42,556 bases of DNA. Origin: Bacteroidales bacterium (GTDB taxonomy: Bacteria; Bacteroidota; Bacteroidia; Bacteroidales; F082). Positions 1 through 42,556 of the stretch are shown here, in pieces. Under the pieces are notes generated by a model. The model saw nothing but the letters and a program-made list of their open reading frames with translations. It did not search any database and was not told the DNA's origin. How positions within the stretch are numbered: position 1 is the first letter of the stretch; each line of letters starts with the position of its first letter. The position numbers were made by a program, and so were the translations under genes. Location: positions 1 through 42,556 of the forward strand of contig JAGCPH010000016.1 in the NCBI GenBank assembly GCA_017645275.1, given 5' to 3'.

Positions 1-2
1 AA

Positions 3-404
3 GACGGCACAGAACTGATGTATTTTGGAGGTTTGCGCCTCAATTCCAATGGGGATGTCTTCATCAGTTGTCAAGTTGCAAAACCAAGCATGACTGGTAC
101 GACAGGTGCCATCTTCAAAGTACCAAAGGGAGCTTTTGACGGCATCGATGAAGCCCACGATGCTGGTTTTGCCGTTGCGATGGCTTATCCTAATCCGGGA
201 AAGGATGTGCTGAATATCCGCACAGCTTTGCAAAACGCCCGAGTGGAAGTCTATGATTTAAACGGAAAACTTTTTCATAGCCAAGAAATCACCGACAACA
301 TCACCCCAATCAACACCTCCGATTGGTCCAATGGGACTTATATTTGGAAAGTCAGCGTCAATGGAAAGGAAACTGAATCTTGGAAATGGATTAAGAGTCT
401 TTAG
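3..404 (+). CDS. T9SS type A sorting-domain protein, C-terminal fragment
   Basis: This is the 3' end of a gene that begins before the window; the frame is open from base 3 and closes with TAG at 402-404. The last 75 or so residues are a T9SS type A sorting domain: the AYPNPGKDVLNI strand, then VEVYDLNGKL, then a final strand around SNGTYIWKVSVNGKETESW. Such domains are recognised by the type IX system, cleaved, and the cargo is attached to or released from the cell surface. The part upstream of the domain (DGTELMYFGGLRL and following) is too short to assign an enzymatic or adhesive role. The SprA gene at 27228 supplies the matching secretion channel. The sorting-domain call is secure; the function of the cargo is unknown. 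Confidence 0.85.
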   Translation, partial: DGTELMYFGGLRLNSNGDVFISCQVAKPSMTGTTGAIFKVPKGAFDGIDEAHDAGFAVAMAYPNPGKDVLNIRTALQNARVEVYDLNGKLFHSQEITDNITPINTSDWSNGTYIWKVSVNGKETESWKWIKSL

Positions 405-429
405 CCATTAGCCGTTAGCTATTAGTCGC

Positions 430-479
430 TAGTCTTTAGTCGCTAGTATAGAATTCTAAAGACTAAGGACTAAAGACTA
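430..479. terminator. Inverted repeat between convergent genes, possible bidirectional terminator
   Basis: A perfect 12-bp inverted repeat, TAGTCTTTAGTC at 430-441 and GACTAAAGACTA at 468-479, lies between the stop codons of two convergent genes (404 and 487). A nested 9-bp pair is at 431-439 and 456-464. The whole 405-486 spacer is made of degenerate copies of a TTAGTC/GACTAA unit. The position suggests a bidirectional terminator; there is no clean U-tract, so the function is inferred. Confidence 0.45.
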
Positions 480-486
480 AAGACTA

Positions 487-810
487 TTATCCTCTATCAT
501 AATGCGGCATCTCCTCGGGGATTATTATTGACAACTCCACAAGGCCGCAAACCTCGCCATTTTCATACCAAGGCGTTTGATAAATCAATTTCTTTTTACC
601 CTTTTTGGAAATCGTATAGACATTAGTGGCGGCATGTTCGAGCATGTGGCGGATGATTTGCTGTGAGCGTTCGTTATGGCAGCCCATCATGTTCTTTCCA
701 CGCACGTCGCCGTTGACTTCACACGAGCTATCGTTCTGATACACAACATTTCCGTCTTTGTCACTCACTGTGACAGCCACATTAATACCTTTGAAAAAAT
801 CTTCGATCAT
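487..810 (-). CDS. Small PAS-like sensory domain protein
   Basis: A 107-residue protein that appears to be one PAS-like domain and nothing else. Features include MIEDFFKGINVAVTVSDKDG at the start, VVYQND, a central GCHNERSQQIIRHML helix and a closing pair of strands, KKLIYQTPWY and VCGLVELSII. The pattern (DxxGxxxYxN, a Cys-His-containing helix, then YQTPWY and GxVELS) resembles single-domain PAS proteins in anaerobic bacteria. No kinase, DNA-binding or membrane segment is fused to it, so it would have to act on a separate partner. I chose the ATG at 808-810 over an upstream ATG at 846 because a TAAATTTG promoter box (834-841) lies inside the longer reading frame. Ligand and partner are unknown. 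It is transcribed divergently from the A2M gene. Confidence 0.72.
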   Translation of the reverse strand: MIEDFFKGINVAVTVSDKDGNVVYQNDSSCEVNGDVRGKNMMGCHNERSQQIIRHMLEHAATNVYTISKKGKKKLIYQTPWYENGEVCGLVELSIIIPEEMPHYDRG

Positions 811-833
811 ATTTTTTAATTTTAAAATTTTTG

Positions 834-841
834 CAAATTTA
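834..841 (-). promoter_or_regulatory. Bacteroidota -7 box for the PAS-like gene
   Basis: The minus strand reads TAAATTTG, matching TAnnTTTG, about 24 nt before the ATG at 810. It lies within the longer in-frame extension and so fixes the start. No good -33 TTG is visible. Confidence 0.55.
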
Positions 842-874
842 CACATTTTTATATAAAAATCGAAATTTAATCGT

Positions 875-882
875 TATATTTG
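875..882 (+). promoter_or_regulatory. Bacteroidota -7 box for the A2M-pbpC pair
   Basis: TATATTTG matches TAnnTTTG and is followed by GC. It lies about 41 nt upstream of the ATG at 924. It is back to back with the minus-strand box at 834-841, so the 811-923 gap is a divergent promoter region. Confidence 0.6.
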
Positions 883-923
883 CGAGTTATTAATGAATAA
901 ACAAGAATTAAAAATTTTTCGAT

Positions 924-3900
924 ATGAGACGACATCTTAATTTGATTATCAGCATGTTGCTGCTTGTATTCCTGTCGGGATGCTGCAGCCAGAGCGACAA
1001 CAGGACTGGCACCACCATTGTAGAACAGATCAATCCGGTCAGCGAGGCGTTGTTGCCAATGATTGAAAGCTACACTTCGGGCGTCATCACCGAGGGCGAG
1101 CCTATTGTGGTGAGATTCAAAAACCCGGAGACGTTGAAAATCAAACAAGACGAAGCGTTGCCTGCCAAGCTGTTCAACTTCACACCCGAGCTGAAAGGCA
1201 AGGCTGTGTGGCTCGATGAGAACACCGTAGCCTTCAAATACGACAAAATCGACAACAAGAAACCGTATATTTGCACTTTCAAAGCGTCTAAAATGCTGAA
1301 TGTAGCTGAATCGGAGACGTTGGAATTCAGCTTCGGAGTACGCAGGCAGTCGTTCAACGTGACCGGCGTGTTTCCTATCTGCGAAAGCGCTGAAGAAATG
1401 GATTATCAAATATATGTGACATTCGGAGCACCAATAAACACTGACGATGCCGCCAAGATTATCGACGAGGCTGTCAGCAAGAAATATCATGTGGAGACGA
1501 AAGGAATCAACGACAACACCTACCTGTTCACGATGCGCGCGATTCAGCGTTCTGACAGCGATTACGATATTCCTGTGGCATTAAACGGAAAAGCTATTGG
1601 CTCGGATTCGAAAGCCAACTTAAATTTGACCGTTTATGCCAAAGACAAGTTCGCACCAGTGTTGTTCGATGTAGAGAAAGCATCGGGACAAGCCACATTG
1701 TACTTCACGCAGCCTTTGAAACAAGACCAAAACCTCAACGGACTGATCACTTTCAGTCAAAACAAACTCGCTGCGAAGTATGACATCCAAGGCTCCAAAA
1801 TCATACTTTATTTCGACAAGTCGAGCCTTTACCGTTCGCAGTTGGAAGACATCACCATGACGGTGAGCGGGATACGCAGCGCTTCTGACGAAATCATGCA
1901 AGAGAACGCCGAGTTCAAATTCTCGCTCAACGACTACGAGCCAAAGGTACGCTGGACCAACGACGGCGTGATTCTGCCCGACATCAAAGAGACTACGGTA
2001 TATTTCGACGCTGTCTGCCTAAATTCTGTAACTCTCAGAATAATACGGATTTACGACGACAACATCCTCTCTTTCCTGCAGGATAATGACCTCAGCAGCA
2101 CCTACAACGTGCGCAAGGCTGGCCGTCTGGAGAAGAAAATACGTCTGCAGCTCGACAACCCCAACCTCACCCAATGGAAGACCTACCCTATCGTGCTATC
2201 AGACTACGTCAAGGTGGAGCCCGGTGCGATGTATCAGCTGAGCATCAATTTCGGTCCGGCCGATTACGCTCTGGCATCCGACGATATGAAGAGAGCGTCG
2301 ATGGACAACGCCAAGCTCGAGGCTGATTATTGGGATGGCGAAGACGTTTACGACTACAAGGAATACTACTACGAAGGCAATTGGGGTGATCCGAATGGAT
2401 TCACCTATTATAACTATGTGGAGCAGAAGACCAACATCGTAGTCAGTGACCTCGCTGTGACCGCCAAAATGGGCCGCAACGACCTGATTGACGTATATGT
2501 CTATCATATTTCTGACGCGAAACCCGCTTCAGGTGCCGAAGTTTTGGCCTATAACTTCCAGAGGCAGCTTATTGAGGAGGGTACCACCGACAGCAAGGGA
2601 CACGTGCAGATGCAGTGCGCCAACAAGCCGGCCTTCATCATTGTCAGCGATTGCAGAGGCAGCAAGTCGGTGATCAAGCTCAACGACGGTAACGCCTTGT
2701 CATACAGCCGCTTCGACGTGGATGGCGAGCCAGTGGAGAAAGGCATCATCGGCTTTGCATACTCCAACAGAGGAGTGTGGCGACCGGGCGACGAGATGCA
2801 GCTCAACCTCATGCTTGCTGCAGATGAACAGCTGCCAGAGAACTATCCTGTGGTGCTCGAGGTGACCGACGCTTCGGGGCGACTCTATGCCAAGCAGGTC
2901 AACACCAAGCCGGTGAACGGCATCTATTGCTATGCCGTGCCTACCAACCCGAGCGACGAGACAGGCATGTGGACGGCACGTTTCAAGGTCGGTACCACCA
3001 CCATCACCAAGAGCCTGCGTGTGGAGACTGTAAAGCCTAACCGTCTGGAGATAAAATTCGAGCTGCCTGAGGTCGTCAGCCTAACCAACGACGAACGCGT
3101 GACGTTATCGTCGAAATGGCTCAACGGCCTGAAAGCCAACGGCTTAAAGGCAGAAGTCGACGTGACGGTACGTCAAGGCATGACACAATTCAGTGACTTC
3201 AGAAACTATTGTTTCGACAACGACGCCAAGCGTTTCGAAACTACCGAACTCAACGTCTTCAGCGGCCCACTCAACAGCGAAGGCTCAGCAAACATCAGCT
3301 TTGAGCCGTTGAAAAACCTCAGCTCACAACAGATGATGAACGCCACGTTCACCACTAAGGTATTCGAGCAAGGCGGCGACTTCAGCATAGCATCGTTCAA
3401 GACCATGCTGTCGCCATACGCCCGCTACGTCGGTGTGGAGTTGCCTGAGACTACATCGAAATATGGCAGTTACTACGACACCAACAAAGACTGGACATTC
3501 AACATCGCGGTGGTCAACGACAACGGCAAGATTTGCAACGCCACCGTAGCGCTCGACTATGCCCTTTACAAGCTGGATTCATATTGGTGGTGGTCGAGTG
3601 AGGATGACTACACCTTACAACGTTATGCTTCAGGCACTTACCAGCGTCCTGTGCAAAACGGCACCTTGACATGCACAGGCAACACCTCATTGAAGTTCAA
3701 CATCGCCGACAAAGACTGGGGCTGCTACCTGCTCGTCATCAGCGACAAGCGAGGCGGACACACCTTCGCCAAGGTCATCAGCTTCGACTGGGGTTACGGA
3801 CATTCCTCGTCAGAATCGGGAGCGCCGGCTTTGCTGTCGATGAAATCTTCTGCCGAGAGCTACAACGTGGGTGACAAGGTCGTGGTGACATTCCCTGCCA

Positions 3901-6410
3901 ACGACAAAGCCAAGGCACTCGTCACAGTGGAAGCCAATGACAAAGTGTTGCAGACATATTTCCTTGAAAATCTCGGTGAGGAAGGCAAGGTGGAGTTCTC
4001 TGCTACAGCAGATATGATTCCGAACGTATACGTCTATGTCGCTCTGATTCAGCCGCATGACGCCGGCAACAGCATGCCGATACGTCTCTACGGCGTGATT
4101 CCAGTGAAGGTGGAAGACAAGACGTTACAGCTGAAGCCTACCATCACTGCACCAGATAACTCCAATACCAAGAAAACCGTCGAGGTGAAGGTCGGCGAAG
4201 CTAACAAACAAGCCATGACATACACTTTGGCAGTTGTTGACGAGGGCATTCTCGGCTTGACCAACTTCAAGACACCGAATCCTTACGGATACTTCAACAG
4301 CAAACAGGCCTTGATGGTACGCACATGGGACAACTACTCCTCCATCATCGACGCCTTCAGCGGTGAGTTCGGCTCGGTCTACGCCATCGGCGGCGACGGC
4401 GTCATCAACCAGGAGATCACGCTTGACAAGCGATTCAAAGCTTACGCAATAACGTTGGGACCATTCGAGCTGAAAGCCGGGGAAACCAACACCCACGAGT
4501 TCGAGGTGCCACAATGTTCGGGCGCTTTGAGATTCATGGTGGTGGCACATGGCAACGGCAAGGCATTCGGCAGCGCAGAAAAGAAGATGACCGTCATCGA
4601 CCCTGTCACGCTCTACGCCTCGGCACCACGTGTGGTGTCGCCTGACGATGAGCTGACGCTCAAGGTACAGGTGCTCGCACCAAATCTCAAAGGCAAGAAT
4701 CTGGAAGTCAAGTTCGATAACAAGAACCTAAACGCCATCGGAAGCCTGCCGACCTCTGTGAGCATCGACAACAACGGCGAGGGCATGATTGCCATCAAGG
4801 CGAAAGTCGCCGAAGCCACTGGCAAGGCGGTATTGAAGGTCTCGGTGACCGGCGCCGGATATACCGCCGTTTCATCGACAGAGATGCCGATACGTTTGCC
4901 TTATTCCGAACGCCACAGCACCATCACAAAGGAGATTGAAGGCGGACAGACACTCAGCATCCCATTTGACATGGCAGGTATCGAGGGCACACAGCAAGGC
5001 AGAATCACTGTGTCGTCGCTACTACCTGTCGACCTCTTCAGCCGCCTCGACTACCTGATGTCGTATCCTCACGGATGCCTCGAGCAGGTCACATCGAAGG
5101 CGTTCCCACAGCTTTATCTCAACTATTTCGTCATGTTGGACGACAATGACAAGGCAAATCTGAAAAATAACATCGAGACAGCCATCAACGACCTGAGAGC
5201 ATATCAGAAAGCCGACAACTCGCTGACCAACTGGATTGGGGGCACTTACAGCGACCCGTGGACTGAGATTTATGCGTTGCATTTCCTCGTTGAGGCACAG
5301 AAACAGGGCTACAACGTGCCGCAATATTTCATCAACGGACTCAAGAACTACCAAGCAAATAAGGCAAAACAATGGCGCAACAACCCTGACTTCCCGCAAG
5401 GCGAGACCATACAGGCCTACCGTCTCTTCGTTTTAGCTTTGGCTAATGCGCCGGAGATGGGCGCGATGAACCGTTTCAAGGAACTCGAGATGAAATATCC
5501 GTTGTCGAAAGTGCTTGCAGCCGCAGCCTTCGCGCAGGTCGGAAAGACCACGATAGCCCAGCAGATGATGCCAATAGTCGGGGAAAACGAGCGCATGTCG
5601 GACTACTACACCTCGTTCGGCTCAACCACCCGCGACCTCGCATTTTTGACATACGCCCAGATGCTTTGCGACAGCGACGAACAGGTGGTGAAAGACAATA
5701 TCAACACCATCTGCGGAGTCCTGAACAGCGACCGCTGGCTCGACACTCAGACGACAGCCTTCGCGCTCTTCACTTTAGGCAAATATGCTGAAAAACAAGG
5801 TGTCTCGAGCGAGAATCTCTCTGCTGTGATAAAAGCCAACGGTGAGGAATACACTTTGAACACCAATATGAGTTCGGGAGCATACAGCTTCGTGCCGAAA
5901 ATTGGTGCTAACACGGTGGAAATCAAGAACAACGGCAGCCAAAAGATTGTGGTCAACCTGTTCACCAAGAGCAGCGTCGCCGAATATGCCACGAAGGAAA
6001 GCGGTTACTTCATCAACATGAACGTAACATACCTCAAAAAAGATGGTAGCAGTTTGGATCTGAACAATCTAAAGGTCGGCACCGACATCCATGTGAAGGT
6101 TACCGTACAGAACCCGAGCGAATACAGAGTCACTGAGTTGGCGTTGTCGTACTATTTGCCTTCAGGCTGGGAGCTTGTCATCGACCGTGATATAGACGAT
6201 TGTTCGAATGATATAGCTAAGCACATCGACTATCGCGACGACCGTGCCTATATCTACTTTGACCTCATGCCGAAGTCGAAAGCGACATTCACTTTGAAGG
6301 CCAACGCCACCTACGAGGGCAAATACATGATACCGGCAGTGCGTTGCGAGGACATGTACAACGCTGCCATCTACTATCAGATGCCAGCCAAGGCTTGTGT
6401 CGTGAAATAA
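924..6410 (+). CDS. Alpha-2-macroglobulin family lipoprotein (YfhM type)
   Basis: An 1828-residue bacterial alpha-2-macroglobulin, a periplasmic protease trap thought to protect the cell when the outer membrane is breached. The N-terminus is a lipoprotein signal (MRRHLNLIISMLLLVFLSGC), so it should be membrane-anchored. A macroglobulin-repeat signature, YSNRGVWRPGDE, is near residue 613. The thioester motif is intact: YPHGCLEQ with Cys1385 and Gln1388, opening a helical thioester domain (SLTNWIGG, then WTEIYALHFLVEA). The C-terminal domain keeps family signatures such as YLPSGWE, DYRDDRAYIYFD and EDMYNAAIYY. The pbpC gene starts 14 bases downstream, the arrangement known from Escherichia coli yfhM-pbpC, where a trap and a wall synthase work together. 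The length is within the range for Bacteroidota members. The family call is very secure; the proteases it traps are unknown. Confidence 0.95.
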   Translation: MRRHLNLIISMLLLVFLSGCCSQSDNRTGTTIVEQINPVSEALLPMIESYTSGVITEGEPIVVRFKNPETLKIKQDEALPAKLFNFTPELKGKAVWLDENTVAFKYDKIDNKKPYICTFKASKMLNVAESETLEFSFGVRRQSFNVTGVFPICESAEEMDYQIYVTFGAPINTDDAAKIIDEAVSKKYHVETKGINDNTYLFTMRAIQRSDSDYDIPVALNGKAIGSDSKANLNLTVYAKDKFAPVLFDVEKASGQATLYFTQPLKQDQNLNGLITFSQNKLAAKYDIQGSKIILYFDKSSLYRSQLEDITMTVSGIRSASDEIMQENAEFKFSLNDYEPKVRWTNDGVILPDIKETTVYFDAVCLNSVTLRIIRIYDDNILSFLQDNDLSSTYNVRKAGRLEKKIRLQLDNPNLTQWKTYPIVLSDYVKVEPGAMYQLSINFGPADYALASDDMKRASMDNAKLEADYWDGEDVYDYKEYYYEGNWGDPNGFTYYNYVEQKTNIVVSDLAVTAKMGRNDLIDVYVYHISDAKPASGAEVLAYNFQRQLIEEGTTDSKGHVQMQCANKPAFIIVSDCRGSKSVIKLNDGNALSYSRFDVDGEPVEKGIIGFAYSNRGVWRPGDEMQLNLMLAADEQLPENYPVVLEVTDASGRLYAKQVNTKPVNGIYCYAVPTNPSDETGMWTARFKVGTTTITKSLRVETVKPNRLEIKFELPEVVSLTNDERVTLSSKWLNGLKANGLKAEVDVTVRQGMTQFSDFRNYCFDNDAKRFETTELNVFSGPLNSEGSANISFEPLKNLSSQQMMNATFTTKVFEQGGDFSIASFKTMLSPYARYVGVELPETTSKYGSYYDTNKDWTFNIAVVNDNGKICNATVALDYALYKLDSYWWWSSEDDYTLQRYASGTYQRPVQNGTLTCTGNTSLKFNIADKDWGCYLLVISDKRGGHTFAKVISFDWGYGHSSSESGAPALLSMKSSAESYNVGDKVVVTFPANDKAKALVTVEANDKVLQTYFLENLGEEGKVEFSATADMIPNVYVYVALIQPHDAGNSMPIRLYGVIPVKVEDKTLQLKPTITAPDNSNTKKTVEVKVGEANKQAMTYTLAVVDEGILGLTNFKTPNPYGYFNSKQALMVRTWDNYSSIIDAFSGEFGSVYAIGGDGVINQEITLDKRFKAYAITLGPFELKAGETNTHEFEVPQCSGALRFMVVAHGNGKAFGSAEKKMTVIDPVTLYASAPRVVSPDDELTLKVQVLAPNLKGKNLEVKFDNKNLNAIGSLPTSVSIDNNGEGMIAIKAKVAEATGKAVLKVSVTGAGYTAVSSTEMPIRLPYSERHSTITKEIEGGQTLSIPFDMAGIEGTQQGRITVSSLLPVDLFSRLDYLMSYPHGCLEQVTSKAFPQLYLNYFVMLDDNDKANLKNNIETAINDLRAYQKADNSLTNWIGGTYSDPWTEIYALHFLVEAQKQGYNVPQYFINGLKNYQANKAKQWRNNPDFPQGETIQAYRLFVLALANAPEMGAMNRFKELEMKYPLSKVLAAAAFAQVGKTTIAQQMMPIVGENERMSDYYTSFGSTTRDLAFLTYAQMLCDSDEQVVKDNINTICGVLNSDRWLDTQTTAFALFTLGKYAEKQGVSSENLSAVIKANGEEYTLNTNMSSGAYSFVPKIGANTVEIKNNGSQKIVVNLFTKSSVAEYATKESGYFINMNVTYLKKDGSSLDLNNLKVGTDIHVKVTVQNPSEYRVTELALSYYLPSGWELVIDRDIDDCSNDIAKHIDYRDDRAYIYFDLMPKSKATFTLKANATYEGKYMIPAVRCEDMYNAAIYYQMPAKACVVK

Positions 6411-6424
6411 ATTTTGTTTAAACG

Positions 6425-8698
6425 ATGAAATGGCTCGCAAGACATAAGAAACTCAAGATTACACTTCTGGTTCTTGCGGGCCTTTTCGTTGCCTTTTTGT
6501 GCATACCAGTACCGAGATTCGACAAGCCCTACTCCACCGTTTTGACAGCTCGTAATGGTGAGTTGCTTGGCGCAAAGATTGCCGACGACGGACAGTGGAG
6601 GTTTCCGGCGACGAACAACTACTCGCAGAAATACGTCGACTGCCTCTTGGAATACGAAGACCGTTGGTTTTACTACCATCCAGGCTTCAACCCCATCTCT
6701 TTTGTCAAGACATTGATTGCCAACATCAAAGCTGGCGAGGTGGTTCGAGGCGGCAGCACCATCTCCATGCAGGTGGTGAGGATGTCGCGCGACAACCCGC
6801 CCCGCACCTACGGCGAGAAACTGTGGGAAGTCATTCTAGCTCTGCGACTTGAGCTGAATTACTCCAAGCAAAGCATCCTCGACATGTATGCCGCCAACGC
6901 ACCTTTCGGAGGTAACGTGGTGGGCATCGACGCGGCGGCATGGCGTTATTTCCACACCACGCCCGACGAGCTGTCGTGGGCAGAGGCCGCGACACTGGCA
7001 GTGCTGCCAAACTCGCCATCGCTGATACACCCCGGGCGTTCTCGAGAGCGGCTGAGACAGAAACGTGACGAGCTACTTACCCGAGTCTTAACCTCCCCCG
7101 ACGACCTGGAGCTGGCGATGATAGAAGACATCCCAGACAAGCCGTTCGAGATCCCGATGCTGGCATATCATTACCTTGCCGAACAAGACAAACGGCATCA
7201 TGGCGAGCATATCAACTCGACATTAGACGCTAATCTTCAGCAGTCGGTGACGGACATCATGCGCCGTCATCATGAGTTGAACATACAGAACAGCATCGAC
7301 AATGCGGCGGTGTATGTCGTTGATTATCTTAACGATGAGATTATAGCATATATAGGCAACAACTGGGATGCCGAAGATGCCCGCATGGTCGATATGATTC
7401 AGGCACAACGCTCCACGGGAAGTATTTTGAAGCCGTTTCTGTTTGCCGCCATGCTCGACGAAGGCACGTTGCTGCCAGAGATGGTGCTGCCCGACATTCC
7501 GATGAGCCTCTCGGGCTTCACGCCGAAGAACTACAGCGGCGAATACTGGGGGGCAGTGACAGCCGACAAGGCGTTGCAGAACTCGCTCAACGCGCCATTC
7601 GTTTACCTTTTGAAAGAATACGGACAACAGAAGTTCCATTCACTATTGAAACAGCTGTCATTGCGAGGCATCGTTTACGATGCCGAGCATTACGGCCTCT
7701 CGCTCATCGTGGGCGGCGCCGAGGCGTCACTGTACGACATCACCAATGCCTATGCAAAGATGGGACGCAAGCTCGCATCATATGTCAATGAGAATTACGA
7801 CGTTATCGTCGACGACAACATCGTTCCATTTTCGGCGGAAGCCATTGCTGAGACCTTCCATATACTACTCGGGCTGACACGTCCGGTGAGCCAGGTGGGA
7901 TGGAGCGGCTTCGCCTCGTCACGGCTTTTGGCATGGAAGACAGGCACCAGCTACGGCTTCAAAGACGCTTGGGCGGTAGGGCTCACCGACAGATATGCGG
8001 TAGGCGTTTGGGTGGGTAATGCCGACGGGGAAGGTCGTCCGGGACTGACGGGCGTGGGGGCTGCGGCACCTATCTTATTCGACGTCGCAGGGAAGCTCAA
8101 CAACAGCTATACTTACCCAGTAAGCACTAACGAAAGCATAGAGATTGAGGTTTGTGCCGAGTCTGGTTATCCGAAGTCGGAAAATTGTTTGCATACAAAA
8201 AAAATACGTGCCGTGGATGTCGAGAACCACACAGGCGTTTGCCCCTACCACAAGAAGGTGTTTCTCGACGAGTCAAGACAATTTCGCGTACAGGCGGATT
8301 GTTATCCTGTCGACCAAAAACGATACGAGATTTTTTACGTGTTGCCTCCCGTCATGGAGTGGTTTTACAAGAAACACTCACCTCTGTACCGACCATTGCC
8401 AGCATTCTATCCAGGATGTGGCGCTATGCACCTCGACGACGTGATGTCGTTCGTATACCCGAAAGACGACGCCAAGGTCACCATACCCATCGGCATACGC
8501 GGCGACCGCCAGCAAGTAGTGTTTGAGATAGCACATCGCAACCCGCAAAAGACCATATTCTGGAGCCTGAACAACACATATCTTGGTAAAACGACCTTCA
8601 ACCACCAGATGCCTATCGATGTGGAACACGGCACCTACAACCTCCGTTGCGTCGATGAAGACGGCATCGAACTGCAAAGACGCATCGTCGTACAATAA
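6425..8698 (+). CDS. pbpC: Penicillin-binding protein 1C, bifunctional peptidoglycan synthase
   Basis: A 757-residue class A penicillin-binding protein. A short cytoplasmic tail is followed by one membrane anchor (about residues 11-28, ITLLVLAGLFVAFLCIPVP). The glycosyltransferase-51 domain carries the catalytic EDRWFYYHPG motif (Glu78) and GGSTISMQ. The transpeptidase domain has all three active-site motifs: SILK (Ser333, Lys336), SLN and KTGTS (Lys505). A PBP1C-type C-terminal domain follows (about 600-757). It would polymerise and cross-link peptidoglycan on the periplasmic side. It follows the A2M gene by 14 bases and is presumably co-transcribed with it. Nothing is missing from the active sites, so it should be functional. 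Confidence 0.95.
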   Translation: MKWLARHKKLKITLLVLAGLFVAFLCIPVPRFDKPYSTVLTARNGELLGAKIADDGQWRFPATNNYSQKYVDCLLEYEDRWFYYHPGFNPISFVKTLIANIKAGEVVRGGSTISMQVVRMSRDNPPRTYGEKLWEVILALRLELNYSKQSILDMYAANAPFGGNVVGIDAAAWRYFHTTPDELSWAEAATLAVLPNSPSLIHPGRSRERLRQKRDELLTRVLTSPDDLELAMIEDIPDKPFEIPMLAYHYLAEQDKRHHGEHINSTLDANLQQSVTDIMRRHHELNIQNSIDNAAVYVVDYLNDEIIAYIGNNWDAEDARMVDMIQAQRSTGSILKPFLFAAMLDEGTLLPEMVLPDIPMSLSGFTPKNYSGEYWGAVTADKALQNSLNAPFVYLLKEYGQQKFHSLLKQLSLRGIVYDAEHYGLSLIVGGAEASLYDITNAYAKMGRKLASYVNENYDVIVDDNIVPFSAEAIAETFHILLGLTRPVSQVGWSGFASSRLLAWKTGTSYGFKDAWAVGLTDRYAVGVWVGNADGEGRPGLTGVGAAAPILFDVAGKLNNSYTYPVSTNESIEIEVCAESGYPKSENCLHTKKIRAVDVENHTGVCPYHKKVFLDESRQFRVQADCYPVDQKRYEIFYVLPPVMEWFYKKHSPLYRPLPAFYPGCGAMHLDDVMSFVYPKDDAKVTIPIGIRGDRQQVVFEIAHRNPQKTIFWSLNNTYLGKTTFNHQMPIDVEHGTYNLRCVDEDGIELQRRIVVQ

Positions 8699-8746
8699 AT
8701 TTTTGCTTTTTTACATATTTTTATATAAAAATTAAAAATAAAGCGT

Positions 8747-8754
8747 TATATTTG
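8747..8754 (+). promoter_or_regulatory. Bacteroidota -7 box for the lptG-type operon
   Basis: TATATTTG followed by CAG in the 75-base gap between pbpC and the permease. The expected transcription start is near 8761, leaving a leader of only about 13 nt before the TTG start at 8774. Confidence 0.6.
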
Positions 8755-8773
8755 CAGTTTATTTCAGAGTATC

Positions 8774-10240
8774 TTGAAAAAGCTGAACATATATATCATC
8801 AAGCAGTACATTGGCACGTTTATCTTCACATTTTTCGTTGCCATCTTCATCCTTTTGATGCAGTTTTTGTGGACTTGGGTTGATGAGTTCATCGGCAAAG
8901 GCGTGGAGTTTGCGGTGATGTTCAAGCTTTTGTTCTACACCTCCGTGACATTTGTCCCGATGGCATTGCCTCTTGCGATTTTGCTTTCCTCGCTGATGTG
9001 CTTCGGCAACCTAGGCGAATATTATGAGCTCGTCGCGATGAAGGCAAGCGGCATCTCCACATGGAAAGTGATGCGCCCTCTGCTCTATTTCTCCATGACA
9101 ATGAGCGTGTTAGGCTTTTTCTTTTCGAACAACGTGATGCCTTACGCCAACCTTAAGATGCAGTCGACACTTTACGATGTAAGTCATAAAAAGATGACGT
9201 TGGAGATCCCGGAAGGCGTGTTTTACCGCGGCCTCGACCAGTTTGTCATCAAGGTGGCAAGCAAGAGCAAGGACGGCAACTCTATGTATGACATCATGAT
9301 TTACGACCACACCGACGGCAAAGGCAACGTGAAAGTTATAGTGGCCGACTCGGGTTATATGGCGATGACACCAAGTCAGCGCGAGATGGTTTTCACCCTC
9401 TACAACGGATATAACTACTCTGAAATCATTGAAGACAGAGACTATCGCGAGAATCGTCCGTTCCAGAAGATGAAGTTCAAACGTCAGTTTGTGGCGTTCG
9501 ACATGTCACAGTTCGACATGGGCCACGTCAACGAGGACGCATTCAAGACACACCAGACGATGATGAATATCAAGCAGTTGAACGTCGCCATCGACTCGTT
9601 GAGCATAACCTACGACAAAAAACAGCAGTCCAACGACGAGGCCCTCATCAAGAGGTTCCAGTACCTCAACCTCAGCGAGGCCGACTATCAACGTACCGAC
9701 GCCAAGATGATGAAAAAACGCGGTGACGCCGTCAGCAACGATACTATCAGCACGTTCATATGGCCGTTTATCGACAACATCCCGGAGAAAGAGCGTCAAT
9801 CAGTGCTGGGACTGGCATTGTCAAGCACCGTCAACATGAAAGAGAGCCTGGCTGTCAGCGCCAAGGACATGCAGCGCGACCGCATCAACATAAGGAAACA
9901 CGAGCAGGTGCTCAACCAGAAGTTCACTTTGAGCATCGCGTGTCTGCTCTTCTTCTTCATCGGAGCACCGCTGGGAGCCATCATCCGCAAGGGCGGTCTG
10001 GGCATGCCGGTGGTCGTCAGCGTGACCTTCTTCGTGATATACTACGTCATCACCATCATAGGCGAACGTGTGGCAGTCAATGGCGACATGTCGGTATTCC
10101 TCGGCGCATGGATCTCGTCGATAGTGCTGTTCCCGATAGGGTTCTTCCTCACTTTCAAAGCCACCACCGACTCCGCATTGCTCGACGCTGAGTCATGGAA
10201 GAAATTTTTCTCAAAACGTAAAAAAGAAGAAACGATATGA
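8774..10240 (+). CDS. LptF/LptG family permease
   Basis: A 488-residue inner-membrane protein of the YjgP/YjgQ family, the permease half of the LptB2FG transporter that extracts lipopolysaccharide and passes it to the periplasmic bridge. Three N-terminal membrane helices are visible (about 8-30, 50-75 and 100-120) and three C-terminal ones (about 384-403, 411-430 and 440-462). Between them is a long soluble region with the LEIPEGVFYRGLDQFVIKV segment that begins the beta-jellyroll. Bacteroidota usually carry two such permeases and I cannot tell LptF from LptG here. The start is TTG at 8774; the next ATG would delete most of the first membrane helix. Its stop overlaps the next gene's start in ATGA, so it heads an operon with two glycosyltransferases. 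Confidence 0.85.
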   Translation: MKKLNIYIIKQYIGTFIFTFFVAIFILLMQFLWTWVDEFIGKGVEFAVMFKLLFYTSVTFVPMALPLAILLSSLMCFGNLGEYYELVAMKASGISTWKVMRPLLYFSMTMSVLGFFFSNNVMPYANLKMQSTLYDVSHKKMTLEIPEGVFYRGLDQFVIKVASKSKDGNSMYDIMIYDHTDGKGNVKVIVADSGYMAMTPSQREMVFTLYNGYNYSEIIEDRDYRENRPFQKMKFKRQFVAFDMSQFDMGHVNEDAFKTHQTMMNIKQLNVAIDSLSITYDKKQQSNDEALIKRFQYLNLSEADYQRTDAKMMKKRGDAVSNDTISTFIWPFIDNIPEKERQSVLGLALSSTVNMKESLAVSAKDMQRDRINIRKHEQVLNQKFTLSIACLLFFFIGAPLGAIIRKGGLGMPVVVSVTFFVIYYVITIIGERVAVNGDMSVFLGAWISSIVLFPIGFFLTFKATTDSALLDAESWKKFFSKRKKEETI

Positions 10241-11457
10241 ATATCTTATTGTTATGCAACAAATCACCGTTCCCGCCCAGCGAAGGAGGCCCGATGGCAA
10301 TGAACAGCGTCGTAACGGGACTATTGGAGGCAGGCCACACCGTCAAAGTGCTGGCATTCAACAGCAATAAGTATCATGTCGACATAGAAAGCATCCCCGA
10401 GGATTACCGCAAGAAGACGAGAATCGAGTTTGTCGATGTCAATCTAAGCATCAATGCAAAAGAAGCTTTCAAAAACCTTTTCAGTGACGAGTCATATCAC
10501 GTCAAACGGTTTATTTCAAAAGACTTCAGCGATAGACTTATCGAGATTTTGAAGAAAGAGAAGTTCGACATCGTGCAGCTCGAGATGATATATATGGCGC
10601 CATACATCGAGACTATCCGCGAGCACTCTGACGCAAAGATAGTCTTACGAGCGCATAACGTCGAGCATAAGATCTGGGATCGCATCGCCAAGAAGACGTT
10701 TTTCTTTGCCAAGCGCTGGTATATCAACCACCTAGTGCGTACCTTGAAGCGATATGAGATGGGCATCCTCGACAAAGTCGACGGCATAGCAGCCATCACC
10801 TACACCGATGCCGCTTTCTTCCGCAGAGTGACGGCGACACCGGTAATCGACATACCGTTTGGCGTTGACATTGATAAGTTTGACCCCGTCTTCGAGGTCG
10901 GCGACACACCCACGTTCTATCACATCGGATCGATGAACTGGATGCCCAACGAGGAAGGCATAAAATGGTTCCTGAAAAACGTGTGGGACGAGGTGCAGGA
11001 ACGCGAGCCAGAGGCTAAACTATATCTCGCAGGCCGCAACATGCCGAAGTGGCTGCTCAAGACCAAGAAAAAGAACGTCTTCGTGGTCGGTGAAGTGCCT
11101 GACGCTCATGAGTTTGTGAACCAACACAACATCGCCATAGTGCCATTGTTCTCGGGCAGTGGCATGCGTATCAAAATCATCGAGTCGATGGCATTGGGCA
11201 AGACCGTCATCACCACCATGATAGGCGCCGAAGGCATACAATACACTGAGTTTGAAGACCTTATCCTCGCCGACAACAAACACAAGATGATTGAGAACAT
11301 CTGCAGGCTCTATAAGCATCCCGAAGAGGCCGAGGCGATAGGTCTGAACGCACGGCGACTGATTGAGGAATTATACGATAACAAGAAGATTATCAACAGG
11401 TTAGTGATTTTCTACAACGAGATAACATCTAAAAGAGAAATAACAGTTTTGAATTAA
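10237..11457 (+). CDS. Family 4-like glycosyltransferase
   Basis: A 406-residue GT-B glycosyltransferase. The N-terminal Rossmann domain starts MNILLLCNKSPFPPSEGGP, with the glycine-rich acceptor-side loop. The C-terminal donor-binding domain contains FVVGEVPDAHEFVNQHNIAIVPL and GSGMRIKIIESMALGK, where Glu316 sits in the conserved E-x7-E-type region of the GT1/GT4 superfamily. It should act at the cytoplasmic face of the inner membrane, transferring an activated sugar to a lipid- or glycan-linked acceptor. The start overlaps the permease by four bases, implying translational coupling. The next gene is another glycosyltransferase overlapping by one base. Pairing with an LPS permease suggests a role in surface-glycan or LPS assembly, but donor and acceptor cannot be read from sequence. 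Confidence 0.85.
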   Translation: MNILLLCNKSPFPPSEGGPMAMNSVVTGLLEAGHTVKVLAFNSNKYHVDIESIPEDYRKKTRIEFVDVNLSINAKEAFKNLFSDESYHVKRFISKDFSDRLIEILKKEKFDIVQLEMIYMAPYIETIREHSDAKIVLRAHNVEHKIWDRIAKKTFFFAKRWYINHLVRTLKRYEMGILDKVDGIAAITYTDAAFFRRVTATPVIDIPFGVDIDKFDPVFEVGDTPTFYHIGSMNWMPNEEGIKWFLKNVWDEVQEREPEAKLYLAGRNMPKWLLKTKKKNVFVVGEVPDAHEFVNQHNIAIVPLFSGSGMRIKIIESMALGKTVITTMIGAEGIQYTEFEDLILADNKHKMIENICRLYKHPEEAEAIGLNARRLIEELYDNKKIINRLVIFYNEITSKREITVLN

Positions 11458-12635
11458 TGAAGATATTTGTATTATTACCCAGGATTCCGTGGCCGCTCGA
11501 GAAAGGCGACAAGCTGAGGGCTTACAACCAGATCAAACAGCTGGCGAAGAACAACGAGATCATTCTCTGCGCCCTCAACGACGACAAGAAAGTCGACAAA
11601 CAGGCGGCTTTCCAAGCCATGCAGCCTTACTGTGCCTCGGTCAACTTCATCGACCTCCCGAAAATCGGCATTCTGTTCAATGTCTTCAGGTCGTATCTCC
11701 TCGGATTACCTATACAATGCGGATATTTTTACAGTTCAAAGGCAAAACACAAGGTACACCAGCTCATCGAGCACCACAAGCCAGACATGTTGTTCGGACA
11801 GCTTTTGCGTGTGGCACCATATCTTCATAAGGTAAAACTCCCTAAAACCATTGACTATCAAGATGTTTTCTCAATGGGAATGAAACGTCGCGCCGAGATA
11901 GCAGGGGTCTTCACCAAGCCGTTTTTCGAGATGGAATACAACCGTCTGCGTCGTTACGAACGCCACGTTTTCGATGAATTCGACGTAAAGACCATCATAA
12001 GCGAGCCCGACAGGGCAAACATCGACCATCCGGAAAGGAAAAAGATCCTCATCGTGCCAAACGGCGTCGACCATGAATATTACAAGCCTCAGGAAAGAGA
12101 AAAGAAATACGACATAGTGTTCACTGGCAACATGGGATATGCGCCAAACGTCAACGCGGTGGAGTTTCTGGCTTACGAAATCATGCCGAAGGTGTGGGAG
12201 AAGCTGCCGAATGCGAAGCTCTACATAGCCGGCGCACAGCCCGACCCGAAAGTCAAGAAGGTGGCGTGCGATAACATCATAGTGAGCGGTTGGATTGACG
12301 ACATGCGCGACGCATACGCACAGAGCCGCATCTTCATCGCCCCAATGCGCATCGGAACGGGTCTGCAAAACAAGCTTCTGGAAGCAATGTCGATGAAGAT
12401 TCCATGCATCACAACCGCTTTGGCAAACGGCTCACTACATGCTGTCAACGGCAAAGAGATACTGGTCGACAACAGCTCATCGGAGCTCGCCGCCGACATA
12501 GTGTATCTGCTGAAACGTCCCGACAAGGCGGCGGAACTCGCCGAGGAAGGCTACAACTTCGTGAACCGCGTCTACGACTGGGGCGCCGCCACGAAGATTA
12601 TGGAAGACGCGATGATAACAGTGATTAATAAGTAA
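11457..12635 (+). CDS. Glycosyltransferase, second of a pair (Stp1-like)
   Basis: A 392-residue GT-B enzyme beginning MKIFVLLPRIPWPLEKGDK and followed by LRAYNQIKQLAKNNEI. The start resembles sugar transferases of the Stp1-like subfamily (PLxxGxKLR near the N-terminus). The donor domain contains VFTGNMGYAPNVNAVEFL, LYIAGAQPDPKVKK, IVSGWIDDMRDAYAQSRIFI and RIGTGLQNKLLEAMSMKIP (Glu309). Its ATG shares one base with the previous stop (TAATG), so the two enzymes are probably made together and may add consecutive sugars. The two proteins share fold and motif layout but are clearly divergent, which argues against a recent duplication. Substrate is unknown. Confidence 0.85.
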   Translation: MKIFVLLPRIPWPLEKGDKLRAYNQIKQLAKNNEIILCALNDDKKVDKQAAFQAMQPYCASVNFIDLPKIGILFNVFRSYLLGLPIQCGYFYSSKAKHKVHQLIEHHKPDMLFGQLLRVAPYLHKVKLPKTIDYQDVFSMGMKRRAEIAGVFTKPFFEMEYNRLRRYERHVFDEFDVKTIISEPDRANIDHPERKKILIVPNGVDHEYYKPQEREKKYDIVFTGNMGYAPNVNAVEFLAYEIMPKVWEKLPNAKLYIAGAQPDPKVKKVACDNIIVSGWIDDMRDAYAQSRIFIAPMRIGTGLQNKLLEAMSMKIPCITTALANGSLHAVNGKEILVDNSSSELAADIVYLLKRPDKAAELAEEGYNFVNRVYDWGAATKIMEDAMITVINK

Positions 12636-12655
12636 AGACGCACGGCCGTGCGTCT
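12636..12655. repeat. Perfect 20-bp palindrome after glycosyltransferase stop
   Basis: AGACGCACGGCCGTGCGTCT is an exact palindrome beginning at the base after the glycosyltransferase stop codon and 17 bases before ettA. Its outer AGACG/CGTCT arms match the palindromes around 16182, 18964, 19244 and 19597, but the core (CACGGCCGTG) differs. It could act as a hairpin that attenuates or stabilises the transcript between the two genes. Confidence 0.8.
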
Positions 12656-12672
12656 CAACAAATAATAAGAAT

Positions 12673-14346
12673 ATGGCACAAAACGACGATAAAAAAATCA
12701 TCTTCTCGATGGTAGGCGTGAGCAAAATCATCCCGCCGTCACGACAGATATTAAAAGACATATACCTCTCATTCTATTACGGCGCGAAGATCGGCATCAT
12801 CGGCTTGAACGGCGCCGGAAAATCGACGCTTCTGCGCATCATCGCCGGCAAGGAGAAGTCGTACAACGGCGAGGTGGTGTTCTCGCCAGGCTACTCTGTG
12901 GGGATGCTCGACCAGGAGCCGCAGCTCGACGACAATAAAACTGTGCTCGAAGTAGTGCAGGAAGGCGCACAGGAAGTTGTCGACATGCTTAAGGAATACG
13001 AGGAAATCAGTAACAAATTCGCCGAGCCCGATGCAGACTTCGACAAACTGATTGAACGTCAGGGAGAGCTCACCGAGCTCATCGAGCAGCACGACGGATG
13101 GAACCTCGACAGCAAGCTCGAGCGCGCCATGGACGCACTCAACTGCCCCGACGGCGACACGCCGGTGAAGAACCTCTCGGGAGGCGAACGCCGTAGAGTG
13201 GCTTTGGTAAGATTATTATTGCAAGAACCTGATATCCTTTTACTCGACGAGCCCACCAACCACCTCGACGCTGAGGCTATCCAGTGGCTGGAGAGTCACC
13301 TGCAGCAGTACAAAGGCACTGTCATCGCGGTGACCCACGACCGTTACTTCCTCGACCATGTGGCAGGCTGGATCCTCGAGCTCGACCGCGGCGAAGGCAT
13401 CCCGTGGAAAGGCAACTACTCATCGTGGCTCGACCAGAAGACCGCCCGCATGGCGATGGAAGAGAAGACCGAGAGCAAACGCCGCAAGACCCTCGAACGC
13501 GAGCTGGAATGGGTGCGTATGGCACCGAAGGCACGTCACGCCAAGGGCAAGGCACGTCTGGAGTCGTATGAGAAGATGCTCAACGAAGACGTGAAAGAGA
13601 AAGAAGAGAAACTCGAGATATACATCCCGAACGGCGACCGTCTCGGCAACAAAGTCATCGAGGCGAAAAACGTTTCGAAGGCTTTCGGCGACAAGGTACT
13701 GTTCGAGAACCTCAGCTTCAGCCTGCCGCCAGCGGGCATCGTGGGCGTGATCGGACCTAACGGAGCCGGCAAGACCACCCTCTTCCGCATGATCATGGGT
13801 CTCGAGAAACCAGACTCAGGCACCTTTGAAGTAGGTGAGACAGTGAAGATAGGCTACGTCGACCAGCAACATGCCGAGATAGACCCCGAGAAGACAGTTT
13901 GGGAAGTTATCTCAGGCGGCAATGAGCTCATTCAGCTTGGCAAACGCACCATGCCGTCAAGAGCTTACGTCTCAAGATTCAATTTCGGCGGCGACTCACA
14001 GCAAAAGAAGGCAGGAGTTTTGTCAGGCGGCGAACGCAACCGTATGCATCTCGCCTTGACGTTGAAACAGGAAGCCAACGTACTGCTCCTCGACGAGCCG
14101 ACTAACGACATCGATGTCAACACATTGCGTGCTTTGGAGGAGGGCTTGGAGAATTTCGCCGGATGCGCCGTCATCATCTCGCACGACAGATGGTTCCTGG
14201 ATCGAATTGCAACTCACATTTTGGCGTTCGAAGGCGACTCGCAGGTGTATTTCTTCGAGGGAAGCTATTCAGAATACGAGGAAAATAAAATCAAACGTCT
14301 TGGAAATCAACAGCCTAAGAAGTTCAGATATAAAAAACTGATGTGA
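12673..14346 (+). CDS. ettA: ABC-F translational throttle protein EttA
   Basis: A 557-residue soluble ABC-F ATPase with two nucleotide-binding domains. Domain 1 has Walker A GLNGAGKST (44-52), signature LSGGERRRVAL (from 168) and Walker B LLLDEPTNHLD (Asp192, Glu193). Domain 2 has GPNGAGKTT (from 361), LSGGERNRMHL (from 450) and LLLDEPTNDID (Asp474, Glu475). The second Walker B reading NDID and the ISHDRWFLDRIATHIL tail match EttA rather than Uup or the resistance-type ABC-F proteins. EttA binds the ribosomal E site and gates entry into elongation according to ATP/ADP level. It lies 37 bases after the glycosyltransferase across a palindrome, and the next gene overlaps its stop by four bases. 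The assignment is secure. Confidence 0.95.
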   Translation: MAQNDDKKIIFSMVGVSKIIPPSRQILKDIYLSFYYGAKIGIIGLNGAGKSTLLRIIAGKEKSYNGEVVFSPGYSVGMLDQEPQLDDNKTVLEVVQEGAQEVVDMLKEYEEISNKFAEPDADFDKLIERQGELTELIEQHDGWNLDSKLERAMDALNCPDGDTPVKNLSGGERRRVALVRLLLQEPDILLLDEPTNHLDAEAIQWLESHLQQYKGTVIAVTHDRYFLDHVAGWILELDRGEGIPWKGNYSSWLDQKTARMAMEEKTESKRRKTLERELEWVRMAPKARHAKGKARLESYEKMLNEDVKEKEEKLEIYIPNGDRLGNKVIEAKNVSKAFGDKVLFENLSFSLPPAGIVGVIGPNGAGKTTLFRMIMGLEKPDSGTFEVGETVKIGYVDQQHAEIDPEKTVWEVISGGNELIQLGKRTMPSRAYVSRFNFGGDSQQKKAGVLSGGERNRMHLALTLKQEANVLLLDEPTNDIDVNTLRALEEGLENFAGCAVIISHDRWFLDRIATHILAFEGDSQVYFFEGSYSEYEENKIKRLGNQQPKKFRYKKLM

Positions 14347-14645
14347 TGAGCGACGAACATCCGACAAGATTACAAATATACAGATGGTACAGACGTGGCA
14401 AGAGAGCCTTCCGTGGCAATTTCAAAAACCATTATGAGGTTGCCGTTGAGTGGTATCGCAAAGCCGCCGAGGCAGGTCACAAAGACGCGCAGTACGAACT
14501 CGGGATGTGCTATCTCCGTGGCGAAGGCGTGCCAAAAGACGACTACACAGCCTACTGCTGGTTCAAAGAATCAGGGCACAACGGCCATGGCGAAGGACAA
14601 TATCTCGCCGATGATATGCTTCGCGTTCACGAAATGATGCTATAG
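14343..14645 (+). CDS. Mini Sel1-repeat protein
   Basis: A 100-residue protein containing a classical Sel1-like repeat: AVEWYRKAAEAGHKDAQYEL and then GMCYLRGEGVPKDDYTAYCW, followed by a partial second unit (WFKESGHNGHGEGQYLADDM). The N-terminus is basic (RLQIYRWYRRGKRAFRGNFK). There is no signal peptide or membrane segment, so it should be cytoplasmic. Sel1/TPR-type helices generally serve as protein-binding scaffolds. Only one to one and a half repeats are present, which is very short for the family. Its ATG overlaps the ettA stop codon (ATGA), implying translational coupling to a ribosome-binding ATPase. Whether it works with EttA is not known. Confidence 0.75.
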   Translation: MMSDEHPTRLQIYRWYRRGKRAFRGNFKNHYEVAVEWYRKAAEAGHKDAQYELGMCYLRGEGVPKDDYTAYCWFKESGHNGHGEGQYLADDMLRVHEMML

Positions 14646-14650
14646 GCTCT

Positions 14651-14674
14651 CGTCATTTCGACCGAAGCGAAGCG
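14651..14674 (+). repeat. CGTCATTTCGACCG interspersed repeat, copy 1
   Basis: The sequence CGTCATTTCGACCGAAGCGA begins a short GC-rich element just after the mini Sel1 gene and continues with further GAAGCG-type units to about 14699. A 14-base core (CGTCATTTCGACCG) recurs on the opposite strand at 26490-26503. Between them the two copies mark a dispersed intergenic repeat. A weak 6-bp stem (ATTCGC at 14702 / GCGAAT at 14713) follows before the next gene. Confidence 0.6.
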
Positions 14675-14742
14675 CAGTGGAGACCTGAGCGAAGCGAAAG
14701 CATTCGCCAAATGCGAATAAATCTTTAACAAAAAATATAAAC

Positions 14743-16350
14743 ATGAAGAAAATTTTTACCTTACTAACAGCTATTTTATTAACAATCAATGCATTTGCAC
14801 TTGACGTCTGGGACGGCAGCGCCTCCCCTTGGACAAACGGCAACGGCACCAAGAACGACCCGTATCTCATCGAGACGGCAGCAAACCTGGCATATCTCGC
14901 CGAAAAAGTCAACGAAGGCTATCAAGCGCAAGGACAAGAGGTGTTTCATGACACCTATTTCATGATGACTGACGACCTTGACCTGAACAACATCAACTGG
15001 ACGCCGATCGGCACCGTTGACATGAGTATGCAAGGCTATTATTTTGGTGGCATTTTCGACGGTTGGTACCACAATATTGATCATTTGAGAATCACGTCGA
15101 GTGCTGATGTCTGCGGTCTGTTTGCAGGAGTGGGCAACAAAGCGGTAATCAAACATTTGTCGGTAACCAACGGCGACATCAACTCGACAGGCACTGGTGT
15201 CGGAGGCATAGTAGGAGCAGCATATGGCAACTCAAGAGTACATCAGTGTGCCTTCTCGGGCACCATAACCGTAACCAACAGCGGCTCGTTTTGCGGTGCA
15301 GGCGGCATAACGTCGGCAGCAGCTGAAAACAGCTTTATTAGTGAATGCTCGTTTTCAGGCAGCATCACAGCAACCAACAACGGAGGCTTCACCGGTGCAG
15401 CAGGAGCAGGAGGCATCGTCGGAATAGCAATGGACAATGCATTGATATCATCATGTTACAACACCGGCAGCATCACGGCAAGCTCTTTCATGCTCAACGT
15501 GGCAGCTGGCATAGTGGCAGTCACAATGCAGGAAAACGAAGTTTTTGTTGAACGCTGCTACAACGTTGGCACACTAAACGGAGCCACCGAAGGCGGCATC
15601 TTCGGAATGATTAGCCCGATAAACCCATTTAAAGACGAAGCATCAATAACCGTCATCGAATGCTATTATCTCGATACCTGCGGCGGCACCACCAATTACG
15701 GCACCAGCATGACAGCGAGCCAGATGCAGTCTTCAAGTTTCGTCAATATGCTTAATGAAGAGGCACCGATAACATTTGTCATGGACAACGGCAGCAACAA
15801 CGGATACCCGATATTGGCACTTTATGCCATCAGGATTCATGAGGCCTCCGATATCACTGCGCACTCCGTCAAACTGTCGGCCGACATCCATGCCGGAAAC
15901 ATCACATTTTCAAGGGTTTGCTTTGAAATCAGCGACATGGATATGACCTTCTTCAAGACCGTTGACGTTGACACCGACGGTTATGTCGAGACCATCGTTG
16001 AGGATCTCGCCGATGACACATCGTACCAATATTGCATGAGTGTTTATCATGACGGTAGCATTTTCCTGGTTTCAAACACGTTCTATTTCACCACCGAGTT
16101 TGATGGCGTCGATGAATTGCAAAATACCAATATTAGCATCTACCCTAACCCGACATCGGATTTTATCCATATCGATTGTAAAGACGTGCCATGGCGCGTC
16201 TCCATACCTATTAACATCTATTCCCTTGACGGAAAACTGGTAAAAACAGTCGAAAACGCCAACGTTGTTGATGTCAGGGACTTGGACGAAGGGGTATACC
16301 TTATTAATATAGGCGGAATAACAAAAAAGGTTGTGGTAGAGATGCCATAA
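14743..16350 (+). CDS. GLUG-repeat surface protein with T9SS sorting domain
   Basis: A 535-residue secreted protein. The signal peptide is MKKIFTLLTAILLTINAFA. The first two-thirds resemble GLUG-type beta-solenoid proteins: an opening NGNGTKNDPYLIETAANLAY segment, then repeated Gly/Ala-rich turns such as GGIVGAAYGNSRVHQCAFSG and GGIVGIAMDNALISSCYNTG. Proteins of this type are commonly adhesins or surface-layer components. A fibronectin-like segment (about 365-455) precedes a C-terminal T9SS type A sorting domain (ISIYPNPTSDFIHID, then INIYSLDGKLVKTVEN, ending GITKKVVVEMP). The sorting domain is interrupted in frame by residues 480-487, KDVPWRVS, encoded by the palindrome at 16182-16201. No clear TAnnTTTG box lies in the 97-base upstream gap. 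The surface location is secure; the ligand is unknown. Confidence 0.82.
   Translation: MKKIFTLLTAILLTINAFALDVWDGSASPWTNGNGTKNDPYLIETAANLAYLAEKVNEGYQAQGQEVFHDTYFMMTDDLDLNNINWTPIGTVDMSMQGYYFGGIFDGWYHNIDHLRITSSADVCGLFAGVGNKAVIKHLSVTNGDINSTGTGVGGIVGAAYGNSRVHQCAFSGTITVTNSGSFCGAGGITSAAAENSFISECSFSGSITATNNGGFTGAAGAGGIVGIAMDNALISSCYNTGSITASSFMLNVAAGIVAVTMQENEVFVERCYNVGTLNGATEGGIFGMISPINPFKDEASITVIECYYLDTCGGTTNYGTSMTASQMQSSSFVNMLNEEAPITFVMDNGSNNGYPILALYAIRIHEASDITAHSVKLSADIHAGNITFSRVCFEISDMDMTFFKTVDVDTDGYVETIVEDLADDTSYQYCMSVYHDGSIFLVSNTFYFTTEFDGVDELQNTNISIYPNPTSDFIHIDCKDVPWRVSIPINIYSLDGKLVKTVENANVVDVRDLDEGVYLINIGGITKKVVVEMP
16182..16201 (-). repeat. Palindromic element inside a coding sequence (T9SS domain)
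   Basis: AGACGTGCCATGGCGCGTCT has one mismatch to a perfect palindrome. Read on the minus strand it is AGACGCGCCATGGCACGTCT, identical to the core of the elements at 18964 and 19597. It sits in frame within the sorting domain of the 14743-16350 gene and encodes DVPWRVS, the same peptide encoded by the copy inside the transposase gene. Confidence 0.8.
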
Positions 16351-16385
16351 TATAACGTCTTTACTGCAATTTTTTTCGATACTAT

Positions 16386-16416
16386 TTGCTTTTGTATTGA
16401 AAAATGTTTATTTTTG
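16386..16416 (+). promoter_or_regulatory. Bacteroidota promoter, -33 TTG and -7 TATTTTTG
   Basis: TTG at 16386-16388, a 20-base spacer, then TATTTTTG at 16409-16416. This is a full match to the phylum consensus, 26 bases before the ATG at 16443. Confidence 0.65.
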
Positions 16417-16442
16417 CAAAATAAATTCAAATTATTTTGCTT

Positions 16443-17423
16443 ATGAAGAAACTAATACTACTTCTCTCAATAATATTGTGGGGAGGTTATTGCGCTTTCG
16501 CACAACTTGAGGTAAAACCAGGTTCCTTCAAGGAAGTTGTCGGCTTTGTGAATCTCGACCTCGACAAGCAGACCGACGACAACGACCAGCCGTATGCCGT
16601 TTTGAAGGTCAAAACCGAGAATATCAACGACAAACAACGTCGTGAGTTGAAGTTCCAAGGCGATGCGCGCACGTTTTTCGAGATAGAATACCGCGATGGC
16701 GAGGTGTGGCTCTACATCAGCTATTACGCCACCTTCCTTAAGATTTCGCATCCCGACCTGAGTTCGACGGAGTTTTATTTCCCATTTGACATGCAGGGCA
16801 AGAAAGGTTACGAGCTGACTCTGGTAAATAACTCCAAATCCGACATCGACGAGCAGAAAATCAAGAGCATGATTGATGAGAGGCTGGAAAATGCCCCTGT
16901 CACCAGCACCCGCGACACCATAGTCGTAAAACAGACAGTGCTAGTCGATGAAAGCTACAGTTTCCTCACCGTTAACGCATCCTATAACAACTACGGCAAG
17001 CTGGCATACGGTCTCACCATCGGAAGCATGAAGAAGATGGGCTGGTTTGTGAGTGTGATGAGCAACTTCAATTTCAAAGGTTTATCGACTGATTATGAAT
17101 GCGGCAACGACTTCCTCGTTGATGGATATTATCCTTTCTACACCGGTAAGCAGGTCTATACCTCGATTTCAGCCACTGGCGGCGTGATGTTCAAACTCGT
17201 GGATGAGCTTGCGTTGAAGGTCGGCGTCGGCTATGGCGTAAGAAACGCCGCTTACGAGATGACCGACGGCAAATACGTGAAAAACGCCGACGTGAGCACA
17301 GCTGGCGTGGAGGTGTCGGTCGGTGCGCATTACAAAATCAAAAAATTCATCGTCTCGCTCGACTGCGTCACTACCAACTTCAAGGTTTTCGAAGCCAAAT
17401 TAGGCATTGGTATGGGTTATTAA
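16443..17423 (+). CDS. Secreted protein, probable outer-membrane beta-barrel, unknown function
   Basis: A 326-residue protein starting MKKLILLLSIILWGGYC with a signal peptide ending near AFAQ. The open frame extends two codons further to a TTG, but the ATG at 16443 fits the promoter and signal peptide. The N-terminal part (LEVKPGSFKEVVGFVNLDLD to STEFYFPFDMQGKKGYELTL) resembles a Bacteroidales domain of unknown function in which a protein senses or displays a small sandwich fold. The C-terminal half has alternating aromatic strands (FLTVNASYNNYGKLAYGLTI, GWFVSVMSNFNFKG, ALKVGVGYGVRNAAYEM) ending in LGIGMGY, consistent with a small outer-membrane barrel. The next gene is 12 bases downstream and likely co-transcribed. 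Function unknown. Confidence 0.65.
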   Translation: MKKLILLLSIILWGGYCAFAQLEVKPGSFKEVVGFVNLDLDKQTDDNDQPYAVLKVKTENINDKQRRELKFQGDARTFFEIEYRDGEVWLYISYYATFLKISHPDLSSTEFYFPFDMQGKKGYELTLVNNSKSDIDEQKIKSMIDERLENAPVTSTRDTIVVKQTVLVDESYSFLTVNASYNNYGKLAYGLTIGSMKKMGWFVSVMSNFNFKGLSTDYECGNDFLVDGYYPFYTGKQVYTSISATGGVMFKLVDELALKVGVGYGVRNAAYEMTDGKYVKNADVSTAGVEVSVGAHYKIKKFIVSLDCVTTNFKVFEAKLGIGMGY

Positions 17424-17435
17424 AATTTTGGAATT

Positions 17436-18938
17436 ATGAAAAAGATAACTATTATATTATTGATATTCAGCGCATTGACTCTTACAACATGCAAGAAGCT
17501 GCCTGAACTGAAGGTTTACGAACTCAACCTCGCCAATGAAAACGTTGCATATTCGCAGACATCGGCCGAGATCACGGTGGATTACGAGTATCCCACCCAG
17601 CTCCAGTATGTCAACGTGACCATGAGCCGGAGCAACTATTTCGACTATTCGTTTGTGGCACGTGCAGAGGTGAAAGACAGTATTATCATTGCCAACTTCG
17701 TTGATTTACAGACAGATAAAAACTATTATTACAAATTTGAATACAGCAATGGTGTAAACGTCGTGACATCAGATGTGCGCAGCTTCTATTTGGATGCTGC
17801 CAACGTGACGTTGCCGACGGTTGTAACCATGGAAGTTTCGGAGATCCAGGGCACAAGTGCAATATGCGGCGGTGAAATCATTGACGACGGCGGCTATTAT
17901 GTGACAGGCAGAGGCGTTTGCTGGAGCACGCACCGCAACCCAACAATCTTTGATAACTACACAACCGATGGCATGGATACTGGCTCGTACACATCCACGA
18001 TGACAGGGCTTAGCGAGCATACCGTTTATTACGTGAGAGCCTTCGCCATCAACGAAAAAGGAACAAGTTACGGCACTGAATACAGCTTTGAGACAACAAC
18101 AGGAGGCGGTGGCGGTGGTAATGTCCCGACATTTGAAGACGGTTTCTCTGTCAGCCCGACACAACGGGTGTTTTTCTCAAAAGGCAATCTGCAATATCAG
18201 GCATTAACCAACATATTCAGGTTTGCTGAAAACCAATGGGATTATGTGGGAGCGGAATACGACTCCAACTCAGGAACACTCACCGGAAGCTCCAATAACA
18301 GCATATCATCAACATACGGTGGCTGGATTGACTTGTTTGGATGGGGGACAAGCGGCTATGAACATGGCGCCGAATGTTATCAGCCATGGAGTTCTGACGG
18401 ATCAAATTCAAAATATTATGCTTACGGCAATTCGATATACAACCTCTCTGATCAGACAGGCAAAGCCGACTGGGGTTTCAATGCCATTGACGGAAACGAG
18501 GAAGGATTCTGGCGCACTCTCACAAAAGAAGAATGGGATTATCTTATCCACACAAGAAGCACGTTAAACGACATCCGATACGCTCCAGCCAGAGTCAACA
18601 GCGTGTCGGGATTGATACTGCTCCCCGACAACTGGGATCCTGCGATACATAATCTTTATAACGTCAACCATGAGGTAGCGGAATACACAGCCAACTCAAT
18701 ATCAGCCACAAAGTGGACGGAGCTGTTTGAGCCTAACGGCGCTATATTCCTTCCAACTACAGGCTTCCGTTCTAATGATGATGTCGCTCTATCCAAATAC
18801 ATTGGCGGCTACTGGTCATCTTCCCATTACAGCGCCAGCTCATCATACATATTTTTATTTGATGATGAACGTATCACGACATTGGGCGACTACCGAAACC
18901 TGGGTTATGGTGTCCGTCTTGTTCGTGACGCAGAATAA
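17436..18938 (+). CDS. Lipoprotein with fibronectin-like domain and FISUMP-like C-terminus
   Basis: A 500-residue lipoprotein: MKKITIILLIFSALTLTTC gives a lipobox ending at Cys19. A fibronectin type III-like domain is recognisable (ATSAICGG-like strand, GRGVCWSTHRNPTIFDNYTT, then LSEHTVYYVRAFAINEKGTS). A run of six glycines (223-228) separates it from a C-terminal domain common in Bacteroidales lipoproteins: FSVSPTQRVFFSKGNLQYQA, FRFAENQWDYVG, LTKEEWDYLIHTRSTLNDIR and a final YWSSSHYS/GYGVRLVRDAE segment. That terminal part resembles the FISUMP/DUF1566-type fold. The protein is probably surface-exposed and binds something extracellular, but no substrate can be inferred. It follows the barrel protein by 12 bases. 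Its 3' end faces the transposase gene. Confidence 0.72.
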   Translation: MKKITIILLIFSALTLTTCKKLPELKVYELNLANENVAYSQTSAEITVDYEYPTQLQYVNVTMSRSNYFDYSFVARAEVKDSIIIANFVDLQTDKNYYYKFEYSNGVNVVTSDVRSFYLDAANVTLPTVVTMEVSEIQGTSAICGGEIIDDGGYYVTGRGVCWSTHRNPTIFDNYTTDGMDTGSYTSTMTGLSEHTVYYVRAFAINEKGTSYGTEYSFETTTGGGGGGNVPTFEDGFSVSPTQRVFFSKGNLQYQALTNIFRFAENQWDYVGAEYDSNSGTLTGSSNNSISSTYGGWIDLFGWGTSGYEHGAECYQPWSSDGSNSKYYAYGNSIYNLSDQTGKADWGFNAIDGNEEGFWRTLTKEEWDYLIHTRSTLNDIRYAPARVNSVSGLILLPDNWDPAIHNLYNVNHEVAEYTANSISATKWTELFEPNGAIFLPTTGFRSNDDVALSKYIGGYWSSSHYSASSSYIFLFDDERITTLGDYRNLGYGVRLVRDAE

Positions 18939-18963
18939 TACACTATCATAAAAATTCGATGTT

Positions 18964-18985
18964 GAGACGCGCCATGGCACGTCTC
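18964..18985 (+). repeat. Palindromic element, left flank of the transposase gene
   Basis: AGACGCGCCATGGCACGTCT (18965-18984) flanked by G and C, in the 67-base gap between two convergent stops. It is identical in core to the element at 19597-19626 and extends with a TGT/ACA outer match. It could also serve as the terminator hairpin for both genes. Confidence 0.82.
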
Positions 18986-19005
18986 TACATTGTTTTTATA
19001 ATATT

Positions 19006-19560
19006 TCAACAATCAATTTTCAATCCCTCGCACCATTTTGCGACATTATTTTCAATATATTCCGCAATACGGTTCATTTCGCCTTGGTCGCGGATGATGT
19101 GGTCGTAATATCGTTCCTGCCATGCGAAAGATGGTTGGATTGTGCGGGCGAAACGGGTGATGGATTGTTTGAATCCACCAATTATTGTTGCCAATCTGTT
19201 TTGTTTATTTGCAATTTCTTGCATTGTTTTGTTTTTTCCATTTGTAGAGACACGCCATGGCACGTCTCTACCATATAACGTGGATTGTACGCAAACAACC
19301 ATGTGAATATGGTCGGGCATTACAATCCACAATGGTATTTCCGCATAACAATTGTGTTGTGTTATTTCTGATATGTTTTTGTCTGCATATTCCCCTATTT
19401 CCGACAAAATTATTTCACCATTTTTAATTTCACCGAAAAAATGTTCGCGGTTTTTGGTGCAAATCGTGATAAAAAATGCACCGCCATTATAATCATGCCA
19501 GTCAGCACGTGCCGATGGAATACGATATTTGTTATGATATTTTTGTTTTGTGTTTTCCAT
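19006..19560 (-). CDS. REP-associated tyrosine transposase (RAYT, Y1_Tnp family)
   Basis: A 184-residue HUH-superfamily single-strand endonuclease. The metal-binding motif is WIVMPDHIHMVV (His84, His86). The catalytic-tyrosine helix is AWQERYYDHIIRDQGEMNRI, in which Tyr151 or Tyr152 would attack DNA. The C-terminal EYIENNVAKW corresponds to the usual EYIxxNPxxW, with Val replacing Pro. RAYTs are single-copy, domesticated relatives of IS200/IS605 transposases that mobilise short palindromic repeats. Here the gene is bracketed by palindromes at 18964 and 19597. A third copy lies inside the gene, coding residues 97-106 (GRDVPWRVST) between the HUH motif and the Tyr helix. The frame is kept, so the enzyme may still be active, though the insertion could affect DNA recognition. 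There are no terminal inverted repeats of an insertion sequence. Confidence 0.88.
   Translation of the reverse strand: MENTKQKYHNKYRIPSARADWHDYNGGAFFITICTKNREHFFGEIKNGEIILSEIGEYADKNISEITQHNCYAEIPLWIVMPDHIHMVVCVQSTLYGRDVPWRVSTNGKNKTMQEIANKQNRLATIIGGFKQSITRFARTIQPSFAWQERYYDHIIRDQGEMNRIAEYIENNVAKWCEGLKIDC
19244..19271 (+). repeat. Palindromic element inside the transposase gene
   Basis: The core AGACACGCCATGGCACGTCT is flanked by matching GTAG/CTAC arms. Two mismatched positions reduce the palindrome compared with the flanking copies. It lies in frame within the 184-residue transposase and encodes residues 97-106. Confidence 0.82.
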
Positions 19561-19596
19561 AAAAATTGGTTTATAATTATTTATGTTTGTTTATGT

Positions 19597-19626
19597 TGTA
19601 GAGACGCGCCATGGCACGTCTCTACA
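19597..19626 (+). repeat. Palindromic element, right flank of the transposase gene
   Basis: The longest copy: TGTAG and CTACA arms around the core AGACGCGCCATGGCACGTCT, spanning 30 bases in the gap between the transposase start (19560) and the deoC stop (19643). Its right edge overlaps the putative -7 box of the transposase promoter. Confidence 0.85.
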
Positions 19627-19654
19627 AACGTACAATTATTTTCTATCCCTTCAA
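19625..19654 (-). promoter_or_regulatory. Possible promoter of the transposase gene overlapping a palindrome
   Basis: On the minus strand, TTG (19652-19654), a 19-base spacer and TACGTTTG (19625-19632) match the Bacteroidota consensus. The -33 element lies inside the 3' end of deoC and transcription would begin inside the palindrome at 19597-19626. This is a pattern match only. Confidence 0.4.
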
Positions 19655-20485
19655 TTCTTCCATCACCTTGCCGGCCAGCCTGCTGGTTCCGACACGGAAA
19701 TAATTCTTGTTCAGCCATTTCTCGCCAAGAACGTCTTTTACTATATAATAATAGGTGAGTGCGTCCTCGATTGTCGACATGCCACCTGCAGGTTTGAAAC
19801 CGATCATCTGACCTGTCGTCTCAAAATATTCCTTGATGGTGTCGCACATGATGAGAGCCGCCATCGGGGTTGCGTTGACCGCGATTTTTCCTGTCGAAGT
19901 CTTGATAAAATCGGCACCTGCTAAGATAGCTAACTCACTGGCTTTGCGAATGTTTTCAACGGTTTTGAGTTCACCTGTCTCAAGAATCACTTTCAGATGA
20001 ACAGGAGCCTTGCAGATCTCACGAATCGCCTCGATTTCATTGTAAACCTCATCGTAATCACCTGCGAGGAACGTGCCGCGTGAGATGACCATATCGACCT
20101 CGTCGGCACCCTGCTCGACACAATATTGCACCTCTTTCTTCTTCAACTCAAACGGCATCTGTCCCGACGGGAAGCAGCAAGCCACCGTGGCGACCTTTAT
20201 TCCGCTGCCTTTCAAGAGGCCTTTCGCCTGCTTCACAAACGGACTGTAGATGCATATTGCAGGCACCGAGATTCCCATGCTATTCTTCTGAAAATCAATG
20301 GCTTTAGCACAGAAATCTTCAATCTTCTTGGCGTTGTCAAAAGCCTCCAAAGTGGTGAAGTCGATACTCTGGAATATGGTCTTCAAAGCCTCGCGGCGGT
20401 CGCTATTCTTGGTTTGTTTCTCGACAGTTTTCTCAATTCTTGCCTGAAGTTCCTCTTCGGTATAGTTATAAGGTTTGAAATTCAT
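19643..20485 (-). CDS. deoC: Deoxyribose-phosphate aldolase
   Basis: A 280-residue class I aldolase that splits 2-deoxyribose-5-phosphate into glyceraldehyde-3-phosphate and acetaldehyde, the last step of deoxyribonucleoside catabolism, in the cytoplasm. The active-site strands are present: GADEVDMVISRG (Asp131), HLKVILETGEL (Lys165), ADFIKTSTGK with the Schiff-base Lys195, and GFKPAGG (Lys231). These correspond to the E. coli DeoC residues Asp102, Lys167 and Lys201. A roughly 50-residue helical N-terminal extension puts it nearer the longer DeoC forms. A TATCTTTG box lies 24 bases upstream of the ATG. It is divergent from a porin-like gene, and its 3' end abuts the palindrome at 19597. No other deo gene is adjacent. 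Confidence 0.93.
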   Translation of the reverse strand: MNFKPYNYTEEELQARIEKTVEKQTKNSDRREALKTIFQSIDFTTLEAFDNAKKIEDFCAKAIDFQKNSMGISVPAICIYSPFVKQAKGLLKGSGIKVATVACCFPSGQMPFELKKKEVQYCVEQGADEVDMVISRGTFLAGDYDEVYNEIEAIREICKAPVHLKVILETGELKTVENIRKASELAILAGADFIKTSTGKIAVNATPMAALIMCDTIKEYFETTGQMIGFKPAGGMSTIEDALTYYYIVKDVLGEKWLNKNYFRVGTSRLAGKVMEELKG

Positions 20486-20508
20486 GATTTTAAATTTTTA
20501 TCAACATG

Positions 20509-20516
20509 CAAAGATA
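20509..20516 (-). promoter_or_regulatory. Bacteroidota -7 box for deoC
   Basis: The minus strand reads TATCTTTG followed by CATG, 24 bases before the deoC ATG. It is 13 bases from the plus-strand box at 20530-20537, so the two divergent promoters are almost back to back. Confidence 0.6.
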
Positions 20517-20529
20517 CAAATATTTTTCA

Positions 20530-20537
20530 TAATTTTG
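20530..20537 (+). promoter_or_regulatory. Bacteroidota -7 box for the porin-like gene
   Basis: TAATTTTG followed by CAG, 26 bases before the ATG at 20564. Its position supports the short start and excludes the long upstream reading frame that overlaps deoC. Confidence 0.6.
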
Positions 20538-20563
20538 CAGCGAAATTCTGTATAAATTTTATA

Positions 20564-21607
20564 ATGAAAAAACTCGTACTTTTAGCATTTATAGCATTCA
20601 TTACGACTGCGTCTTACGCCCAGATGACAAAGGAAAACAACTACGGCATCAAAAATCTGCGACTCGAGGCGAGAGTTGACTTCGACTGCTATTCGCAGCA
20701 CGACAGCCTCTATTCAGGCTTCAGCGGAAGATACCTCAACTTCATCATCGCCGGCGATTTGACCGAAAACATTTACTATGCCTATCGCCAGAGGCTGAAT
20801 AAGGTCCAGAATTTCAACAACTGGTTCGATGCCACTGATTATCTCTATATCGGCTGGCGTATCACCGACAACCTGTCGTGGACCGTAGGTAAGGAGGTTG
20901 TTGCCATGGGCGGCATAGAATATGACCTCGCCCCTATCGACGTATATTTCCATTCCGAGTTTTGGAACCAGTTCAACTGCTACCGTTTCGGTACCAACTT
21001 CGAATACACCACCAAAGACAAGAAAAACACCTTCACGTTCCAGTTCACCAACTCGCCTTACGACAATAGTGCTTTCTTCAGCAGTCTTTATAACTACAGC
21101 TTGCATTGGCGCGCCAATTATAAGCATTTCGGACCTGTGTGCTCGGTCAACATGTATGAATATCGCAAAGGCGCATATCAGAACGTGATTGCGTTGGGTA
21201 CAACGTTCAATTTCGGGCCTGTAATTGGTTATATCGACTTCACCAACCGTGCCAACGGCGAACAGAAAGACTTTTTCTTTTCAGACTTCACTACCATCGG
21301 AAAAATAGGTTATGTCTTTTTAAAGAACAAAATGCACGTTTATGTCAAAGCGGGCTACGATGTCAATGATTCTCAACCGTATACGACACCTTACGACGAG
21401 GTTTACGACGTCTGCATACTGCCTGGCACCGACATCAAGTTCTACGGCGGCGGATTAGAGTTTTTCCCTCTGAAAGACAGTAAAGACCTCCGCATTCACG
21501 CTTTCTTCGCGGTCAACGACGCGTCGGACAGCATGGTCGACGAGGCTCCAATCACCTATCAGGGCAACCTCGGCGTAACATGGAAACTCAATTTTATCAA
21601 GAAATAA
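20564..21607 (+). CDS. Phosphate-selective porin O/P-like outer-membrane protein
   Basis: A 347-residue protein with the signal peptide MKKLVLLAFIAFITTASYA. The mature part is made of alternating amphipathic strands with aromatic girdle residues: NFIIAGDLTENIYYAYRQRL, DYLYIGWRITDNLSWTVGKE, NTFTFQFTNSPYDNSAFFSS, and a last strand ending GVTWKLNFIKK. The GRYLNFIIAGDL and WTVGKEVVAMGG segments resemble the OprO/OprP porin superfamily that is widespread in Bacteroidota. It should form an outer-membrane channel; ion selectivity cannot be judged. The frame is open for 146 further codons upstream over deoC, but the ATG at 20564 follows the promoter box and begins the signal peptide. The Gate-domain gene follows 12 bases later. 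Confidence 0.72.
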   Translation: MKKLVLLAFIAFITTASYAQMTKENNYGIKNLRLEARVDFDCYSQHDSLYSGFSGRYLNFIIAGDLTENIYYAYRQRLNKVQNFNNWFDATDYLYIGWRITDNLSWTVGKEVVAMGGIEYDLAPIDVYFHSEFWNQFNCYRFGTNFEYTTKDKKNTFTFQFTNSPYDNSAFFSSLYNYSLHWRANYKHFGPVCSVNMYEYRKGAYQNVIALGTTFNFGPVIGYIDFTNRANGEQKDFFFSDFTTIGKIGYVFLKNKMHVYVKAGYDVNDSQPYTTPYDEVYDVCILPGTDIKFYGGGLEFFPLKDSKDLRIHAFFAVNDASDSMVDEAPITYQGNLGVTWKLNFIKK

Positions 21608-21619
21608 AAAACTGACATT

Positions 21620-22768
21620 ATGAATATAAAAAACTGGCAATTTCTAAGCAAAAGACGTCTTGAGGCAGGTATCTTCCTGCTCATATTCGCTCTTTTCTTC
21701 GGCTTTCTTGGCACTCGCATGGGTGCTGCCAACATGCTTAACACCATCATGCAGACCTCATACCATCTCCTGCTTGAGACCGTGTTCTTCCTGATGGCGG
21801 TGTGTGTTGTCTCCGGCGCTCTCGGCAAGCTCCTCGTCGAGTTCGGCGTGGTGCGACTCATCGAGTACGTCCTCCGTCCCCTGATGAGACCTATCTACAA
21901 CCTCCCAGGCGTGGCGGCTCTCGGCGGCATCCTGACGTTCCTGTCGGATAACCCGGCCATCATCACCTTGTCGAAAGATAAATATTTCGCACATTATTTC
22001 AAGAAATACCAGCTCGCCTCTCTGACCAACTTCGGAACAGCTTTCGGAATGGGTCTGGTGGTGATATTCTATATGCTCGGCCTCGGATTCCTCAAAGGAG
22101 CCCTCGTCGGATTGCTCGGCGCTGTCATCGGAAGCATCGTCTCGACCCGACTGATGCAGCGTTTCTCTTTGAAAGCGTATCCCGAGCTCGACGCCATGGA
22201 AAACCCTGACGGCGGCGACGAGCAGAAGATCTCGTTCAAGTCGCAAGGCAATGTTTTCCTTCGTTTCCTCGACGCCATTCTCGACGGTGGCAAAGAAGGC
22301 GTGGCGATAGGCCTGGCCATCATCCCGGGCGTGCTCATCATCTCGACAGTGGTGATGATGCTCACCTTCGGACCTGCAACAGGTGCCGGATACAGCGGCG
22401 TGGCATACGAAGGCGTGCCGGTGTTGCCATATCTCGCTGGTAAGATTGACTTCGTGTTCGACTGGCTCTTCGGATTCAAGAACCCTGAGCTGGTGGCATT
22501 CCCAATCACCTCATTAGGTGCTGTAGGCGCTGCCCTCGGTCTGCTGCCGAAGTTCATCGCCGAAGGCATCGTCAACAACAACGCCATAGCAGTGTGCACC
22601 GCCATCGGCATGTGCTGGAGCGGATTCCTCAGCACACACACCGCCATGCTCGACTCACTCGGACACCGCGAGCTCATCCCTAAGGCCATCGGCGCCCATA
22701 CCATCGGCGGCCTGGTCGCAGGAATATCAGCCCACTGGATTTACGTTTTATTAGCTTTAATTTTTTAA
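21620..22768 (+). CDS. Gate-domain (nucleoside-recognition-like) inner-membrane protein
   Basis: A 382-residue polytopic membrane protein. Hydrophobic segments recur from the N-terminus (IFLLIFALFFGFLGTRMGAA, LLLETVFFLMAVCVVSGALG) to the C-terminus (GLVAGISAHWIYVLLALIF). The segment GGILTFLSDNPAIITLSKDK and the glycine-rich helices (GTAFGMGLVVIFYMLGLGFL, ALVGLLGAVIGSIVSTRLMQ) resemble Gate-domain proteins, a family that includes nucleoside transporter gates and spore maturation proteins, and in particular a conserved uncharacterised membrane family shared with clostridia. It should sit in the inner membrane as a transporter. Lying 12 bases after a porin gene and beside divergent deoC, it could take part in nucleoside uptake, but that is inference from context. 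Confidence 0.65.
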   Translation: MNIKNWQFLSKRRLEAGIFLLIFALFFGFLGTRMGAANMLNTIMQTSYHLLLETVFFLMAVCVVSGALGKLLVEFGVVRLIEYVLRPLMRPIYNLPGVAALGGILTFLSDNPAIITLSKDKYFAHYFKKYQLASLTNFGTAFGMGLVVIFYMLGLGFLKGALVGLLGAVIGSIVSTRLMQRFSLKAYPELDAMENPDGGDEQKISFKSQGNVFLRFLDAILDGGKEGVAIGLAIIPGVLIISTVVMMLTFGPATGAGYSGVAYEGVPVLPYLAGKIDFVFDWLFGFKNPELVAFPITSLGAVGAALGLLPKFIAEGIVNNNAIAVCTAIGMCWSGFLSTHTAMLDSLGHRELIPKAIGAHTIGGLVAGISAHWIYVLLALIF

Positions 22769-22784
22769 AATAAAAAATAATTCT

Positions 22785-22792
22785 TATTTTTG
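22785..22792 (+). promoter_or_regulatory. Bacteroidota -7 box for aspartate kinase
   Basis: TATTTTTG followed by TGAC, 29 bases before the ATG at 22822, in the short AT-rich gap after the Gate-domain gene. Confidence 0.55.
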
Positions 22793-22821
22793 TGACGTTA
22801 TTTTGAAAATAAGATTTCGTC

Positions 22822-24090
22822 ATGATAAAGAGAGTCTATAAGTTCGGTGGAGCCTCGGTGAAAGACGCCGACGCTGTCAGAAATCTCAAGAAAATCATTG
22901 AGAATGAAGACCGTAGCGACCTGATGCTCGTCATCAGCGCCATGGGCAAGACCACCAACGGTATCGAGAAAGCGCTCAAGGAGTTCCGCGACAACGAGGG
23001 ACATCTACCCATCAGCGCCTTGAAAGACCTCATGGAGTATCACGAGAAGATAATGCTCGACCTCTTTGACGGCAACAGCGAACATCCTGTGTTTGAAGCA
23101 GTTACGAATCTGTTTTTAGACCTGTATCTTAATTTGCAGGAGACTGGCTACGACTACGACTACCAGTACGACCAGACAATCAGCTTCGGCGAGATGCTGT
23201 CGACGACGATAATATCAGCATATCTTAACGAAAACGGCATCAAAAACCAGCTCCTGGACGCGCGTGATTACATCATCACCGACCATACTTTCCGTGCCGC
23301 CATCGTCGATTTCGACGAGAGCCGCTTACGCATCGAGAAACTGCAGCAGGAACATGACGGGACGATGTATATCGTGCAAGGTTTCATCGGCTCGTCGACG
23401 AAGCCAGTGGTGACGACAACACTCGGCCGCGAAGGGTCCGACTACACTGGCGCCATCTTTGCCAACCTCTTGGATGCCAATGAGTTATCCGTCTGGAAAG
23501 ACGTTGACGGAGTGCGTAACGCCGACCCCAAGCGTTTCCCGACCACTGTGAAGATTCCGCACCTCTCCTACTCTGAAGCCACCGAGCTGACGTTTTATGG
23601 AGCATCGGTACTGCACCCGAAGACCACCAAGCCGCTGCAAAACAAGAACATCCCATTGAAGGTGCGCTGTTTCCTAGATGCCTCGTTGGAACCCACCATA
23701 GTCGATGGCAGCGAAGAGTTCATCAACTATGTGCCGTCATTCATCGTGAAGGACAACCAGATGCTCGTCACAATCCGTCCGCGCGACTACTCGTTCATGA
23801 ACGAGCAGAACCTCGGCATACTCTTTGCGATGCTCAACGAGTTGAACATCCATGCCAACATGATTCAGACCTCGGCGTTGAACCTCTCCATCTGCTTCGA
23901 CGAAAACGAACGCAAGCTCACCCAGCTCATAGCCTCCCTCGAACAGTCGTTCATCATCCGATACAACAACGGTCTGCAATTATTCACGATCCGCCATTAC
24001 AAAAACGGCATTGAAAAAGAATTCATCAAAGACAAACAGGTCTTCGTGGAACAACGCAGCAGGAGCACGCTACAACTTGTAATAAATTAA
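22822..24090 (+). CDS. lysC: Aspartate kinase, monofunctional
   Basis: A 422-residue aspartokinase, which phosphorylates aspartate at the entry to lysine, threonine and methionine synthesis and diaminopimelate supply. The amino-acid-kinase domain opens with YKFGGASVKDADAVRNLKKI (Lys7 and the FGGAS loop) and has VISAMGKTTNGIE, TTLGREGSDYTGAIFANLLD and ELSVWKDVDGVRNADP, all family hallmarks. The region after about residue 300 (MLVTIRPRDYSFMNEQNLGI and LNIHANMIQTSALNLSICFD) is an ACT-type regulatory domain, suggesting feedback control by an end product. There is no fused homoserine dehydrogenase. It has its own promoter box and starts a single-gene unit. Which of the possible Bacteroidota aspartokinase paralogues this is cannot be told, so the symbol is a class name. 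Confidence 0.9.
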   Translation: MIKRVYKFGGASVKDADAVRNLKKIIENEDRSDLMLVISAMGKTTNGIEKALKEFRDNEGHLPISALKDLMEYHEKIMLDLFDGNSEHPVFEAVTNLFLDLYLNLQETGYDYDYQYDQTISFGEMLSTTIISAYLNENGIKNQLLDARDYIITDHTFRAAIVDFDESRLRIEKLQQEHDGTMYIVQGFIGSSTKPVVTTTLGREGSDYTGAIFANLLDANELSVWKDVDGVRNADPKRFPTTVKIPHLSYSEATELTFYGASVLHPKTTKPLQNKNIPLKVRCFLDASLEPTIVDGSEEFINYVPSFIVKDNQMLVTIRPRDYSFMNEQNLGILFAMLNELNIHANMIQTSALNLSICFDENERKLTQLIASLEQSFIIRYNNGLQLFTIRHYKNGIEKEFIKDKQVFVEQRSRSTLQLVIN

Positions 24091-24106
24091 TTTTTCAAAT
24101 TTTTAG

Positions 24107-24137
24107 TTGCTTGATAATGAATATTTTATTACTTTTG
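24107..24137 (+). promoter_or_regulatory. Promoter of the toxin-antitoxin operon
   Basis: TTG at 24107-24109, a 20-base spacer, then TACTTTTG at 24130-24137, a full match to the phylum consensus. The antitoxin ATG is at 24161. Confidence 0.65.
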
Positions 24138-24160
24138 CAAAGTATAAGGAGAAAAAAAAC

Positions 24161-24361
24161 ATGTCAACAATTACATTAAGTTACGATGCAAGAAACAGCA
24201 GTGCAAAGAATCTTGTCAACTTTCTCAAAACACTTGATTTTGTGATAGTTAGCGATAGCGATGGCTATAATGACGAGTTTGTTAAAAAAATTGAAAAAAG
24301 TAAAGAGGAAGCAAAAAACGGTAAAGCAAAAACTATCAAGACCGAAGATTTATGGAAGTGA
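24161..24361 (+). CDS. Antitoxin, DUF2683-like
   Basis: A 66-residue protein, MSTITLSYDARNSSAKNLVN at the start and KNGKAKTIKTEDLWK at the end. The short N-terminal strand followed by helices fits a small dimeric DNA-binding antitoxin. The C-terminal part is charged, as expected for a segment that wraps around the toxin. Its stop codon lies inside the toxin gene (10-base overlap), the classical coupling of toxin-antitoxin pairs. The frame extends upstream to a TTG at 24107, but that lies in the promoter's -33 element, so the ATG at 24161 is used. Similar small proteins beside Txe/YoeB toxins are called DUF2683 in Bacteroidota. It probably represses its own promoter, by analogy. Confidence 0.75.
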   Translation: MSTITLSYDARNSSAKNLVNFLKTLDFVIVSDSDGYNDEFVKKIEKSKEEAKNGKAKTIKTEDLWK

Positions 24362-24612
24362 AATACACCCCGACCGCACTTGAAGACAGGGATTTTTGGA
24401 AACGAAGCGGTCAAAAAATTGTTATTGAAAAGATAACAAACCTGATAATTGACATCTCCGAACACCCAACAACTGGAATTGGAAAACCAGAACAACTGAA
24501 ACATCGACTTTCCGGATTATGGTCCCGTAGAATTGATAAAGAAAATAGAATTGTTTACGAAATCCAAGAGAACTGTGTTATAATTCATTCATTGAGAGGG
24601 CATTATAATTAA
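24352..24612 (+). CDS. Txe/YoeB family ribosome-dependent mRNA endonuclease toxin
   Basis: An 86-residue RelE-superfamily toxin of the Txe/YoeB type, which cleaves mRNA in the ribosomal A site. The family core is intact: GIGKPEQLKHRLSGLWSRRI (Glu47; Arg59 and Arg60), ENRIVYEI (Arg66) and a C-terminal LRGHYN with His84 and Tyr85, equivalent to the catalytic residues of YoeB. The 10-base overlap with the antitoxin ensures linked translation. All expected catalytic residues are present, so I expect an active toxin rather than a decayed one. Confidence 0.9.
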   Translation: MEVKYTPTALEDRDFWKRSGQKIVIEKITNLIIDISEHPTTGIGKPEQLKHRLSGLWSRRIDKENRIVYEIQENCVIIHSLRGHYN

Positions 24613-24625
24613 AATTTTTCTTGCC

Positions 24626-25147
24626 ATGAAAAAATATATTATAGTATCGTTATTGTTTTTCTTTTTCAATGTGACGTTGTTTTCTCAAGAGATTAAAATT
24701 GATAGCATTTCTTTAGTTTACGAATTTCCCGACAACTCAATCTTTGAGGATTATACAATCATCTATTCAGAATCTAACGGATTAACTGTCCAAGGAGATT
24801 CTAGGATGAAGGATAATCCTTACAAGCTAAGCTTCCCAAAATACAAAAAGAAGTTTCTTTATGATATAAATGAATTTTATATTGCAAAAACAACACCAAT
24901 TATAGAAAAAAAGATCAATAAGAATGAGGTTTGGGTAACAGACCATGCCTATTTTAGAATAGAATGTTTCTGTAATAATAAAAAAGTATTATCTGAGCAC
25001 ACGCCATTATCACATGAAGTTTACGATTTAATTTTTAATAAAAAATATGAAGATTTCGTTGATTTAATAAAGACAATGACTCAAAAATACGATAGAACAA
25101 TCTACGATACAGATACACTTAGACAAAAATATTGGAAAACTTATTAA
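24626..25147 (+). CDS. Secreted protein of unknown function, AT-rich
   Basis: A 173-residue protein with a clear signal peptide (MKKYIIVSLLFFFFNVTLFS, cleavage near SQE). The mature part is rich in Lys, Asn, Ile and Tyr and shows no motif that I recognise. It contains two close cysteines, ECFCNN, near residue 113. Base composition is markedly AT-rich compared with the genes on either side, as in the preceding toxin-antitoxin pair, which it follows by 13 bases. This suggests that the block 24161-25147 entered together. No promoter box is obvious in the short gap, so it may be transcribed from the toxin-antitoxin promoter. Function unknown. Confidence 0.6.
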   Translation: MKKYIIVSLLFFFFNVTLFSQEIKIDSISLVYEFPDNSIFEDYTIIYSESNGLTVQGDSRMKDNPYKLSFPKYKKKFLYDINEFYIAKTTPIIEKKINKNEVWVTDHAYFRIECFCNNKKVLSEHTPLSHEVYDLIFNKKYEDFVDLIKTMTQKYDRTIYDTDTLRQKYWKTY

Positions 25148-25160
25148 ATTTATAAAAAAT

Positions 25161-25182
25161 GGGACGTGGCGTTCCACGTCCC
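25161..25182. repeat. Hairpin element GGGACGTGG-CGTT-CCACGTCCC
   Basis: A 9-bp perfect stem (GGGACGTGG at 25161-25169, CCACGTCCC at 25174-25182) with a CGTT loop, between the stops of convergent genes at 25147 and 25213. The outer GGGACG/CGTCCC arms followed by CTAC resemble the GAGACG/CGTCTC family, but the core differs. It is followed by degenerate ACTCTAAACTCTA-type units to 25212. It is a plausible terminator as well as a repeat. Confidence 0.72.
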
Positions 25183-25212
25183 TACTCTAAACTCTACACT
25201 CTCAACTCTAAA

Positions 25213-26433
25213 CTACTCAGCCCAATTCAGAATCTTTCTGAAATCGTATTCCTCCGGGTTCTCCACGAATTTCTTTGCGCCTGCGTAGTCGGCTGGGGTG
25301 ATGTACTGCATGCAGTGGTTGAACACCAGCTTCGCTTTCTCGCCTTGCATGTTCACAAGACGCGGCTTCACCTTGCCGTTCTCGTCTTCAACATCCTTCA
25401 GATACAATGGGCTGACCTGTCCCTTCGGGTCGGCGGTAACCATCGCGCCTGTGATGCCCTGGTCGAACAGCTTCTTCACGCCATAGCCGAGAATTGAGCA
25501 ATATTGAAGGTCGAATGCGCATGGATCGACACAACGGATTTCATAACCAACTTCCACAGGACGGCTCTTAATACCCAGTCCTAACATCTTCAATCTCTGT
25601 TGCAGTAACATATTGAAAATGTGAGCCTTACTGACATTGCCAAGCTCAGGATGTCCGTGCTCGTCGTAGGTGAAGTTCACGCCAGAGTGATGAATCTCCT
25701 CGTCGGTCATGAAATGGAACACGCCCTCGCTCACGCTCGCCACACCGTAGTCGATGCCCAGCATCTTACGTTTAATCATTGAGCTGATGATAAGCTTCAA
25801 AATCTTGTCGAATGTCACCTCTGTCTTGTAGAACATCTCCGGAATGATAATCATCGGGTAATGACATGCATAGCCCATTCCGAATGCGAGGTGGCCAGCC
25901 TCACGGCCCATCGCCGACACCACAAACCAGTTGCCGCTGGTGCGAGCGTCTTCATAAACAGTCTGCAAAATCTTAACACCTGCTTCTTTGGCTGAATAAT
26001 AGCCGAAGGTAGGGCTGCCCTCAGGCAATGGAAGGTCATTGTCAATGGTCTTCGGCACATGGATGTTCTGCACATGCACGTTGTTCTTCATCAAGAATTT
26101 CGAGATGCGGTTAGCTGTCGAGGCAGTGTCGTCGCCGCCAATCGTCACGAGCAGGTTGACATCGTTTTTCACAAAGAAATCAACGTTAAACTCCTCGTCT
26201 TTCGGTTTGTAACGGCTCATCTGCAGTGCCGATCCGCCCATCTTCATGATCTGGTCGGCGTAGATAAAGTCGATGTCGACTGTCCTCGGGTTCGGTTTGA
26301 ACAGGTTTTTATAGCCTTCATGGAGTCCGATCACGCGGAAACCGTCGTTCAAAAATGTCTTTGCCACAGTGGCGACCACCGTGTTGATGCCTGGTGCCGG
26401 ACCGCCGCCGGCGAGAATTACTATTGATTTCAT
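25213..26433 (-). CDS. 6-phosphofructokinase, probably pyrophosphate-dependent
   Basis: A 406-residue phosphofructokinase-family enzyme acting at the committed step of glycolysis. The nucleotide/phosphate loop is AGGGPAPGIN. Substrate specificity can be read at two positions: GGDDT at 99-103 (Asp102 where ATP enzymes have Gly) and PKTIDND at 127-133 (Lys128 where ATP enzymes usually have Gly). Both are marks of pyrophosphate-dependent enzymes, so the reaction is probably reversible, with PPi as phosphoryl donor. ARTSGNWFVVSAMGREAGHL is the typical fructose-6-phosphate-binding region. The length suits the plain PPi-PFK group. Its promoter gives a leader of about 80 bases that contains an interspersed repeat. 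The specificity call rests on family rules, not on an assay. Confidence 0.88.
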   Translation of the reverse strand: MKSIVILAGGGPAPGINTVVATVAKTFLNDGFRVIGLHEGYKNLFKPNPRTVDIDFIYADQIMKMGGSALQMSRYKPKDEEFNVDFFVKNDVNLLVTIGGDDTASTANRISKFLMKNNVHVQNIHVPKTIDNDLPLPEGSPTFGYYSAKEAGVKILQTVYEDARTSGNWFVVSAMGREAGHLAFGMGYACHYPMIIIPEMFYKTEVTFDKILKLIISSMIKRKMLGIDYGVASVSEGVFHFMTDEEIHHSGVNFTYDEHGHPELGNVSKAHIFNMLLQQRLKMLGLGIKSRPVEVGYEIRCVDPCAFDLQYCSILGYGVKKLFDQGITGAMVTADPKGQVSPLYLKDVEDENGKVKPRLVNMQGEKAKLVFNHCMQYITPADYAGAKKFVENPEEYDFRKILNWAE

Positions 26434-26489
26434 ATCTCTTAATTTAAAAATTCAAGATTTAAAATTTAAAATTCAAAGTTGTTTCACTC

Positions 26490-26503
26490 CGGTCGAAATG
26501 ACG
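26490..26503 (-). repeat. CGTCATTTCGACCG interspersed repeat, copy 2
   Basis: On the minus strand, CGTCATTTCGACCGGAGTGAAA runs within the leader upstream of the phosphofructokinase gene. The first 14 bases are identical to the copy at 14651-14664. It lies in the predicted untranslated leader between the promoter (26520-26549) and the ATG (26433). The rest of the gap, 26434-26480, is AT-rich with repeated AAATTCAA/ATTTAAA units and shows nothing else. Confidence 0.6.
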
Positions 26504-26519
26504 GAAACAATCAACTTTG

Positions 26520-26549
26520 CAAAGTTACAAAAAACCTAATTCAATTCAA
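26520..26549 (-). promoter_or_regulatory. Promoter for phosphofructokinase
   Basis: The minus strand has TTG (26547-26549), a 19-base spacer and TAACTTTG (26520-26527), a full match to the phylum consensus. The predicted leader is about 80 nt. Confidence 0.62.
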
Positions 26550-26594
26550 TATTTTTTTCAAAAAAATAATCCTTTATCGTACCGAAATTTTTAT

Positions 26595-26602
26595 TATTTT
26601 TG
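26595..26602 (+). promoter_or_regulatory. Bacteroidota -7 box for ruvA-sprA
   Basis: TATTTTTG followed by CAAG, 30 bases before the ruvA ATG. No -33 TTG is visible at the right spacing. Confidence 0.5.
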
Positions 26603-26632
26603 CAAGTTTAAAGATAATAGGCAAAAATTGAT

Positions 26633-27217
26633 ATGTATAGCTTCATTTCAGGAACCGTCGTTGAGAAGAATCCTACTTACGTAGTGCTTGATAATCAAGG
26701 CATTGGATATCTTATCAATATCACCTTGAACACTTTCACGGCCATCGGCGAGCAGCAGCACGTGAAGCTGTTTGTTCACCTCGCGATACGTGAAGACGCG
26801 CATACATTGTACGGATTTTACACCGAGAGCGAGCGCGAGCTGTTCCTCCAGCTCATCACGGTGTCGGGTGTGGGATGCAACACAGCACGCCTTATCCTAT
26901 CCTCGATGACAGTGAAAGAAGCCGTCGACGCAATCGCCACCAACAACATCAGGCTGATACAAGGTGTGAAAGGCATCGGAGCCAAGACAGCACAGCGTAT
27001 CGTGGTCGACCTGCACGACAAGGTCGGCAAGCTCGAGACAGGCAACGGCGAAATTTCTTCGTTCGGAAACAATACATTGAAAGATGAAGCGTTATCAGCA
27101 TTAATGGTCTTAGGTTTCAGCAAGTCGAGTATCGAAAAGACGTTGGACAAACTCCTCAAACAGATGGAGAACCCTACCGTCGAAGATCTTATCAAGGAAT
27201 CGCTGAGGCTTTTGTAA
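26633..27217 (+). CDS. ruvA: Holliday junction branch-migration protein RuvA
   Basis: A 194-residue RuvA, the subunit that binds four-way junctions and loads the RuvB motor. The N-terminal OB-fold starts MYSFISGTVVEKNPTYVVLD and contains YGFYTESERELFLQLI. Two helix-hairpin-helix elements follow: TVSGVGCNTARLILSSM and IQGVKGIGAKTAQRIVVDLH. The C-terminal domain III (DEALSALMVLGFSKSSIEKT) that contacts RuvB is complete, so the protein is full length. The start is ATG at 26633 after a promoter box. sprA begins 10 bases after its stop. ruvA next to sprA recurs in Bacteroidota and shows synteny rather than a shared job. Confidence 0.95.
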   Translation: MYSFISGTVVEKNPTYVVLDNQGIGYLINITLNTFTAIGEQQHVKLFVHLAIREDAHTLYGFYTESERELFLQLITVSGVGCNTARLILSSMTVKEAVDAIATNNIRLIQGVKGIGAKTAQRIVVDLHDKVGKLETGNGEISSFGNNTLKDEALSALMVLGFSKSSIEKTLDKLLKQMENPTVEDLIKESLRLL

Positions 27218-27227
27218 AAAAATTGAG

Positions 27228-30200
27228 ATGGTTTTTAGAATAAAATATATACTTTCTATATTTTTACTCTGCTTGAGTTTTGTTGCTCTGGCGCAGGATT
27301 ACGACAATCCGTTCGGCCAAGGCGACCAGACCGGTATCGTCCTGCACGACCCTGAAAACATCACCCGCACCATCGAGTATGACCCGCTCACCGGACAGTA
27401 TGTCTTCGTCAGCAAAATCGGCGACTTCAAAATCAGCGACCCGGTCTACATGACACAGGAGCAGTACTCCGACTTTGTACAGAAACAGGCTGTCAGCGAC
27501 TACTGGAGAGACCGTCGCGAGTCGTCGATGGGCAACAACAACGGCAACTCGCTCATCCCGCCAATCTTCATCGGAGGCAAGGTCTTTGAGAAAATCTTCG
27601 GCAGCAACACCATCGACATCAAGCTGCAAGGTTCGGCCGACGTGACATTCGGCGTAAAATACCAGCGCCGCCGCGACCCGTCACTCACCGTGGCACAGCA
27701 GCGTACCACCAACTTCGACTTCAACGAGAACATCCAGGTTTCAGCTTCCGCTAAAATCGGCGAACGCATCCAGTTCAAGATGAACTACAACACCCAGACG
27801 CAGTTTACCTTCGAAAACAAGCTCTCGCTGAAATATGAAGGCGATGAAGACGATATCCTGCAACTCCTCGAAGCCGGTAACGTCAGCATGCCGCTGCAAA
27901 GCACCTTGATCACTGGTACACAATCACTTTTCGGCTTTAAGACCAAGCTGAAATTCGGTAAGACAACGGTGACAGCCATCGCTTCATACCAAGAAAGTGA
28001 GACCCAGAACATCGCAGTGAGAGGCGGCGCACTCACTCAGGAGTTCGAACTCGAAGCCCTCGACTACGAAGAGAACCGACACTTCTTCCTCAGCCAGTAT
28101 TTCCGCGACCATTACGAAGAAGCCCTCGCACAGCTGCCGACAGTGACATCCGACATCAACATCACAAAGATCGAGGTGTATGTCACCAACACCAACTCAA
28201 ACTACGAAAACTGCCGTAACATCGTGGCATTCACCGACTTAGGCGAAGGCAAAGACGAGTGGATCTACAACCACGACAAGGTTCATCCGACAGGCACCGC
28301 ACTCAGCGTCTTCCCTGACAACGAATCCAACGACCTCCTCACCAATATCGACACGACACAGATACGCAGCCTCAACACCGTGACGGCTTACCTCACCGGT
28401 CAAGGCTACACCTCAGGCCGTGATTTCGAGAAGATACAGAAAGCAAGAAAGCTGAGTCCTACAGAATACTCCTTCAACCGCAAGTTGGGTTTCATCACCT
28501 TGAACATCTCGCTCAACAGCAACCAGACCCTCGCCGTCGCCTACCAATACACCGTTATAGGCCACGACGAAATATTCCAGGTCGGTGAGTTCTCAGATCA
28601 AGGCATCAGAGAGCCTAACATCCTGGTAACCAAGATGTTGAAGAGTACCACAATCAACACCAAAGCCCCTATGTGGGACCTTATGATGAAGAACGTGTAC
28701 AACATCCGCGCTTACCAGGTCGCCCAAACCAACTTCATGATGAACATCCTCTATCTCGGCAATGACAACGGCGTGGCGACAGGCTATTTCGCTGACGCTC
28801 CTGAAGAGATAAGAGGCTTGTCGCTCCTTAACCTCATGGGAATGGACCGTTTGAACAGCCAAAACAACCCTATCGCGGGTGGTGATGGTATGTTCGACTT
28901 TATCAACGGGGCTGCGACGGGCGGAGGTACCATCAACGCGTCGACCGGACGTATCTACTTCACCGTGCTGGAGCCTTTCGGCAAACAGATTCATGAGATT
29001 TTCAAAGACCATCCGGAGCTGTCAGAGAAATACGCCTATGACTCGTTGTACACCATGACAAAAGTGATGGCGGAGCAATATACAGATAAGAATAAGTTCC
29101 GTCTCGAAGGACGTTACACATCATCATCAGGAAGCGAGATCAACCTCAACGCACTCAACGTGCAGCCAGGCTCTGTGACAGTCACGGCAGGCGGCATCCC
29201 GTTGGTGGAAAACGTCGACTACACCGTTGACTACACCCTCGGTCGTGTGACGATTCTCAACGAGGCATTGCTCAACTCGGGTACCACCATCAACGTGTCG
29301 ATGGAAAACAACACCGCATTGTCGACGATACGTAAGACATATCTCGGAGCACGTATCGAGCATGAGGTCAACCCGACATTTATCATAGGCGGTACCGTGC
29401 TGCACCTCAGCGAGCGTGCCTACACCACCAAGGTAAACTATAATGACGAGCCAATATCCAACACAATCTACGGCTTCGACATCAACTACCAGACTGAGTC
29501 ACAATGGCTTACCGACGTACTCGACAAGCTGCCATTATATGAGACCAAAACAAGATCACGTATAACCGCATCAGGCGAGTTCGCCCGTTTCATACAAGGC
29601 ATCAACAAGTCGCACAAACAGACTGGAACCTCATATATCGACGACTTCGAAGGCGCCAAGTCGACCATCGACATGCACCAGTGGAACTTCTGGCATCTTG
29701 CCAGCACACCGCAAGGCCAGTCGGCTCTCTTCCCTGAAGCAAGCGCAGTGGGCCTCGACTACGGCAAGAAACGTTCGAAACTGGCATGGTACACCATAGA
29801 CCAATCTGTGTTCTACGACAGATACGGCAACCTGTTGCCATCAAACATCACCAATGACGAGTTGTCAGACAACCGCGTCCGTCAGGTCCTCATCACCGAG
29901 ATTTATCCTAACCGTGACATACCGTCGGGCACCTCGACCAACGTGGCTGTGCTCAACCTCGCATATTACCCTAAAGAACGTGGTCCATACAACTATGATA
30001 CCGACCATCTGAACCAGGACGGTACTTTCGACAACCCTGAAGATCGCTGGGGCGGTATCATGCGAGCTATAGAATCGTCGGATTTCAACTCGACCAACGT
30101 CGAATACATCGAGTTCTGGATGATGGACCCATACTACGAAGGACAAGATCAGACCAACATAGGTAAGCTGTATTTCAACCTCGGTGACGTGTCGGAAGAT

Positions 30201-33200
30201 ATTCTCCGTGATGGTCGAAAAGCCTACGAGCACGGCTTGCCGACAACAGCTACCGTCGAGAACGTCGACACCACATGGTGGGGTCGTGTGCCAACGCTGC
30301 AGGCCCTCGTCGACGCCTTCAACAGCGACCCTAACACACGTATTTATCAGGATATCGGATACGACGGCTTGAACAGTGACGACGAACGCTCGTTCTTCCA
30401 GAATTTCCTAGATATAGCACGTACACGACTCAGCACCGACGCCTTCAGCCAGCTGAACGCCGACCCGTCGTCAGATAACTATCACTATTTCCGCGGCTCC
30501 GACTACGACAATGACCCGCGATATTCAAGCATACTCGAACGTTACAAGAACTACAACGGCAACGAAGGCAACTCACCTTCCGAGACGATGTACACCGAAG
30601 ATTATACAACCAACAACAGCACGCTCCCTGACGAGGAAGACATCAATGGCGACAACACCTTGAGCGAGTCGGAAAACTACTATCAGTATGTCGTCGACCT
30701 CGACCCTATGAAGATGCAGACTACCGGTCAGAACTTCATCTCTGAGATACGTGAGGCCACTATCGTGGTAGCCAACGGCGAGACACGCCGTGTGCGCTGG
30801 TACCAGTTCCGCATCCCTGTGCGTGAGCCTAGCCGCGTGGTCGGTAACATCGAAGGCTACAGCTCCATCCGCTTCATGCGTATGTTCCTCAAAGGCTTTA
30901 AAGACAACATCGTGCTGCGTTTCGCCACCCTCGACCTCGTGCGCGGCGAATGGCGTACATATACCAACTCCATCCAAGCCCCAGGCGAATATCAGCCAGG
31001 CGACCAGACCAACCACACCAGATTGGAGATGTCGGCTGTCAACGTGGAAGAAAACAGCGGCCGCCACCCTGTGCCTTACTGCATCCCTCCAGGCATCGAC
31101 GTCGAGGTATACACCGGCGCCACATCGACAGTGCGTCAGAATGAACAGTCACTGCAGCTCGCAGTGAAAAACCTCGTCGACGGCGACGCACGAGCAGTAT
31201 ATAAGACCACCGAGTTCGACTTCCGATTCTACAAACATCTGAAGATGTTCGTCCACGCCGAGAGCATGTACGACAACGACCCTGTGTACGACAACGAGGT
31301 GACGGCATTCCTGCGCTTCGGTACCGACCTCACCGACAACTACTACGAATATGAGGTCCCACTGAAGATGACACCTTGGGGCACATCCATCACCGACGAA
31401 TACGCCATCTGGCCCGAATCGAACAACTTCGACATCGACTTCGAACGTGTCGTCGAGGTGAAATCAAACCGTAACACCGCCATCGCCAACGGCAATAAAG
31501 AGGTGAAAACCAATAGGTTATACACCGAACACGACGGCAAGAACATCATCAAGGTGCTCGGTAACCCGACCATCAGTGAGGTGCGATGCATGATGATAGG
31601 TATCCGCAATCCGAAAGTCGACGGCGAGGTGGCACAAGACAAGAGCGTCATCGTGTGGGTCAACGAGCTACGAATGACCGACCTCAACAGTAACGGCGGT
31701 TACGCCGCCACCGGCCGTGTCGAGGTGTTTCTCGCCGACCTTGGACGCGTATCACTCGCAGGATCATACCAATCAGCAGGCTACGGCTCACTAGAGACCA
31801 AGATCACCGAAAACGAGATGATGGCAAACGCCTACTACAACGTCTCAACCGACCTCGACTTGGGTAAGTTTATGGCACCAGAGAAAACAGGAATGTCGGT
31901 GCCTGTCCACCTTGACCACAACAAAACCACCATCACACCGGAATACAACCCTCTCGACCCCGACGTGAAACTCAAACGCTCACTGCAAGACCTCGACAGT
32001 CGTGGCCGTGACTCACTGAACGCATTGTCGCGCGACGTCACCACACAGACCAACTTCAACGTCACCAATATGCGTAAAAATCGCGTCGGCTCAAAGAAAC
32101 CGCATTTCTGGGATGTGGAGAACTTCAACGCATCATACGCCTACACCAGCCAAGAGCAGTCGAATCCTGACATGGAATACAACAACCAGAAGTCGCACCG
32201 CGGCGGCATAGGTTATACGTATACCACCAACGCCAAACCGTGGACTCCTTTCGCACAAAAGAAATGGGCCTCACCGTCATATATGCAGCTCTTCAAAGAC
32301 TTCAACCTCTACTATCTGCCGAAGAGCTTCTCGTTCAACACCGAGATGTACCGCCAGATACACGCACAAAAGATGCGTAACAAGTCATCTGGACTGGTAC
32401 TCACCAAGGAGACAGTGGCAAAGACCTGGGACTGGTCGCGTAACTATGACTTCCGTTACGACATGACTAAGAATCTCAACTTCACATATAACGCTACCTC
32501 GCAGGCCTACATCTACGAGCCTGTTGGCAACCCCGACCGCAACACCGACGAATGGCAAGCTAACCGCGACACCATCCGCAACGAGCTCCTTCGCTTCGGA
32601 TCCATCTCACGTTTCAACCAAACGGTGAAAGTTAACTACACTATACCTATTAATAAACTGCCGTTCTGCGACTGGCTCGGCTCCACAGTGAGCTACACCG
32701 GCAACTACCGCTGGATCGCCAACTCACGCACCATGCAGAAACGACTTGGCAACACCATCGAGAACGACAATACAGTGCAGTTTACAGCAACAGCCGACCT
32801 TACCAAACTCTATAACAAGTCGGAATACCTCAAGAAACTCAACACTCCTAAGCGTAATAACAACGCTAATACCAGAACACGTGCTAAAGCACCTGAAAAG
32901 GACACTGACAGCGTCGCCAAGAAAGGCGGCGACGGCGAAGTCGGCAAGTTCATCCTCGACAATGCTGTGCGTATCCTCACCATGGTGAAGAAAGTATCGT
33001 TCTCCTATTCGAAGAGCAGCGGCGTCGGTCTGCCAGGATTCATGTATGAGCCTAACTACTTCGGACTGAACGGCGGCGCCCCTGGATGGGGCTTCGTGCT
33101 CGGTCAGAAAGACAACGTGCTCAACAACGCCATCAACAAAGGATGGCTGAGCACCGACTCCACCTTCAACCAGCCGTACACCGAACGCATGAGCAAACAG

Positions 33201-34322
33201 TATAACTACAAGGTAACCGCTGAGCCGTTCATCGACCTCAAGATCGAAATCACCGGAACACGCACCTATGCAGAGAACTTCTCCGAGTATTTCCGCTCCG
33301 ACGAGTTCGGAATATTCCAGTTCTACACCCCTACAAACGGCGGTAACTACAGCATCTCCTATATCATGACAGGGACCTCGTTCGCCAACGGCGACAAGCT
33401 GTTCAACGACCTCCTCGCAAACCGTCATGTGGTAGCACAGCGACTTGCCGAGACCAACGCCGCATGGGTCAACATGGGCTGTCCTTATGCCTACGACGAG
33501 ACCACCGGCGAGGAATATCCATATGGCTATCCGTCGTCATCACAGGATGTGCTGCTCTACTCATTCATGGCAGCCTATAGCGGCAGAAACCCAGAAAATA
33601 TGTCGTTGACACTATTCCAGAAATTTGCATTGCCTAACTGGAGCATCAACTTCACAGGTCTCACCAAGATCCCTGCACTGAAGAAGACCTTCAAGAGCAT
33701 CAACATCACCCACACCTATAAGTCGACATTCACCGTCTCTACCTGGGCCGCCAACGTCAACTACGACGCCAACAACCAGATGGCCGTCTACTCAGGAACA
33801 ACCACGAGAATTCCAGAATACGACCTCTCACAGGTGATGATGACCGAACAGTATTCGCCTCTTCTCGGTATCAATATGACGCTGCAGAACAGCCTAGCAC
33901 CTTCCATCGAATACAAAAAGACAAGAACTCTGACTCTCGGATTCAGCAATAACCAGATTACCGAAGTCAACGGTCGTGAGATAGTGATAGGCCTCGGCTA
34001 TACCTTCAAAGACCTCGGATTCAACATCTCGCTGTTCGACGGCGGCAACTCCAGAAAAGTGAGCAACGACCTCAAAATCAAACTCGACATCGGATTCAGA
34101 AGAGACGTCACCATGTTGCGCAGCATCGACGAAGACAACAGCCAGGTCTCGTCAGGTCAAGATAAAATCAATGTCTACCTCACCGGCGACTACAACCTCA
34201 GCCAGCGTCTCAGCATGCAGGCATTCTTCAAATACGACATGACAAATCCGTTCATCGCCAACGCCTATAAGACAACAAACATCTTCGCTGGCATCACAGC
34301 ACGCTTCAGTCTGTCACAATAA
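27228..34322 (+). CDS. sprA: T9SS outer-membrane translocon SprA
   Basis: A 2364-residue protein, close to the size of Flavobacterium johnsoniae SprA and Porphyromonas gingivalis Sov. In the T9SS, SprA forms a very large single-chain outer-membrane barrel through which cargo with C-terminal sorting domains leaves the periplasm. The signal peptide is MVFRIKYILSIFLLCLSFVA, ending near LAQ. Signature regions include SADVTFGVKYQRRRDPSLTV, NTQTQFTFENKLSLKYEGDE, TSYIDDFEGAKSTIDMHQWN, WVNELRMTDLNSNGGYAATG and VGLPGFMYEPNYFGLNGGAP. The C-terminal third has the alternating strand pattern of the barrel. The reading frame is intact over 7.1 kb. Cargo candidates in this window are the genes ending at 404 and 16350. 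The start at ATG 27228 gives the signal peptide directly. Confidence 0.96.
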   Translation: MVFRIKYILSIFLLCLSFVALAQDYDNPFGQGDQTGIVLHDPENITRTIEYDPLTGQYVFVSKIGDFKISDPVYMTQEQYSDFVQKQAVSDYWRDRRESSMGNNNGNSLIPPIFIGGKVFEKIFGSNTIDIKLQGSADVTFGVKYQRRRDPSLTVAQQRTTNFDFNENIQVSASAKIGERIQFKMNYNTQTQFTFENKLSLKYEGDEDDILQLLEAGNVSMPLQSTLITGTQSLFGFKTKLKFGKTTVTAIASYQESETQNIAVRGGALTQEFELEALDYEENRHFFLSQYFRDHYEEALAQLPTVTSDINITKIEVYVTNTNSNYENCRNIVAFTDLGEGKDEWIYNHDKVHPTGTALSVFPDNESNDLLTNIDTTQIRSLNTVTAYLTGQGYTSGRDFEKIQKARKLSPTEYSFNRKLGFITLNISLNSNQTLAVAYQYTVIGHDEIFQVGEFSDQGIREPNILVTKMLKSTTINTKAPMWDLMMKNVYNIRAYQVAQTNFMMNILYLGNDNGVATGYFADAPEEIRGLSLLNLMGMDRLNSQNNPIAGGDGMFDFINGAATGGGTINASTGRIYFTVLEPFGKQIHEIFKDHPELSEKYAYDSLYTMTKVMAEQYTDKNKFRLEGRYTSSSGSEINLNALNVQPGSVTVTAGGIPLVENVDYTVDYTLGRVTILNEALLNSGTTINVSMENNTALSTIRKTYLGARIEHEVNPTFIIGGTVLHLSERAYTTKVNYNDEPISNTIYGFDINYQTESQWLTDVLDKLPLYETKTRSRITASGEFARFIQGINKSHKQTGTSYIDDFEGAKSTIDMHQWNFWHLASTPQGQSALFPEASAVGLDYGKKRSKLAWYTIDQSVFYDRYGNLLPSNITNDELSDNRVRQVLITEIYPNRDIPSGTSTNVAVLNLAYYPKERGPYNYDTDHLNQDGTFDNPEDRWGGIMRAIESSDFNSTNVEYIEFWMMDPYYEGQDQTNIGKLYFNLGDVSEDILRDGRKAYEHGLPTTATVENVDTTWWGRVPTLQALVDAFNSDPNTRIYQDIGYDGLNSDDERSFFQNFLDIARTRLSTDAFSQLNADPSSDNYHYFRGSDYDNDPRYSSILERYKNYNGNEGNSPSETMYTEDYTTNNSTLPDEEDINGDNTLSESENYYQYVVDLDPMKMQTTGQNFISEIREATIVVANGETRRVRWYQFRIPVREPSRVVGNIEGYSSIRFMRMFLKGFKDNIVLRFATLDLVRGEWRTYTNSIQAPGEYQPGDQTNHTRLEMSAVNVEENSGRHPVPYCIPPGIDVEVYTGATSTVRQNEQSLQLAVKNLVDGDARAVYKTTEFDFRFYKHLKMFVHAESMYDNDPVYDNEVTAFLRFGTDLTDNYYEYEVPLKMTPWGTSITDEYAIWPESNNFDIDFERVVEVKSNRNTAIANGNKEVKTNRLYTEHDGKNIIKVLGNPTISEVRCMMIGIRNPKVDGEVAQDKSVIVWVNELRMTDLNSNGGYAATGRVEVFLADLGRVSLAGSYQSAGYGSLETKITENEMMANAYYNVSTDLDLGKFMAPEKTGMSVPVHLDHNKTTITPEYNPLDPDVKLKRSLQDLDSRGRDSLNALSRDVTTQTNFNVTNMRKNRVGSKKPHFWDVENFNASYAYTSQEQSNPDMEYNNQKSHRGGIGYTYTTNAKPWTPFAQKKWASPSYMQLFKDFNLYYLPKSFSFNTEMYRQIHAQKMRNKSSGLVLTKETVAKTWDWSRNYDFRYDMTKNLNFTYNATSQAYIYEPVGNPDRNTDEWQANRDTIRNELLRFGSISRFNQTVKVNYTIPINKLPFCDWLGSTVSYTGNYRWIANSRTMQKRLGNTIENDNTVQFTATADLTKLYNKSEYLKKLNTPKRNNNANTRTRAKAPEKDTDSVAKKGGDGEVGKFILDNAVRILTMVKKVSFSYSKSSGVGLPGFMYEPNYFGLNGGAPGWGFVLGQKDNVLNNAINKGWLSTDSTFNQPYTERMSKQYNYKVTAEPFIDLKIEITGTRTYAENFSEYFRSDEFGIFQFYTPTNGGNYSISYIMTGTSFANGDKLFNDLLANRHVVAQRLAETNAAWVNMGCPYAYDETTGEEYPYGYPSSSQDVLLYSFMAAYSGRNPENMSLTLFQKFALPNWSINFTGLTKIPALKKTFKSINITHTYKSTFTVSTWAANVNYDANNQMAVYSGTTTRIPEYDLSQVMMTEQYSPLLGINMTLQNSLAPSIEYKKTRTLTLGFSNNQITEVNGREIVIGLGYTFKDLGFNISLFDGGNSRKVSNDLKIKLDIGFRRDVTMLRSIDEDNSQVSSGQDKINVYLTGDYNLSQRLSMQAFFKYDMTNPFIANAYKTTNIFAGITARFSLSQ

Positions 34323-34365
34323 AAAAATATTTTTCGAAAATTAATTTTGATGCAATAAAAATTGT

Positions 34366-34373
34366 ATTTTTGC
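34366..34373 (+). promoter_or_regulatory. Bacteroidota -7 box for gcvH
   Basis: TATTTTTG followed by CAG in the 92-base gap after sprA, 41 bases before the gcvH ATG at 34415. The preceding AAAAAATATTTTT sequence is a weak inverted repeat that could end the sprA transcript. Confidence 0.6.
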
Positions 34374-34414
34374 AGTGGAAATTATTAAGTAAAAATTAAT
34401 CTCAATTAAAAGAT

Positions 34415-34792
34415 ATGAATATTCCTACAAATTTAAAGTACACTAAGGATCACGAGTGGATCCGTTTAGAAGGCGACAATGCTTACATCGGTATCACCGA
34501 CTATGCACAACACGAACTTGGCGACATCGTTTTCGTCGACGTCGACACATTGGATGAGACTCTCGAAGCTGAAGAGACTTTCGGCACCATCGAGGCAGTG
34601 AAGACATCTTCAGAGATGTTCATGCCAGTGGGCGGCAAAGTCATCGAATTCAACGAGGAACTCGCCGACGCTCCTGAGAAAGTCAACAGCGACCCATACG
34701 GTGAAGGCTGGATCATCAAAGTCGAAGTGACCAACGCAGCCGAGATGGACAACCTCCTCGATGCAGAAGGTTACAAAGCCCTTATCGGATAA
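34415..34792 (+). CDS. gcvH: Glycine cleavage system H protein
   Basis: A 125-residue lipoyl-carrier protein that shuttles the aminomethyl group between the P, T and L proteins of the glycine cleavage system; it can also serve as a lipoate hub. The lipoylation site is [14 protein letters not shown] with Lys63 as the modified residue. Other family features are [20 protein letters not shown] and the C-terminal [11 protein letters not shown]. The rest of the cleavage system is not in the window. Its position directly after sprA recurs in Bacteroidota. The stop is two bases before the TTG start proposed for the next gene. Confidence 0.96.
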
Positions 34793-34793
34793 T

Positions 34794-35210
34794 TTGAAAA
34801 GTCTAATAAGACATATCTACCCCGGCTTGCTCTGCGGTATCATCATCATGGTACTAATAAGTCTGCCGGGGTCATGTTTTCCAAGAACCAGCTCTTATTG
34901 GATCTTCGTCAGACCCGATAAAGTGGTTCATGGTGTCATGTTCGCTGTCTTTACCTTTTCAATTATCTGGGGCTATCGCCATGAATACTGCGAAAAAGAC
35001 AAACATTATCGCATCACCCTTCAACTGATTACATTTTCAATAGCGGTGTTTTACGCCGGACTAACAGAAGTGATACAAATATTTATCCCATACAGAGAGG
35101 GCAATTGGGGGGATTTTCTTGCAGACGTAATCGGTTGTGTATTAGGCATTTGCATATTCAAACTGATATTTATAAAAAAAATGATAAAAAAATCATCACC
35201 AATTCAATAA
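34794..35210 (+). CDS. VanZ-like membrane protein
   Basis: A small membrane protein of the VanZ family, about 138 residues from the TTG at 34794. Four hydrophobic segments can be seen: LLCGIIIMVLISLPG, VVHGVMFAVFTFSIIWGY, ITLQLITFSIAVFYAGLTEV and DFLADVIGCVLGICIFKLIF. The motif LTEVIQIFIPYREGNWGDFLAD is the family hallmark (E-x-x-Q near a glycine-rich acidic loop). An in-frame ATG at 34761 would overlap gcvH by 32 bases and give 149 residues. I prefer the TTG because family members begin near the first membrane helix, but this is unproven. VanZ proteins are named for low-level teicoplanin resistance, yet most are of unknown role. Position in the sprA neighbourhood is conserved. Confidence 0.72.
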   Translation: MKSLIRHIYPGLLCGIIIMVLISLPGSCFPRTSSYWIFVRPDKVVHGVMFAVFTFSIIWGYRHEYCEKDKHYRITLQLITFSIAVFYAGLTEVIQIFIPYREGNWGDFLADVIGCVLGICIFKLIFIKKMIKKSSPIQ

Positions 35211-35217
35211 TTTTTGC

Positions 35218-35225
35218 TAACTTCG
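35218..35225 (+). promoter_or_regulatory. Variant -7 box for the tonB-lytTR-TPR operon
   Basis: TAACTTCG followed by CAG resembles TAnnTTTG with one change, 33 bases before the ATG at 35258. It is a weaker match than the others. Confidence 0.4.
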
Positions 35226-35257
35226 CAGCGTTATTTATTTGATTAAAATTTAGCATT

Positions 35258-35941
35258 ATGGAAATAAAAAAATCACCAAAAGCGGATCTTAACAGCAAGA
35301 AACTGACCTTCACCCTTATCGGTTTGGTTCTTTCATTGTTTATCGTATGGCGCGTGTTCGAACACAAGAGCTACGACAAACAAACCGTCGACACCTTCGC
35401 CCGTCAGGTGGAAGTGATTGAGGAAGAAATGGTTGAAATCACAAAGCAAGAGCAGCCAAAACCTCAGGTGCAGACTCCAAAACCTCAGGTAACACAAATC
35501 CAGGTGGTGGAAGATGACGTTGAGGTTGAAGATATCGATATCAACGCTGAAGTCGCACAAGACGAAGTCATCGAGGAATATGTCTACGAAGCTCCTGAAA
35601 TCGAAGAAGAAGAAATCGTGGAAGAGGAGATCTTCCTCTCTGTGGAAGAGAACCCTGAGTTCCCTGGCGGACCAGCAAAACTTCTCGAATATGTCCAGAA
35701 AAACCTTAAATACCCTATGATGGCACGTGAAAGCGACATCCAAGGTAGAGTGTTCGTGGGCTTCGTCGTTGAGAAAGACGGCTCAATCTCAAACGTGAGA
35801 GTGCTCCGTGGCATCGGCGGTGGCTGCGACGAAGAAGCAGTGCGCGTCGTACAGAGCCTGCCTAAATTCAAACCAGGTAAACAACGCGGTAACCCAGTGC
35901 GTGTCCAGTACACCCTGCCTATCGTGTTCAAACTTCAGTAG
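35258..35941 (+). CDS. TonB-family energy transducer
   Basis: A 227-residue TonB-like protein. One N-terminal membrane anchor (about 18-34, FTLIGLVLSLFIVWRVF) follows a basic cytoplasmic stretch. The periplasmic linker is proline-glutamine rich at first (KPQVQTPKPQ) and then very acidic (EDIDINAEVAQDEVIEEYVY, EIEEEEIVEEEIF) rather than the usual Pro-Lys repeats. The C-terminal domain is standard for Bacteroidota TonB: NPEFPGGPAKLLEYVQKNLK, then ESDIQGRVFVGFVVEKDGSI, LPKFKPGKQRGNPVRVQYTL. It transmits ion-gradient energy to outer-membrane receptors. The stop and the next gene's GTG overlap by one base, coupling it to the LytTR regulator. Confidence 0.9.
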   Translation: MEIKKSPKADLNSKKLTFTLIGLVLSLFIVWRVFEHKSYDKQTVDTFARQVEVIEEEMVEITKQEQPKPQVQTPKPQVTQIQVVEDDVEVEDIDINAEVAQDEVIEEYVYEAPEIEEEEIVEEEIFLSVEENPEFPGGPAKLLEYVQKNLKYPMMARESDIQGRVFVGFVVEKDGSISNVRVLRGIGGGCDEEAVRVVQSLPKFKPGKQRGNPVRVQYTLPIVFKLQ

Positions 35942-36843
35942 TGGATACAAGAAAGTATAAACTGAAAATCTTTGGAAACAAGGAGTTACCAAGCTACCTC
36001 CTTGAAAAAAATAACGTGGTGAGGATGATACTCTTCACCACTGTTTATTCTTTGGTGTTCATCAACATCTTCCGTCCGTTCAACTCCGAGACGTGGATCC
36101 CAAACAACAATAGCACCAACTACTTCATGTACTCGTCACTCATGGTGCTCGTGGGCATGGTGGTGGTGTCAATAAGCCGCATCATCATGGGATTCGTGGT
36201 CAAAAAAGTGCAACTCACCTTCCCCGACTACGTGCTATGGCTGGTGTCCGACGCCGTCGTGGTATCACTGTTCTACGTGTTCATAGCCTATAAAGTCGGC
36301 TTCATCGACAACTTCCTGCAGGACCACCCCGAGATGACAACATGGGAGGCAATATACAACATCTTCTGGAAATCGACCGCCAACACCGTATGGATGCTCC
36401 TCATCCCATACACCATCGCCCTGCTTTTCCTTGATAATCAACACATTAAAAGCAAACTCAAAGAGATTGGCGACAGAGGAGCCGACAATAGTATAGTGCA
36501 CCTTAAAGACGAAAAAGGCGAGATACGACTCTCTATCAACATCGAAAACATACTCTACGCCGAGTCAGCCGATAACTACGTGACAGTCAAATACATAAAC
36601 AACGATAAAATCGTCGACTTCCTGCTTCGCACCAACCTCAAGAAGCTCTCCGACGACCTCCGCGACACCCCGATACAACGGTGCCACCGCTCGTTCATGA
36701 TCAACCTGCTGCACGTAACATCACTCAAAAAAGACCAGACAGAGTTTGTCATACAATTCGACACCACCAGCATCAAAGACATCACCGTGTCGAAATCATA
36801 CCAGGATTCCATTATGGAAGCTTTCACGAAATATCAGAAATAA
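35941..36843 (+). CDS. Membrane-bound LytTR-family transcriptional regulator
   Basis: A 300-residue protein with four hydrophobic segments in the N-terminal half (about 28-46, 61-84, 95-120 and 140-165) and a C-terminal LytTR DNA-binding domain from about residue 195. Typical LytTR elements are ENILYAESADNYVTVKYINN, LLRTNLKKLSDDL and IQRCHRSFMINLLHVTSLKK. There is no receiver domain or histidine kinase, so it must sense its signal through the membrane segments or a partner. The start is GTG at 35941, overlapping the tonB stop by one base; the TPR gene starts seven bases after its stop. It plausibly regulates envelope genes in response to membrane state, but the target is unknown. Confidence 0.82.
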   Translation: MDTRKYKLKIFGNKELPSYLLEKNNVVRMILFTTVYSLVFINIFRPFNSETWIPNNNSTNYFMYSSLMVLVGMVVVSISRIIMGFVVKKVQLTFPDYVLWLVSDAVVVSLFYVFIAYKVGFIDNFLQDHPEMTTWEAIYNIFWKSTANTVWMLLIPYTIALLFLDNQHIKSKLKEIGDRGADNSIVHLKDEKGEIRLSINIENILYAESADNYVTVKYINNDKIVDFLLRTNLKKLSDDLRDTPIQRCHRSFMINLLHVTSLKKDQTEFVIQFDTTSIKDITVSKSYQDSIMEAFTKYQK

Positions 36844-36849
36844 CAGGCT

Positions 36850-38793
36850 GTGAAACGCTTCGCCATCATATTGTTTTTTCTTTTCCTTTCCTTATCGGAA
36901 TTGTGTGCCCAAATCAACCATAAGCACTATATCCTTATGGGAAAACTCGACCTCTCAAAGGAGAACTATGCGGAAGCGATTCAGAACTTCAACATCGCAG
37001 CGATAGCAAAACCAAACGATTTCGAAGCCTATTTCCTTCGCGGAATAGCGAAATACAGCCTCAACGACTACACCGGTGCCGTCGATGACTTCAGCCGGAC
37101 CCTCGAGATTCACCCGCTCTATGTCAGAGCATATCATTATCGTGGTGTCGCCAACGACCGTCTGTCGAACTATGCCGATGCTATGACCGACTTCCGCAAA
37201 GCCATCAGCCTCGACCCGTTCAGCGAGGAACTGCATCTGGCAGCAGGAGCCACACTCATGCATCTCAACGACTACCCTAACGCCGTCGCCGAGTTTGATA
37301 CAGCATTGATTATCAACCCAGAAAATGCCAACGCCTACATCTCACGAGGCATCGCAAAACGTTACCTCGAAGACCTCGACGGAGCACTCTCTGACATGAA
37401 CAGCGCCGTGTATTACGACTACTTCAATATCGAGGCGGTGGTACGCCGCGGTATGATAGAACTCGAACGTGAGGAATACCAGTCAGCCATGGACGACTTC
37501 AACGCGGCACTACGCATGGACAACGACAACCCGCTGATTTACTTCAACAGAGCCCTCGCCTACCTCAACCTCGGCGACACTATAGCGGCACTCAACGACT
37601 ACGAACGGGTCAACATCATCGACCAACGTAACGCCCTAACCTACTTCAACAGAGCCCTCGTCTACTCGATGCTGAAAGACTACGACGTCGCCCTCGCCCT
37701 GTATAACAAGGTGATTGAGATCAACCCCGACAACATCTACGGATATTTCAACCGAGGTATCCTCTATTATCAGATAAAACAGTGGGATAACGCCGAAGAC
37801 GACTTCACCAAGGTCATCGAGCTCTTCCCTGATTTCATCGATGCCTGGATGAACCGCGCCGTGGTGAAATTTGAGAAAAACGACATAAAAGGCGCCGAAC
37901 AAGATCAATGGCAAGCCAAACAGATAATGGCATTCGTGAGCGAAGACAAAGCCAACGTCGACTCGCTCTACAACCATTATTCCAAGATGGATTACAACAA
38001 AATCATCAGCTTTGAGTCGGACTTCGTCTCAGGCAACCGACAGAAGACACTTGTACAGTTCTCCGACATTAAAATCCAGCCTAAGGCGAGCTTCATCGTC
38101 AACATCACCGACAACAGCCGCTACTACCTCGACGCCACGCTCAGCCAGATATCGCAAAACATGCGCCTCGACGGCAAAATGGCATACGTCGAGAACGACA
38201 TCCTCGACGAGAACCACAAGTCGTTCGTCAACGATCAAGTCATCAACTCTGTTGATAATCTTAACCTTAGCATTTTCCTTAACGGAATTTACAACTTCGA
38301 GATTTACAACTATCAGAAGGGCGAGAATCTGTTTGCCTCGCTCCTCGACGACCCTGTGCTAGGCGTCTATGCAGGCATCAACCTGGCGGCTCTGCAATAT
38401 GCCAAAGCCGAACTCATCGTCAACGACCGCAACTACGACAACTCCATATACATCACGCAGAAACGTGCCTCTGAGATCATCACCACACAGGAAAAACCCG
38501 ACTATCAGCAGTCGCTCAACACCATAACCTACGTACTCGCTCGAAACAGCCACAACCCATACGTGTGGTACAATATGGGCAACATCCACCTGCAGATGCA
38601 GGAGTTTAACAAGGCCGTCGACGACTACACCAAGGCGATACAATACGACCGCAACCTGGCCGAAGCCTACTACAATAGGGCTCTCACCCTGCTCTATCTC
38701 AATAAGAAATCACAGGCTATCAAGGATTTGAGCAAAGCCGGAGAACTCGGCATCCAAGAAGCTTACGTGGTGCTCAAACGTTTTACTGAATAA
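36850..38793 (+). CDS. Secreted tetratricopeptide-repeat protein
   Basis: A 647-residue protein with the signal peptide MKRFAIILFFLFLSLSELCA (GTG start), so periplasmic or surface-exposed. TPR units run almost end to end: LSKENYAEAIQNFNIAAIAK, YSLNDYTGAVDDFSRTLEIH, YADAMTDFRKAISLDPFSEE and so on to about residue 350. A different middle part with beta segments follows (IQPKASFIVNITDNSRYYLD), then at least two more TPR units at the C-terminus (MQEFNKAVDDYTKAIQYDRN, LNKKSQAIKDLSKAGELGIQ). TPR arrays bind peptides or scaffold complexes. It lies in a tight group with tonB and lytTR. Its stop overlaps the convergent gene by 11 bases. Partner unknown. Confidence 0.85.
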   Translation: MKRFAIILFFLFLSLSELCAQINHKHYILMGKLDLSKENYAEAIQNFNIAAIAKPNDFEAYFLRGIAKYSLNDYTGAVDDFSRTLEIHPLYVRAYHYRGVANDRLSNYADAMTDFRKAISLDPFSEELHLAAGATLMHLNDYPNAVAEFDTALIINPENANAYISRGIAKRYLEDLDGALSDMNSAVYYDYFNIEAVVRRGMIELEREEYQSAMDDFNAALRMDNDNPLIYFNRALAYLNLGDTIAALNDYERVNIIDQRNALTYFNRALVYSMLKDYDVALALYNKVIEINPDNIYGYFNRGILYYQIKQWDNAEDDFTKVIELFPDFIDAWMNRAVVKFEKNDIKGAEQDQWQAKQIMAFVSEDKANVDSLYNHYSKMDYNKIISFESDFVSGNRQKTLVQFSDIKIQPKASFIVNITDNSRYYLDATLSQISQNMRLDGKMAYVENDILDENHKSFVNDQVINSVDNLNLSIFLNGIYNFEIYNYQKGENLFASLLDDPVLGVYAGINLAALQYAKAELIVNDRNYDNSIYITQKRASEIITTQEKPDYQQSLNTITYVLARNSHNPYVWYNMGNIHLQMQEFNKAVDDYTKAIQYDRNLAEAYYNRALTLLYLNKKSQAIKDLSKAGELGIQEAYVVLKRFTE

Positions 38794-39214
38794 GCTGCAG
38801 CTCCTCCACTTTCGTGAATTTGTGCTCAACGCCGAACTCGTCGCCATACTCCATAACGTCGAACTCTAACACTTTCATTGTGTATACTTTAGGCACTATG
38901 CCGCCAATCTCCATCTTATATAAATGTGTGAAGACATTTTCTTCCAAAGTCCATTCAAGCTCCGTGCCCTCGTCTTCCATCACGTCGTCAGCGAGATCCC
39001 ACGTGACAGCGGTGCCGTCGTCGTTGTAGCGGTAATACACCTCGTCTTCTTTCCAAAGACCTATCAGAAGGTCCTCGTCGAAGTCGTTAAACACCTCCGG
39101 CTCAAGCACTTCTGGCTCGACCCATTCCTTATGGAACCAGATGTAATAAACAGCAGTGGCCGCACCACCGAGTGCCAAAATGATAAGTATTATTATAAAA
39201 ATTTTCTTTTTCAT
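38783..39214 (-). CDS. Membrane-anchored small lipocalin-like protein
   Basis: A 143-residue protein with an N-terminal hydrophobic segment (MKKKIFIIILIILALGGAAT, continuing AVYYIWFH), probably an uncleaved anchor that leaves the rest in the periplasm. After an acidic, proline-containing linker (EPEVLEPEVFNDFDEDLL) comes a domain with LIGLWKEDEVYYRYNDDGTA, TELEWTLEENVFTHLYKMEI and VYTMKVLEFDVMEYGDE. The GLWK...YRYNDDGTA pattern resembles the lipocalin-like (DUF4923/DUF5004-type) families in Bacteroidota. It starts 10 bases after the stop of the transglutaminase-fold gene and is co-transcribed with it. It overlaps the 3' end of the TPR gene by 11 bases. Ligand unknown. Confidence 0.6.
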   Translation of the reverse strand: MKKKIFIIILIILALGGAATAVYYIWFHKEWVEPEVLEPEVFNDFDEDLLIGLWKEDEVYYRYNDDGTAVTWDLADDVMEDEGTELEWTLEENVFTHLYKMEIGGIVPKVYTMKVLEFDVMEYGDEFGVEHKFTKVEELQLIQ

Positions 39215-39224
39215 AACTGAATAA

Positions 39225-40859
39225 CTATTTCCTAAGTTTAATGATCTTCGGTGTCTTTCCCTTAAACTGCGGCATCGTCATTCCGATACTTGCGTTGATG
39301 TAAGTAGGGTCGCACACATAATATTTCTTGCCACCATACATGAAGCCGTCGCCTTTCACGTTGGCATCGTCGCCAAACCACACCGCAGTGGCCACATGGC
39401 CTTCGTATTGCAGTCCGATGACCTTGGCATTGGTGTATTTCTGAACAAGCCAGGCAAACATCGCCGAGCGGTCTTCGCAGTCGCAATAAGGATATCCTAT
39501 AACCTCTTCCGGATAGAAATATTTCTCATATCCAAACTGGTCGTCATCGGTCTTGTATTCGAAGCCTGTCTGCACGAAATGCAACAGCATCTGGATAAAC
39601 TGCGTCGGGGTGTACTGGTCACGCATCTCGCTGAAGTTATCCTGCAACACCTGCTGTGCCTCGATGGCGATAGGATTGACGAAATAAATCGGGAACACCG
39701 TCATAGGCACGTCGTTAAGATAAGCCATGTGCGCCTTGTTGTATGGCAACGTCACGCTGCGTTTCTTTGTCAGATGCACCGTGCGTGTCACGTCGCATGC
39801 TCCCATGTTCAGATTCTTGGTAAAATCGAGCTTCATCTCACGTTTGTCGGCATCCTGTTTGCAGAAATCATACGAATACACGGCCTCGTTGGCCTTGCCG
39901 CCGCCGTAAACAGTGTAATACTTCACCTTTTTGGTGCCGCTTTCATCGTCTTTAAACTGGAAAAACGTGTACGAATATACCTCTTTGCTGTTGTCTAAAG
40001 CAATCAGCAGCGTGAGCTTGTCCGAGTTCTTGCCACGAGCCACACGTGTCTTGAAGTTGCCTTCGTTACGCAGCATGTAGAAGCAGAAAAGCACGCGGTC
40101 ATCGATGTTGGTGAACAGCTTCTCTGAAAGGCTGCGCAACAGGCAGAAGTAGCCCCATTCGTTCAGGCCGAACTCATCGACCACGCCAGTAAGTTCGTCC
40201 CACAAAGCCTTCGTTTCCTCGCGGTTCTTTGCTATATTGGTGAAGTAATTTGCTACGTTTTTCTCATCTATGCCATTGCTCTTCGCTTTCAGCTTCTGGC
40301 TCACATGCAACGGCACCTGACGTCCGTAGAAATTCAATTTTATCTCCGTGCCGTAAGTTATAGGCGCCGGCTTCTCCTCCACATATTCTTTCACCGGCAA
40401 GTCGACAGCGCCATTCTTGTCAAGGCGGGTCTTTAACTCGTAGTTGTCGTTGTCTTTCCCTTCATACGCCACTTTCACCGCCTCAGTCACCGCAGGCAGC
40501 TCAGCCTCCTCAACGTATTTTATCTCTTTCGATTCCTCAGTCACCACATCTTGCTCCTCAACAGTATTCACTGCCACAGGCGCCTCTTCAATCTTAGGCT
40601 GCGAATACGACAGCTGCTGCTTCTTGAACTCATCGAAAAGCTCCCATTGCTTAGCCACGAAATCGGCAAACTCGGCATTCATCCTGTCGACGTAGTCCTT
40701 GTATTCCTGGCTCATATCAGATATCTTCTGCTTGTTGGCCTCCGACTTCTCCTGCATCTGCTTTTTACGCTGCTCCAAAAACTTCTGATATTCATCATCT
40801 TGCGAAAATGCCGCTATCGAAGCAAAAATAAGAATCGCTGCAAACAATAATCTCTTCAT
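39225..40859 (-). CDS. Secreted transglutaminase-fold protein with coiled-coil stalk
   Basis: A 544-residue secreted protein (signal peptide MKRLLFAAILIFASIAAFSQ). The mature N-terminus is strongly helical and charged (YQKFLEQRKKQMQEKSEANK and following), probably a coiled coil, with a Glu-rich low-complexity segment near 90-130. A central alpha/beta domain carries TEIKLNFYGRQVPLHVSQKL and EWGYFCLLRSLSEKLF. The C-terminus has the three transglutaminase-type catalytic positions in order: CDCEDRSAMFAWLV (Cys461), EGHVATAVWF (His488) and YYVCDPTY (Asp517). This would give a cysteine peptidase or amide-modifying enzyme in the periplasm. A further Cys (459) next to the catalytic one is unusual. 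A divergent promoter region separates it from ftsB. Substrate unknown. Confidence 0.68.
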   Translation of the reverse strand: MKRLLFAAILIFASIAAFSQDDEYQKFLEQRKKQMQEKSEANKQKISDMSQEYKDYVDRMNAEFADFVAKQWELFDEFKKQQLSYSQPKIEEAPVAVNTVEEQDVVTEESKEIKYVEEAELPAVTEAVKVAYEGKDNDNYELKTRLDKNGAVDLPVKEYVEEKPAPITYGTEIKLNFYGRQVPLHVSQKLKAKSNGIDEKNVANYFTNIAKNREETKALWDELTGVVDEFGLNEWGYFCLLRSLSEKLFTNIDDRVLFCFYMLRNEGNFKTRVARGKNSDKLTLLIALDNSKEVYSYTFFQFKDDESGTKKVKYYTVYGGGKANEAVYSYDFCKQDADKREMKLDFTKNLNMGACDVTRTVHLTKKRSVTLPYNKAHMAYLNDVPMTVFPIYFVNPIAIEAQQVLQDNFSEMRDQYTPTQFIQMLLHFVQTGFEYKTDDDQFGYEKYFYPEEVIGYPYCDCEDRSAMFAWLVQKYTNAKVIGLQYEGHVATAVWFGDDANVKGDGFMYGGKKYYVCDPTYINASIGMTMPQFKGKTPKIIKLRK

Positions 40860-40879
40860 TTTTTTAATTATATTTTTTG

Positions 40880-40887
40880 CAAAAATA
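40880..40887 (-). promoter_or_regulatory. Bacteroidota -7 box for the transglutaminase-fold gene
   Basis: The minus strand reads TATTTTTG followed by CAAAAA, 20 bases before the ATG at 40859. It is divergent from the box at 40910-40917. Confidence 0.55.
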
Positions 40888-40909
40888 ATAAAATTTCCAC
40901 AAAAATATG

Positions 40910-40917
40910 TATCTTTG
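40910..40917 (+). promoter_or_regulatory. Bacteroidota -7 box for the ftsB-like gene
   Basis: TATCTTTG followed by CAAAA, 15 bases before the ATG at 40933, giving a very short leader. Confidence 0.6.
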
Positions 40918-40932
40918 CAAAAAAATTAAGCG

Positions 40933-41232
40933 ATGTCGTTTAAAGAGGTTTTTCAGGTATTGTCGAAAAGAAGATATATCATAGTGACGCTGCTTTTTGC
41001 AGCTGTCATTGTGTTTTTCGACCAATACAACATCTTTGAGCAAGGTCGTTCGTACCGCAAATGCCGCAAAGTGGATAGCGAGATTGAGGAGGTCAACGCC
41101 ACCATCCAGCAGCAAAAGCAAACACTCAACGCCCTGCGCAACGACTCCGCCTACCTCGAAAAAGTCGCCCGCGAACAACATTTTATGAAACGCGACGACG
41201 AAGTGATTTACTATCTTGACATTAAGGAATAA
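40933..41232 (+). CDS. FtsB/DivIC-family cell-division protein
   Basis: A 99-residue bitopic membrane protein. A short cytoplasmic part (MSFKEVFQVLSKRRY) is followed by one membrane helix (about 16-29, IIVTLLFAAVIVFF) and a periplasmic coiled coil (DSEIEEVNATIQQQKQTLNA). The end, DSAYLEKVAREQHFMKRDDEVIYYL, is the family signature (E-xx-AREx-x-M-xxx-DEV). FtsB/DivIC proteins join FtsL and FtsQ to control septal wall synthesis. The gene heads a close group: the Cys/His-rich lipoprotein starts 23 bases later. The name FtsB or DivIC cannot be separated in this phylum, so the symbol is left open. Confidence 0.88.
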   Translation: MSFKEVFQVLSKRRYIIVTLLFAAVIVFFDQYNIFEQGRSYRKCRKVDSEIEEVNATIQQQKQTLNALRNDSAYLEKVAREQHFMKRDDEVIYYLDIKE

Positions 41233-41255
41233 CAATAACAAATAATTTCAAAAAA

Positions 41256-41738
41256 ATGAAAAAATACTTATTAACACTCGGTCTCGTGGCATTTTTGATG
41301 ACATCATGCTGCGACAAACAGGAAAACAAAGAGAATTGCGAACAGAAAGAGTGCTGCAAAGATAAAAAAGAGCAGTGCGAGAAACATCATGAGTGCGACC
41401 ACCACGGTGAAATGCCAGGTATGTGCCCTGAAATGATGGCATGCCAGGATGGTCTGATCAACGCCCTTGCCAACTGGGAAGACCTCGACGAAGAACAGAG
41501 AGCAGAAGCCATCAACGTGGCAAAGAAAATGGTCGAGATGAAAGCCAACATGCCAAAACCTGAGTGCGGCAAACACGAAGGTTGCAAGCATGAAGAAGGC
41601 CATAAATGCGAAGGCAACCATGAGGGCTGCAACCATCAGCATGAAGGCAACTGCAAACATGAAGAAGGCAAGAAATGCGAAGGCAATCACGAAGGATGCC
41701 AGCATCAGCATGAAGGTTGCAATCACGGTGACAAATAA
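41256..41738 (+). CDS. Cys/His-rich repeat lipoprotein, probable metal binder
   Basis: A 160-residue lipoprotein (MKKYLLTLGLVAFLMTSC, lipobox Cys18). The mature chain contains about 16 further cysteines and 15 histidines. The N-terminal half has clusters such as NCEQKECCKDKKEQCEKHHE and CDHHGEMPGMCP. A short helical segment (QDGLINALANWEDLDEEQRA) separates it from the C-terminal region, which has two near-identical 20-residue units, HEEGHKCEGNHEGCNHQHEG (112-131) and HEEGKKCEGNHEGCQHQHEG (135-154). The DNA repeats have a 69-base period. Such density of Cys and His at the cell envelope suggests binding of copper, zinc, nickel or similar. It lies between the division gene and PFOR. I do not recognise a named family. 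Confidence 0.75.
   Translation: MKKYLLTLGLVAFLMTSCCDKQENKENCEQKECCKDKKEQCEKHHECDHHGEMPGMCPEMMACQDGLINALANWEDLDEEQRAEAINVAKKMVEMKANMPKPECGKHEGCKHEEGHKCEGNHEGCNHQHEGNCKHEEGKKCEGNHEGCQHQHEGCNHGDK
41589..41717 (+). repeat. 69-bp-period tandem duplication in the Cys/His-rich lipoprotein gene
   Basis: Two 60-base units at 41589-41648 and 41658-41717 encode near-identical 20-residue peptides. Third-position differences (for example AACCATGAGGGC against AATCACGAAGGA) show that the duplication is not brand-new and that the peptide has been kept. Confidence 0.8.
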
Positions 41739-41761
41739 TTGAAAATCAAATTTTTAACTAA

Positions 41762-42556
<795 letters not shown>

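Follow-up and report, generated by a model that had tools for sequence, protein, structure and literature searches.

The window, that is, the whole stretch of 42,556 nucleotides analysed here, carries a gene for a REP-associated tyrosine transposase (RAYT, or TnpAREP), with palindromes of one family on both flanks and a third one inside its reading frame (Table 1), as the sequence-only reading had described. Regarding the identity of the gene, it is confirmed by a PF01797 score over the cut-off, by the histidines H84 and H86 and by Y168, and the NCBIfam model NF047646 (REP-associated tyrosine transposase) also matches it, at 60.6 bits, below its cut-off of 80. The palindrome GTAGAGACGCGCCATGGCACGTCTCTAC is found at both ends of the gene and, with one change, within it, where it keeps the frame and is read as the peptide GRDVPWRVST between the HUH motif and Y168, the role of this tyrosine being taken from the motif given in the available part of PMC6006769. 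As had also been noticed, the flanking copies share an identical 20-base core, AGACGCGCCATGGCACGTCT (18965-18984 and 19602-19621), in which the internal copy has one A for G. Because the palindrome is nearly symmetric, the inverted orientation of the flanking copies is uninformative. Altogether, the window holds four copies of this 28-base palindrome, with 0 expected from 100 shuffles.

Table 1. The RAYT gene, the sites coding for its motifs and the REP copies of the window.
Feature	Position	Strand	Remarks
RAYT / TnpAREP gene, 184 aa	19006-19560	-	PF01797 27.9 bits (cut-off 23); DHIH, W147-Q148, YIENN
HUH codons, residues 84-86 (H84, H86)	19303-19311	-	Motif position
Y168 codon, presumed catalytic tyrosine	19057-19059	-	YIENN; subclass motif in Table 1 of PMC6006769 (available part)
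alphaC code, residues 114-136	19153-19221	-	Tends to change together with the REP core
REP at the 5' end of the gene	19598-19625	none	Reference copy, GTAG...CTAC double foot
REP at the 3' end of the gene	18961-18988	none	1 mismatch to reference; GTTG replaces GTAG on one side
Internal REP, 28-base palindrome	19244-19271	none	In frame, residues 97-106; 1 mismatch to reference
Fourth REP	16178-16205	none	3 mismatches; in frame, type A (T9SS) sorting domain, ORF 14743-16350

Two further RAYTs are present in the same genome, 47% and 37% identical to that of the window; they were retrieved with protein queries, used instead of the PF01797 family search of the genome, which came back empty although hmmscan places the window gene over the cut-off. 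The Y1 domain and the flanking hairpins are shared with IS200/IS605 TnpA (PF01797); however, the three RAYTs of this genome are divergent and not near-identical copies. The third of them (L021:3544-4059, G000:C31) has flanking palindromes of another type, with the centre GGCATGCC, as for example TAGTGGCGAAGGCATGCCTTCGCCACTA, and not GTAGAGACG REPs. In the family, at least 98 of 173 genomes have a RAYT match. A viral origin was also considered and rejected, as one scan of viral contigs, able to find close relatives only, gave no match.

A RAYT with its own flanking palindrome in frame is an already known arrangement. As described by Quentin et al. (2018) in the available part of PMC6006769, TnpAREP subclass 2.4, in which they place RAYT group 4 of Bertels et al. 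2017, is abundant in Cyanobacteria and Bacteroidetes and has double-foot REPs, and REPs are inserted within its genes, generally between HuH and Y, without disruption of the frame. Thus, the opinion that such an arrangement is less expected in a member of the Bacteroidota was wrong. The window RAYT resembles this subclass, as presented in the same part of that paper, in its flanking double-foot REPs (published pattern GT[AG]G...C[TC]AC), in the in-frame REP between HuH and Y, in the variable loop between beta3 and alphaC, in the WQ motif and in its host, Bacteroidetes being among those listed. Besides these similarities, it differs from the consensus given there by one residue in each of two motifs, with DHIH compared to NH[IFV]H and YIENNV compared to YIxNNP, and the concerted switching of core and alphaC block reported below was not found described in those sections. 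Among the 128 relatives of the sample used here, NH.H is the commonest variant (95), and DHIH and YIENNV are each found in 26.

A more distant comparison is offered by E. coli TnpAREP (4ER8; subclass 2.2) and by the group 3 enzymes of S. maltophilia and Marinomonas, which, according to the available sections of PMC8266576, share the HUH-tyrosine chemistry, the GTAG guide and a REP-binding helix, alpha3, but act on imperfect or short palindromes; moreover, the window protein gives only a weak match of 33 residues to 4ER8 (E 0.74). The same sections describe the contact of the E. coli enzyme, a member of another group, with its REP through alpha3 (K82), and alphaC of the window protein may be the equivalent of that helix, judged by position only. 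RAYT/REP co-evolution is already spoken of in the abstract of that paper.

The core recurs in the genome, at 23 sites with up to 3 mismatches, compared to 0 for a reversed-pattern control, in an assembly of 2.0 Mb in 54 contigs that is 82% complete. This recurrence agrees with the link between RAYT and REP that had been proposed for the locus, and an absence of the core from the rest of the genome is not borne out. One of the sites (3 mismatches, without the GTAG foot) is probably due to chance, which leaves about 22 copies. If any middle of 6-14 bases is allowed between the same arms, such palindromes are found in 96 of the 99 genomes of the genus, and the own genome has 25. For each of three cores tested, more copies were counted in genomes with the cognate RAYT (one-sided p 0.0049, 0.005 and 0.000086, kinship uncorrected), the cognate carriers being hand-picked from the loci examined, to which a two-substitution pattern would add loci with neighbouring cores. 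Two of the six carriers of the window's core rank only 41 and 35 of 99 in copy number, and one of the three carriers of the core TTTCNNGAAA ranks 22. The largest number of copies of the window's core among the 99 genomes, 50, is found in G089, whose RAYT has two internal REPs.

REPs are also read within other genes of the genome. By our reading, eight of the 22 sites lie in frame in ORFs of some substance, the hosts being the RAYT, the T9SS protein, a PG_1098/THUMP-like protein, an alpha-L-rhamnosidase, EPSP synthase (with two sites), an ORF of 651 aa that matches no Pfam family, and a Clp-like ORF, the last with its REP about ten codons from the end. In the case of the T9SS protein (ORF 14743-16350), the REP segment is absent from the nine orthologues examined. 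The own gene for EPSP synthase (aroA; G000:C52:30662-31894, L018/L192) has two in-frame REPs, and 30 aroA loci were compared, the own one included: in three from sister species (L194, L196 and L197), one of these two loops is occupied by REPs from other families. The event at these loops is a REP-for-REP exchange that has nothing to do with recognition. REPs within genes of several species have been reported by Di Nocera et al. 2013 (PMC3733652, available part), who also cite the Rickettsia RPEs; these are likewise short palindromes kept in frame in unrelated genes, and the different REPs at about one site of Xanthomonas recB resemble the aroA exchange. However, REPs inside the cognate transposase gene were not found described in that part of the paper.

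For the comparison among relatives, 165 ORFs were matched and 128 were kept, after dropping those without HUH and Y in one frame and those identical in protein; the loci were drawn from the matches listed (a main list, 37 further loci, 20 places and 80 more picked by hand). A strict palindrome lies between HUH and Y in 59 of the 128 RAYTs and elsewhere in the ORF in 7, compared to 5 of 472 control windows of 240 nt from other stop-to-stop ORFs of the same loci; a looser pattern finds an internal copy in 68 of the 128. These control windows, together with the shuffles of the window, rule out a chance palindrome. In the five best-scoring homologues (G048, G075, G115, G127 and G089), both the inserted segment and palindromic DNA are present, the G089 gene having two copies of the segment, and this does not contradict the earlier proposal that the palindrome invaded the gene.

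The internal palindrome is matched to those outside the gene. Its core equals a flanking core in 43 of the 48 loci that have both under the strict pattern (2000 shuffles: mean 7.1, maximum 15) and in 19 of 23 when one locus per 70% cluster is taken (shuffles: mean 2.5, maximum 8), and it matches no flanking core in the other 5 of the 48. By side, 37 of 41 loci agree at the 5' flank and 22 of 30 at the 3' flank. As the internal copy of the window has two wobble positions, it fails the strict pattern and is counted neither among the 59 nor among the 48.

Two reading frames are used for the insertion. Counted over 53 loci, 74 internal REPs are divided between the frames without TAG as 41 and 33 (by cluster 12 and 20, of 32), the third frame being excluded by construction because the TAG of GTAG would end the ORF. 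Both stop-free frames are used, and their peptides, of the RDVPWRVS type and of the ETLHATSL type, are unrelated; what recurs is therefore the palindrome, the peptide not being the part that is kept. The loop length varies widely among RAYTs. In L103/L044, L106, L111, L149 and L152, the loops hold two or three internal REPs, and the distance between HUH and alphaC, measured into the helix, reaches about 110 residues, which suggests growth by repeated REPs.

Regarding the region that follows the palindrome, 19 close pairs of RAYTs with different cores have their differences concentrated in the loop and the next helix (about Y-62 to Y-32). In that helix, alphaC, most positions differ in under a fifth of the 45 close pairs that share a core. 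The same-core pairs are nearer on average (N-part identity 0.88 vs 0.80), which was corrected by bins of N identity, each locus being labelled by its internal core if present and otherwise by its flanking core (103 loci, 68 with an internal one). In the bins 0.6-0.7, 0.7-0.8 and 0.8-0.9, the alphaC identity of same-core pairs is 0.65, 0.73 and 0.91 (31, 10 and 37 pairs), compared to 0.39, 0.56 and 0.68 for different-core pairs (98, 47 and 20 pairs), and the identity of the C part is equal within 0.03 between both kinds of pairs over the range 0.6-0.9. In the bin 0.90-0.97, nine different-core pairs have no alphaC-specific drop (alphaC 0.84, C part 0.82), and the values for 21 same-core pairs are 0.94 and 0.93. 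With the N part matched, alphaC is associated with the core at a partial r of 0.54 over 293 pairs, the maximum of 1000 shuffles being 0.20.

Silent sites were compared in five different-core pairs. The third-position identity in the N part, alphaC and the C part is 0.73, 0.28 and 0.58 for L026-L044; 0.84, 0.24 and 0.82 for L149-L152; 0.67, 0.36 and 0.71 for L032-L106; and 0.61, 0.32 and 0.74 for L035-L036. In the fifth pair, L027-L031, it falls little in alphaC (0.52, with 0.63 in N and 0.74 in C). As the fall inside the block is seen in four of the five pairs, it points to block replacement and not only to selection on residues. The pair L026 (G048) and L044 (G062) can be taken as the same place in two species, because their sequences upstream of the 5' REP are 85-86% identical over 150-200 nt; the G048- and G062-type RAYTs are 88% identical in their conserved parts. 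There, the N halves are alike, one locus has a single 5' REP and the other a doublet of another family, and the internal REP and alphaC differ by family as well, belonging to the same other family as the doublet. As orthologous genes have different cores, the internal REP is not sufficiently explained by simple vertical inheritance.

The core of a locus can also be predicted from its nearest neighbour. Of 50 loci, the internal core is given correctly for 46 if the neighbour is chosen by alphaC, compared to 29 by the N part and 27 by the C part; for the flanking core of 61 loci, the numbers are 51, 42 and 41. Near-identical proteins were collapsed, the N-part identities were taken from a gapped alignment, and the internal-core test omits L069, L071, L074, L128 and L188, where the internal palindrome and the alphaC window overlap. 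Where an internal REP is present (42 loci), the flanking core is predicted correctly by alphaC in 39 (N 29, C 28); among the testable loci in which no internal REP was detected (19), alphaC has no advantage (12, with 13 by N and 13 by C). Thus, physical linkage may carry much of the association.

The nearest N-part relative has another core in 14 loci, which form about six groups by our own grouping. For the window RAYT, the nearest N part is that of L044, with another core (N 0.76, alphaC 0.39), and the nearest alphaC is that of L027, with the same core (N 0.62, alphaC 0.83). Eleven pairs of the same or a near core were also compared. In each of them, the identity is higher in alphaC than in the N part, with a margin under 0.1 in four; it is wide in L044-L123 (alphaC 0.87, N 0.54) and very small in L107-L055 (0.65 and 0.64). 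Part of this excess is expected, since the pairs were chosen mostly as nearest by alphaC. The third-position identity of alphaC lies at least 0.1 above both other parts in only 3 of these 11. Three alphaC types can be named with their cores: IANKQ-x-x-L-x-x-x-IGGFKQ goes with GCCATGGC, MQSWLSVVIRQFKQ with TTTCNNGAAA, and SH-x-KG-x-LSV-x-x-GGLKR with GGTGTGCACACC.

The reading preferred here, to which a probability of roughly 0.55 is given, is that the RAYT would process hairpins of its own REPs and that the internal REP and alphaC would form one exchanged cassette. The locus would be a REPtron, formed by a REP-associated Y1 (HUH) transposase, its cognate double-foot REPs at either end of the gene and a further copy in frame, in a presumably permissive loop between the HUH strand and alphaC. 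By analogy with E. coli-type TnpAREP, the enzyme would bind the hairpins of its own REP family as single strands and nick them. The internal REP directly adjoins the code of alphaC, the helix that may read the REP core; recombination among RAYT genes could then exchange both as one piece, so that the reader is changed and a copy of the new target brought along, after which the flanking REPs would come to belong to the same family. We infer recombination as the cause, recognition by alphaC, the nicking and the manner in which the flanks follow. What is new is that, when the core differs between close relatives, loop and alphaC often differ as a block, silent sites included, and this pattern in the sequences suggests that the palindrome and its adjacent helix are often swapped together as one unit. 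A limited literature check, which included the available sections of PMC6006769, PMC8266576, PMC3733652, PMC2817692, PMC3686654 and PMC3116915, found no description of a cassette of REP and alphaC.

A different account would be neutral insertion, where REPs land widely, survive in permissive loops and turn over as families, with alphaC merely adjacent. It is less likely than the preferred reading, but is favoured by several results: REPs lie in frame in genes at 8 of the 22 own-genome sites (the RAYT included), other families occupy the same aroA loops in L194, L196 and L197, and the use of both stop-free frames speaks against retention of the peptide. In its favour are also the missing alphaC advantage where no internal REP is present and the statement of Quentin et al. 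that the variable region may have little impact on activity (PMC6006769, available part). However, landing at random would hardly place the palindrome in 59 of 128 RAYTs compared to 5 of 472 control windows, nor match its core to the flanks of the same gene, and the greater likeness of alphaC than of the N part in 11 of 11 same- or near-core pairs also speaks against it, with the caveat of their selection by alphaC.

The internal REP could otherwise act as a regulatory hairpin, as the sequence-only reading had considered, or as an operator, the RAYT limiting its own expression by binding its gene or mRNA. The coding strand does fold at -16.4 kcal/mol (z -3.7), with G-U wobbles that keep the stem, compared to -12.3 for the other strand, and 27 of the 28 bases are identical between the window and its G048 homologue, against 386 of 524 in the rest of the aligned gene. 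However, such conservation is also expected from REP turnover, the flanking copies fold more strongly (-23.0 and -18.6 kcal/mol), and no palindrome is present at that place in 69 of 128 homologues by the strict pattern or 60 of 128 by the looser one, which makes this role improbable. Still far less credible is a functional role for GRDVPWRVST as an enzyme loop, with the palindrome as its by-product: its in-frame position between HUH and Y would suit such a loop, but the two frames give unrelated peptides and the loop length varies widely. A conserved peptide is ruled out by the use of two frames.

The exchange of REP and alphaC as a cassette would bear on the joint diversification of REP families and their transposases. 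If the target moves along with the helix that reads it, the specificity of a RAYT could be predicted from its sequence, and a swap of some 25 residues should carry it over; the frequent presence of the target inside the genes of this subclass would then also have a reason. A wider and more tentative proposal, given somewhat below even odds, is that REP and alphaC are exchangeable in Group 4 RAYTs at large, where one recombination would retarget the enzyme and deliver its target, giving rise to new REP families, and the alphaC types would represent a recognition code.

Regarding the place of the locus, no RAYT is found in the examined stretch holding deoC of six sister genomes, and in G048 the RAYT lies about 5 kb from deoC, past a gene read as aspartokinase; two further stretches of this comparison ended short of deoC. 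Thus, the unit is not fixed in place across the genus. In G121 (L236:4700-5420), a ParD/ParE-like toxin-antitoxin pair, as read from the translation, stands where the window has the RAYT, and the same interval, between the homologue of ORF 17436-18938 and deoC, also holds a repeated copy of the deoC 3' end.
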